Source: a bacterium
GTDB lineage: Bacteria > Zhuqueibacterota > Zhuqueibacteria > Zhuqueibacterales > Geothermadaptataceae
Assembly (NCBI GenBank): GCA_024275575.1
Contig: JAJRYV010000100.1
Coordinates: 1-38,394, forward strand
DNA length: 38,394 nt
Direction of reading: 5' to 3'
Shown piece after piece: positions 1-38,394 of this stretch. Positions within the stretch are counted from its first letter, which is position 1. Each line of letters opens with the position of its first letter. The notes under the pieces are model-generated. The model was not told the DNA's origin. It saw nothing but the letters and a program-made list of their open reading frames with translations, and did not search any database. A program made the position numbers and the translations under genes.

Positions 1-567
1 AGTTTCGCTACGGCTACCTTGCAGCATATGGTAATCCTCGATGTACCAGCCGAAAGGTTTGAGTCCGGCGTAGCCTTTTTCGGCAGCAGATTTGTAGGAA
101 TCTTCAAAGATGAAATACTCGAGTTCGGAACCGGCTTTGGCCTCAAGCTTCAATTTTGCCGCTTTTTCGATCTGCACCCTTAATATCGATCGCGGCGCGA
201 CTTCGACCCTGTTGCCGCTTTTCTCATCGACGACATCGCACAGCACCATAGCCGTCTTTTCAAGCCAGCTTGCACACCGCAAAGTTTTAAAATCCGGAAC
301 GAGTTTGAAATCACCGTAACCACGCTGCCAGTTGGCAAATGAATAACCCGGAACCGGGTTCATTTCCATATCGACAGTGAGCAAATAATCACAGGCATGG
401 GCGCCGTGTTTCGCTGCCGAGCTGAGAAAAAAACCGGCGTCAAACCGTTTGCCCATCAAGCGGCCGTAGTGATCGGCAAAGACGACGAGCACCGTCTCGA
501 TCTGGTTGTTTTGTACCATATCGCTGAGTTCACCTTTGCTCAACATGCCGTGATTTTTTGTGTGCAT
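1..567 (-). CDS. Glutamine synthetase family protein, N-terminal part (runs off the window)
   Basis: This reading frame is open from an ATG at 567 to the window edge, giving 189 residues and no stop, so only the N-terminal part of the protein is seen. It contains a beta-grasp-like start (VVFADHYGRLMGKRF), then CDYLLTVDMEMNPVPGYSF, and the start of the ATP-grasp-like catalytic domain with the family motif SELEYFIFE, whose glutamates correspond to metal-binding residues of glutamine synthetases. The wording of these motifs resembles the GlnA-like / gamma-glutamyl-polyamine synthetase branch more than the housekeeping GlnA, but the substrate cannot be assigned from this part. A GGAG sits 8 bases before the ATG and supports this start. 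It follows the preceding gene by 42 bases and is probably the distal gene of the amino-sugar operon. Use of ammonia released by NagB is one possible role, as an inference. Confidence 0.85.
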   Translation of the reverse strand, partial: MHTKNHGMLSKGELSDMVQNNQIETVLVVFADHYGRLMGKRFDAGFFLSSAAKHGAHACDYLLTVDMEMNPVPGYSFANWQRGYGDFKLVPDFKTLRCASWLEKTAMVLCDVVDEKSGNRVEVAPRSILRVQIEKAAKLKLEAKAGSELEYFIFEDSYKSAAEKGYAGLKPFGWYIEDYHMLQGSRSET

Positions 568-609
568 CGTTGATTCTCCGGAAGTTTTGATCAAAGCAGT
601 TGTTTTTAT

Positions 610-1911
610 TTAGTTCTGTTTCCGCCAGTCCGGCTTTTCGATAAAAACTTCGAGATTTTCGAAAATGGCCGAGTATTCCTGTTGGTTGGGGCCGCCTGCC
701 GCCAGACCGAGATGGATGGCTTTTGCCAGCCCGAGAATATCCTGTGTATGCCGGGAAACCGTCCAGTTTTCGCCATCATAACTGACATAACCCGAAAAAC
801 TGTTGCCGTGCCGCTCCAGTTTTATCCACATGGGATATTTTTCCAGTTGCGGATGATTCTGACTGCCGGCCTTGTGCATGCAACCGTCTCCGTGTTCATC
901 CCAGTTCATGCCGGCGCGCCCGGGTGTCACGAACATCAAAACCGAACCCAGGCTGCCTGCTTCCGATTCAAAACTCTGCGTGATATCATTGCGGGCAAAC
1001 AACCCAGCGCGAAACCATTCGTGGGTGCGGTCGCCAAAATTTTTGAGTTTGACTTTCGCCACAAAATTGCCCTGAATCGCTTGCGCAAAAAAGATGGCAC
1101 CGTAACTGTCCTCACCGTGGAAGAAATCCGTACCGGCTGTTTTCAGAAAGAAAGTATTGCTTTGTTGGTCATAGTCAAGTTCACATGGCGCAGCCCGCAC
1201 AGCACAGTATTTATCAAATACGCTTTCAGAGATATCGATTTTCTCCCAGGGATAAATAGTGACTTCGGTTTCCGGCGAATTGCCGATGCGTATTTTATGC
1301 AAACCGATGCCTGGTTTCAGGTGGAATTGAATTTTTTGGATTTTCGCCCCATCAAACTGTAGCAATTGTGAGGCTGTCGGTTCGCCGTCAATAAAACAAT
1401 GAATCGTATTTTTTTGCGCTTTAGCCCGCAAATTTTCAACGCGCGCCGAAATAACCAGTTCGTTTCCCGCCGGTATAACCCTCGATGATACGGTGATGGA
1501 ATCGCAGATAAATGCGATGGGTTCACCATCGCACCCGATGATTTTCTCACGACTTTCTCCGATGCTGACCCGGCGCCGGCCAGCTTCGGCAAAACGAAAA
1601 CTGAAACTGATCTGCCGTTCATTGCCATGCACCACAGGGAACTTTTGCCGCCCGGCGATGGTGCCGTCGATATAAAACCTCACCTCTTCAATGCCGGTTG
1701 CACCGCTATTTTTGATGTCAACTGTTGCCTGCAGCAATTGGCCGGTGCGCACTTTCGCATTGCTTTTTCCATCACTATTATTGATGACAAGGTCGCCAAA
1801 CTCGAAAATTGGCTTCCCGGTAATTTTTGCTTCCGGTGGAGATTTGGGCGTTTCAATGTGGAAATTGTCACGGTATAGATTATCCACCAGATTTGCCGCA
1901 CAAAGTTTCAT
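610..1911 (-). CDS. C-terminal part of a split secreted protein: CARDB-like plus laminin-G/DUF1349-like domains
   Basis: The 433-residue frame has no signal peptide. Its first ~30 residues (NLVDNLYRDNFHIETP) read like the last rungs of a beta-helix. Two CARDB-like Ig folds follow (about residues 45-130 and 135-220, each with a 'FYIDG' or 'CFIDG' strand). The final ~180 residues resemble the DUF1349 / concanavalin-like fold (YGAIFFAQAIQGNFVAKVKL, WFRAGLFAR, PMWIKLERHGNSFSGYVSYD). It is in the same frame as the gene just upstream, separated by one TAA and ten sense codons, so it is most simply the C-terminal half of that protein. A purine-rich stretch lies only 2 bases before the ATG, which is poor spacing for independent initiation. 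If made alone it would lack an export signal, which is odd for such domains. Confidence 0.6.
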   Translation of the reverse strand: MKLCAANLVDNLYRDNFHIETPKSPPEAKITGKPIFEFGDLVINNSDGKSNAKVRTGQLLQATVDIKNSGATGIEEVRFYIDGTIAGRQKFPVVHGNERQISFSFRFAEAGRRRVSIGESREKIIGCDGEPIAFICDSITVSSRVIPAGNELVISARVENLRAKAQKNTIHCFIDGEPTASQLLQFDGAKIQKIQFHLKPGIGLHKIRIGNSPETEVTIYPWEKIDISESVFDKYCAVRAAPCELDYDQQSNTFFLKTAGTDFFHGEDSYGAIFFAQAIQGNFVAKVKLKNFGDRTHEWFRAGLFARNDITQSFESEAGSLGSVLMFVTPGRAGMNWDEHGDGCMHKAGSQNHPQLEKYPMWIKLERHGNSFSGYVSYDGENWTVSRHTQDILGLAKAIHLGLAAGGPNQQEYSAIFENLEVFIEKPDWRKQN

Positions 1912-1941
1912 ATCCCCCTGTTCGAGATTGTAGTAAATATT

Positions 1942-1944
1942 TTA
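1942..1944 (-). other. In-frame TAA that splits the beta-helix gene
   Basis: The TAA ends the beta-helix frame after GWIAE. The same frame then continues without another stop through NIYYNLEQGD into the CARDB/DUF1349 part, giving a combined frame 610-3648 of about 1012 residues. A single change (AAA to TAA) would explain it. It could be a true nonsense mutation, a sequencing or assembly error, or a natural split. Confidence 0.7.
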
Positions 1945-3648
1945 CTCGGCAATCCAGCCGCGTGACATGTTGTCGAACCAGATGGCGACATTATCATTGA
2001 ACATGCCGGCCTTGACATCGTGGATGAGATTTCGCCGAATGACTGAATCATGCGTCAAACCGCTCGTGGTGATTGCACCGGAATCATCGGCACGTTCCTG
2101 CACGTGATGCACGTGATTGTATTCCACCCGGTAGCCACCGTTGATCACCTCCTCGAGATTACTCCATCCTCCGGCAGAAATAGCAAAACGGCCTAAATTT
2201 CGCGTGACCTCATTGCGGGAGATCACCGTATTTAAACTGTTGGTGGCCACTATGCTGGTGCCGCCGCAACGCTCGATATAATTCCCGGAAATCTGAGTCT
2301 GCTGAATGATCTCTGTCCAGTCTGCCGGGTGGGCATTGCCGCTGACATAAATGCCACCCTGTTCCGCTTCGCTGATAGCATTACCGAGAATTCGTGTATT
2401 ATAATTGCCTTTCAAAATATTAACAGCCCGGCCGCCAACGCCTCGAATGGTGCAATCGACGAGTTCGCAACTGTTGCTGTATTCCAATGAAATCGCAGCA
2501 TTCCCCGGGTTTGTCGCTTCGAAAGTCAGGCCGTAGAAGCGCAGATTGCGCACAGGACGGTCTTTTTCGCCTTGCACACCAACGAGATTTTCAAGCACGG
2601 GTACGGTCACATTTGCAGAGTTGGGGTCTGAAATCTTTTCCGGCGGAATAAACAAAAGCTGATTGAGTTGTTCATCAAAAAACCATTCACCGGGCGCATC
2701 GAGCAAAGCTTTGAGATTTTCAACATAATAACGCGGCGGCGCAACGACGATGCCTTCCTGCGGTTTCTGCAGATAAGCGATAGAATTTTCACGATCGATT
2801 CCGGAAATGGAATTGATGCCGGTATGCCAGCGCAGCAGCATGATGATGCGATTATTCTGCATATCAGGCCAGGGAAATAAATCCTGATCATTAAAAACAA
2901 AAAATTCCGTCGAAGTCGGTGTGGTCGCAGGGGTGAAATAACCTTCATTCGGTGTGCGAGCGAGGGTTTGCATTTTTCCGTTGGCCAGCATTTTTTCAGC
3001 GGTGAGGTCCCTTGTTTGTGCGAGCCAGAAATTCTGTGTTTTTATCCACTGTTTGATCAACCGGCCGCCGGAGATCACCGGTTTTTCGCCGGGAAAAGCA
3101 GCGTAGGTGACATAATAATCTTTCAACTTGTGATACTCGAAAGCACCGGTCGGCAGCTTGGTTTCACAGCGTTCACCACCATCTGCGGGTAAAAATGACA
3201 GAGGTTCAGAGAGCGAATAATAACCTTCACGGATAAAAACGAGGATGTCTTTGCCGCTGCCGTATTCATTGTCTGAGCCGATAAACCGAATATCAAGGGG
3301 CGGCTCTTTGATTTTATAAACACGCTGTTTCAGCTCAAATACCGCCTGTTGTGCGCGGGCAATCGTGGCAAAGGGGCCGTCTGAATTTGCTGCATTGGGC
3401 TCGGGCAAAGTCCCGGACCAGCGATCATTACCGTTCGTTGCAACATAAAAATCAGCATCTTTTCCAGCGGCGGAAAACTTGCTCCATTTTTCACCACGAA
3501 ACAATTTGCCCTGGGCAAAAGCGCTATGCGAAACACGGCCAAAATCAAAAAATACAAGGACAAGCAACATGCTCAAACTGAGCGGTAAAAAGCGCAGCAG
3601 GTTCAGCAGACGGCTGGTTTTAATTGTTTGGTTTGGAAGTTTTTTCAT
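1942..3648 (-). CDS. Secreted right-handed parallel beta-helix protein (truncated by in-frame stop)
   Basis: The 568-residue product starts with a long signal peptide (hydrophobic core LSLSMLLVLVFFDF, likely cleavage after AFAQ). The opening DFYVATNGNDRWSGT, followed by GPFATIARAQQAV, is the typical start of pectate-lyase-like beta-helix proteins. The second half carries many short rungs (for example ISGNYIERCGG, ISRNEVTRNLG, VEYNHVHHV, IRRNLIHDV). Such proteins commonly bind or cleave polysaccharides outside the cytoplasm or in the periplasm; no specific catalytic residues can be assigned. GAGGAAAG before the ATG gives a good ribosome binding site, and the gene follows nagA by 23 bases. The frame ends in the middle of the beta-helix and its logical continuation lies beyond the TAA at 1942, so the product is probably incomplete. 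Confidence 0.8.
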   Translation of the reverse strand: MKKLPNQTIKTSRLLNLLRFLPLSLSMLLVLVFFDFGRVSHSAFAQGKLFRGEKWSKFSAAGKDADFYVATNGNDRWSGTLPEPNAANSDGPFATIARAQQAVFELKQRVYKIKEPPLDIRFIGSDNEYGSGKDILVFIREGYYSLSEPLSFLPADGGERCETKLPTGAFEYHKLKDYYVTYAAFPGEKPVISGGRLIKQWIKTQNFWLAQTRDLTAEKMLANGKMQTLARTPNEGYFTPATTPTSTEFFVFNDQDLFPWPDMQNNRIIMLLRWHTGINSISGIDRENSIAYLQKPQEGIVVAPPRYYVENLKALLDAPGEWFFDEQLNQLLFIPPEKISDPNSANVTVPVLENLVGVQGEKDRPVRNLRFYGLTFEATNPGNAAISLEYSNSCELVDCTIRGVGGRAVNILKGNYNTRILGNAISEAEQGGIYVSGNAHPADWTEIIQQTQISGNYIERCGGTSIVATNSLNTVISRNEVTRNLGRFAISAGGWSNLEEVINGGYRVEYNHVHHVQERADDSGAITTSGLTHDSVIRRNLIHDVKAGMFNDNVAIWFDNMSRGWIAE

Positions 3649-3671
3649 TTATTCTTTCCTCAACCCTGCTG

Positions 3672-4583
3672 TTATTCAATCACTTTCAGCGGATTTTCGA
3701 ACATCATTTTTCTCGCTTCTGCCGCAGAACAGCCCAGATGCTGCAGCAAATTATCATAACTCTGTTGCATGGAAACAGCGGAACCGGCGAAATGACTTTT
3801 CCCTGCTTCGCGAACGATACGGTCAGCGCCGATTTCAACATTGAGATGTGCCAGTGTGTAGTTTCCGGGCGGCGCGGCAGCGGCAGCCATGGCATCACTG
3901 ACAATGATCGTTCTGTCATAACCGGCAACGGTCAGATAATTTCGCAAAACAAAAAACGGAATATGAATCCCGTCAGCGATAAAACAAAGCCGCAGGTTAT
4001 CCTTCAGAGCAAGCGCCCGCATGATGATGTTATCGTGCCGTTGCAGGTTCGCCGGGCAGCCGTTACCGAGGTGGGTAAACATGCTCAGCCCGGCAGCGGC
4101 GGCATTTCGCAGAGTTTCCAGATCGGGATCACAATGCCCGGCGGCAACGACAAGTTTTTGTTCAGCGAGAAAGCGGGTCACGGTAAAAGCGGAATCCATT
4201 TCCGGCGCCAGGGTCACGAGCTGAATCAATCCATCAGCAGCATCTAACAATCTTTTCATCACCTCAGGATTTGCGGGCCGGATCGCCGCCCGGGAATGCG
4301 CGCCGTAAAAACCCGGCTGCGGATTTAAAAACGGCCCTTCGAGGTGGATTCCACGAATGATCTTTTGCGCCAGTTCATCCTTGCGGCGGAACCTGACCAG
4401 CCGCTGCAGACGCTGTTGCATCGTTTCGCTTTCGGCGGTAATGATCGTTGCGAGAATAGCGCTGACGCCATCTTTTTGCAATTGTACACATGCGGCGTTT
4501 AACATCTCCGGCGACAAACGATCGCTGTTGAAATCCACACCGGCATAACCATTCACCTGCAGATCGATAAATTGCGGTTTCAA
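3672..4583 (-). CDS. nagA: N-acetylglucosamine-6-phosphate deacetylase, minimal TIM-barrel form
   Basis: NagA removes acetate from GlcNAc-6-phosphate to give glucosamine-6-phosphate in the cytoplasm. The protein keeps the barrel signatures: QVNG (Q9, N11, where other amidohydrolases have HxH), HLEGPFLNP (E82, metal), AAGHCDP (H150), FTHLGNG (H171) and SDA (catalytic D230). The start is best placed at a TTG whose last two bases fall in the nagB stop codon (CATTGA), giving 303 residues; longer readings to 4742 would overlap nagB by about 160 bases. Typical NagA proteins have about 380 residues, with a small beta-sandwich made from both ends. Here both ends are missing, since the protein begins at FIDLQVNG and ends at ENPLKVIE. 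It belongs to the 'LGNG' subgroup and is translationally coupled to nagB. Confidence 0.85.
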   Translation of the reverse strand: MKPQFIDLQVNGYAGVDFNSDRLSPEMLNAACVQLQKDGVSAILATIITAESETMQQRLQRLVRFRRKDELAQKIIRGIHLEGPFLNPQPGFYGAHSRAAIRPANPEVMKRLLDAADGLIQLVTLAPEMDSAFTVTRFLAEQKLVVAAGHCDPDLETLRNAAAAGLSMFTHLGNGCPANLQRHDNIIMRALALKDNLRLCFIADGIHIPFFVLRNYLTVAGYDRTIIVSDAMAAAAAPPGNYTLAHLNVEIGADRIVREAGKSHFAGSAVSMQQSYDNLLQHLGCSAAEARKMMFENPLKVIE

Positions 4584-5323
4584 TGCACTGACCCCGGTGG
4601 CAGCAATGAAGCGGAATCTCGATCGAGAAAAAGATAAACCGCCGCATGGCGGCGTAGAATTGAAGCCGGAACTTCCGCAGAAATTTCGGATAGCATGGTC
4701 TTTTGTACAGCAACGGCCTTGCGCTTTTCCGGCACTGTGCAAATGATGTTTTTCGCCAGTAGAATCTGTCTGATGGACATGCTGATGGCTGTCTGCGGTA
4801 CATCTTGAAATTGTTTAAACCAGCCTTCAGCCATTTGTTGTCGCCGGCAGGCCTCGTCGAGTTCGACGATGATGTACGGCTCTTCAGTGTCAAAATCAGC
4901 CGGCGGATCGTTGAAAGCGAGATGACCATTCTCACCGATACCGATAAAAGTGACGTCGATCCGGCGTCTACCAATCAGTTGCGCCAGACGTTTGCATTCA
5001 GCGCGGGATTCATTTTCGCCATCGACAAAATGAAACTCTTTCAGCGGTAATAAATCAACAAATCGTTCTTTGAGATATTTACAAAAGGAAGCCGGATGCG
5101 CACTTGAAATACCGATATACTCATCGAGATGGAATCCACACACGCGCTGCCAGTCCAGTTTCTCTTTAACGAGACAGGACAGCATTTCAAACTGTGAAGC
5201 GCCGGTAGCGACGACGATATTCGCATCACCCTTTTCGGCCAAAACACAGCGAATGAGCTGTGCCCCTTTTGCCGCAGCCTTTCTGCCCGATTCTTCTTTA
5301 GTTTTTGCTAAAATGACTTCCAT
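4580..5323 (-). CDS. nagB: Glucosamine-6-phosphate deaminase
   Basis: NagB converts glucosamine-6-phosphate to fructose-6-phosphate and ammonia, the step after NagA. The 247-residue protein shows the SugarP_isomerase fold with VVATGASQ (phosphate-binding loop), HLDEYIG (D67, equivalent to the catalytic D72 of the E. coli enzyme) and GIGENGHLAFNDP (H134). In this last motif the position of E. coli D141 is N132 and E148 is D139, a variant seen in many NagB-like proteins, so the exact substrate is a little less certain. The ATG at 5323 follows an AGG 6 bases away. A TTG at 5344 is an alternative start adding 7 residues. The stop overlaps the nagA start, and the symporter gene ends 32 bases upstream. 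Confidence 0.88.
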   Translation of the reverse strand: MEVILAKTKEESGRKAAAKGAQLIRCVLAEKGDANIVVATGASQFEMLSCLVKEKLDWQRVCGFHLDEYIGISSAHPASFCKYLKERFVDLLPLKEFHFVDGENESRAECKRLAQLIGRRRIDVTFIGIGENGHLAFNDPPADFDTEEPYIIVELDEACRRQQMAEGWFKQFQDVPQTAISMSIRQILLAKNIICTVPEKRKAVAVQKTMLSEISAEVPASILRRHAAVYLFLDRDSASLLPPGSVH

Positions 5324-5355
5324 TAAATGCCTGCCTGAGTTCAATTACCGGAGTT

Positions 5356-7053
5356 TCAAGCGCCGATGCCGGCGGCATAAAACCCCAGGAAAAGGATGAT
5401 GAGCACCAGCAAAACAGCGTAACCAAAACCTGCGATATCGATTTTATAATGTTTGAATTTAAATTTTTTCTTTAATTGTAATAAATCTACAAGAATCAGA
5501 CTATGACCACGCTCGAGCAGTGATTCAGAGCTATCTTCTTTTGTGCTGCTTTCGCCTTCGAGAATGATTTCAACGCCGGCCGCTTTTAGTTTATGTTCCT
5601 CACCGACCGGTGTGCGCAATAGGGTGTAAAAATCATTGAGCGCCTCCTCCGGCTCCGACTGCGTCAGCAAAGTAGCGATGATAAATGCAATAACTCCAGC
5701 GGGCAAATAGACCGCAATTTGTGCCGGCAGCGACCAGTTCAAGCTCCAGGCAAAATAATCTCCGGTATACAACATGGCGCCAAAAGAAACGAGCAGGCTG
5801 GCGTAAACGCCGTAGCGGTTTGCGCGCCGCCAGATGACGGCCATCCAAAATCCGATACCGAAAAAGGCGGTAAATTTCCACATGATTTTCAATCCGGCGA
5901 CAACATTGGGGATGAACAGGCCAAACAATACACCACCGATAACCACCACCACCGAGGAAAGTCTTGCCACCATCAGATAGTGTTGTTCACTTTCCTTCGG
6001 TTTGTGATATTTACGGTAAAAATTGCGCGTGAACAGGGCTGCGCCCCCGACCATGAAGGCGTCGCAGGTCGACATGACCGCGGCAGCCATGGAAGCGATC
6101 ATCAGGCCGACCAGACCTTGCGGCAAGAGATTCATCACGGCCATACCAAAGGCCATCTCACGGTTTGCCTCGGTGAGCGATGGGTACAAAAAAGCGGCAA
6201 AAACACCGATAAAAGCCCAGCCCAGGGTAGCGACTCGTTTGAGAAAATTGCCGTAAGTCCAGCCGGTGCGGCAACTCATTTCGGTCTTTCCCGAGCCGCC
6301 GACCGCCATGTGGTGCGGTTGCACGACGATGCCCACCAGACCATTGACGATCACCATGGTGATAAAAAACAGGGTCACTTCTTTAGGTGCGATAAAACTG
6401 AACATGTGCTCCGGCAAACCCTGATGAATCGCTGCCAGGCCGCCTGCAGCGCTGATGGCAAAAGGAATCATCAAAAAGGAAAGGATGAGAATAAACATGC
6501 CCTGGATCAGGTCCGTAATCACGGCTGCGACGAGGCCGCCGAGAACACTGTAAAGCACAAAGAGAACGGTCATGACGATGACGACAGCATCGGTGGGCAG
6601 CGCGCCAAGCGTGATGGCGTCGATCGTCGTGCCGGTGCCTTTCAGCATGATGCCGGTGTTGAGCGCAAAAAACATCAGGCCCATGACGGCATAGATTGCA
6701 CCGAGATTGCGGCCGTAGCGTTTTTCAAAAAAATCACCGAGAGTGATATAACGCAGGCGGCGATAAATTGGCGCGATCAACCAGTAAAACGGAGTGGTAA
6801 ACATCCACAGCCACTGATACCAGATACCGGCCAGCCCGATTTGCGAGCAAGCGCCAGCAACGGCAACGGGCTGATCCGTGTGAGTTCCGGCGCCGAGGGC
6901 GTGCCCGATCATCAATAATTTACCGAATCGCCGATTGCCCATAAAATAATCACCGGTAGATTTCACTGATTTATAGGTCATGGCGCCGATGATCGTCAAA
7001 CCGATAAAATAGGCGGCAATTACGATTAAATCGAGAAGGGATAAACCAAACAA
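5356..7053 (-). CDS. Sodium:solute symporter (SSS family)
   Basis: This 565-residue inner-membrane protein belongs to the sodium/solute symporter family (LeuT fold), with about 13 to 14 hydrophobic helices. It begins with LLDLIVIAAYFIGLTIIG and carries the family-typical STGDYFMGNRRFGKLLMIGH after the first helix, TLGDFFEKRYGRN, and the helix-5 region VLGGLVAAVITDLIQG. A hydrophilic segment at about residues 470-530 precedes the last helix. Related transporters carry sugars, sialic acid or amino acids with sodium. The position between the DUF1080 fusion gene and nagB suggests uptake of an amino sugar or a product of glycoside cleavage, as an inference. The gene starts 13 bases after the stop of the upstream gene, so it is part of the operon. 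Confidence 0.9.
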   Translation of the reverse strand: MFGLSLLDLIVIAAYFIGLTIIGAMTYKSVKSTGDYFMGNRRFGKLLMIGHALGAGTHTDQPVAVAGACSQIGLAGIWYQWLWMFTTPFYWLIAPIYRRLRYITLGDFFEKRYGRNLGAIYAVMGLMFFALNTGIMLKGTGTTIDAITLGALPTDAVVIVMTVLFVLYSVLGGLVAAVITDLIQGMFILILSFLMIPFAISAAGGLAAIHQGLPEHMFSFIAPKEVTLFFITMVIVNGLVGIVVQPHHMAVGGSGKTEMSCRTGWTYGNFLKRVATLGWAFIGVFAAFLYPSLTEANREMAFGMAVMNLLPQGLVGLMIASMAAAVMSTCDAFMVGGAALFTRNFYRKYHKPKESEQHYLMVARLSSVVVVIGGVLFGLFIPNVVAGLKIMWKFTAFFGIGFWMAVIWRRANRYGVYASLLVSFGAMLYTGDYFAWSLNWSLPAQIAVYLPAGVIAFIIATLLTQSEPEEALNDFYTLLRTPVGEEHKLKAAGVEIILEGESSTKEDSSESLLERGHSLILVDLLQLKKKFKFKHYKIDIAGFGYAVLLVLIILFLGFYAAGIGA

Positions 7054-7066
7054 AAGTCACTCCAGG

Positions 7067-8533
7067 TTAAAGTCGTTTAATCCGCAAGTTACGAAATGAG
7101 ATGGGGTTGCCGTGATCCTGCAATCCAATAAATCCAGCACGCGGCATGTCTTTATATGCGGTTTTGAATTTATTCTTTGTGCCGTCCGGATTTTTCCCCG
7201 CTTCGGTCCAGCGGTTCAAATCCATATCGATAATTTGCACACCGTTTTGCACGACGTAGATTTTATTCTCTTTACAAGTGATGGTATAACGATTCCACTC
7301 GCCCGCTTTTTTAACCACATTTGCCGCGGGCCCGAGACAGTCATAAATCGAACCGCAGGAGCCATATTTACTGCCGTCCGTCGATTCGTGAATTTGCACT
7401 TCGATCGAGGTATGCACATAATTATCGAGATCGCCGGCGCGGAGAAATACGCCGCTATTGGCATTCTCCGACAGTTTAAATTCGAGGTCGAGAATAAAAT
7501 CTCTATATTTCTCTTTCGTCCAGATATAACTGCCGCCGAGCAATGCCAGAATGCCGTCTTCTCCGAGCTGCCACGTTCCGGGCTTGAATTGTGCATTCGA
7601 CAAATTGGCGGCAAACAGGTCGCGCCAGCCGGAATCGTTCAATTCCCGCGCTGCTGCATTAAAAAATGCGATGCTGCGACGAATTGCCGGCAGCGATTTC
7701 AGCCAGTCATGTTCATATTCGATGCAAACCGTGCCACGATATTTTTGCCGGTGCATCTCTGCCATGATCGCTTTCAAATCGCCAATTCCTGTTCCCCATG
7801 CAACATCGTGGGCTTTGCGAACACCAAATTCATTGAGATCGCCAAAATGAAAATCGAGAATACGCCCCTGTAGCTTTTGCAATGCTGCGACCGGTTTGAT
7901 ACCGGAACGCATCCAGTGGCCGATATCAGCACAAACACCGATGAGCGGGCTGCGGTCTTTGATGATTTCCCATGTTTTTCCAGGGTCCCAGTAATGCGAA
8001 GGTTTGGGGTGGTTATGAACTGCGGCTTTAATCTGATATTCACCGCATAATTTTTCGATCACATCCCAGGCGGCCTCATCCTTCGGTTCGGTGATGATCA
8101 ATTCGATGCCCATATCTTTGGCAAAATCAAATATTTTCCGATTCGCGGACTCATCGGTGGACATGCCGACAACACCATAATTCACCAGCCGCAAACCTTT
8201 GCTGTTGAGGAAATCTTTGACTTCCTGCCGCTTTGCCGCCGAAAGGTTATGGTCAAATTTCAAGTCAGCATCGGCTGAACTCAATTTTTGTCCCGGAAAA
8301 GCCTGAATCCAGGTCAAACCCAGATCGGCGGTTTTTTCCACGGCTTCATAAAATGTATAGCGATTGAATGTCCACAATTGCATACCGAGGCGCCAGCCGT
8401 CGTAAGCGTCGATCTTGGCATGTGAGGCTGTTGGTAAGGTTGAATTGGTTGATTTGTCTTGCGTTTCAGCGCCAGGTGATGTGCAGGATAAAAATACCAG
8501 GCACAGATAAATCATCAGGGCTTTTAATTTCAT
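7067..8533 (-). CDS. Lipoprotein fusing a sugar isomerase/epimerase TIM barrel to a DUF1080 (3-keto-glycoside hydrolase type) domain
   Basis: The start at 8533 follows GGAGGAAGAG and opens a lipoprotein signal peptide ending in FLSC (C17). Longer upstream readings are not supported. Residues ~45-300 form an AP-endonuclease-2/xylose-isomerase-like TIM barrel (GMQLWTFNRYTFYEAVEKTA, AAVHNHPKPSHYWDPG, GVCADIGHWMRSG, FHFGDLNEFG, GTVCIEYEHDW, giving the usual metal-binding H/E/D residues). Residues ~310-488 are a DUF1080 domain (GVFLRAGDL, SIEVQIHES, GEWNRYTITCKENKIYV, and the end signature GFIGLQDHGNPISFRNLRI). In Bacteroides, separate proteins of these two families act after a Gfo/Idh oxidoreductase to cleave 3-keto-glycosides. 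Here they are joined and exported. The oxidoreductase gene lies 19 bases upstream, so a shared pathway is likely. The exact substrate is unknown. Confidence 0.88.
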   Translation of the reverse strand: MKLKALMIYLCLVFLSCTSPGAETQDKSTNSTLPTASHAKIDAYDGWRLGMQLWTFNRYTFYEAVEKTADLGLTWIQAFPGQKLSSADADLKFDHNLSAAKRQEVKDFLNSKGLRLVNYGVVGMSTDESANRKIFDFAKDMGIELIITEPKDEAAWDVIEKLCGEYQIKAAVHNHPKPSHYWDPGKTWEIIKDRSPLIGVCADIGHWMRSGIKPVAALQKLQGRILDFHFGDLNEFGVRKAHDVAWGTGIGDLKAIMAEMHRQKYRGTVCIEYEHDWLKSLPAIRRSIAFFNAAARELNDSGWRDLFAANLSNAQFKPGTWQLGEDGILALLGGSYIWTKEKYRDFILDLEFKLSENANSGVFLRAGDLDNYVHTSIEVQIHESTDGSKYGSCGSIYDCLGPAANVVKKAGEWNRYTITCKENKIYVVQNGVQIIDMDLNRWTEAGKNPDGTKNKFKTAYKDMPRAGFIGLQDHGNPISFRNLRIKRL

Positions 8534-8552
8534 CTCTTCCTCCAATGCAATT

Positions 8553-9971
8553 TTACAGCTTCCAGCCGTTCTGATATTCACGCATGACAAATGCGTTTGC
8601 TTCCGGCAGGTTGGTGAATTCACCTTTTTCGCCATCCCATTCCAGTTTCATGTTTTTCGGCGCCATGCGAATGGCGATATTGCCCAGCATCATCGTTTCC
8701 GTCAGTCTCGAGGCATAACCAAAATTTGAAGTCGTCTGTTTGCCTTCTTTGATGCACTGCACCCATTCCTGATGGATGCCCGGCGAACGCGGGATCGTTT
8801 TTTCGGGTAATTTGTAGCTTTTCATGAAAGATTCCGGAACCAGTCGAGGATTCGAGCCATAGCAACCGCACATCAGCAAACCTTTGTCACCGATGAACAG
8901 CACACCACCGTCGGAATCGCCCATCTTGCGACCGGGTTCGATGCCTTCCGGCCTTTTCGGCATGATACCGCCATCAGACCAGGTGAGTTTAACCGGCGGC
9001 AGCCCCTCTCTCGCCGGGAAATCATAGCTGATTCTTGAAGCTACCGGCCAGGATTCACTATTGAATTTCGTCGAACTGGCCTGAATCGTGGTTGGATATT
9101 TCATTTTCAGGGCATGGTAAGGAATATCGAAAATATGGGCGCCCATGTCACCGAGAGCGCCGGTGCCGAAATCACACCAGGCCCGCCAGGCCCAGGGGGC
9201 ATACGCCGGATGATAGGGCCGATATGGCGCCGGGCCAATCCACAAATTCCAATCAAGCGAGGACGGCACAGAGGGAATTTCCATTGGTCTGTCCATACCC
9301 GTTTTCCAGACCGGGCGATTGGTCCAGCATTCAACTTGCCGAACTTCACCAATAGCGCCGTCTTCCAGCCATTCACAGATTAGCCGGATGCCTTCGCCGG
9401 CATGTCCCTGATTGCCCATCTGGGTGATCACGCCGGCCTTTTTCGCTGCTTCGCGCAGCCTGCGCGCTTCACCGACACAATAGGTTAAAGGTTTCTGTAC
9501 GAATGCATGTTTGCCGCGTTTGATTGCCGTCATCGCAGCGATGGCGTGAAAATGATCGGGTGTGCTCACAGTCACCGCATCGATATCTTTTTCTTTATCT
9601 AACATCACACGAAAATCTTTGTATTTTCTGGATTTTTCGAGAGGATTTTTACCATCGCCATTGCCCGCGGCTTTTTGCTCATCAGCGTATTGTTGCGCTC
9701 GTCGCAGGGTATCGGCCATTTTCACGTCGTCGACATCACAGAGCGCGACGATGTTTTCGGTCGAAACCGCTGCGATATCCGAACGCCCTTTGCCACCGAC
9801 GCCAATTGCAGCAATATTAAGCTTGTCGCTCGGCGCGACGAAACCGGGACCGCCAAGTACATGGCGTGGTACGATCATAAATGCGGCTGAGGCTAAAGCC
9901 GATGATTGCAGAAATTCACGCCGGCTGACCCCGGGATTTTGGGAAACGGGTTTCACTTTTTTGGTCTGCAT
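8553..9971 (-). CDS. Tat-exported Gfo/Idh/MocA family oxidoreductase
   Basis: The 472-residue protein is an NAD(P)-dependent sugar oxidoreductase of the Gfo/Idh/MocA family. A twin-arginine signal is clear (SRREFL at residues 16-21, hydrophobic core LASAAFMIVP), so it is probably exported folded with its cofactor. The Rossmann fold starts at LNIAAIGVGGKGRSDI. DAVTVSTPDHFHAIAAMTAI is followed by FVQKPLTY, where the lysine of the family's EKP motif is kept (Q replaces E). The C-terminal domain begins around GEVRQVECWTNRP. Family members of this type oxidise C3 of glycosides. GGGAG before the ATG gives a good ribosome binding site. The 164-base region upstream holds a palindrome and a hairpin, so this gene may also start its own transcript. 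Confidence 0.9.
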   Translation of the reverse strand: MQTKKVKPVSQNPGVSRREFLQSSALASAAFMIVPRHVLGGPGFVAPSDKLNIAAIGVGGKGRSDIAAVSTENIVALCDVDDVKMADTLRRAQQYADEQKAAGNGDGKNPLEKSRKYKDFRVMLDKEKDIDAVTVSTPDHFHAIAAMTAIKRGKHAFVQKPLTYCVGEARRLREAAKKAGVITQMGNQGHAGEGIRLICEWLEDGAIGEVRQVECWTNRPVWKTGMDRPMEIPSVPSSLDWNLWIGPAPYRPYHPAYAPWAWRAWCDFGTGALGDMGAHIFDIPYHALKMKYPTTIQASSTKFNSESWPVASRISYDFPAREGLPPVKLTWSDGGIMPKRPEGIEPGRKMGDSDGGVLFIGDKGLLMCGCYGSNPRLVPESFMKSYKLPEKTIPRSPGIHQEWVQCIKEGKQTTSNFGYASRLTETMMLGNIAIRMAPKNMKLEWDGEKGEFTNLPEANAFVMREYQNGWKL

Positions 9972-10036
9972 AATTCACTCCCTCAATTTTATAAGATTCA
10001 ACTTTTTAAAAATTCTAATTTCTGTTTAGCCTCACC

Positions 10037-10051
10037 CTTGATAATATCAAG
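10037..10051. promoter_or_regulatory. 15-bp perfect palindrome, possible operator
   Basis: CTTGATAATATCAAG is a perfect palindrome (7-bp arms around one central base), 66 to 80 bases upstream of the oxidoreductase start codon. It abuts the larger hairpin to its right. Its position suits a regulator binding site, but no second copy was noticed in the window. Confidence 0.4.
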
Positions 10052-10053
10052 CA

Positions 10054-10102
10054 AAAGCGTCTCGCTGAGCGTAACGCTCGTGCCACTCGGCGAGGACGCT
10101 TT
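10054..10102. repeat. REP-like imperfect inverted repeat
   Basis: The left arm AAAGCGTCTCGC (10054-10065) pairs with GCGAGGACGCTTT (10090-10102) with one bulged base, and a nested hairpin GAGCG-TAA-CGCTC lies at 10067-10079. It is GC-rich against an AT-rich surrounding and has no T-tract, so it looks more like an extragenic palindromic repeat than an intrinsic terminator. It lies between the epimerase and oxidoreductase genes. Confidence 0.5.
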
Positions 10103-10135
10103 CGCTCTATATACAAAAATTGCCTAACATGGCAT

Positions 10136-11404
10136 TCACCTTCCTTCATTGATTTTCTGCTGTTTTTCAAGCACTTTTTCGAGTTTACGCACCGTCAGGC
10201 AGGTGCCGCGAACCGTATGATAAAAAACCTTCCAGCTCGTACCCATATAATCCCAGATCGGTTTGCCACCGGTATCGAGCAATGCCCGCCATTCGCCCAA
10301 CTCGTGATTGATCATTTTGCTGAAAACGAAATCGTGGATATTTCTGAAAGCCTGCAAGTATTTATCATCCCGGGTAAGCAGCCAGGCATCGAGAAAACCG
10401 ACGAGGGCCTCGGCTTGCTGCCAGAATTCTTTCGTCGATTCGGTCACCGGCCCCGAGCGCAATCCTTCGACAAAAAGCCCGCCCTGCTGCCAGTCGACGC
10501 CAAACTTATAAGTATGTTCAAAGATTGGCTGCACGCGCGCCAAATGCTTCCCGGGTGAAATTCCGAGAATAGTCAATGCGTGTAAATAGAGCCAGGCGAG
10601 TTCAATGTTGTGGCCGTAAGAGGTGATGTCCGGTGATTTGCCGTCATCATCGAAGCGATCGCGTCCCCACACCGTATCTAGCTCGATATTAGCGATCGCC
10701 TGCCAGTCTTCGGTGAACATGGAAATACCGGTACCGGTTTCCGGATCTACCATCTTGGCAAAAATCAATTCGATAATCGTTTCCAGCGCCTGCTGGTGTT
10801 TTTTTTCACCTGTCAGTTCAAACAAGGTCGTGTATGCCTCCATCAGATGCATGTGCACATCAAGCGATTTGTGGGTGTTGTATGTTGCATGCGCTTTTTT
10901 CAAATTAAACTGCCGGTCAAAATGTTCGAAATAGCAGCCGTTGACGGAATCAGCCGCTTTTTCCTGCAACAGATCAAAAATTCGGATCGCTTCATTTTTA
11001 GACTGCTCGTCGCCGGTTAGCAGGCTGTATTCAGCAAGCGCATAAATTAAAAAACTGTGACCGTAAACGATTTTATTGGTATCGAGAATGCGGCCGTCCT
11101 CATCGACGATCCAGAAATAACCATCATATTTCTCGTCACGAAAATATTTGAAAAGAAAATCGATGCCCTGCTGCAGCGCTGCTTCGGCGCCGGGCCAGTC
11201 AAAACCGAGCCGTCTTGCATGTGCAATGCTAAAGATAGAGCGGCATTGCGCGAGAAAGGATTTCTCGGTAATTTCAGAGCGCTTGCCGAAACGATCATAG
11301 TTGGTTTGAAAGCCGCCGTATTTTTCATCGACGGCGCGGGCGATCCAAAACGGGATGAGTTTTTCCTGCAAATATGTTTGTGTTTTTTCGAGGTAGTTTT
11401 GCAT
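10136..11404 (-). CDS. AGE family sugar epimerase/isomerase
   Basis: The 422-residue protein has the alpha/alpha-barrel pattern of the N-acylglucosamine 2-epimerase (AGE) superfamily: FWIARAVDEKYGGFQTNYD at the N-terminus, KSFLAQCRSIFSIAHARRLG, SYGHNIELAWLY with a likely catalytic histidine, and a C-terminal YHTVRGTC with the second conserved histidine. The YGHNIE wording is closer to the cellobiose/mannobiose 2-epimerase branch than to classical GlcNAc 2-epimerase, so the substrate is left open. In this context it could feed ManNAc-type sugars into NagA/NagB or epimerise a disaccharide. It follows the MFS gene by 52 bases and is likely co-transcribed with it. Confidence 0.87.
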   Translation of the reverse strand: MQNYLEKTQTYLQEKLIPFWIARAVDEKYGGFQTNYDRFGKRSEITEKSFLAQCRSIFSIAHARRLGFDWPGAEAALQQGIDFLFKYFRDEKYDGYFWIVDEDGRILDTNKIVYGHSFLIYALAEYSLLTGDEQSKNEAIRIFDLLQEKAADSVNGCYFEHFDRQFNLKKAHATYNTHKSLDVHMHLMEAYTTLFELTGEKKHQQALETIIELIFAKMVDPETGTGISMFTEDWQAIANIELDTVWGRDRFDDDGKSPDITSYGHNIELAWLYLHALTILGISPGKHLARVQPIFEHTYKFGVDWQQGGLFVEGLRSGPVTESTKEFWQQAEALVGFLDAWLLTRDDKYLQAFRNIHDFVFSKMINHELGEWRALLDTGGKPIWDYMGTSWKVFYHTVRGTCLTVRKLEKVLEKQQKINEGR

Positions 11405-11434
11405 TTTTAAATCCGTAAAATCCGTGTTCAGAAA

Positions 11435-11451
11435 ATGTCGATAAACGACAT
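11435..11451 (-). terminator. Short hairpin just after the MFS stop codon (weak)
   Basis: ATGTCG and CGACAT form a 6-bp stem with a 5-base loop directly downstream of the MFS stop; the minus-strand continuation is TTTC only. It may stabilise or partly end the transcript rather than act as a true terminator. Confidence 0.25.
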
Positions 11452-11456
11452 GGCAT

Positions 11457-12965
11457 CTACGTAATTTCCTCCGGCCTGTATCCGCCTTGTGAACGGAAAT
11501 ATAAAATGAGAATCAGATAGCCAATCAGCATGATTAAAGGAAAGATCGCCACTGTCGCAAGTGCATTTTGTTTCGCTTTGCTGGTGATCGTTGTCAGCAG
11601 CGATTTTTCTTCATCGCTCACCTGTGCGAGTTTTTGCTGGTCAAGCGGCCGGTATTTACCGAAAACACTGTTTTTTCCTGCGCCAACCACCTGCTGATGC
11701 AAAGTCGAATTTGTGCTCAGGAGCTCGCGATCGATCTCCTTATCCTGAATATTACCGAGGAATGCAGCGCCGATAACCCCGACGCTGAGCATGCCGACGC
11801 CCGCGATAGCGTTGAGCGTTAGTGCACCGCCGCGGGGAAATCGTTCTGCGACAACACCGAGCATCGTCGGCCAGAAAAATGTTTTGCCCAGGCCATAGAG
11901 TGTCGCCGATAAAAATATGGTAAAACCGAATGAGCGCGAAAGTGCGATCAATCCGATAGAAGCGATAATTGAACTGATCGCCAGCAAACCGAGGGGAGAA
12001 AATTTTTCGATTATCGGTCCGGCGGAGAAACGCAAAACCATCATGATGAAAGCAGTATAAACCAGCACCCAGCCGCCCTGCAAGCCGAGTTCAGCCATGA
12101 CCGGCGTCATCAGATCGGAAATCCAGCTATCGGTGCCGAGCTCGGTCGTAGCCAGCGGAATCATAATGAGCAGGAGAAAGAAGAACATCGGCCGGCCCAG
12201 GGAGCGCACATAAAGTCCGTAGCCGATGAGCAGAACAAGTGCAATCGTCAACTCGACCAAACCGGACCAGTCGAAAACCCGTCCGACTTCGCGTACCATG
12301 AGCCCGACGACGATAATGGCGCTCAGGATACCGGCTTCCTGCAGCATTGCTTTAAACGAAACGCCGGCCAAAACCCGCTCGTGCACAGGAAATTTACGCC
12401 GGAACATCATGATGCCATAAGCCACTGTGGGAATGAGAATGAGCCCGACTTTCCAGCGCCAGTCCATTTCCACCCCCATGCCCAGGGCCAATAAACCACC
12501 GAGCACCATGCCGCCGGGCCAGCCGGCGTGTAAAATATTCAGCCATTTGGTTTTTTCTTTGGAAAAAAGCGTCGCCACAACAGGATTGATCACCGCTTCG
12601 ACGGTACCGCTGCCGAGTGAAACGATAAAGGTGCCGATGTACAGCATCCAGTAGCCGTTGGCAAAAATGAGCAAAAAAACGGAAGAAAAATGGCAAACAA
12701 AAGCGAAGGCCATGGCTTTGCCGTAGCCGATTTTATCGATGACAAAACTGAAGAGCACGATACTGATGGCGAATGGCCACAGACCTACCCCAAAGAGCTC
12801 CCCTTTTTGCGTTTCGCTTAAATTGAATTGTACGCCCCAATCCGCGATGACCTGCGTGCGAATAATAAAGCCGAAAGCCGTGGCGATGAGCGCGATGAAA
12901 CACGCCCAAAACAACCATTTCATTTCATCGGAAGAACCGGTCTGTCCCTCGTTTTGTTTGCGCAT
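11457..12965 (-). CDS. MFS transporter
   Basis: This 502-residue inner-membrane protein has about 12 hydrophobic helices and the look of a major facilitator superfamily permease. After the first helix comes WGVQFNLSETQKGELFGVGLW, then SFVIDKIGYGKAMAFA (the loop 2-3 region), an amphipathic central segment (residues ~195-215) and a second half with RFSAGPIIEKFSPLGLLAIS. A hydrophilic insert of about 60 residues (QDKEIDRELLSTNSTLHQQ onwards) sits before the last helix, which is unusual. The substrate is probably a sugar, judged from the neighbouring epimerase. The ATG at 12965 is preceded by AGGG and GGAG. It is the first gene of the catabolic cluster and has a recognisable promoter. Confidence 0.88.
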   Translation of the reverse strand: MRKQNEGQTGSSDEMKWLFWACFIALIATAFGFIIRTQVIADWGVQFNLSETQKGELFGVGLWPFAISIVLFSFVIDKIGYGKAMAFAFVCHFSSVFLLIFANGYWMLYIGTFIVSLGSGTVEAVINPVVATLFSKEKTKWLNILHAGWPGGMVLGGLLALGMGVEMDWRWKVGLILIPTVAYGIMMFRRKFPVHERVLAGVSFKAMLQEAGILSAIIVVGLMVREVGRVFDWSGLVELTIALVLLIGYGLYVRSLGRPMFFFLLLIMIPLATTELGTDSWISDLMTPVMAELGLQGGWVLVYTAFIMMVLRFSAGPIIEKFSPLGLLAISSIIASIGLIALSRSFGFTIFLSATLYGLGKTFFWPTMLGVVAERFPRGGALTLNAIAGVGMLSVGVIGAAFLGNIQDKEIDRELLSTNSTLHQQVVGAGKNSVFGKYRPLDQQKLAQVSDEEKSLLTTITSKAKQNALATVAIFPLIMLIGYLILILYFRSQGGYRPEEIT

Positions 12966-12998
12966 AACTCCATCCCTCTTTAAAAATTGGCGGTTTTA

Positions 12999-13027
12999 AA
13001 AATATACGATCATAGGCAACAAGTCAA
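12999..13027 (-). promoter_or_regulatory. Sigma70-like promoter of the catabolic cluster
   Basis: On the minus strand TTGACT (13027-13022) and TATTTT (13004-12999) are separated by exactly 17 bases, placing the transcript start about 27 bases before the MFS start codon. The 271-base gap between the parvulin and MFS genes otherwise holds only a 10-bp tandem repeat (13151-13170). Confidence 0.45.
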
Positions 13028-13236
13028 TCAAAGCAAAGTCAGAAAAAGTTATGGGAAACGTTCTGGACTGCACGTTACCACAAATGGCGTAAATTCATTT
13101 GAAATAAGGCCCGTCTTACTTCAGCAAAGATAATAAACTATCAGAAAACGAAGTTGTAAAAAGTTGTAAAACTAAGGATAGCATCAATGTCCCGGAGGTA
13201 AGAGAAGAATGCTCATGCCGGAAGCTGTCGCTATGT

Positions 13237-14655
13237 TTACCGATCCAAAGTACTCTTCCGCGTATTTTGTATTTCTTTCTGCTTTCGGGCTTCGTCCAGA
13301 GCGGCAGAAAAATTACCATCGAAAAACGCAAAGTTATATTTTTGCAGCAAGAGGTTTTCAAAATTCTCACGCAGTTCACGTTCGAATTCAAAACGTTTTT
13401 TCCCGGCATCTTTACTTGCTGCGAGTTGTTGGCCAACCTTGTCCGTGATTTCTTTTTTATAGAGCAACATTCGCAAGAGTTCATCGCTGATATTGTCGAG
13501 CTGAGTTTTTATTTCCGGTGATTCGTGCATCTGCAATTCTTTTGCATACAGAGCAAGAATGCGTTGTTCTGTAAGGCTTTTCAGTTTCTTTTTAAAATTG
13601 GCAACTGTTTCCGGCGCCCTTTTTTCGTCGACAAATAATTCGCGGGTTTTAATCTCGCCACCAGAGAAGGTGACCAGTATTTTGTCAAAATCAGTTTCAT
13701 CAAGTTTTTCTGTATCGATCGCATCTAATGCATCGGTTGTTCTTTTCCCGGTAAGCTTCTGCAGAATTTCCTGAACAACAGCGTTTTTTTTAATGTAATC
13801 GAAATGTGTCGAAACTCGCGCCATGCGCTCATCGATTTTTTTCTGAATGTTATGACTGTGTGTGCGATAAAGTGTTTTCCAGATTCGATCCTTCACTTTT
13901 TCCAATGGCGGCACCGGCACTTCCCGGGTTTCACGTTTCATGAGCACATAATAACCACTGATTCCCTGAACCGGTTTTGAATATGAATTATTTTTTAACG
14001 TATCCATCACAGTGCGCAAGATTTCATCTCCCATCGATTCAGGAATAATGAATCCGATATCCCCACCTTTATCTTTACTGGTAATGTCCTGTGAATAGTG
14101 CTTTGCCAGTTCCTTAAAAGACCGCCCTTTTTTCAGCAGTTTGTAAACATAGTCGATCGTATCTTTCTGCGAATTTTTAAATGCATCGCTCGATTCAGTT
14201 AAAAACGGTCGCATGATATAAAACATATGGTGCTGTGGTGAATATTCGCTGTAAAATTTTTGTACCAGGCTATCATTGATCACCTTATCGATAAACTCCT
14301 GTCGCATGTATTTGGTGAAAAGTACACGACTCTCATTTTTACGCAAAGTGGCGAGATAGGTAGAGTCACTGCGATATCCGCGGGCTATGGCCTCAGCGCG
14401 GCTGATTTTCATCAGGGCCTGCATTCTGACAATATCACGCAGGTTTTGCTCATCCGGCCATTTATCCGGCTTGAATTGGGTACTCGCGAGATAGTGTTCA
14501 ACATACTCTTTTGGGGTAATTGACCCCCCGTTAAAGGTTGCCAGATCACTATGTTCATCAGATTTGCAACATGAAAAAACAACCAGCAGGGTAACGATTA
14601 AAAATAAGCGGCTAAATAATCTTAAGGCAAATTTTTGAGGTAAAAATGCAGGCAT
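13237..14655 (-). CDS. Parvulin-type peptidyl-prolyl isomerase lipoprotein
   Basis: The 472-residue protein starts with a lipoprotein signal (LLVVFSC, C29 or C30). Residues ~40-140 form a SurA/PrsA-like N-terminal chaperone region. Residues ~141-242 are a good parvulin domain: FKELAKHYSQDITSKDKGGDIGFI, then PVQGISGYYVLMKRETREV. Further helical chaperone-like sequence follows to the end. It probably helps fold exported or outer-membrane proteins in the periplasm. AAGGA 7 bases before the ATG supports the start. A strong intrinsic terminator lies between it and the upstream gene, with only 22 bases between the T-tract and the start codon, so its expression may depend on read-through. Confidence 0.85.
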   Translation of the reverse strand: MPAFLPQKFALRLFSRLFLIVTLLVVFSCCKSDEHSDLATFNGGSITPKEYVEHYLASTQFKPDKWPDEQNLRDIVRMQALMKISRAEAIARGYRSDSTYLATLRKNESRVLFTKYMRQEFIDKVINDSLVQKFYSEYSPQHHMFYIMRPFLTESSDAFKNSQKDTIDYVYKLLKKGRSFKELAKHYSQDITSKDKGGDIGFIIPESMGDEILRTVMDTLKNNSYSKPVQGISGYYVLMKRETREVPVPPLEKVKDRIWKTLYRTHSHNIQKKIDERMARVSTHFDYIKKNAVVQEILQKLTGKRTTDALDAIDTEKLDETDFDKILVTFSGGEIKTRELFVDEKRAPETVANFKKKLKSLTEQRILALYAKELQMHESPEIKTQLDNISDELLRMLLYKKEITDKVGQQLAASKDAGKKRFEFERELRENFENLLLQKYNFAFFDGNFSAALDEARKQKEIQNTRKSTLDR

Positions 14656-14677
14656 GACTATTCCTTTTGAAATTCAT

Positions 14678-14710
14678 AAAAAAACGGGATTGCCCCGAAG
14701 TGCAATCCCG
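14678..14710 (-). terminator. Strong intrinsic terminator after the duplicated-domain gene
   Basis: CGGGATTGC (14685-14693) and GCAATCCCG (14702-14710) form a perfect 9-bp stem with an 8-base loop. On the minus strand it is followed by seven T residues (14684-14678). It lies 22 bases downstream of the stop of the duplicated-domain gene. Confidence 0.9.
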
Positions 14711-14731
14711 AAATTTAAGCAAAAACAGTCA

Positions 14732-16786
14732 CTATTTCAACAGCAACATTTTTTTGGTTTGTTTAAACGAATTCGATTGAAAAGTATAATAATAAACACC
14801 GCTGGGCACAGCAACGCCAAAAGCATTTTTACCGTTCCATTTCACCGAATGGGTTCCTGCCGTAACTACACCGTTGACCAGTGTCCGGACTTTTTGCCCG
14901 AGGATATTATAAATCACGATCGAAGCCTGGCCCGCTTTACCGATAGTGTAATCAATCATCGTTTCCGGGTTGAACGGGTTGGGATAGTTATAGCCCAGCT
15001 CATAATGATCAGTGATGGCCAGTGGATTTTCAGCGACAGCAGAGGGCATTGCGATTGTGATTTCCTGGCGGGAACTGAAATCGACACCCCAGTCATCCAT
15101 CGGTGTTTCGATCATACCACAGACTGCAACGACGTCACCTGCCTGGAAAATACTCGATCCGTCTTTGCGGGAAAAATAATCACGCAGAGTTCGTGTCGAC
15201 ATGCCAACTTCGAGGAAATCATCGCCCCATGAATGGGCCATCCAGTCAGCCTGGCCATCGATCGTTAAAGGATCATCACTGGAATTATTCAACAGCAAAC
15301 CGTCGTGAGCCATGCCATGGCTTGAATCTGCATCAACAATCGTCCAGTTGCCAATTTCATATTCGGAACCGGTATCGGTCTGGCCATTATATTCGGAATA
15401 ATCGGCTGCCCAATAATCCATATTGCGAATGCCGCCACCATCGAATTCCGGACGATATCTGGCGCCCCATTCCAGCATTATTTCCGCACCGATAGGCGCG
15501 ACGCCTGGAACGCTTTGGCTTTGGAGATAACCTACCGGCGTATAATGGGTTTCATACCAGGCAACATTCCAGCCTGTGGTCGCATCATTATCAGTATCGA
15601 CGAGCAGATGATAATAACCGCGCGAATAGGGATAATCGACGCCGTCTTTATTGCTGGATGCTGCGTTGTTCGGCCAGGCCGGGCCGCCCCAGAAACGCAG
15701 GAAGAAATATATCGCATCACCGCCAGGTTCGAAAAATGTTTTTATTTCTTTCAGGTCGACGATATCGCTTACCAGGGCACCGACTTCTGCCGGAAACAAA
15801 CCATCGACGTTATCGACCCAGTCTTCACCAGTTATGCCGGCCCAATCACTGTCATCGCTATCAAAAGTCATGGTTGACGGACGGGCTGGAATTGCAGGTA
15901 CAACGATTTCGCCACGCGTTGTGAAATCAACGCCCCAGTCATCCATCGGCGTTTCGACCATACCACAAAAACCGATGACGTCTCCTTCATTGAAAAAATC
16001 CATACCTTTTGCAGCAAAATACTCCTTAAGTGGTGTAATTTCAATACCATACTCAAGAAAATCATTGCCCCAGGCATGACCATTCCAGAATGAACGATAT
16101 GTATCATCGAGGAAAGGCTGATAGTCACTGCTGTTGATTTTAGTAGAGCCCTGCCACATCATTGCTTTGGCAGAATCCGGTGAAGGTATGGGCATGTTGA
16201 AAATTTCATATTCGGAGCCAGTATCTGTCTGGCCGTTGTATTCTGAATAATCGGCAGCCCAATAGTCCATACTGCGAATGCCGCCACCATCATATTCGGG
16301 ATAATAGCGAGCGCCCCATTCTGTCATCAGTTCTGCGCCAATTGGGGTTGCGTCAGGCACATTTTGGCTTTGCAAATAGCCGACAGGCGTGTAATGGGTT
16401 TCATACCAGGCAACATTCCAGCCGGTGGTTGCATCATTGTCAAGGTCATAAAGCACGTGATAATAACCACGAGAATAGGGATAATCGACGCCGTCTTTAT
16501 TGCTGGAAGCGGCGTTGTTTGGCCAAGCCGGGCCACCCCAGAAACGAATGATCGACATCAACTGATTACCAACAATCGTCCCTTGTACTTCACGAATGTC
16601 AACGATGTCACTCACCAGGGCGCCGACCTCAGCCGGGAACAAACCGTCGACATTATCGACCCATTTAACGGTGTCGATACCCGCCCAGTCTGACTCATCA
16701 CCATCCATAAAAATTTGTGAAAAAGCAGGTGTGACAAAAGTGAAGATGCAAAAGGTAATACATAAAACCAGAGCAATTTTCTTCAT
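14732..16786 (-). CDS. Secreted protein with two tandem copies of a ~270-residue domain and a sorting domain
   Basis: The start at 16786 (GAGGAATGTGTC before ATG) gives a clear signal peptide ending AFSQ and a 684-residue product. Two homologous units follow, residues ~28-296 and ~309-578. Each begins D-S-D-W-A-G-I and contains WVDNVDGLFPAEVGALVSDI, LRFWGGPAWPNNAASSNKDG, WNVAWYETHYTPVGYLQSQ and PMDDWGVDF. The acidic stretch DTDNDATTGW suggests calcium binding, and the fold may be carbohydrate-binding-like (CBM9-type), but I do not recognise the domain with certainty. The last ~85 residues are a FlgD-like sorting domain (LGYNYPNPFNPETMIDYTI, ending KQTKKMLLLK), so the protein is probably delivered to the cell surface. 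A LacI-like site lies upstream and a strong terminator downstream. Confidence 0.85.
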   Translation of the reverse strand: MKKIALVLCITFCIFTFVTPAFSQIFMDGDESDWAGIDTVKWVDNVDGLFPAEVGALVSDIVDIREVQGTIVGNQLMSIIRFWGGPAWPNNAASSNKDGVDYPYSRGYYHVLYDLDNDATTGWNVAWYETHYTPVGYLQSQNVPDATPIGAELMTEWGARYYPEYDGGGIRSMDYWAADYSEYNGQTDTGSEYEIFNMPIPSPDSAKAMMWQGSTKINSSDYQPFLDDTYRSFWNGHAWGNDFLEYGIEITPLKEYFAAKGMDFFNEGDVIGFCGMVETPMDDWGVDFTTRGEIVVPAIPARPSTMTFDSDDSDWAGITGEDWVDNVDGLFPAEVGALVSDIVDLKEIKTFFEPGGDAIYFFLRFWGGPAWPNNAASSNKDGVDYPYSRGYYHLLVDTDNDATTGWNVAWYETHYTPVGYLQSQSVPGVAPIGAEIMLEWGARYRPEFDGGGIRNMDYWAADYSEYNGQTDTGSEYEIGNWTIVDADSSHGMAHDGLLLNNSSDDPLTIDGQADWMAHSWGDDFLEVGMSTRTLRDYFSRKDGSSIFQAGDVVAVCGMIETPMDDWGVDFSSRQEITIAMPSAVAENPLAITDHYELGYNYPNPFNPETMIDYTIGKAGQASIVIYNILGQKVRTLVNGVVTAGTHSVKWNGKNAFGVAVPSGVYYYTFQSNSFKQTKKMLLLK
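15053..16705 (-). repeat. Tandem duplication inside the secreted protein gene
   Basis: Units at 15899-16705 and 15053-15862 encode the two homologous domains, separated by a 36-base linker. Similarity is visible at DNA level, with corresponding sites 846 to 849 bases apart (for example CCCCAGTCATCCATCGG at 15087 and 15933), so the duplication is either recent or kept similar by conversion. Confidence 0.85.
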
Positions 16787-16912
16787 GACACATTCCTCGT
16801 TTTGTGAAAAATTTGATTTAAATAAAAAACGACTCGTACCCGGCCTTACCTCCTTTCTTTTTCCGGTGCACAAAAGTATAGTTTGTTTCTACCTAAAAAC
16901 ACTTAATATGCA

Positions 16913-16928
16913 ATACAATCGTTTGCAT
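16913..16928 (-). promoter_or_regulatory. LacI-type operator candidate upstream of the duplicated-domain gene
   Basis: The minus strand reads ATGCAAACGATTGTAT, an imperfect palindrome matching the site at 28790-28805 in 14 of 16 positions. It lies 127 to 142 bases before the start codon at 16786. A TATACT box lies between it and the gene (minus strand, about 16875-16880). Confidence 0.5.
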
Positions 16929-16947
16929 TAATGGTTAAAAAAATACG

Positions 16948-18567
16948 TTAATAACCGACCCATTTGCTGTCGACGATGGGCACGACCGCCTCACCGGAAA
17001 ATTTTTTCGCTACAAACATGGAAATCTCCTGCGATTTGGCTGTTGCGTCAACTTCAATTGATTTGAGTAAAGTGGTGTCGACCCACACCGGATATTTTAA
17101 CTTGAGCTTATCCAGCTTGTTTTTGAGAAAAGCGATGTGTTTTTCGTGCAAAATAATATTGTGCGCTTCGGCCTCATATTTATAAAAACGTGTCGTATCG
17201 ACGTTGGCGATATCAAGATCCCGCCAGCGGTTTTTAAAAAACGAATCGAGTTCTTCTCTGGTGACTTCGATATCTTTGACATAATCAAAACGCTGCATGT
17301 CGTAAGTCCACTTGCGTTCCCATTTATACACATCTGTTTTGATGGAGTCGAGGTCGGAAAAACCCTCTCTTTCCGCGATAGCAATAAATGTTTTGTTTTT
17401 AATCATGCGACCGATTTCGGTGATCAACCGCTGGCGAAAATCTTTTTCCGAACGACTTTGATTGAGTGTCCGGCGGTAATAATTCATATAATCCAGATAA
17501 GCGCGGACAGAGATATTGCTGTCGATAGTTGTCACCAGCGTTCTGTCGAGCAATTTGTTGATTTTCTTAAGATGGCCAGCACTTAAACCTGCCGAATCCT
17601 GCAAAGTCTGAATGAGGGATTTATTGCCGGGCAGGCCATTTTTTACCCACTGATACAGAGGTGAGACGAGTTGCTCTATGATTGCCCCTTTCACCCGAAC
17701 CTGCCGTGGTGTCAACACCGAATCCATGAGCACGCTGGAGATACTATCTGCACGGACATTAAAAAGTCGTTTGTACATTTTTTTTCGTTTTGCACCAAAT
17801 TTGAGATCATCTTCCTTTATACCGTGTAAATTGATATCGAGAATTTGTACCAGAATAAATCCATCATCGCAAGGGATAGGATCGGAGGTTTTTCCAATTT
17901 CCAAGTTCTCGATCATCGACAATACCTGCGGGCGCACGTCATAAAAATCGAGCCAGTCGGTTTCAAAGAATTTTTTATTTTTAACCGGCACTTCCTGTTT
18001 TTTGAGTTGCTGATCGATATAGTCTTCCAAACTCGATTTCTCAGTTTCCTTTATTATTTGTTCAGCCCTGAGACGGGAATTGACCGGCCAGATGATCATA
18101 CGCCAGTTGATGGAAGCTTTTTTGATGGCTTCCTGTAGTTCCTGCTCCGGTATTTTCACCCGAGAATAGACATATTTTTGATAAAATGCCTGCAACAAAT
18201 CATTGCTTTTGCGCCGTCTGACCCGCCGGATCACATAACGACTGTGATGCAATCCATTGTAATAACCTTCATTTGCCAGCAACAGCTCATCGATCATACG
18301 ATCCAAATATAGTAGTTTTGAATCCTCGCCGAAACGCAGCGGGGCAAAACTGAATTCATAGCTGTATTTAAATTCATCAACTGTAATTTCCCGGTCACCC
18401 ACACGGGCGAGAACTCGCTGGCCCGGTGAAACCGTTTTATGATCAGAACAGGAAAAAAAGAACAAACAATAAAATAGAAAGGCATAAATGAACCCTGACA
18501 GGGTTTGAATTCCTGTCAGGGTCTTGTTCTCCTTTAGTCCTGCAGCTCTTCGGAAAAACAATCTCAT
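16948..18567 (-). CDS. Divergent parvulin/SurA-like lipoprotein
   Basis: The 539-residue protein has a lipoprotein signal (YCLFFFSC, C40) with an unusually long n-region. Residues ~50-130 (VLARVGDREITVDEFKYSYE, LLYLDRMIDELLLANEGYY) are a SurA-like N-terminal chaperone domain. The following region up to PIPCDDGFILVQILDI is a degenerate parvulin domain lacking the usual GGDLG. A second chaperone-like part (TRTFVAIAEREGF-like helices, residues ~370-400) follows. It is likely a periplasmic folding factor for the adjacent outer-membrane and surface proteins. Its ATG overlaps the stop of the upstream 1219-residue protein gene (ATGA), so the two are translationally coupled. An 11-bp inverted repeat lies inside the signal-peptide coding region. 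Confidence 0.78.
   Translation of the reverse strand: MRLFFRRAAGLKENKTLTGIQTLSGFIYAFLFYCLFFFSCSDHKTVSPGQRVLARVGDREITVDEFKYSYEFSFAPLRFGEDSKLLYLDRMIDELLLANEGYYNGLHHSRYVIRRVRRRKSNDLLQAFYQKYVYSRVKIPEQELQEAIKKASINWRMIIWPVNSRLRAEQIIKETEKSSLEDYIDQQLKKQEVPVKNKKFFETDWLDFYDVRPQVLSMIENLEIGKTSDPIPCDDGFILVQILDINLHGIKEDDLKFGAKRKKMYKRLFNVRADSISSVLMDSVLTPRQVRVKGAIIEQLVSPLYQWVKNGLPGNKSLIQTLQDSAGLSAGHLKKINKLLDRTLVTTIDSNISVRAYLDYMNYYRRTLNQSRSEKDFRQRLITEIGRMIKNKTFIAIAEREGFSDLDSIKTDVYKWERKWTYDMQRFDYVKDIEVTREELDSFFKNRWRDLDIANVDTTRFYKYEAEAHNIILHEKHIAFLKNKLDKLKLKYPVWVDTTLLKSIEVDATAKSQEISMFVAKKFSGEAVVPIVDSKWVGY
18492..18522. repeat. Perfect 11-bp inverted repeat inside a signal-peptide coding region
   Basis: ACCCTGACAGG (18492-18502) and CCTGTCAGGGT (18512-18522) are perfect inverted copies around a 9-base loop. 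On the minus strand the element encodes TLTGIQTLSG in the n-region of the parvulin-like lipoprotein. It resembles dispersed palindromic repeats and may be an in-frame insertion. Confidence 0.75.
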
Positions 18568-21500
18568 TTTATAATTGCAAACTTTCCACGTTGAATACCA
18601 ATATCCGTTGTTTCCACAACGAAAAAATAGATACCGAAGGCAACTTCGGGGCCGTCATCCGTCGTCAGGTCCCATGACTGCCGGCCGAAATCGGCGAGCG
18701 ATTCGTGTTGTAATGTGCGCACGAGTTTTCCACTCGCCGTAAAAATACTGATTTTGCATTTCGGTGGCAGGTTGACGAAATCAACTCGGCGCTGCGTTGT
18801 ACCGCCGAGTTCATAAATCGGCTCAAATGTGTTGGAGACAACGTATGGATCCGGCACGACGAATATTTTGCGCATGTCTTTTTTGGCTTCTTCTTTTTCC
18901 CACGTTCCACCTTCGATGACATAGCGAAAAGTATCGAGCCGTGCAGGGTTGCGTTCGGTGCGAAAACGAAAAATATCACCCGGTGCTGGTGGAATTACTG
19001 CGTTGAGAGAATCGAAGCGATTTTTAAAAAAACGAATCTGCCAGGAAGCCCAGTATTTCTCCGGTTGGTGCTTGGGAAACATAATCGTCACTCGTGAACT
19101 GTCCCAGATTTGCCCGACCATTTCCGGTGGCAAGGTTTGTCTTTTATTCTTGTCATAGACCATTTTCACTTTCATACGGTGTGGGTTATTGGGATCAGTT
19201 ACGTTCCAGGTCGTAAAATTCAACGGATAAGCCGGCGTTAAAAATGAATCTGAGAACGAGGTGTCGACTCCGACATGGTCTTCAATACGTATCTCAAAAT
19301 CGAATGGCAGGGCTAAAGCAGAGCCTGTCAATTCGATTGCTTCCACCCGCAGGTTGGATTTTGTCGGGGTCGCCCATTTTTTCCATTCGTTTGTCCGGCG
19401 ACCTTTGTCGTTGTATTTGATCACTGAAATGCCTTTGTCATCATCGCTTGAATTAATAGGAAAAGACAGGTCATAATTGATGCCCTCAAATATTCCCGCC
19501 TCGATGGCCGGAAAACCTTTACGCACAAATTCATATGAGGTATCGTAATAATAACTGAACATGGTATCCCCTGTGGTGACATTTAAACAGGTGATACCCG
19601 TCGTACTGCCCCATTGATAGGCCGGTGTTAAATCGCTGAGCCAGCCATCATCGGTAAATGAAAGCTCATAAACATCGTTGAGATGATCTGTCGCATGGCC
19701 ACGGTTGTAGACATCGATATTCCAGCGCCCACCACGGGCAAAACCGCTCACATGATCAATTTTCAATGAATCGACATGGGGGTCAGTATATCCCGCTGCT
19801 GGCTCTGAGGGGACAACCACAGCGGTGTTGCGATCACGGTAGATGACTTCGCCCAGGGTGTTGACTGTGATATTAAATGCTGATTCACTTGGCATTGCCC
19901 GCAGTGGATAATCGAGGGTGACGATGCCCCGGTCAAAAAAGTCCCAGTCATTACCGGCATCGATCGAAGAAACAGCGTAAAAATATGTCCGCCCATTATC
20001 GACGAGGGTATCTTCGTAGGAATGGCGCAAACCACTATCTTCCCCCATATCATAATGCACCCCGAGGTTGGGGAATGGAACAGGATGTTGTCCTTGCAGA
20101 CCGTCAGCTTTGTCAAAAATCTCCAGGGGTTTGAAGAGTAAAGCATTGCCGAAGGCGTCGGAAATAGTTTTTAAGTCGAGGAATTTTGGATCAGTACTTT
20201 TATACAAGCGATAGCCGTTAAAATCTTCACCAAAAAATGGGTCTTTGGATGATTCAGCGTCGCTGTCCCAATAAAGCGTCACCCGGTGATCAAAAGCGGT
20301 TGCGATGAGTGTTGGTTGCAGAGGTGGCGTCAGGAAACGGTAATTGTTATTGTAAATGCTCTGCATCGTCGCTTTATTGCGTACAGCATCATCATTGTCG
20401 CCACCCATGATAAGGGCGATGGCAAACCGTTTCCATGAAGGCCGGTCTGTTTCTTCAAGGGCATCGATGGTTTCCAGCTTTACATTTTTTGCGCCCAACG
20501 TAAAAGATATATTTTCGTCGGTGTCTTCAACATCTGTCCCCTCGCGTGATAAATACTTGGTCCAGAATTTTTTATCGTCTTTTAGGTCTTTATTGGTTTC
20601 ATAGACATATACATGTTTCAGCCCTGCCTGATCCGCCTCATCGATATCTGTCGAATCGAAGTTGGGTTCACCAGCATCGACGAGACCGTTGGTTTCTGTT
20701 CCGTCGGGGTCTGGGCCCGGCCAGTTGTTCTCATCCGGGCCGATGCCGTCGCTCCCGCGATCATCATTGATGGCTTCATAATCGAGTTTGTCATTTTTAT
20801 TAACATCTTCACCAGGGTCCAGTGCACCATTCAGATTTACATCCTCGGTATCCCAAACGCCATTCCCTGCGGTTCCCGGGATATCCGGCAAACCGGAGTC
20901 ATCGAACGGGCGCCAGTCACCGTCGTTATCAATACCGTCGCTGAGAGACTCATCGACGATGCCATCCCGGTCATCATCGATGTTATTGTCTTCAATTCCG
21001 GGACTTTCGAGAAAAGCGAAGCCGAAAACACCGATAGTTTTATAGGTATCCAGTTCATCCGGAAATTTTTGCCACTGATAGAGAATGTCAAATTGCAAAC
21101 GGCCTTCATCGCTGGCGCCATATTCAGCAATTTTATAATCAGCGGCATTAAAAGTCGAACGGCCGACATTGGCGTCAGCGTACATACCGGTGACGACACG
21201 GTTCAAAGTATGATCGCTGTAATTGCGCACCCGATAAACCGAAACAACCAGGTCTTCCGCCAGCGGATGAAACCAGGCATAGGAACGGACTTCCACCTCG
21301 ATTCCCGCACCGAGTATGCCGCCATCTTTCCACGATGTGGTATCAGGGGTGCCATCGGGATTGAGCATAGGAAAATATTCGCCATCCCAATACTCATTCC
21401 AGGCGTCGTTTTCATGATCATCCATCATGTAGTAAGTTTCCTGATCTGCGATTGGGGCTGATTTATACTCACCGTTCCAGCGGCCTTTTCGCAAGCCTGG

Positions 21501-22223
21501 TTGGGTTGTGCGAGGGGGCCGGCCTGCCGGAGGTCGGGTATCTTTAATATAGGATCCCCCCGGCCAGTATGTCGGCCAGGTGCGTTTGTCAGTGCTGATT
21601 GCCATGCTCTTAAGGATGCTTTCCGGTGGGTCGAGGTTCAGATCGAGCATGCCGTTAAAATTAACATCCTCTGAAGGACTGAGTTCGCCGTCATTGTTCA
21701 CATCTTCATTGATGCCCCAGATAAATCCAAAATAGCCATCGTTGAAATAACCCGGCAGTGGAGCCCATATTTGTTGGTGATCACGGTTTTTGGATTGCGC
21801 AGCTACCGAAGAATTACTGACGTGGGCGAGGTGGGTATCAGTCAGAATAGGGAATTGAATTCCATCTCGTTGTTCAGGCACGACTTTACCTTTATAGGCG
21901 CTCATATCCGTGACGTAAGCGCCGATGTAAAAATTGAAAGTACCGCCATAGTTAAGACCGGCGCCGGAAGAGCTGCCTGGCCAGCTCAGGCCCTGATGCG
22001 GCGTTAATCCGGCGTCCCCAAGATTGCCAATATTCCACATGGGCAAATATACCAGGTTGCGATCGAACAATCCCCGGGCCCAATAGCGTGCCCAATGCAT
22101 AGGATGCACATCGAACTGTGTTCCGGCAAGTTGCGCTTGCACATTATCGAACGCCCCGACGAACATCAGTAAGCCAATCATGGCAGTTTTAATGATGTTA
22201 TGGTTTTTTTTAAATGAGAACAC
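18564..22223 (-). CDS. Large secreted protein with Asp-rich repeats, FN3-like and sorting domains
   Basis: The best start is a GTG at 22223 with AGGAG 7 bases upstream; it gives a signal peptide (IGLLMFVGAFDNVQAQ) and 1219 residues. Longer readings overlap the preceding gene. The N-terminal part (MHWARYWARGLFDRN, WNIGNLGDAGLTPHQG) is of a type seen in large secreted proteins of this phylum group. Residues ~400-530 are rich in D/N motifs (NIDDDRDGIVDE, GIDNDGDWRPFDDSG, DVNLNGALDPGEDVNKNDKL) resembling thrombospondin type 3 or dockerin calcium sites. A fibronectin III-like segment (PTLIATAFDHRVTLYWDSDA) follows. The C-terminus (VDFVNLPPKCKISIFTASG, ending GIQRGKFAIIK) is a FlgD-like sorting domain. 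It follows the PorV-like gene by 76 bases and overlaps the next gene by 4. Confidence 0.85.
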   Translation of the reverse strand: MFSFKKNHNIIKTAMIGLLMFVGAFDNVQAQLAGTQFDVHPMHWARYWARGLFDRNLVYLPMWNIGNLGDAGLTPHQGLSWPGSSSGAGLNYGGTFNFYIGAYVTDMSAYKGKVVPEQRDGIQFPILTDTHLAHVSNSSVAAQSKNRDHQQIWAPLPGYFNDGYFGFIWGINEDVNNDGELSPSEDVNFNGMLDLNLDPPESILKSMAISTDKRTWPTYWPGGSYIKDTRPPAGRPPRTTQPGLRKGRWNGEYKSAPIADQETYYMMDDHENDAWNEYWDGEYFPMLNPDGTPDTTSWKDGGILGAGIEVEVRSYAWFHPLAEDLVVSVYRVRNYSDHTLNRVVTGMYADANVGRSTFNAADYKIAEYGASDEGRLQFDILYQWQKFPDELDTYKTIGVFGFAFLESPGIEDNNIDDDRDGIVDESLSDGIDNDGDWRPFDDSGLPDIPGTAGNGVWDTEDVNLNGALDPGEDVNKNDKLDYEAINDDRGSDGIGPDENNWPGPDPDGTETNGLVDAGEPNFDSTDIDEADQAGLKHVYVYETNKDLKDDKKFWTKYLSREGTDVEDTDENISFTLGAKNVKLETIDALEETDRPSWKRFAIALIMGGDNDDAVRNKATMQSIYNNNYRFLTPPLQPTLIATAFDHRVTLYWDSDAESSKDPFFGEDFNGYRLYKSTDPKFLDLKTISDAFGNALLFKPLEIFDKADGLQGQHPVPFPNLGVHYDMGEDSGLRHSYEDTLVDNGRTYFYAVSSIDAGNDWDFFDRGIVTLDYPLRAMPSESAFNITVNTLGEVIYRDRNTAVVVPSEPAAGYTDPHVDSLKIDHVSGFARGGRWNIDVYNRGHATDHLNDVYELSFTDDGWLSDLTPAYQWGSTTGITCLNVTTGDTMFSYYYDTSYEFVRKGFPAIEAGIFEGINYDLSFPINSSDDDKGISVIKYNDKGRRTNEWKKWATPTKSNLRVEAIELTGSALALPFDFEIRIEDHVGVDTSFSDSFLTPAYPLNFTTWNVTDPNNPHRMKVKMVYDKNKRQTLPPEMVGQIWDSSRVTIMFPKHQPEKYWASWQIRFFKNRFDSLNAVIPPAPGDIFRFRTERNPARLDTFRYVIEGGTWEKEEAKKDMRKIFVVPDPYVVSNTFEPIYELGGTTQRRVDFVNLPPKCKISIFTASGKLVRTLQHESLADFGRQSWDLTTDDGPEVAFGIYFFVVETTDIGIQRGKFAIIK

Positions 22224-22299
22224 GAGATTTCTCCTGTATTGAATCACTTTAAAGACGTGCATGTCAAAATTTGTTCTGTTGCAAACACTAAAAATCAGT

Positions 22300-23385
22300 C
22301 TAATAAGCGCTAATACCGACCGTGAATCGATTGACGTTGGACAGAATACCCCAGTCTGCCCAGGCATAGTCCACCGTAATTGAGGCGGAACCAAGAACCT
22401 TATAATTGATACCGCCTCCGAATGTTAGTCCATCAGCGGCAGCATTAGAGAATAGCGAACGGTAACCCGCCCGTATAAAAACCATATTATAAACCCGGGC
22501 TTCGAAACCGAGATCAAGGGTCTCAACATCATTGCTGGGATGATTAACATTGCCGGCAAAAATAAATGAGCTTTTTTCACTCAATTTCTGTTCATAGGCA
22601 ACACCAAAACGAAAAAGCATGGGCAACGCAAAAGTTTGTGTAGCATAATTGATCGCCACATTATTATTATTGAAATATTTATCCCGTCGCCCGTCGACAT
22701 CGGCGATGGTGGTCAGGTCACGGCCGGAGAGACCGATTTCAGGCCCAAGATTGCTCAACGCTCCTCCCAATCGCAAACCCTGCAGTGGGGTCTTGAATAA
22801 AATGGACAGATCCCCGGCGACGGCAGAACCACTCAAATGCCAGATACTCTCATGAAAATACTTGATCCCGAGCCCGACGGAAACCCGGTCTGTGATAGCT
22901 AATGCCCAGTAAAGCCCGGCGACGAAGTCTAATGCTGAATAATTTTCACCGGTACCTTCAGGCCTGAAAACCGTACGTACCGGATTCTCGCCATAATCGA
23001 GCACGGCGAGATGAAAACCAAGAGCAGAGCTGTATGTAGGTAGCGGTACAACCAGGTCTACAGCGTTAAAACTGGTACCGACAAACCACTCGGTTCTGGT
23101 CGCCTGCATACTAAAAGTTTTCATTTGGATAATGCCTGCAGGATTCCAGTAGAGCGCCGAAGGATCATCGGCAGTGGCTACAAATGCGCCGCCCAGTGCT
23201 ACAGCACGCGAGCCGACACCGATTTCCAGCATTGCGGCAGCAGTTGTTCCGCGGCGACTAACGTCAGAGCCAAATTCGAGCTCTGTCGGATCGATCTGTG
23301 CGTGCAGAGAAGATTCCCCCATGGATAAAACCACAATAGCCGTCAAGACAGCCGTCACTCGCGTTTGAAATACTTTTTTGATCAT
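22300..23385 (-). CDS. PorV/PorQ family outer-membrane protein
   Basis: The 361-residue protein has a signal peptide (VVLSMGESSLHAQ) and the hallmark start of PorV/PorQ-family barrels: GTTAAAMLEIGVGSRAVALGGAFVATADDPSALYWNPAG. The rest has alternating strands (LSILFKTPLQGLRLGGALSNLG, FRFGVAYEQKL, LTFGGGINYKVLG) and ends VNRFTVGISAY. In type IX secretion systems PorV helps transfer sorting-domain cargo to the surface. Here it sits between a TonB receptor gene (18 bases upstream) and a sorting-domain protein gene, so a dedicated partner role for the 1219-residue neighbour is plausible. The ribosome binding site is weak (AGAG), which fits coupling to the receptor gene. Confidence 0.85.
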   Translation of the reverse strand: MIKKVFQTRVTAVLTAIVVLSMGESSLHAQIDPTELEFGSDVSRRGTTAAAMLEIGVGSRAVALGGAFVATADDPSALYWNPAGIIQMKTFSMQATRTEWFVGTSFNAVDLVVPLPTYSSALGFHLAVLDYGENPVRTVFRPEGTGENYSALDFVAGLYWALAITDRVSVGLGIKYFHESIWHLSGSAVAGDLSILFKTPLQGLRLGGALSNLGPEIGLSGRDLTTIADVDGRRDKYFNNNNVAINYATQTFALPMLFRFGVAYEQKLSEKSSFIFAGNVNHPSNDVETLDLGFEARVYNMVFIRAGYRSLFSNAAADGLTFGGGINYKVLGSASITVDYAWADWGILSNVNRFTVGISAY

Positions 23386-23403
23386 ATTTTTACTCTGCAG
23401 GAG

Positions 23404-26307
23404 TTAAAATTTAAAATTTAATCCGAATTGTATGAGCCTGGGACGTGAATACCAGGATGGATTATAATTGGCTTCATCAAGGGTGAATTCACCCAATTGT
23501 CTGATCCGGTAATTGCGTAGACGCTCCTGTTCGGGGAGCCGGGCCTGTGGACCGGCATGACCGGTTATTGCATTGACTCTGTTTTCATCGAGATGATTAA
23601 AAATATTAAAAATATTGGCATAAATCCCCCAGCGCATACTGCCGTATTTGAATGATTTCAAAGCTTTTAAATCCACTGTCCAACGCAGTGGTTTGCGACC
23701 ATTGTTATCCCACCAGCCTGAGGGAATACTAATGCTGGGGTTCAATGTTGCCGGGGTGTAAGGCAGACCGGAGCCCAGTTGGCCAAGCAGGCTGAAATTC
23801 CATCCTTTTGCCGGTCGCCAGCTTGCCGAACCGTTTAGACTATGCGATTGGTCCCAATCGAGATAATTGATGCGTTTGGTTGCCAGGGTATAGGCCCCTC
23901 TACCCGGTCCTGATAATATTTGTACGTCAACTGCAGCGTCAGGAGAAGAAGCAGTGCCCTTAGCTTTCATGTAAGTATAGTCAAGCCCGGCATTGAGTTT
24001 TCCATTAGCAGCACGATAATCTAACGCCAGGGTGACACCGGAGGCACTGCCATATTCCTTGTTGATATAACGATTAAAGGAAGTCGCATTGCTAAGGGTA
24101 AGGATTTCAAGGCCGAGTAAATCATGGATATCTTTATAAAAAACAGATAATTCCATAGCAACGGCATCTGTTAATTCCTGTTGCAGGCCAATCTCATATT
24201 GGATGGTTTTTTCCGGCTTAAGATTTGGATTTCCAATGGTTGTGTTGGCAATACTAAACTGGTTGTAATGGGGCAAAACCGGATTCTGATACATTTTTTC
24301 ATAACTTGGTATTTGGAAAAAATGGCCATAGGAAAGCCGTAAAGCGCCTTTTGAAGAAATGGGGAATGACAATCCAACTCTTGGGCTGAATTGATATTTG
24401 TCACGAGCCGGTTTGTAATACTCGTCTGCTCCGACAAACTCGGGAAAGACGATACTGTAATCAGGGGCATAGCGATCTTTGGGCTGAAAAAAATCCAGGC
24501 GAAGGCCGGCATTGAGAATGATTTCCCCCATGCTCAATGTGGTTTGAAAATAACCGGCCCCCTCGACCGGATAACGGTTATAATTAACGTAAAACTGATC
24601 ATCTGCAGCGCTGTCGGCATTGGTTTCGCGCAGGCGAATATTACCATATTCATAATCACGTGTGGCATCACGAAAATGATTCCACGTCAACTCAAGCCCG
24701 ACGATCTCTGATTGTAAATAAGGGAATTGCAGAGTTTCATATCGGAGCATCTCACGCATCGGTGCATTTTTATAATGTAAACGATAATTTTTCGCTTCAA
24801 ATCCAGCTTTTAACTCAAGAACATTATTGATCTGCCAGGTAAGGTCGCCATTAAACAGGTTAATCGATTGATCGAACCATTCCCGATCCCATGAAGCGAC
24901 GCCGCCAAAGTCATACCCGGTATTTAATCCAGGGTCCCAGGAATTCACTGATGTGATTTGATAACGCTGGTCAAGCGGGTCTTCATACATATAGTCCATT
25001 TCTTCATTTTTCTGTAAAGAATAACGCAGATTGTAGAAGAGATTATCCTTTGGCGCATGGGTTAAAACAAGCAAATGCGTTATGTTGTCTTCATAATCAG
25101 TTTCAAGACCGCCCGGTGTGAATTTCCAGGAATTGTTATATCTCTGCCCCACAGATGTGCTATAAAAAACATTATATGCCAAGCTCAACGAAGGTTTCGG
25201 TTGGTAAACAATTTTGGTGTTCAGATTGATCGTTTTATTCCAATCCATATTCACGATTTTACCATCACCAGTATGCAGGGAATCCGGGAGTGGGATCATC
25301 ACCGGGTCATCAGGATCAAAAGTAGCGCGGTACCATTCGCGGTAAACTTCAATTTCCCAGCCATCTTCAGGCCGATAGCGACGCTCTCCATTGAGCCAGC
25401 CATCGGAATCCACCAACCGGCCATTAAAATAAAATCCCAGTTTGCCCATCTTTTTTGGAATTGGCAGTGGGCCGGAAACAGAAAATTTAAACTCATTTTC
25501 ATCTACCGGATCAAAACCATCCAAGCCGATATATTGTGCTTTATTGGGAGAATAATATCCCCCGACAATGGCATCAAAAGTAGCAGAGAATTTATTCTCC
25601 GGTACTTTCGTTACGATATTGATAATGCCTGACTGAACAGCTCCGTATTCAGCATTGAACGTCCCGGAAATAACCTGCAATTCCTTGATGAAATTATTTT
25701 CGATATTGACGTTGGAGCCGCCACCCTGATTAAAAGTATTGGTCACAGGCACACCATCGATGAGATAGGCAACCTCACGAGAACGCCCGCCGCGAAAGTG
25801 TAAATTGCCACCAGCATCTGCGATAACACCAGCCTGCAGCTGAATAATCTCATTCATCGTCGAAACCGGCAGCATCTCGATCTCCTCCTGACCAACATAG
25901 GATGCTGTGTTGGTACGGTCGAACTCTACGGCCTCACGCTCAGCAACCACGGTCACCTCTTCTCCTTCAATAACCGCTGCATCGAGTTCGATATGCACTT
26001 GAACTGAACGGTCGGAAAAAACACGAAGGTCGGTGATATTTGCCGTCCGGTAGCCGATCATTGAGATACGCAATGTATATCTTCCCGGCTGCAAATTGAT
26101 AATCAGAAATTTACCATCCTGATTTGTGGCTGCCCCGAAGTTCGTTCCAACCACCAGCACGTTAACACCAGGCAAAACCGTGCCGGAGGCTTTATCTATA
26201 ACGGTACCGGATATCTTTCCTGTCGTCCCACTGAAAACAGATTTTACACACAGCATCAGTATCAATATGAAAAGACTTTGGGGGGTGAATCGCTTCAGAC
26301 AATTCAT
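23404..26307 (-). CDS. TonB-dependent receptor with N-terminal carboxypeptidase-regulatory-like domain
   Basis: The 967-residue outer-membrane receptor starts with a signal peptide (LFILILMLCVKSVFSG). Residues ~30-115 form a carboxypeptidase-regulatory-like domain (GKISGTVIDKASGTVLPGVN, GYRTANITDLRV). The plug follows (EMLPVSTMNEIIQLQAGV, HFRGGRSREVAYLIDGVPV, NAEYGAVQSGIINIVTK). The rest is a TonB barrel with periplasmic turns and a final strand PRLIQFGLNFKF ending in phenylalanine. It resembles SusC-like importers, but no SusD gene is adjacent; a PorV-like protein follows instead. GAGGAA precedes the ATG. A LacI-like site lies 113 to 128 bases upstream, overlapping the 3' end of the regulator gene. 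Confidence 0.92.
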   Translation of the reverse strand: MNCLKRFTPQSLFILILMLCVKSVFSGTTGKISGTVIDKASGTVLPGVNVLVVGTNFGAATNQDGKFLIINLQPGRYTLRISMIGYRTANITDLRVFSDRSVQVHIELDAAVIEGEEVTVVAEREAVEFDRTNTASYVGQEEIEMLPVSTMNEIIQLQAGVIADAGGNLHFRGGRSREVAYLIDGVPVTNTFNQGGGSNVNIENNFIKELQVISGTFNAEYGAVQSGIINIVTKVPENKFSATFDAIVGGYYSPNKAQYIGLDGFDPVDENEFKFSVSGPLPIPKKMGKLGFYFNGRLVDSDGWLNGERRYRPEDGWEIEVYREWYRATFDPDDPVMIPLPDSLHTGDGKIVNMDWNKTINLNTKIVYQPKPSLSLAYNVFYSTSVGQRYNNSWKFTPGGLETDYEDNITHLLVLTHAPKDNLFYNLRYSLQKNEEMDYMYEDPLDQRYQITSVNSWDPGLNTGYDFGGVASWDREWFDQSINLFNGDLTWQINNVLELKAGFEAKNYRLHYKNAPMREMLRYETLQFPYLQSEIVGLELTWNHFRDATRDYEYGNIRLRETNADSAADDQFYVNYNRYPVEGAGYFQTTLSMGEIILNAGLRLDFFQPKDRYAPDYSIVFPEFVGADEYYKPARDKYQFSPRVGLSFPISSKGALRLSYGHFFQIPSYEKMYQNPVLPHYNQFSIANTTIGNPNLKPEKTIQYEIGLQQELTDAVAMELSVFYKDIHDLLGLEILTLSNATSFNRYINKEYGSASGVTLALDYRAANGKLNAGLDYTYMKAKGTASSPDAAVDVQILSGPGRGAYTLATKRINYLDWDQSHSLNGSASWRPAKGWNFSLLGQLGSGLPYTPATLNPSISIPSGWWDNNGRKPLRWTVDLKALKSFKYGSMRWGIYANIFNIFNHLDENRVNAITGHAGPQARLPEQERLRNYRIRQLGEFTLDEANYNPSWYSRPRLIQFGLNFKF

Positions 26308-26409
26308 CTGGACAATTCCTCAATGAAAGTGAAATAGACTGCGAACATCTTTTAAATTGGAGTAAAACAAATAATTGCACATCCCGGCATCTATATTCAC
26401 GGCAAAAAG

Positions 26410-27441
26410 CTATATAAAAATATTAGCGTTTGCATTCTGATTTTTAGGTGAACAGCATGATTGGCCGTGAATCAACTCAGGTTTGAGTGTTACTTTTTGC
26501 ACGTTTTTATAGCCGGTTTTTTCGATTTTACCGATCAAAAGCATGGCTGCATTTGTTGCAATGAATTCAACAGGCTGGGAGATACAGGTGATTTTTGGCC
26601 GAATAATATCGCTTGACGGTAATTGATCAAAAGCAACGATGGAGATATCACCGGGTATTTTCAGGTTTAAATCATAGATCGCTTTGATAGCGCCGACGCT
26701 GATCAAGTTATTGCCGAGAAAAACAGCCGTGGGTCTATCTCCTTGCTGGAATAAGTCAAGAGCGGCGTCGTATCCGGCGTGCTGCATCGGCGCACATTCA
26801 CGAATCAGTGCATCATCGAGAGGAATGTTGTGATGTTTGAGCGCTTTGCAATAGCCGCGGTAGCGTTCGGCATAGGGGAACAATGCCCCGGGACCATTGA
26901 TGAAAGCGATATTACGATGCCCGAGTTTGATTAAATGCTCCATCGCAGCAACGGCGCCGGAACAATGATCCACAGTGATATAATCAGTCTCCACATCGGC
27001 AAAACGCCTATCGACGAGCACAAATGGGGTTTTCGTATGTTTTAAGCGGATAACCGAATTGACGGAAATGGGAAAAATAATGATACCATCAACGTTGCGG
27101 GTGAGTAATAGATCGAGGTATTTGCTTTCCTTTTCGCTGTCTTCTTCAGAATTACAAAGCAGGATATTGAAATTGAGATAATTCATATATCCTTCAATCG
27201 TATGAATACAGCTGCTGAAAAAGGGGTTTTTTATATCCGGGATGATGACGCCGATAATGAAGGACTTATTTGCCGCAATAGATTTGGCGATTTTATCGGG
27301 CTGGTAATTCAACTCTTTCATCGCAGTAATGATTTTTAATTTGGTCTTCTCTGCAACTTTTTGCGGTGTGTTCAAATATCGGGAAACCGACATCGTTGAA
27401 ACTTGAGCATGTTTTGCAATATCGCTTATACGGATCGCCAT
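26410..27441 (-). CDS. LacI family transcriptional regulator
   Basis: The start at 27441 gives a canonical LacI-type helix-turn-helix at residues 2-48 (IRISDIAKHAQVSTMSVSRYLN, then KIITAMKELNYQPDKIAKS). Residues ~58-325 form the periplasmic-binding-protein-like effector domain (IGVIIPDIKNPFFSSCIHTI, PFVLVDRRFADVETDYITVD, HLIKLGHRNIAFINGP, AVFLGNNLISVGAI). The total of 343 residues is normal. Longer readings to 27552 add sequence that does not fit the family. It lies between the DUF1080 gene and the TonB receptor gene, both on the same strand, and probably responds to a sugar. Three related palindromic sites in the window may be its operators. Confidence 0.93.
   Translation of the reverse strand: MAIRISDIAKHAQVSTMSVSRYLNTPQKVAEKTKLKIITAMKELNYQPDKIAKSIAANKSFIIGVIIPDIKNPFFSSCIHTIEGYMNYLNFNILLCNSEEDSEKESKYLDLLLTRNVDGIIIFPISVNSVIRLKHTKTPFVLVDRRFADVETDYITVDHCSGAVAAMEHLIKLGHRNIAFINGPGALFPYAERYRGYCKALKHHNIPLDDALIRECAPMQHAGYDAALDLFQQGDRPTAVFLGNNLISVGAIKAIYDLNLKIPGDISIVAFDQLPSSDIIRPKITCISQPVEFIATNAAMLLIGKIEKTGYKNVQKVTLKPELIHGQSCCSPKNQNANANIFI
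26420..26435 (-). promoter_or_regulatory. LacI-type operator candidate upstream of the TonB receptor gene
   Basis: The minus strand reads ATGCAAACGCTAATAT: the left half ATGCAAACG is identical to the site at 16913-16928, while the right half is degenerate (13 of 16 positions agree). It overlaps the last codons of the lacI-type gene, so it could be a coding coincidence, but its distance to the receptor start (113-128 bases) matches the other sites. Confidence 0.35.
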
Positions 27442-27569
27442 TCGTTCTCTCGCGACGTTAAACAAGCATAAAACAAAAATCGATTTATTAAGAGTGTGAA
27501 TTGAAAACATTAACAAACTACATGAAATCAAACAAAAACACAACCCGGTCACAAATTATTTTACATTGA

Positions 27570-27599
27570 TTAACATTCTTGTGTAACATGTTAACATTC
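27570..27599. repeat. Direct repeat and palindrome upstream of the LacI-type gene
   Basis: TTAACATTC occurs at 27570-27578 and 27591-27599, exactly 21 bases (two helical turns) apart, with the palindrome TAACATGTTA (27584-27593) between and overlapping. It lies ~130-160 bases upstream of the regulator start and may be a control site. Confidence 0.35.
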
Positions 27600-27616
27600 C
27601 CCCCCGTTAACCTGTA

Positions 27617-28681
27617 TTATTTTTCACGAACAGCTTTACCAGTATGGCCGGTGAAAGTGTAATACAGTGCCGTTGGTAAAGCATCATCTGCAAAAGAAAA
27701 CCGAACATCGATGGCGGTAAAACGTGCTTTGAACAATTCTTTTGATTGCGGTAATAATTCGAATCGGCGATTGCCATGGGCCAGTAACCAGAGTTTGCCT
27801 CCTCGCAATTCAATTTTATGCACACCTTTTTTTTCTTTCTTGTAGGTGCCGACATATTTTTGCAATACCGTCTCTTCAAGTTTAATTTTAGCCTGAACTG
27901 CTGTTGCCGGTTTTTCTCTGATTTTTTCCAGTTCACGAAGCCAGATATTGCGATAGCGTACCGGATTCCCATGGTCCTGCAACGCCAGTGGCAGTTTGTC
28001 CGCATGATATGAATATTCTCGATATTTCAGCCAATCCGTCCCTCCCCATAGCGTGGCATTATCCTGCACTAAAACGCCATTGTGAAATACAGTCATACGC
28101 GCCTTTTGCACGACCTGACCCAAATTATTGAAACGTGGCCGGTGAAAAATAATATCATAAGATTGCCATTCTCCGGCAGGCCGGGAAGCGTTCACCTGCG
28201 GAGGATACTGTCCATAAATTGCGCCGGCCTGACCGTCCGGATAGGTTTTGTTATTATAACAATCCAGCACTTGCACTTCATAGCGACGCATGAGGAAAAC
28301 GCCGCTGTTCCCCCTGCCCTGAGATTCCCCTTTCGGTGGCGCCGGGGTTGCCCATTCGATATGCAGCTGGACATCACCAAAGCACTGTTTTGTTTGAATG
28401 TAACCACTACCTTTAACACATTCAAAATAATCATCTTGGCTGATCCATTTTGTCGGTTTCCCGTCCATGCCCTGCCAGTTATTAATACTTTCTTTACCGG
28501 AAAACAAAACAACAGCATCAGATGGCGGCAGGATGGGGAGATATTGTACCGGCGGAGAGATGACCTGAGGTTGAGGCCTGTTCAGGTCATGCACCCGCCA
28601 TTGGGTGCCATTTTGGGCAGTTAAAAAAACCGGGAAAAACAGGATGATCAAAAAATACCGTAGTGAAAAATAGCTGTTCAT
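27617..28681 (-). CDS. Secreted DUF1080 (3-keto-disaccharide hydrolase type) protein
   Basis: The 354-residue protein has a signal peptide (YFLIILFFPVFLTAQ). Residues ~50-255 form a DUF1080 domain of the concanavalin-like fold: AVVLFSGKESINNWQG, DVQLHIEWATP, RGNSGVFLMRRYEVQVLDCY, GEWQSYDIIFHRPRF and the end signature LALQDHGNPVRYRNIWLREL. The last ~80 residues (LQKYVGTYKKEKKGVHKIEL) resemble a DUF3471-like small beta-domain. DUF1080 proteins hydrolyse or process 3-keto-glycosides, or bind saccharides. It is the second DUF1080 domain in the window, next to a LacI regulator. GAGGAAGCGCTC precedes the ATG. A palindromic site lies 109 to 124 bases upstream. Confidence 0.85.
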   Translation of the reverse strand: MNSYFSLRYFLIILFFPVFLTAQNGTQWRVHDLNRPQPQVISPPVQYLPILPPSDAVVLFSGKESINNWQGMDGKPTKWISQDDYFECVKGSGYIQTKQCFGDVQLHIEWATPAPPKGESQGRGNSGVFLMRRYEVQVLDCYNNKTYPDGQAGAIYGQYPPQVNASRPAGEWQSYDIIFHRPRFNNLGQVVQKARMTVFHNGVLVQDNATLWGGTDWLKYREYSYHADKLPLALQDHGNPVRYRNIWLRELEKIREKPATAVQAKIKLEETVLQKYVGTYKKEKKGVHKIELRGGKLWLLAHGNRRFELLPQSKELFKARFTAIDVRFSFADDALPTALYYTFTGHTGKAVREK

Positions 28682-28789
28682 GAGCGCTTCCTCAAAAGCA
28701 AAAGATGGATTATGGCATAAAAGATAGTGCTACGCTGAAAGCCAAAGGAGAGAAAGAATACGTTAAATAAAAACAATAATTCTTAAGGA

Positions 28790-28805
28790 ATGCAAATGAT
28801 TGCAT
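28790..28805. promoter_or_regulatory. LacI-type operator candidate upstream of the DUF1080 gene
   Basis: ATGCAAATGATTGCAT has perfect 6-bp arms (ATGCAA / TTGCAT) around four bases, the usual symmetry of LacI-family operators. It lies 109 to 124 bases upstream of the DUF1080 start and matches the site at 16913-16928 in 14 of 16 positions. Confidence 0.55.
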
Positions 28806-29133
28806 GACATCATTGCGATTTTTTACAATTCAGAACAGCATAACCAGTTGTCCAAAATGTTAAAACCAACAAAAATTGTTTTAAAGTATGACCAGCAGAG
28901 CATGTTTTCCCTTCCAGCCCGCATTATTCACAATTTTTAAAATATTGATAACCTTATCTGTTTTTCTCTGCGCCACTGCGCCCTTGCGAGAATAATCGAG
29001 AATCAATTTCATTAAGTTAAGCTGTAGGCACCCTTGCAGTTACTGGAAATACAGGAGTTATGACATAGTAAACGCTTTGGGATTAAATTGTTAAAAAATA
29101 ATCGCAACAAATACGGAAATCAATCACGCTCAA

Positions 29134-29168
29134 GGTGACCTTTTCCGATAATTAAGTCAAAGGTCACC
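29134..29168. promoter_or_regulatory. 10-bp inverted repeat with two GGTNACC sites before the NHL lipoprotein gene
   Basis: GGTGACCTTT (29134-29143) and AAAGGTCACC (29159-29168) are perfect inverted copies around 15 bases. Each arm is itself palindromic (GGTGACC, GGTCACC), with centres 28 bases apart. The element ends 24 bases before the start codon and has no T-tract, so a protein-binding dyad or a leader hairpin is more likely than a terminator. Confidence 0.5.
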
Positions 29169-29192
29169 CAAATAAAAATAACGAGTTACCGA

Positions 29193-30722
29193 ATGCGGTT
29201 CTCCACCGGTTTCATTATCATCCTGATAATTTTCGTTGCGTTGCCTGCATGTAAAAAAAATCCTGCTGGCCCGAAAGACAGGCCGCCACAATTGGTCTTA
29301 CAGTTAGATAATGAACAACCATCTCCATTTTTACCGGAAGCACAAATATCTGTCCTGTTACAAATAAACGATGAAGACGCTATCGATTCCCTCGAAGTCA
29401 AATGGTCGGTTGATGGAGGAGCATTCATTTCGCAGACAAAAACCGGCGCTATCTGGCAGGCGTCGAAAACGCCGGGAATTTACAAGATCACAGCGGAGGG
29501 GATCGACTCCCAAAAGCAGTCTGGTTGGGATTCACTGCATATTTCAGTGGGCAACCGCGCTCCAGTTATCTCATCAATAAGTCCTGAAAAATCGGCTGTC
29601 GTCTTGGGAAATCTCGGGCATTTCAAAGCCGCAGCAATGGATTCTGATGCCCATGCTCTCACCTATAATTGGTCGGTGAGCGCTGGGAAAATTCAAAAAA
29701 TATTGAGCGATTCGCTGATCTGGCTGGCACCACAGGAGCCGGCACATTGTCAAATTTTTCTGCAAGTTTCAGATTCATTCGGTGGTACAGATTATGACAC
29801 CGCTTCGGTGGTGGTTTTCCGTGAGGCCGGTTCTGCCTGGATTGCCGATACCGGGAATAATCGTGTGCTCAAATTAGCGGCTGATGGTGAAATTCTGCTA
29901 ACAAATACAGGCTTTGTTGCACCCAATAAAATAAAAATCGATGCAATTCGTCGCTCGGCGTGGATTCTTGATTTCGCTGCGCATACACTCACACGGCTTT
30001 CGTTAGAAGGAGAAAATAAAGCGGTTTACACCGATCTCGGCGGACCGGCGGATCTCAGCGTTATGCAGGTCGACGGTAATGTCTGGGTTGTGGAAACAGA
30101 TTCCAATCGTGTTAGTGAAATTTCCAATGACGGTCAGAATTTAGTCCGGCGGTTTTATGGTTTCAATCATCCATCGGCAGTCGGTCTCGACCAGCGAACC
30201 GGCGGCATTTACATTGCAAATACCGGCAACCATGAAGTCGTCCTGCTCGAGACAAACACACCAACGGAATATGATATCAGCAAAGAAACAGGATTTCATA
30301 CAATTTTTAGCGGTTTTGACGCCCCTATCGCCATCGACGTCGGCCTGCACACACAGGAAGTATGGATCGTCGATAATTTTCTGGAGTCGGTAATCACCAT
30401 CAAAGAGAACCTGCTCTATAGCATCGGCGTATCAGGCTTGCGCTTGCCAAAGTCGGTAGCCATCGACAACACGACCCGTACAGCATGGATTGCAGATACG
30501 GGTAACGGTCGTATTGTGAAAATCAATAAAAACGGTATCATTTCCGAAGTGACCGGTTTTTTACTGCCGCATGCCATCGCCGTCGACCCGAACGACGGCA
30601 ATCTCTGGGTAGCGGATACAGAGAACGACCGTGTGGTGAAATGTCAAGCCAACGGCACGAAAATCTTCACTGTTTATGGTTTCAGCTCACCCCAGGGAAT
30701 CACCTTGAATCCGGGACAGTAA
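29193..30722 (+). CDS. NHL-repeat beta-propeller lipoprotein
   Basis: The 509-residue protein has a clear lipobox (VALPAC, C20), followed by KKNPAGP. Residues ~30-120 and ~120-205 look like Ig/PKD-like domains (LEVKWSVDGGAF, NRAPVISSISPEK, LTYNWSVSAGKI). Residues ~215-509 hold six NHL-type repeats, each with a W-[IV]-[AV]-[DE]-T-x-N-x-R-V motif (AWIADTGNNRVLKL, VWVVETDSNRVSEI, IYIANTGNHEVVLL, AWIADTGNGRIVKI, LWVADTENDRVVKC), which would form a propeller on the outer membrane or in the periplasm. Its role is probably binding or sensing; no catalytic residues are evident. The upstream Shine-Dalgarno is weak. The PEGA-domain gene follows after 4 bases. Confidence 0.88.
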   Translation: MRFSTGFIIILIIFVALPACKKNPAGPKDRPPQLVLQLDNEQPSPFLPEAQISVLLQINDEDAIDSLEVKWSVDGGAFISQTKTGAIWQASKTPGIYKITAEGIDSQKQSGWDSLHISVGNRAPVISSISPEKSAVVLGNLGHFKAAAMDSDAHALTYNWSVSAGKIQKILSDSLIWLAPQEPAHCQIFLQVSDSFGGTDYDTASVVVFREAGSAWIADTGNNRVLKLAADGEILLTNTGFVAPNKIKIDAIRRSAWILDFAAHTLTRLSLEGENKAVYTDLGGPADLSVMQVDGNVWVVETDSNRVSEISNDGQNLVRRFYGFNHPSAVGLDQRTGGIYIANTGNHEVVLLETNTPTEYDISKETGFHTIFSGFDAPIAIDVGLHTQEVWIVDNFLESVITIKENLLYSIGVSGLRLPKSVAIDNTTRTAWIADTGNGRIVKINKNGIISEVTGFLLPHAIAVDPNDGNLWVADTENDRVVKCQANGTKIFTVYGFSSPQGITLNPGQ

Positions 30723-30726
30723 TACA

Positions 30727-31776
30727 ATGAAATTACTAAAATTACAAGTAAGTTTGATTTTATTGGCAATCATGCCGGGCATTTTAAGCGGACAAATGAG
30801 GCCGCAGATGCCCAAAATCGCAATTCTCAACTTTGCCGTCCGCGGCAATTTAGGCAAAGCGCAAGCAGATAGGTTTATCGACATGCTGCGCCGGGAATCT
30901 GCTAAAGCGGCAGGTTGGTCGGTTTTATCCTTAGAGGAAATGGCGGTTTCCTTGCAGGATTCCAACGCTGATGCCTTTCGCGTTGCAGACCTGAAGCAAG
31001 CACGAAAAATCGGTAAAAAGCTACAGGCATCTCGCGTCATATTCGGATTGATGGCACAACAGGATTCGCTTTGCGGGATTCGTTTGTTTATTCATGATTT
31101 GAAAAAAAATGAAGCACGAACAGGTTTGACGAAAAGTTTTGCCACCGGTGATTCTGCAAATATGCAGGCTATAGCAGAAATTATCGCCTCTTTGGATATC
31201 GGTCCAAATAGGAAAATCCAGCCGAATGACTCCACCGGTGTGCTCGTACTAACCACTGTTCCAGACTCCGGCACGGTGTTTTTAAACGATGAAATGATCG
31301 GCTGCACGCCACTGCGAATCGGCTATCTCAAACCCGGGGAATATGCTTTGCTGGTGACGAAACCACCCTGTAAACCCACACGAGGCGTGGTGACCATCCA
31401 AAATGGTCAGATGCGGGAATATCATACGGTTTTGCACCGGGAGATAACCGTGCTCGTTGAATCGACACCAGCCGGTGCACAGATTTATATTAACGATGCA
31501 CCGATCGGCGTTGCACCCAGGAGAGTAAAACTGACTTCGGAAACGGTCTATAACTTTCGTTTTACACTTGAAGGTTATAGTGAAGTGTTCAAAAAAATAT
31601 CTTTTTCGCAAGACAAGATGCTTTCAGTCAATTTTAATGATGATCGGAAAAAATGGTATTATTGGGGCGGTGGCAGCGCAGCCACCATAGGTGTTCTTTA
31701 TTATCTCACCAGCCGAAACAGCCGATCGCGCAGCAAGGCAGGAGAAGGCCTTCCAGTCCCACCGGGAAGGCCATAA
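30727..31776 (+). CDS. PEGA-domain protein with C-terminal hydrophobic segment
   Basis: The 349-residue protein starts with a signal peptide (LILLAIMPGILSGQ). Residues ~28-150 resemble the CsgG/FlgT-like nucleotide-free fold used by surface-assembly proteins (KIAILNFAVRGNLGKAQADR, ASRVIFGLMAQQ). Two PEGA domains follow at ~168-232 (GVLVLTTVPDSGTVFLNDEM, GYLKPGEYALLV) and ~236-303 (VLVESTPAGAQIYINDAPIG). A hydrophobic stretch WYYWGGGSAATIGVLYYLTS near residue 310 and a basic tail end the protein. PEGA domains are found in envelope proteins that bind surface polymers. It begins 4 bases after the NHL lipoprotein gene, so both are one operon and probably work together at the envelope. Confidence 0.82.
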   Translation: MKLLKLQVSLILLAIMPGILSGQMRPQMPKIAILNFAVRGNLGKAQADRFIDMLRRESAKAAGWSVLSLEEMAVSLQDSNADAFRVADLKQARKIGKKLQASRVIFGLMAQQDSLCGIRLFIHDLKKNEARTGLTKSFATGDSANMQAIAEIIASLDIGPNRKIQPNDSTGVLVLTTVPDSGTVFLNDEMIGCTPLRIGYLKPGEYALLVTKPPCKPTRGVVTIQNGQMREYHTVLHREITVLVESTPAGAQIYINDAPIGVAPRRVKLTSETVYNFRFTLEGYSEVFKKISFSQDKMLSVNFNDDRKKWYYWGGGSAATIGVLYYLTSRNSRSRSKAGEGLPVPPGRP

Positions 31777-31794
31777 TAAATCAGCATTTATTTT
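31747..31794. terminator. Hairpins between two convergent genes (weak)
   Basis: GGCCTTCC/GGAAGGCC (31747-31772) form an 8-bp stem at the very end of the PEGA-protein gene, and AATAAAT/ATTTATT (31775-31792) form an AT-only stem followed by TTTT. They fill the 11-base gap between convergent stop codons and may end transcription in both directions. Confidence 0.35.
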
Positions 31795-33179
31795 AAAAGG
31801 GTTAACGACTGAGAAAAACGGAAATTGTCTGCCTGAAAAATGGCAAAATACTTCCCGGAAGCTAATTCGCCGGCCTGCCATATTGCATCATATTCCCCGG
31901 GCATCAAAAAGTCATCAACTAGGGTTGTGATGAGCCGGCCGCGAAGATCGTAAATTTTCAACGAGACAAAACGCGCCTTATCGAGAGAAAATTCAATCCT
32001 TGTTGAAGGATTAAATGGATTGGGGTAATTGCGATAGAGCCTGAGTTCATGCCCGGCAAATTTTCCCCCAACAGAATTCACTCTGCTGGTTTTGAACTGA
32101 ATCAAATCAGACCATTCACTCTTCCCGGCAGCATTCACCGCCCGCAGACGCCAAAAGTAAAGCGCTCCCGATTGCAGTCCGGTAATTTCAAAAACCGTAT
32201 CACTTATCGCATCTTTATCAAAAACAAGCTGCGAAAACGACCCGGCAAAATAAACCTGCAAGTCAAAAGTCTCAGTATTTTTTTGGCTTTTCCATACGAG
32301 CTGCGGCGATAGCGAGACATCATTTTCACCAGCAGCCGGATTGAGTGCGACAGGAGTTTCCGGTGATTGCGGCACAGCTCCCGCCGTAATAAATCGCCGC
32401 ACACTCCAGTCACTTTTCAACACCATATTTTCTGATTGCACCCGCCACTCATAAGTCATCTGCGGTTGAAGCTGGGGCAAAGTTACAACGGTGTCAATAA
32501 TGCCGGTTTGACTAAGTATTTCCTGCAAACTATCCTGCACCAAATAGCATTGCACATTGTACGTTTCTGCAAATTCGGCCTTTCCCCAAATAAGCTGCGG
32601 AAAAAGCTCGACATCGCCAGCTTCTACCGCAGGTTGGAGGAGTTCAGGTTGCGCCGGTGTCAATGGCAGCGCTTTATATTCAACGATGAGTTTTAATTTG
32701 TCGATGATTGAGGGATTGTCGATCACCAACTGCCCCTGACCGGTGATCTGTTTTTGAATGACTGAACCGCCAAACACATCTTCAACGGCGCCGGTAATGC
32801 TGTCCGGCAAATCCCAGTGGATGAGAATGGAATCCCTTGAAGCAGTTTGATAGTGCAACTCGTACTCGATAGTACCGGAAAAAGAGACATCTCCCTGTCG
32901 CAGATCGCGATAACTGCCCTGGCCGAGATCGACTTGCGGCAATTCCGAACTGATAAAACGGGCATCGAAAATACCTTGTGGCGGCAGTGGCGGCAATTCA
33001 TTCTCACCCAACGCGGTGTCGATATTTGCGGTCGCTGCCGGATCGAGTCCGAAAACGATTTGTCGGCTTTTGCCCTGGCTGTTCGACACTGTGAGGCCTA
33101 ATTCGATTGCGGCTGTTTGTGCTTTACATTGCAGAAGAAAGCTGGCAAAAAGTGTTGCCATGCAAAAAAAACGCTTCAT
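31788..33179 (-). CDS. Secreted fibronectin-III protein with sorting domain
   Basis: The ATG at 33179 is preceded by GGAG 7 bases away and gives a short signal peptide (MATLFASFLLQCKAQ) and 463 residues; a longer reading to 33215 runs through the terminator. Residues ~20-170 form an unnamed beta domain opening with IELGLTVSNSQGKSRQIVFG and ENELPPLPPQGIFDARF. Two fibronectin III-like domains follow (QPELLQPAVEAGDVELFPQ, MTYEWRVQSENM; PQLVWKSQKNTETFDLQVYF, LYFWRLRAVNAAGKSEWSD). The final ~80 residues are a FlgD-like sorting domain (YRNYPNPFNPSTRIEFSL, ending FSQSLTLLK). It is probably a surface protein. It shares the LPPLPP motif with the neighbouring M6 protease. Only 19 bases separate its start from the T-tract of a strong terminator. 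Confidence 0.82.
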   Translation of the reverse strand: MKRFFCMATLFASFLLQCKAQTAAIELGLTVSNSQGKSRQIVFGLDPAATANIDTALGENELPPLPPQGIFDARFISSELPQVDLGQGSYRDLRQGDVSFSGTIEYELHYQTASRDSILIHWDLPDSITGAVEDVFGGSVIQKQITGQGQLVIDNPSIIDKLKLIVEYKALPLTPAQPELLQPAVEAGDVELFPQLIWGKAEFAETYNVQCYLVQDSLQEILSQTGIIDTVVTLPQLQPQMTYEWRVQSENMVLKSDWSVRRFITAGAVPQSPETPVALNPAAGENDVSLSPQLVWKSQKNTETFDLQVYFAGSFSQLVFDKDAISDTVFEITGLQSGALYFWRLRAVNAAGKSEWSDLIQFKTSRVNSVGGKFAGHELRLYRNYPNPFNPSTRIEFSLDKARFVSLKIYDLRGRLITTLVDDFLMPGEYDAIWQAGELASGKYFAIFQADNFRFSQSLTLLK

Positions 33180-33198
33180 TCTCTGTCTCCGTTCTCTT

Positions 33199-33228
33199 AA
33201 AAAAACGGAGGGCATCTCTGCCCTCCGT
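33199..33228 (-). terminator. Strong intrinsic terminator after the M6 protease gene
   Basis: ACGGAGGGCA (33205-33214) and TGCCCTCCGT (33219-33228) form a perfect 10-bp stem with a 4-base loop. On the minus strand a run of seven T follows (33205-33199, the first pairing with the stem base). It lies 41 bases after the protease stop codon. Confidence 0.9.
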
Positions 33229-33269
33229 CTACCGGTGTATCTGAATGTGGATTCCTTAATCGTCGCGTT

Positions 33270-36200
33270 TTATTTTGTCAAAATCATCTTGCGAACCTGC
33301 CGCCGTTTACTTGTACGCAATTCATAAAAATACAAGCCTGAGCTAAGATTGCCGGCATCGAAACGAATCGAATGCTTTCCAGCCTCCAGCTCTTTGTTTA
33401 ACAGCACATGTTGCTTTTGACCTATTGTGTTGAAAATCATCAAACTTACGTGTGTTTTATTGGGAATCGAAAAATCAATTTTCGTCTCCGGATTAAAAGG
33501 ATTCGGATAATTTTGTGCCAAACTGAATTTCTCAGGAATGACACTCTTCTTCACAGCGGTTAACAACAAAGATTCGAGCGGATTATGCAAAACCACAACC
33601 GGGTCCTGTTGTGATAAATTCACCGCAAAATCTTTTTCAAAGGGGTTGCTGATCTGCAAATCGATACCTTCTCCCACCAGTTCAATTTTGACCGGAAACT
33701 TCAATGAACGCATTTTCAAAACTGCTGTTTGTCCATCGATGGCAGTGACCTCTTTATTGTTTGCAAATCGGATATCAGCGACGTCTTGTGGTGGCAGAGG
33801 CGGCAAATCGGAGGCTGCTGCGACAACGGCATTTGAGGCAAAATACAATTTCCGGCTCAGCCCTGTTGCGTCAGTAACCTCGATGAATGTCGTACTACTC
33901 GATGCCGGGCCGGAATGTCTGCCTGCGATTTTGCCTGCTACAGGCGTAATGATCAGCAGACCATTCTGTTTTGCACGTACCCAGTAGCCCTTACTGGTTT
34001 CCAGAAAAGCCGCCTTAAAATAACCTTTATTGAAACCAAAAAAATCAGATTCGATCAAATCAAGCGGCGAGCTGGAAATGGAGGTTAGAGCGACATTATC
34101 GGCAAAGGGGCCGATCAGATTCCAGCCGGTTTTGAGCGGAATATTTTGCACCGTAACCTGGTAACCATGCACCAAGTTTGAAGAACCGGCGGTACTTTTT
34201 AGCCAATAACCCTGCCCTGTTTTCAATGTATCAACAGCGACAAAACCATTGGCAAAGGCATATGCCGAAGCGGCTCCGGCATTGGGGAAGACTGATGACA
34301 CATGCATATTTCCGGCGGACAAAGGCACGGAGACGAGATTCCAGCCGGCCGCAACCGTCACGGTTTCCGTCACTTCAGCGGTATATTTGATGAACAGGGT
34401 TGTCACATTCGTATTTGTCAGGATGTAGCTATTCACTGCTTTCATATCGACATTGGTGATCGCGCCGCCGAAACCATCGAGCAGCTTAAAACTGCCTACC
34501 GGCAAAGTAGCGTTGTTCCATGTAAAAACGATGGAGCTGTTGTTGCTGCCCGGCTGCAGCTTGATCGTCCAGACAGGTTCAACCTCTGCATCGTTGCGAT
34601 AGTCTGCGAGTGAGCCCTGGCTGCCGGTAATTTGAAAGCGTACATCAAATATTTCCGAAGGCGGCATCGGCGGCATTTCATTTTCGCCGCAAGTGCTGTC
34701 GATACCGGAAGATGTATTTACCCCCTGGCCAAAACTGAGTGTGGTCGTGCTGCCTCCGGCTTGCAGCAGCAGCGAGGCATCCCATGTAGCAGCACAAGTT
34801 GCCTGAATACCAGCTTGCACAAAAGTCACTTTTTTCTGGTCTGCCGGCTTCCCATTTACACTAACCGTTACTGAACCAATGCGGGATTGTGTGCCGGTGT
34901 TTCCTGCCGAAGCGACCTGCACCGTACCCAGATTTTGTCCGCCATGTCCCTGGGTGATTGCAAGCCAGGCATCGTCCGCTATCGAGCTCCAGTTTAAGGT
35001 TCCAGTTCCAGCATTTAAAACATCGAAGGAAGCCAAACCTCCGGCGGCATTCACCTCGATCGTATCGATACTGACCGTCAAAACATAATTACCACTTCCG
35101 TTAGGCACTGCTGTAACCGTTGCATTCAACAGCGGCTGCACCTGATCATTTGAAGAAAAACTCAAGGCACCAGTTATTTGTCCGGCAACTTGAGTCCAGT
35201 CGATTGTAATAGCGATTTTCCGGCTTGAACCCGGCGCTACGGTAAACGAATTTGGGGAAGCTGTGAGCCAGGTTTGATCGGCGATGATATTATTGACGAC
35301 AAGCGGATCGGCGCCATCGTTATAAACCATGAGCTGGCCATCGCTTTGCGGAGCGGCAACACCAATCAATAAATCGGCAATGACAAATTGCCCTGAAAGC
35401 GAGATATTAGTTATCGCGACACCGGTCGCCGAGTTTGCGTAATCTTTACTGTTTGGATTTGTCGCTGCCGAAAACGTGGCATTATTCGCATTGCCCGGAT
35501 ATATGTCACCACCATCACCACGATTGCTGTAATTGTCAAGATCATTGTTTCCATCGGCTTCCTCCAGGTCTACGCCTTTATGATTCTCATCACTATTAAC
35601 TTTATTGGAGCTCATTTTAGCGGCGATCGTATTCTTATCGATATGCCATATGAGCAACCCGGGGTTGTAAATATTGACGTCGAAACCCACTCTCTGCCTG
35701 TTCTCAATCAGAAAATATTCAGTCGTTGGCGTACCGTTTTTCCAGAGCTTATATACAGCGCCGGAATACTCCTCGCTGTTGGGAATTTCGACGCCGTACA
35801 GGTCTTCGGTCACGGTCGTCGGCACGACCCAGCCGAGCTCTTCCTTGCACCATGCACTCATATGCGCCGGTGTTTGCGGGTGGGCACCGTCACTGCCATA
35901 AGAACCGGAGGCCATCAGGCACCAGTTACCGATTCCGGCAGAGGAATAATCCGTATCATACAAATCCGGCAATCCCAGAGCATGGCCGAATTCATGACAG
36001 AAAACCCCGATATCAATCAGGCCGTTATTGTAATATGATTTCAACTCCGGTTGAATGATGTAATCGTTAATTTTTATAAATTGCCCTGGAAAACCGGGGC
36101 GGGGATCGTTAGTCGTGTAAACTCCCTGCGGCATGATAGCCGGATAAAAATAGCGGGCAGAAGAGAAATTCCAACGATGCGACCAGATATTATCGCGTAC

Positions 36201-36800
36201 ATTGGCAGGCTGAGTTTCGGCGCCGGGCCCCGTATGCACAATCATCACGACATCGACGTAACCGTCATTGTCACTGTCGAACCGGCTGAAATCGACAGTG
36301 GCATCAGCGGCTTTAACGAGATCGAGGGCAAAGCGGGCACCGCCGCCGGTCAATCCGGACTGGCTACCGACATAAAAAGCCCGCGTTTGTGGTGCGGTAT
36401 ACCAGCCATGAGTTTGACCACTCAATTGAAACTGGCCATAGGATATTTCATTGTAATAATCCACCATTGTTCCAGTTGGATTATTGGAGAAAATCTGGTT
36501 TTGAAATTTATTAAGCGTATATGAATTACTCGAATTGGAATAAGTTCCAATCAGAAGAGGCACAGCCATCGCTGAAGCGTTTAAAACAGAATGCCCTTTG
36601 CCGGATTTGGCTGATAAAATCGCCGCTTTCCTTTGCTGGATAATACGCGCAACATTTCCATCGCGTGAAGTTTCCTCCATGCGGCTGAGCAGATTGCGTA
36701 TATTATCCGGCATTTTAATGCCCGGCATCGGGGTGTCCGCGAACGCAAAAAGAGGCAATGCGAGTAACAAAGCTGCAAAAACGAAATCATTCTTTTTCAC
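33270..36800 (-). CDS. Secreted M6 family metalloprotease with sorting domain
   Basis: The likely start is a GTG at 36800 that opens directly into a signal peptide (FVFAALLLALPLFAFA); a TTG at 36833 is the alternative. The product has 1176 residues. The catalytic domain (~70-480) contains the zinc motif HEFGHALGLPDLYD (H269, E270, H273), preceded by DSDNDGYVDVVMIVHTGPG and followed by NWCLMASGSYG, as in immune inhibitor A-like M6 peptidases. After ~480 come BACON-like and Ig-like domains (WSSIADDAWLAITQGHGG), two 'AGWNLVSVP/TGWNLIGPF' modules and two copies of an LPPLPP-type motif (ENEMPPMPPSEIFDVRF and ASDLPPLPPQDVADIRF). The end is a FlgD-like sorting domain (AQNYPNPFNPETKIDFSI). It is a probable surface or extracellular protease. 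It follows the small secreted protein gene by 35 bases. Confidence 0.9.
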   Translation of the reverse strand: MKKNDFVFAALLLALPLFAFADTPMPGIKMPDNIRNLLSRMEETSRDGNVARIIQQRKAAILSAKSGKGHSVLNASAMAVPLLIGTYSNSSNSYTLNKFQNQIFSNNPTGTMVDYYNEISYGQFQLSGQTHGWYTAPQTRAFYVGSQSGLTGGGARFALDLVKAADATVDFSRFDSDNDGYVDVVMIVHTGPGAETQPANVRDNIWSHRWNFSSARYFYPAIMPQGVYTTNDPRPGFPGQFIKINDYIIQPELKSYYNNGLIDIGVFCHEFGHALGLPDLYDTDYSSAGIGNWCLMASGSYGSDGAHPQTPAHMSAWCKEELGWVVPTTVTEDLYGVEIPNSEEYSGAVYKLWKNGTPTTEYFLIENRQRVGFDVNIYNPGLLIWHIDKNTIAAKMSSNKVNSDENHKGVDLEEADGNNDLDNYSNRGDGGDIYPGNANNATFSAATNPNSKDYANSATGVAITNISLSGQFVIADLLIGVAAPQSDGQLMVYNDGADPLVVNNIIADQTWLTASPNSFTVAPGSSRKIAITIDWTQVAGQITGALSFSSNDQVQPLLNATVTAVPNGSGNYVLTVSIDTIEVNAAGGLASFDVLNAGTGTLNWSSIADDAWLAITQGHGGQNLGTVQVASAGNTGTQSRIGSVTVSVNGKPADQKKVTFVQAGIQATCAATWDASLLLQAGGSTTTLSFGQGVNTSSGIDSTCGENEMPPMPPSEIFDVRFQITGSQGSLADYRNDAEVEPVWTIKLQPGSNNSSIVFTWNNATLPVGSFKLLDGFGGAITNVDMKAVNSYILTNTNVTTLFIKYTAEVTETVTVAAGWNLVSVPLSAGNMHVSSVFPNAGAASAYAFANGFVAVDTLKTGQGYWLKSTAGSSNLVHGYQVTVQNIPLKTGWNLIGPFADNVALTSISSSPLDLIESDFFGFNKGYFKAAFLETSKGYWVRAKQNGLLIITPVAGKIAGRHSGPASSSTTFIEVTDATGLSRKLYFASNAVVAAASDLPPLPPQDVADIRFANNKEVTAIDGQTAVLKMRSLKFPVKIELVGEGIDLQISNPFEKDFAVNLSQQDPVVVLHNPLESLLLTAVKKSVIPEKFSLAQNYPNPFNPETKIDFSIPNKTHVSLMIFNTIGQKQHVLLNKELEAGKHSIRFDAGNLSSGLYFYELRTSKRRQVRKMILTK

Positions 36801-36835
36801 CGGCAGATTACTCCCATCTCTAAAGTGATTCAATC

Positions 36836-37384
36836 TTATTGGTTAATTATCAGGCTGGTCTGGTTCAGCCTGATGTGAGCCCCGGCAGGTGCAGAATTTC
36901 GGTTATTGGTCGCAGAAAAAACAGGCTGTTTTTCACTGATAATGTAGCCGATAAAAAAATCTTCGGATTTCCCACCCGGGATGGTGAAACTTGCCTGTAT
37001 CTTTCGCGCGCGACCGGCACCAAGCTGAAAAGGGATGATGGCGGCTATTTTATCCTCAATTGAGATGTTCACATCTGAGGATAACCGGATTATACAGTTT
37101 AATCTTTTAAAATTTTTCTTCGAGTTGTTAACGATTTGAAAGTTGACATAAATACGATTATTTTTTACAGTCCGCTGCACATTCTTCACTTCAAATGGTG
37201 CGTCATTACCTGAAATTTTCCGCTGTTCATCCGATTTAGTGAGGGTGTGCCGGTCTGTTGTTACAGAAAATGATTTTAATAAAACTCCTTTCTTTAAAAT
37301 AAACGTTTGAGAAAATACCGGTTTGATAGAAAAAGCGAGAAAAAGAATGAGCCATTTTACATCAGTCAATATAATCCTAATCAT
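36836..37384 (-). CDS. Small secreted protein of unknown function
   Basis: The chosen ATG at 37384 gives a compact signal peptide (VKWLILFLAFSIKPVFSQ) and 182 residues; ATG 37426 and TTG 37489 are alternatives that only lengthen the n-region. The mature part has alternating strands, including VQRTVKNNRIYVNFQIVNNS and ARKIQASFTIPGGKSEDFFI, like a single Ig/CARDB-type fold. I do not recognise the family. It lies directly upstream of the M6 protease in the same direction, 35 bases apart, so it may be made together with it, perhaps as an envelope partner or inhibitor, which is only a guess. Confidence 0.65.
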   Translation of the reverse strand: MIRIILTDVKWLILFLAFSIKPVFSQTFILKKGVLLKSFSVTTDRHTLTKSDEQRKISGNDAPFEVKNVQRTVKNNRIYVNFQIVNNSKKNFKRLNCIIRLSSDVNISIEDKIAAIIPFQLGAGRARKIQASFTIPGGKSEDFFIGYIISEKQPVFSATNNRNSAPAGAHIRLNQTSLIINQ

Positions 37385-37940
37385 TTTTCTCACGCGCTTG
37401 TCTCTGCAAAAATCAGCTAATTTCATGAGTTGCCTATCCCGGCTCATTCTTGTTTCCAGCTTATTTAAAAATCGATTCCACTTTCGCAAAGTGAATGCCA
37501 GAATTGCAAAGAAGTTAAATTACAAAACAATAAATCCAGGATAATTAATAAGTTAACTGGTTACAGAAAGCTCATTTTCAAGCTCATCATAAAAGAAAAA
37601 CTAATGTTTCACTTTGGCATAATCGGTGAGGAAAGAAAAAAAAAGGAGGTTGTAACTTTTGAAAATCCAGTAGTGGAGAGACGTGCATGTTTCAATATTT
37701 TATGTTGTTTCAAAACGGTATTACTGATGTGACGGTTTGCGGCCTTATTTCAGGTAAAGTATTTTATACGTTCCGGAAAATTCAAAATTGGTCTTTAATC
37801 GATAAGAACAAACACCGGTTACAACAGATTCCGTCACATCATTTTTTCCATCTCAGTTCAACGCGTGCCGGCCTTTTTCAAGTCTGCCACCGTTCATGAA
37901 TTTAAGATATCAAGAGCCGTTGAACAAAGGTATATTACGA
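37385..37940. other. Region without a convincing gene
   Basis: This AT-rich stretch lies between the small secreted protein gene and the remnant frame near the right end. It contains a short hairpin CACTTT-CGC-AAAGTG (37479-37493), and a plus-strand AAAAAGGAGG at about 37642-37651 that looks like a ribosome binding site but is not followed by a good frame. A promoter for the minus-strand M6 cluster should lie here; none is clear. Confidence 0.5.
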
Positions 37941-38174
37941 TTAATCAACCACAGCCAAACCGAGAGAATCTTGAAATGCACGCATGACTTTGAAAAATTC
38001 GTCGATAAAAACCTGCCTGTCGAACTCACGCCCGGTATAAAAAAAATCCTGCCATTCTTGCCGCCATTCGTAATCTGCATGTTTTTTGCGATCACCGAGT
38101 TTATTCTCAATTTCACCGACAATGCGGGCATTTTCACCGGCTTTGTTGTAGATGTGAAATGCAACTTTATCCAT
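37941..38174 (-). CDS. Hypothetical protein, probably an N-terminally truncated gene remnant
   Basis: The 77-residue frame (MDKVAFHIYNKAGENARIVG, later RQEWQDFFYTGREFDRQVF) has codon use and amino acid composition of a real protein and ends cleanly in TAA. The same frame stays open upstream to about 38338 (for example ELKLPRSGFVQRAILGINF), but no ATG, GTG or TTG occurs in that extension, and the ATG at 38174 has no good ribosome binding site. This suggests that the true N-terminus was lost, perhaps when the element carrying the recombinase inserted. I do not recognise the family. A charged, mostly helical domain is likely. Confidence 0.4.
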   Translation of the reverse strand: MDKVAFHIYNKAGENARIVGEIENKLGDRKKHADYEWRQEWQDFFYTGREFDRQVFIDEFFKVMRAFQDSLGLAVVD

Positions 38175-38330
38175 AAAATGACGATAGTTTTCCGTAAAAT
38201 TAATCCCTAGAATTGCGCGTTGAACGAAACCGCTTCGCGGTAGTTTTAGTTCTTTGACAAAACTCTTTCCCAGGTCGTTGATAGGTACTACCTTTGCTTC
38301 CCTCTCACAAAAACCAAAGGCGAATCTATC

Positions 38331-38394
38331 ATGGGAGCATTAAAAGATCGTATGTTTGAGAATTTACGCTTGCGCAATATGAGCGACAAGACCA
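38331..38394 (+). CDS. Tyrosine recombinase/integrase, first codons only (runs off the window)
   Basis: An ATG at 38331 opens a frame that is still open at the window edge and encodes MGALKDRMFENLRLRNMSDK followed by T. The pattern (short basic start, D-R-M, hydrophobic/basic residues, then L-R-N-M-S-D-K-T) is typical of the SAM-like N-terminal core-binding domain of XerC/XerD-type and phage-type integrases, where a helix starting S-x-x-T follows. AAAGG lies about 10 bases upstream. With only 21 residues the call is tentative. The opposite strand carries a gene remnant, which fits an insertion edge. Confidence 0.55.
   Translation, partial: MGALKDRMFENLRLRNMSDKT

Follow-up and report, generated by a model that had tools for sequence, protein, structure and literature searches.

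The oxidative route for cleaving glycosides has been studied mostly in gut Bacteroides and in Agrobacterium. Separate enzymes have been described for the steps of this pathway (PMC7676230, PMC10628242, PMC13273386). According to a review, BT2158 of Bacteroides thetaiotaomicron together with either BT2156 or BT2157 is enough to convert glucosinolates in vitro (PMC12385236).

The locus described here lies on a 38,394-nucleotide stretch, hereafter called the window, that is an entire contig of a Calditrichota genome. It carries a gene for a Tat-signal Gfo/Idh/MocA oxidoreductase and another for a lipoprotein in which a xylose-isomerase-like TIM barrel is fused to a DUF1080 domain. This fusion is a real and conserved joining of what are probably two consecutive enzymes of the known pathway. 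We consider it probable, at roughly 70%, that the pair constitutes an extracytoplasmic machine that achieves net glycoside hydrolysis by the known nonhydrolytic route, with eliminase and hydratase carried on one chain.

Organization of the locus

Both genes belong to a run of nine genes on the minus strand (12965 to 610), with intergenic gaps of -4 to 164 nt, which encodes in order an MFS transporter, a sugar 2-epimerase, the Gfo/Idh oxidoreductase, the fusion, an SSF symporter, NagB-like and NagA-like proteins, a beta-helix protein, and a DUF1349 protein (Table 1). That the two central genes exist at this location is confirmed by Pfam matches and solved relatives. The gap between them is 19 nt in the window (8533-8553) versus about 320 nt (L010 9678-10001) and about 700 nt (L011 1428-2126) in same-genus relatives, and the three genes after the fusion follow with gaps of 13, 32, and -4 nt. 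Synteny with L010 extends to the beta-helix protein gene. Scans of the locus for promoters and terminators gave results no better than shuffled sequences. Elsewhere in the window, a second DUF1080 protein, which also carries DUF3471, is encoded next to genes for a regulator of the LacI type and a TonB-dependent receptor (27617-28681 with 26410-27552 and 23404-26307, all on the minus strand), and the group may belong to the same uptake system.

Table 1. Features of the same-strand run in the window, with the evidence for each assignment
Feature	Coordinates	Strand	Basis
MFS transporter, first gene of the run	11457..12965	-	PF07690, 74 bits
N-acylglucosamine 2-epimerase-superfamily sugar 2-epimerase	10136..11404	-	PF07221, 171 bits
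Tat-signal Gfo/Idh/MocA oxidoreductase, putative BT_2158-like glycoside 3-dehydrogenase, 472 aa	8553..9971	-	NF058561, PDB matches
Twin-arginine signal region (SRREFL...) of Gfo/Idh	9849..9926	-	R17, R18, and F20 conserved in almost all relatives
Lipoprotein fusion, xylose-isomerase-like TIM barrel plus DUF1080, 488 aa	7067..8533	-	Pfam, structure matches, model
TIM barrel domain, residues 48-298, putative metal-dependent 3-keto-glycoside eliminase	7640..8392	-	3p6l, AtOGE spacing
DUF1080/3keto-disac_hyd domain, residues 301-488, putative 2-hydroxy-3-keto-glycal hydratase and alpha-eliminase	7070..7633	-	139.6 bits, 3imm
Sodium:solute symporter (SSF)	5356..7053	-	PF00474, 104 bits
Divergent NagB-like protein	4580..5323	-	PF01182, 61 bits
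NagA-like protein lacking most of the beta-sandwich	3672..4583	-	TIGR00221, 197 bits
Secreted beta-helix protein, 3' part of run	1942..3648	-	PF13229, 41 bits

In the fusion, matches to AP_endonuc_2 (PF01261, the xylose-isomerase-like TIM barrel; 71 bits against a gathering cut-off of 31.1) and to 3keto-disac_hyd/DUF1080 (PF06439; 139.6 bits against 26.8) share one open frame. The protein most likely starts at 8533, because a GGAGG site precedes this position and the sequence that follows encodes a hydrophobic leader and then a lipobox (VFLS/C). A longer open frame beginning at 8635 was rejected, since it would overlap the oxidoreductase gene by 83 nt and leave an N-terminus without an export signal.

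The exported oxidoreductase

The Gfo/Idh protein combines a GFO_IDH_MocA domain with C-terminal domains, and its closest solved structures are 8tdf and 8tdh (E 1e-109). By far its best family is NF058561, the NCBIfam equivalog for the BT_2158 glycoside 3-dehydrogenase, although its score of 526.7 bits falls below the cut-off of 750, which counts against the preferred reading. No gene in the same genome attains this cut-off. Residues K160, D275, and H279 are invariant in 15 of 15 relatives, and the protein is best regarded as a putative BT_2158-like glycoside 3-dehydrogenase. The genome as a whole has 19 matches to the BT_2158 model and 10 to DUF1080, and an open frame of 1134 residues on another contig (C127:18970-20124) carries two tandem DUF1080 domains.

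A twin-arginine motif, here SRREFL, occupies residues 16-21, and such a motif is present in all 20 of the full-length Gfo/Idh relatives that were read; TatC is encoded in the genome. Together with the hydrophobic leader and lipobox of the fusion, this motif supports the original prediction that both proteins are exported. The idea that export is a new feature did not hold up. Signal peptides or lipoboxes occur on fused and unfused barrels alike, including unfused Bacteroidota barrels. Tat and secretion signals are thus widespread throughout the two families, and for Caulobacter a route through DUF1080 in the periplasm had been put forward in 2022 (PMC9007349), so that export is a family feature. 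Two unfused planctomycete barrels carry a Tat-type leader (RDRRSFLKTSALAAAG; L024 2169-3332 and L025 1998-2999).

Proposed pathway

From these components we infer the following series of reactions. The exported Gfo/Idh protein would oxidize C3 of a glycosyl residue, after which the lipoprotein barrel, with the help of a catalytic histidine and of a divalent metal that it binds, would remove the C2 proton and expel the aglycone. The DUF1080 domain of the same chain would add water to the resulting 2-hydroxy-3-keto-glycal, and might also perform the elimination for alpha-linked substrates. The fusion would thereby hold a reactive glycal between two active sites. Finally, the Gfo/Idh protein would reduce the 3-keto sugar, its bound NAD thereby completing a redox cycle. 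The SSF or MFS transporter would import the freed monosaccharide, which the sugar 2-epimerase would epimerize at C2 if needed. A single exported oxidoreductase with a bound cofactor is proposed for both redox steps because free NAD is expected to be lacking outside the cytoplasm, and because glucose-fructose oxidoreductase offers an analog that keeps its cofactor bound through oxidation and reduction alike.

The relation to the Bacteroides pathway of C3 oxidation and elimination, as originally proposed, is supported by homology to the structurally characterized pathway enzymes 8tdf/8tdh, 8rr2/9fbe, and 8tda/8v31, and the same homology argues for the pathway outlined above.

Candidate substrates

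The original prediction named amino-sugar-containing glycosides as the substrate, with the released GlcNAc passing to NagA and NagB. The observation behind this proposal stands, as nagB-like and nagA-like genes do adjoin the fusion in the run. They follow directly after the fusion and symporter genes, in an order retained in the same-genus locus L010/L093. Most catalytic residues are kept in both proteins (E82, H150, H171, and D230 in the NagA-like protein), and ROK kinases are encoded elsewhere in the genome. Other Calditrichota have NagA/NagB-like pairs at loci that lack the fusion, next to genes for Nramp-like transporters, GH88, GH31, or an SGSH-type sulfatase, and the association with GH88, GH31, or sulfatase fits amino-sugar glycans. 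An Nramp-like gene flanked by such pairs (L147, L148, and L149; assigned by Pfam in the first and by sequence likeness in the other two) is an unusual partner for amino-sugar catabolism.

Nevertheless, an amino-sugar substrate is unlikely. Both proteins score below their family cut-offs. The NagA-like protein (closest structure match 2vhl, E 1.5e-34) reaches 197 bits where TIGR00221 demands 225.65, and its match is confined to positions 46-346 of the 380 in the profile, the barrel part of NagA; the NagB-like protein (closest PDB entry 2bkv, E 2e-33) reaches 130 bits against 236.9 for TIGR00502 and has the usual catalytic Glu of NagB replaced by Asp. A second, canonical NagB is encoded on another contig of the genome (C37), and the operon lacks a sugar kinase. 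Moreover, the epimerase of the operon suggests neutral hexoses, being closest to 8h1k (E 3e-123), a mannose 2-epimerase, and then to cellobiose 2-epimerases (E 2e-45). A search for nagA/nagB-like genes around fusions in several phyla found the linkage only in the genus of the window, with 1 of 11 loci having at least 8 kb downstream, among those of the window clade and Verrucomicrobiota, carrying them nearby. The linkage was thus discarded as a general feature. Even if the module does act on such glycosides, oxidation could take place on another residue, with the amino sugar departing as the leaving group.

Given the low NagA/NagB-like scores, the genus-only linkage, and the likeness of the epimerase, amino-sugar glycosides are no likelier as substrates than glucosides or mannosides. 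A more elaborate version, in which the two-site lipid-anchored protein passes an unstable 2-acetamido-3-keto-glycal between its unrelated sites as amino-sugar glycosides are oxidized and cleaved by elimination outside the cytoplasm, and GlcNAc then proceeds to the symporter and the NagA/NagB-like proteins, seems quite improbable.

The NagA-like protein (3672-4583, minus strand) is missing both halves of the beta-sandwich, and its TTG start overlaps the nagB stop. A same-genus relative is short as well (open frame of 313 aa), and the open frames of the copies in other Calditrichota span about 350-490 aa.

Active sites and the division of labor

An AlphaFold2 model of the fusion has a mean pLDDT of 85.6, and its top Foldseek matches are 3p6l and 3imm/3s5q. 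For the barrel, the closest solved structure is 3p6l (E 1e-68), an uncharacterized structural genomics entry, which is another point against the preferred reading. The DUF1080 domain matches 3imm (E 3e-40) and 8tda/8rr2 (E 6e-12) in the PDB, and Foldseek places this half alongside 8rr2/9fbe ('3-keto-glycoside eliminase/hydratase') and 8tda/8v31 ('3-keto-2-hydroxy-glucal-hydratase').

AtOGE, the 3-keto-glucoside eliminase of A. tumefaciens, binds Mn2+ through His132, Asp163, and His189, with a weak contribution from Glu233; these ligands are on strands 5 to 8, and His134 serves as the catalytic base (PMC10628242). An alignment of 19 fusions from four phyla has, among the barrel residues invariant in all 19, H173, N174, H175, D203, H206, H229, E272, and E274. 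H173-x-H175, D203, H229, and E272 match AtOGE His132, His134, Asp163, His189, and Glu233 in order, with spacings of 2/28/26/43 versus 2/29/26/44, a comparison of ligand order and spacing as distinct from sequence homology. In the model, this AtOGE-type ligand set is retained on strands 5 to 8, corresponding to those of AtOGE, and the putative catalytic histidine comes two residues after the first ligand. The Pfam matches, the lipobox, the retained residues, and the model together bear out the predicted barrel-DUF1080 lipoprotein with intact putative active sites.

It is also conceivable that the barrel performs both elimination and hydration and that the DUF1080 half does no more than bind carbohydrate. 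The CBM66 definition overlaps DUF1080 (PMC5673643), and LgdB2 shows that both steps are possible in one barrel (PMC7676230). However, N359, S360, G361, E378, Q380, and H474 of the DUF1080 domain are among the residues invariant in 19 of 19 fusions, and 4hxc, from the BT2157 group, has the NSG, E.Q, and H positions as well, so this arrangement is improbable. The distance to the C-terminus is 14 residues for H474 and 15 for the equivalent histidine of 4hxc. A B. thetaiotaomicron lyase, presumably BT2157 (290 aa), reportedly loses hydration in its H275N variant, which was still used for elimination (PMC13273386). H474 may correspond to His275 of BT2157, an equivalence drawn from the distance to the C-terminus by way of 4hxc rather than from direct alignment with BT2157.

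That the barrel is instead an epimerase or isomerase acting on the released sugar, with cleavage left to DUF1080, is improbable, as its Foldseek matches to tagatose 3-epimerase and IolE (E ~1e-11) and weak NCBIfam matches to IolE and UlaE-type families must be set against the HxH pair at AtOGE spacing and the close pairing of the fusion with a glycoside 3-dehydrogenase gene. For the preferred reading, with eliminase and hydratase on one chain, the assignment of a step to each half remains tentative because xylose-isomerase-like barrels include epimerases, isomerases, and a hydratase (LgdB2).

Distribution and evolution of the fusion

Of 82 Calditrichota genomes searched, 37 gave matches, and in about 18 a single open frame contained both domains. 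Center samples of other phyla yielded three fusions among 149 Planctomycetota genomes and one among 198 Bacteroidota genomes, where the barrel otherwise mostly stands alone. The search for the same domain fusion suggested by the original prediction thus found it in Calditrichota, Planctomycetota, Verrucomicrobiota, and Neomarinimicrobiota, and rarely in Bacteroidota. Domain order is identical in all fusions. A tree of 57 barrels requires at least four switches between the fused and unfused states, which implies repeated fusion or splitting, and a single origin was therefore rejected.

In favor of the preferred reading, the gene immediately upstream of the fusion is BT_2158-like at 12 of the 13 window-clade loci with upstream room and at all five Verrucomicrobiota loci. 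Against the preferred reading, a second fused clade, comprising Neomarinimicrobiota and other Calditrichota, has a Gfo/Idh gene directly upstream at none of nine loci with room. On one Neomarinimicrobiota contig (L028 11917-13275), a Gfo/Idh gene whose product is 75% identical to that of the window adjoins a second-clade fusion, which suggests transfer between phyla. Seven tandem BT_2158-like Gfo/Idh matches precede one fusion in a Phycisphaerae MAG (L016 3-9887), and similar runs occur in L017 and L018.

No published description of a barrel-DUF1080 fusion was found in the part of the literature that was searched. The fused families act on consecutive steps, and the natural fusion therefore lends support to the idea that xylose-isomerase-like barrels and DUF1080 proteins work together as eliminase and hydratase. 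It also offers a compact enzyme for testing the channeling of 3-keto-glycals, and extends the oxidative glycoside route to the four phyla in which fusions were named.

Comparison with known systems

One close parallel is the BT2156-BT2159 operon of B. thetaiotaomicron, where the Gfo/Idh (BT2158 dehydrogenase) and DUF1080 (BT2157 eliminase/hydratase) proteins are related to those of the window and the same chemistry is expected. The barrel and DUF1080 are fused in the window, whereas they are separate in Bacteroides, with BT2156 presumably the separate counterpart of the fusion barrel. Furthermore, the dehydrogenase of the window falls below the BT_2158 cut-off, the transporters differ, and nagAB-like neighbors are present.

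The AtOGE/AtHYD pair of A. tumefaciens likewise treats hydration as a separate step, but there the eliminase and hydratase are separate proteins and the pair lacks DUF1080 (PMC10628242). The levoglucosan pathway (LgdA/LgdB1/LgdB2/LgdC) resembles the proposed scheme in its Gfo/Idh oxidation, barrel elimination, barrel hydration, and Gfo/Idh reduction, although its enzymes are separate and without DUF1080, and the available part of that report mentions no signal peptides (PMC7676230). In Caulobacter, C3 oxidation and DUF1080 cleavage have similarly been proposed to occur in the periplasm, but oxidation is assigned to the membrane-bound LacABC rather than to a Tat-exported Gfo/Idh protein as in the window, and CCNA_01705 is a single-domain DUF1080 protein (PMC9007349).
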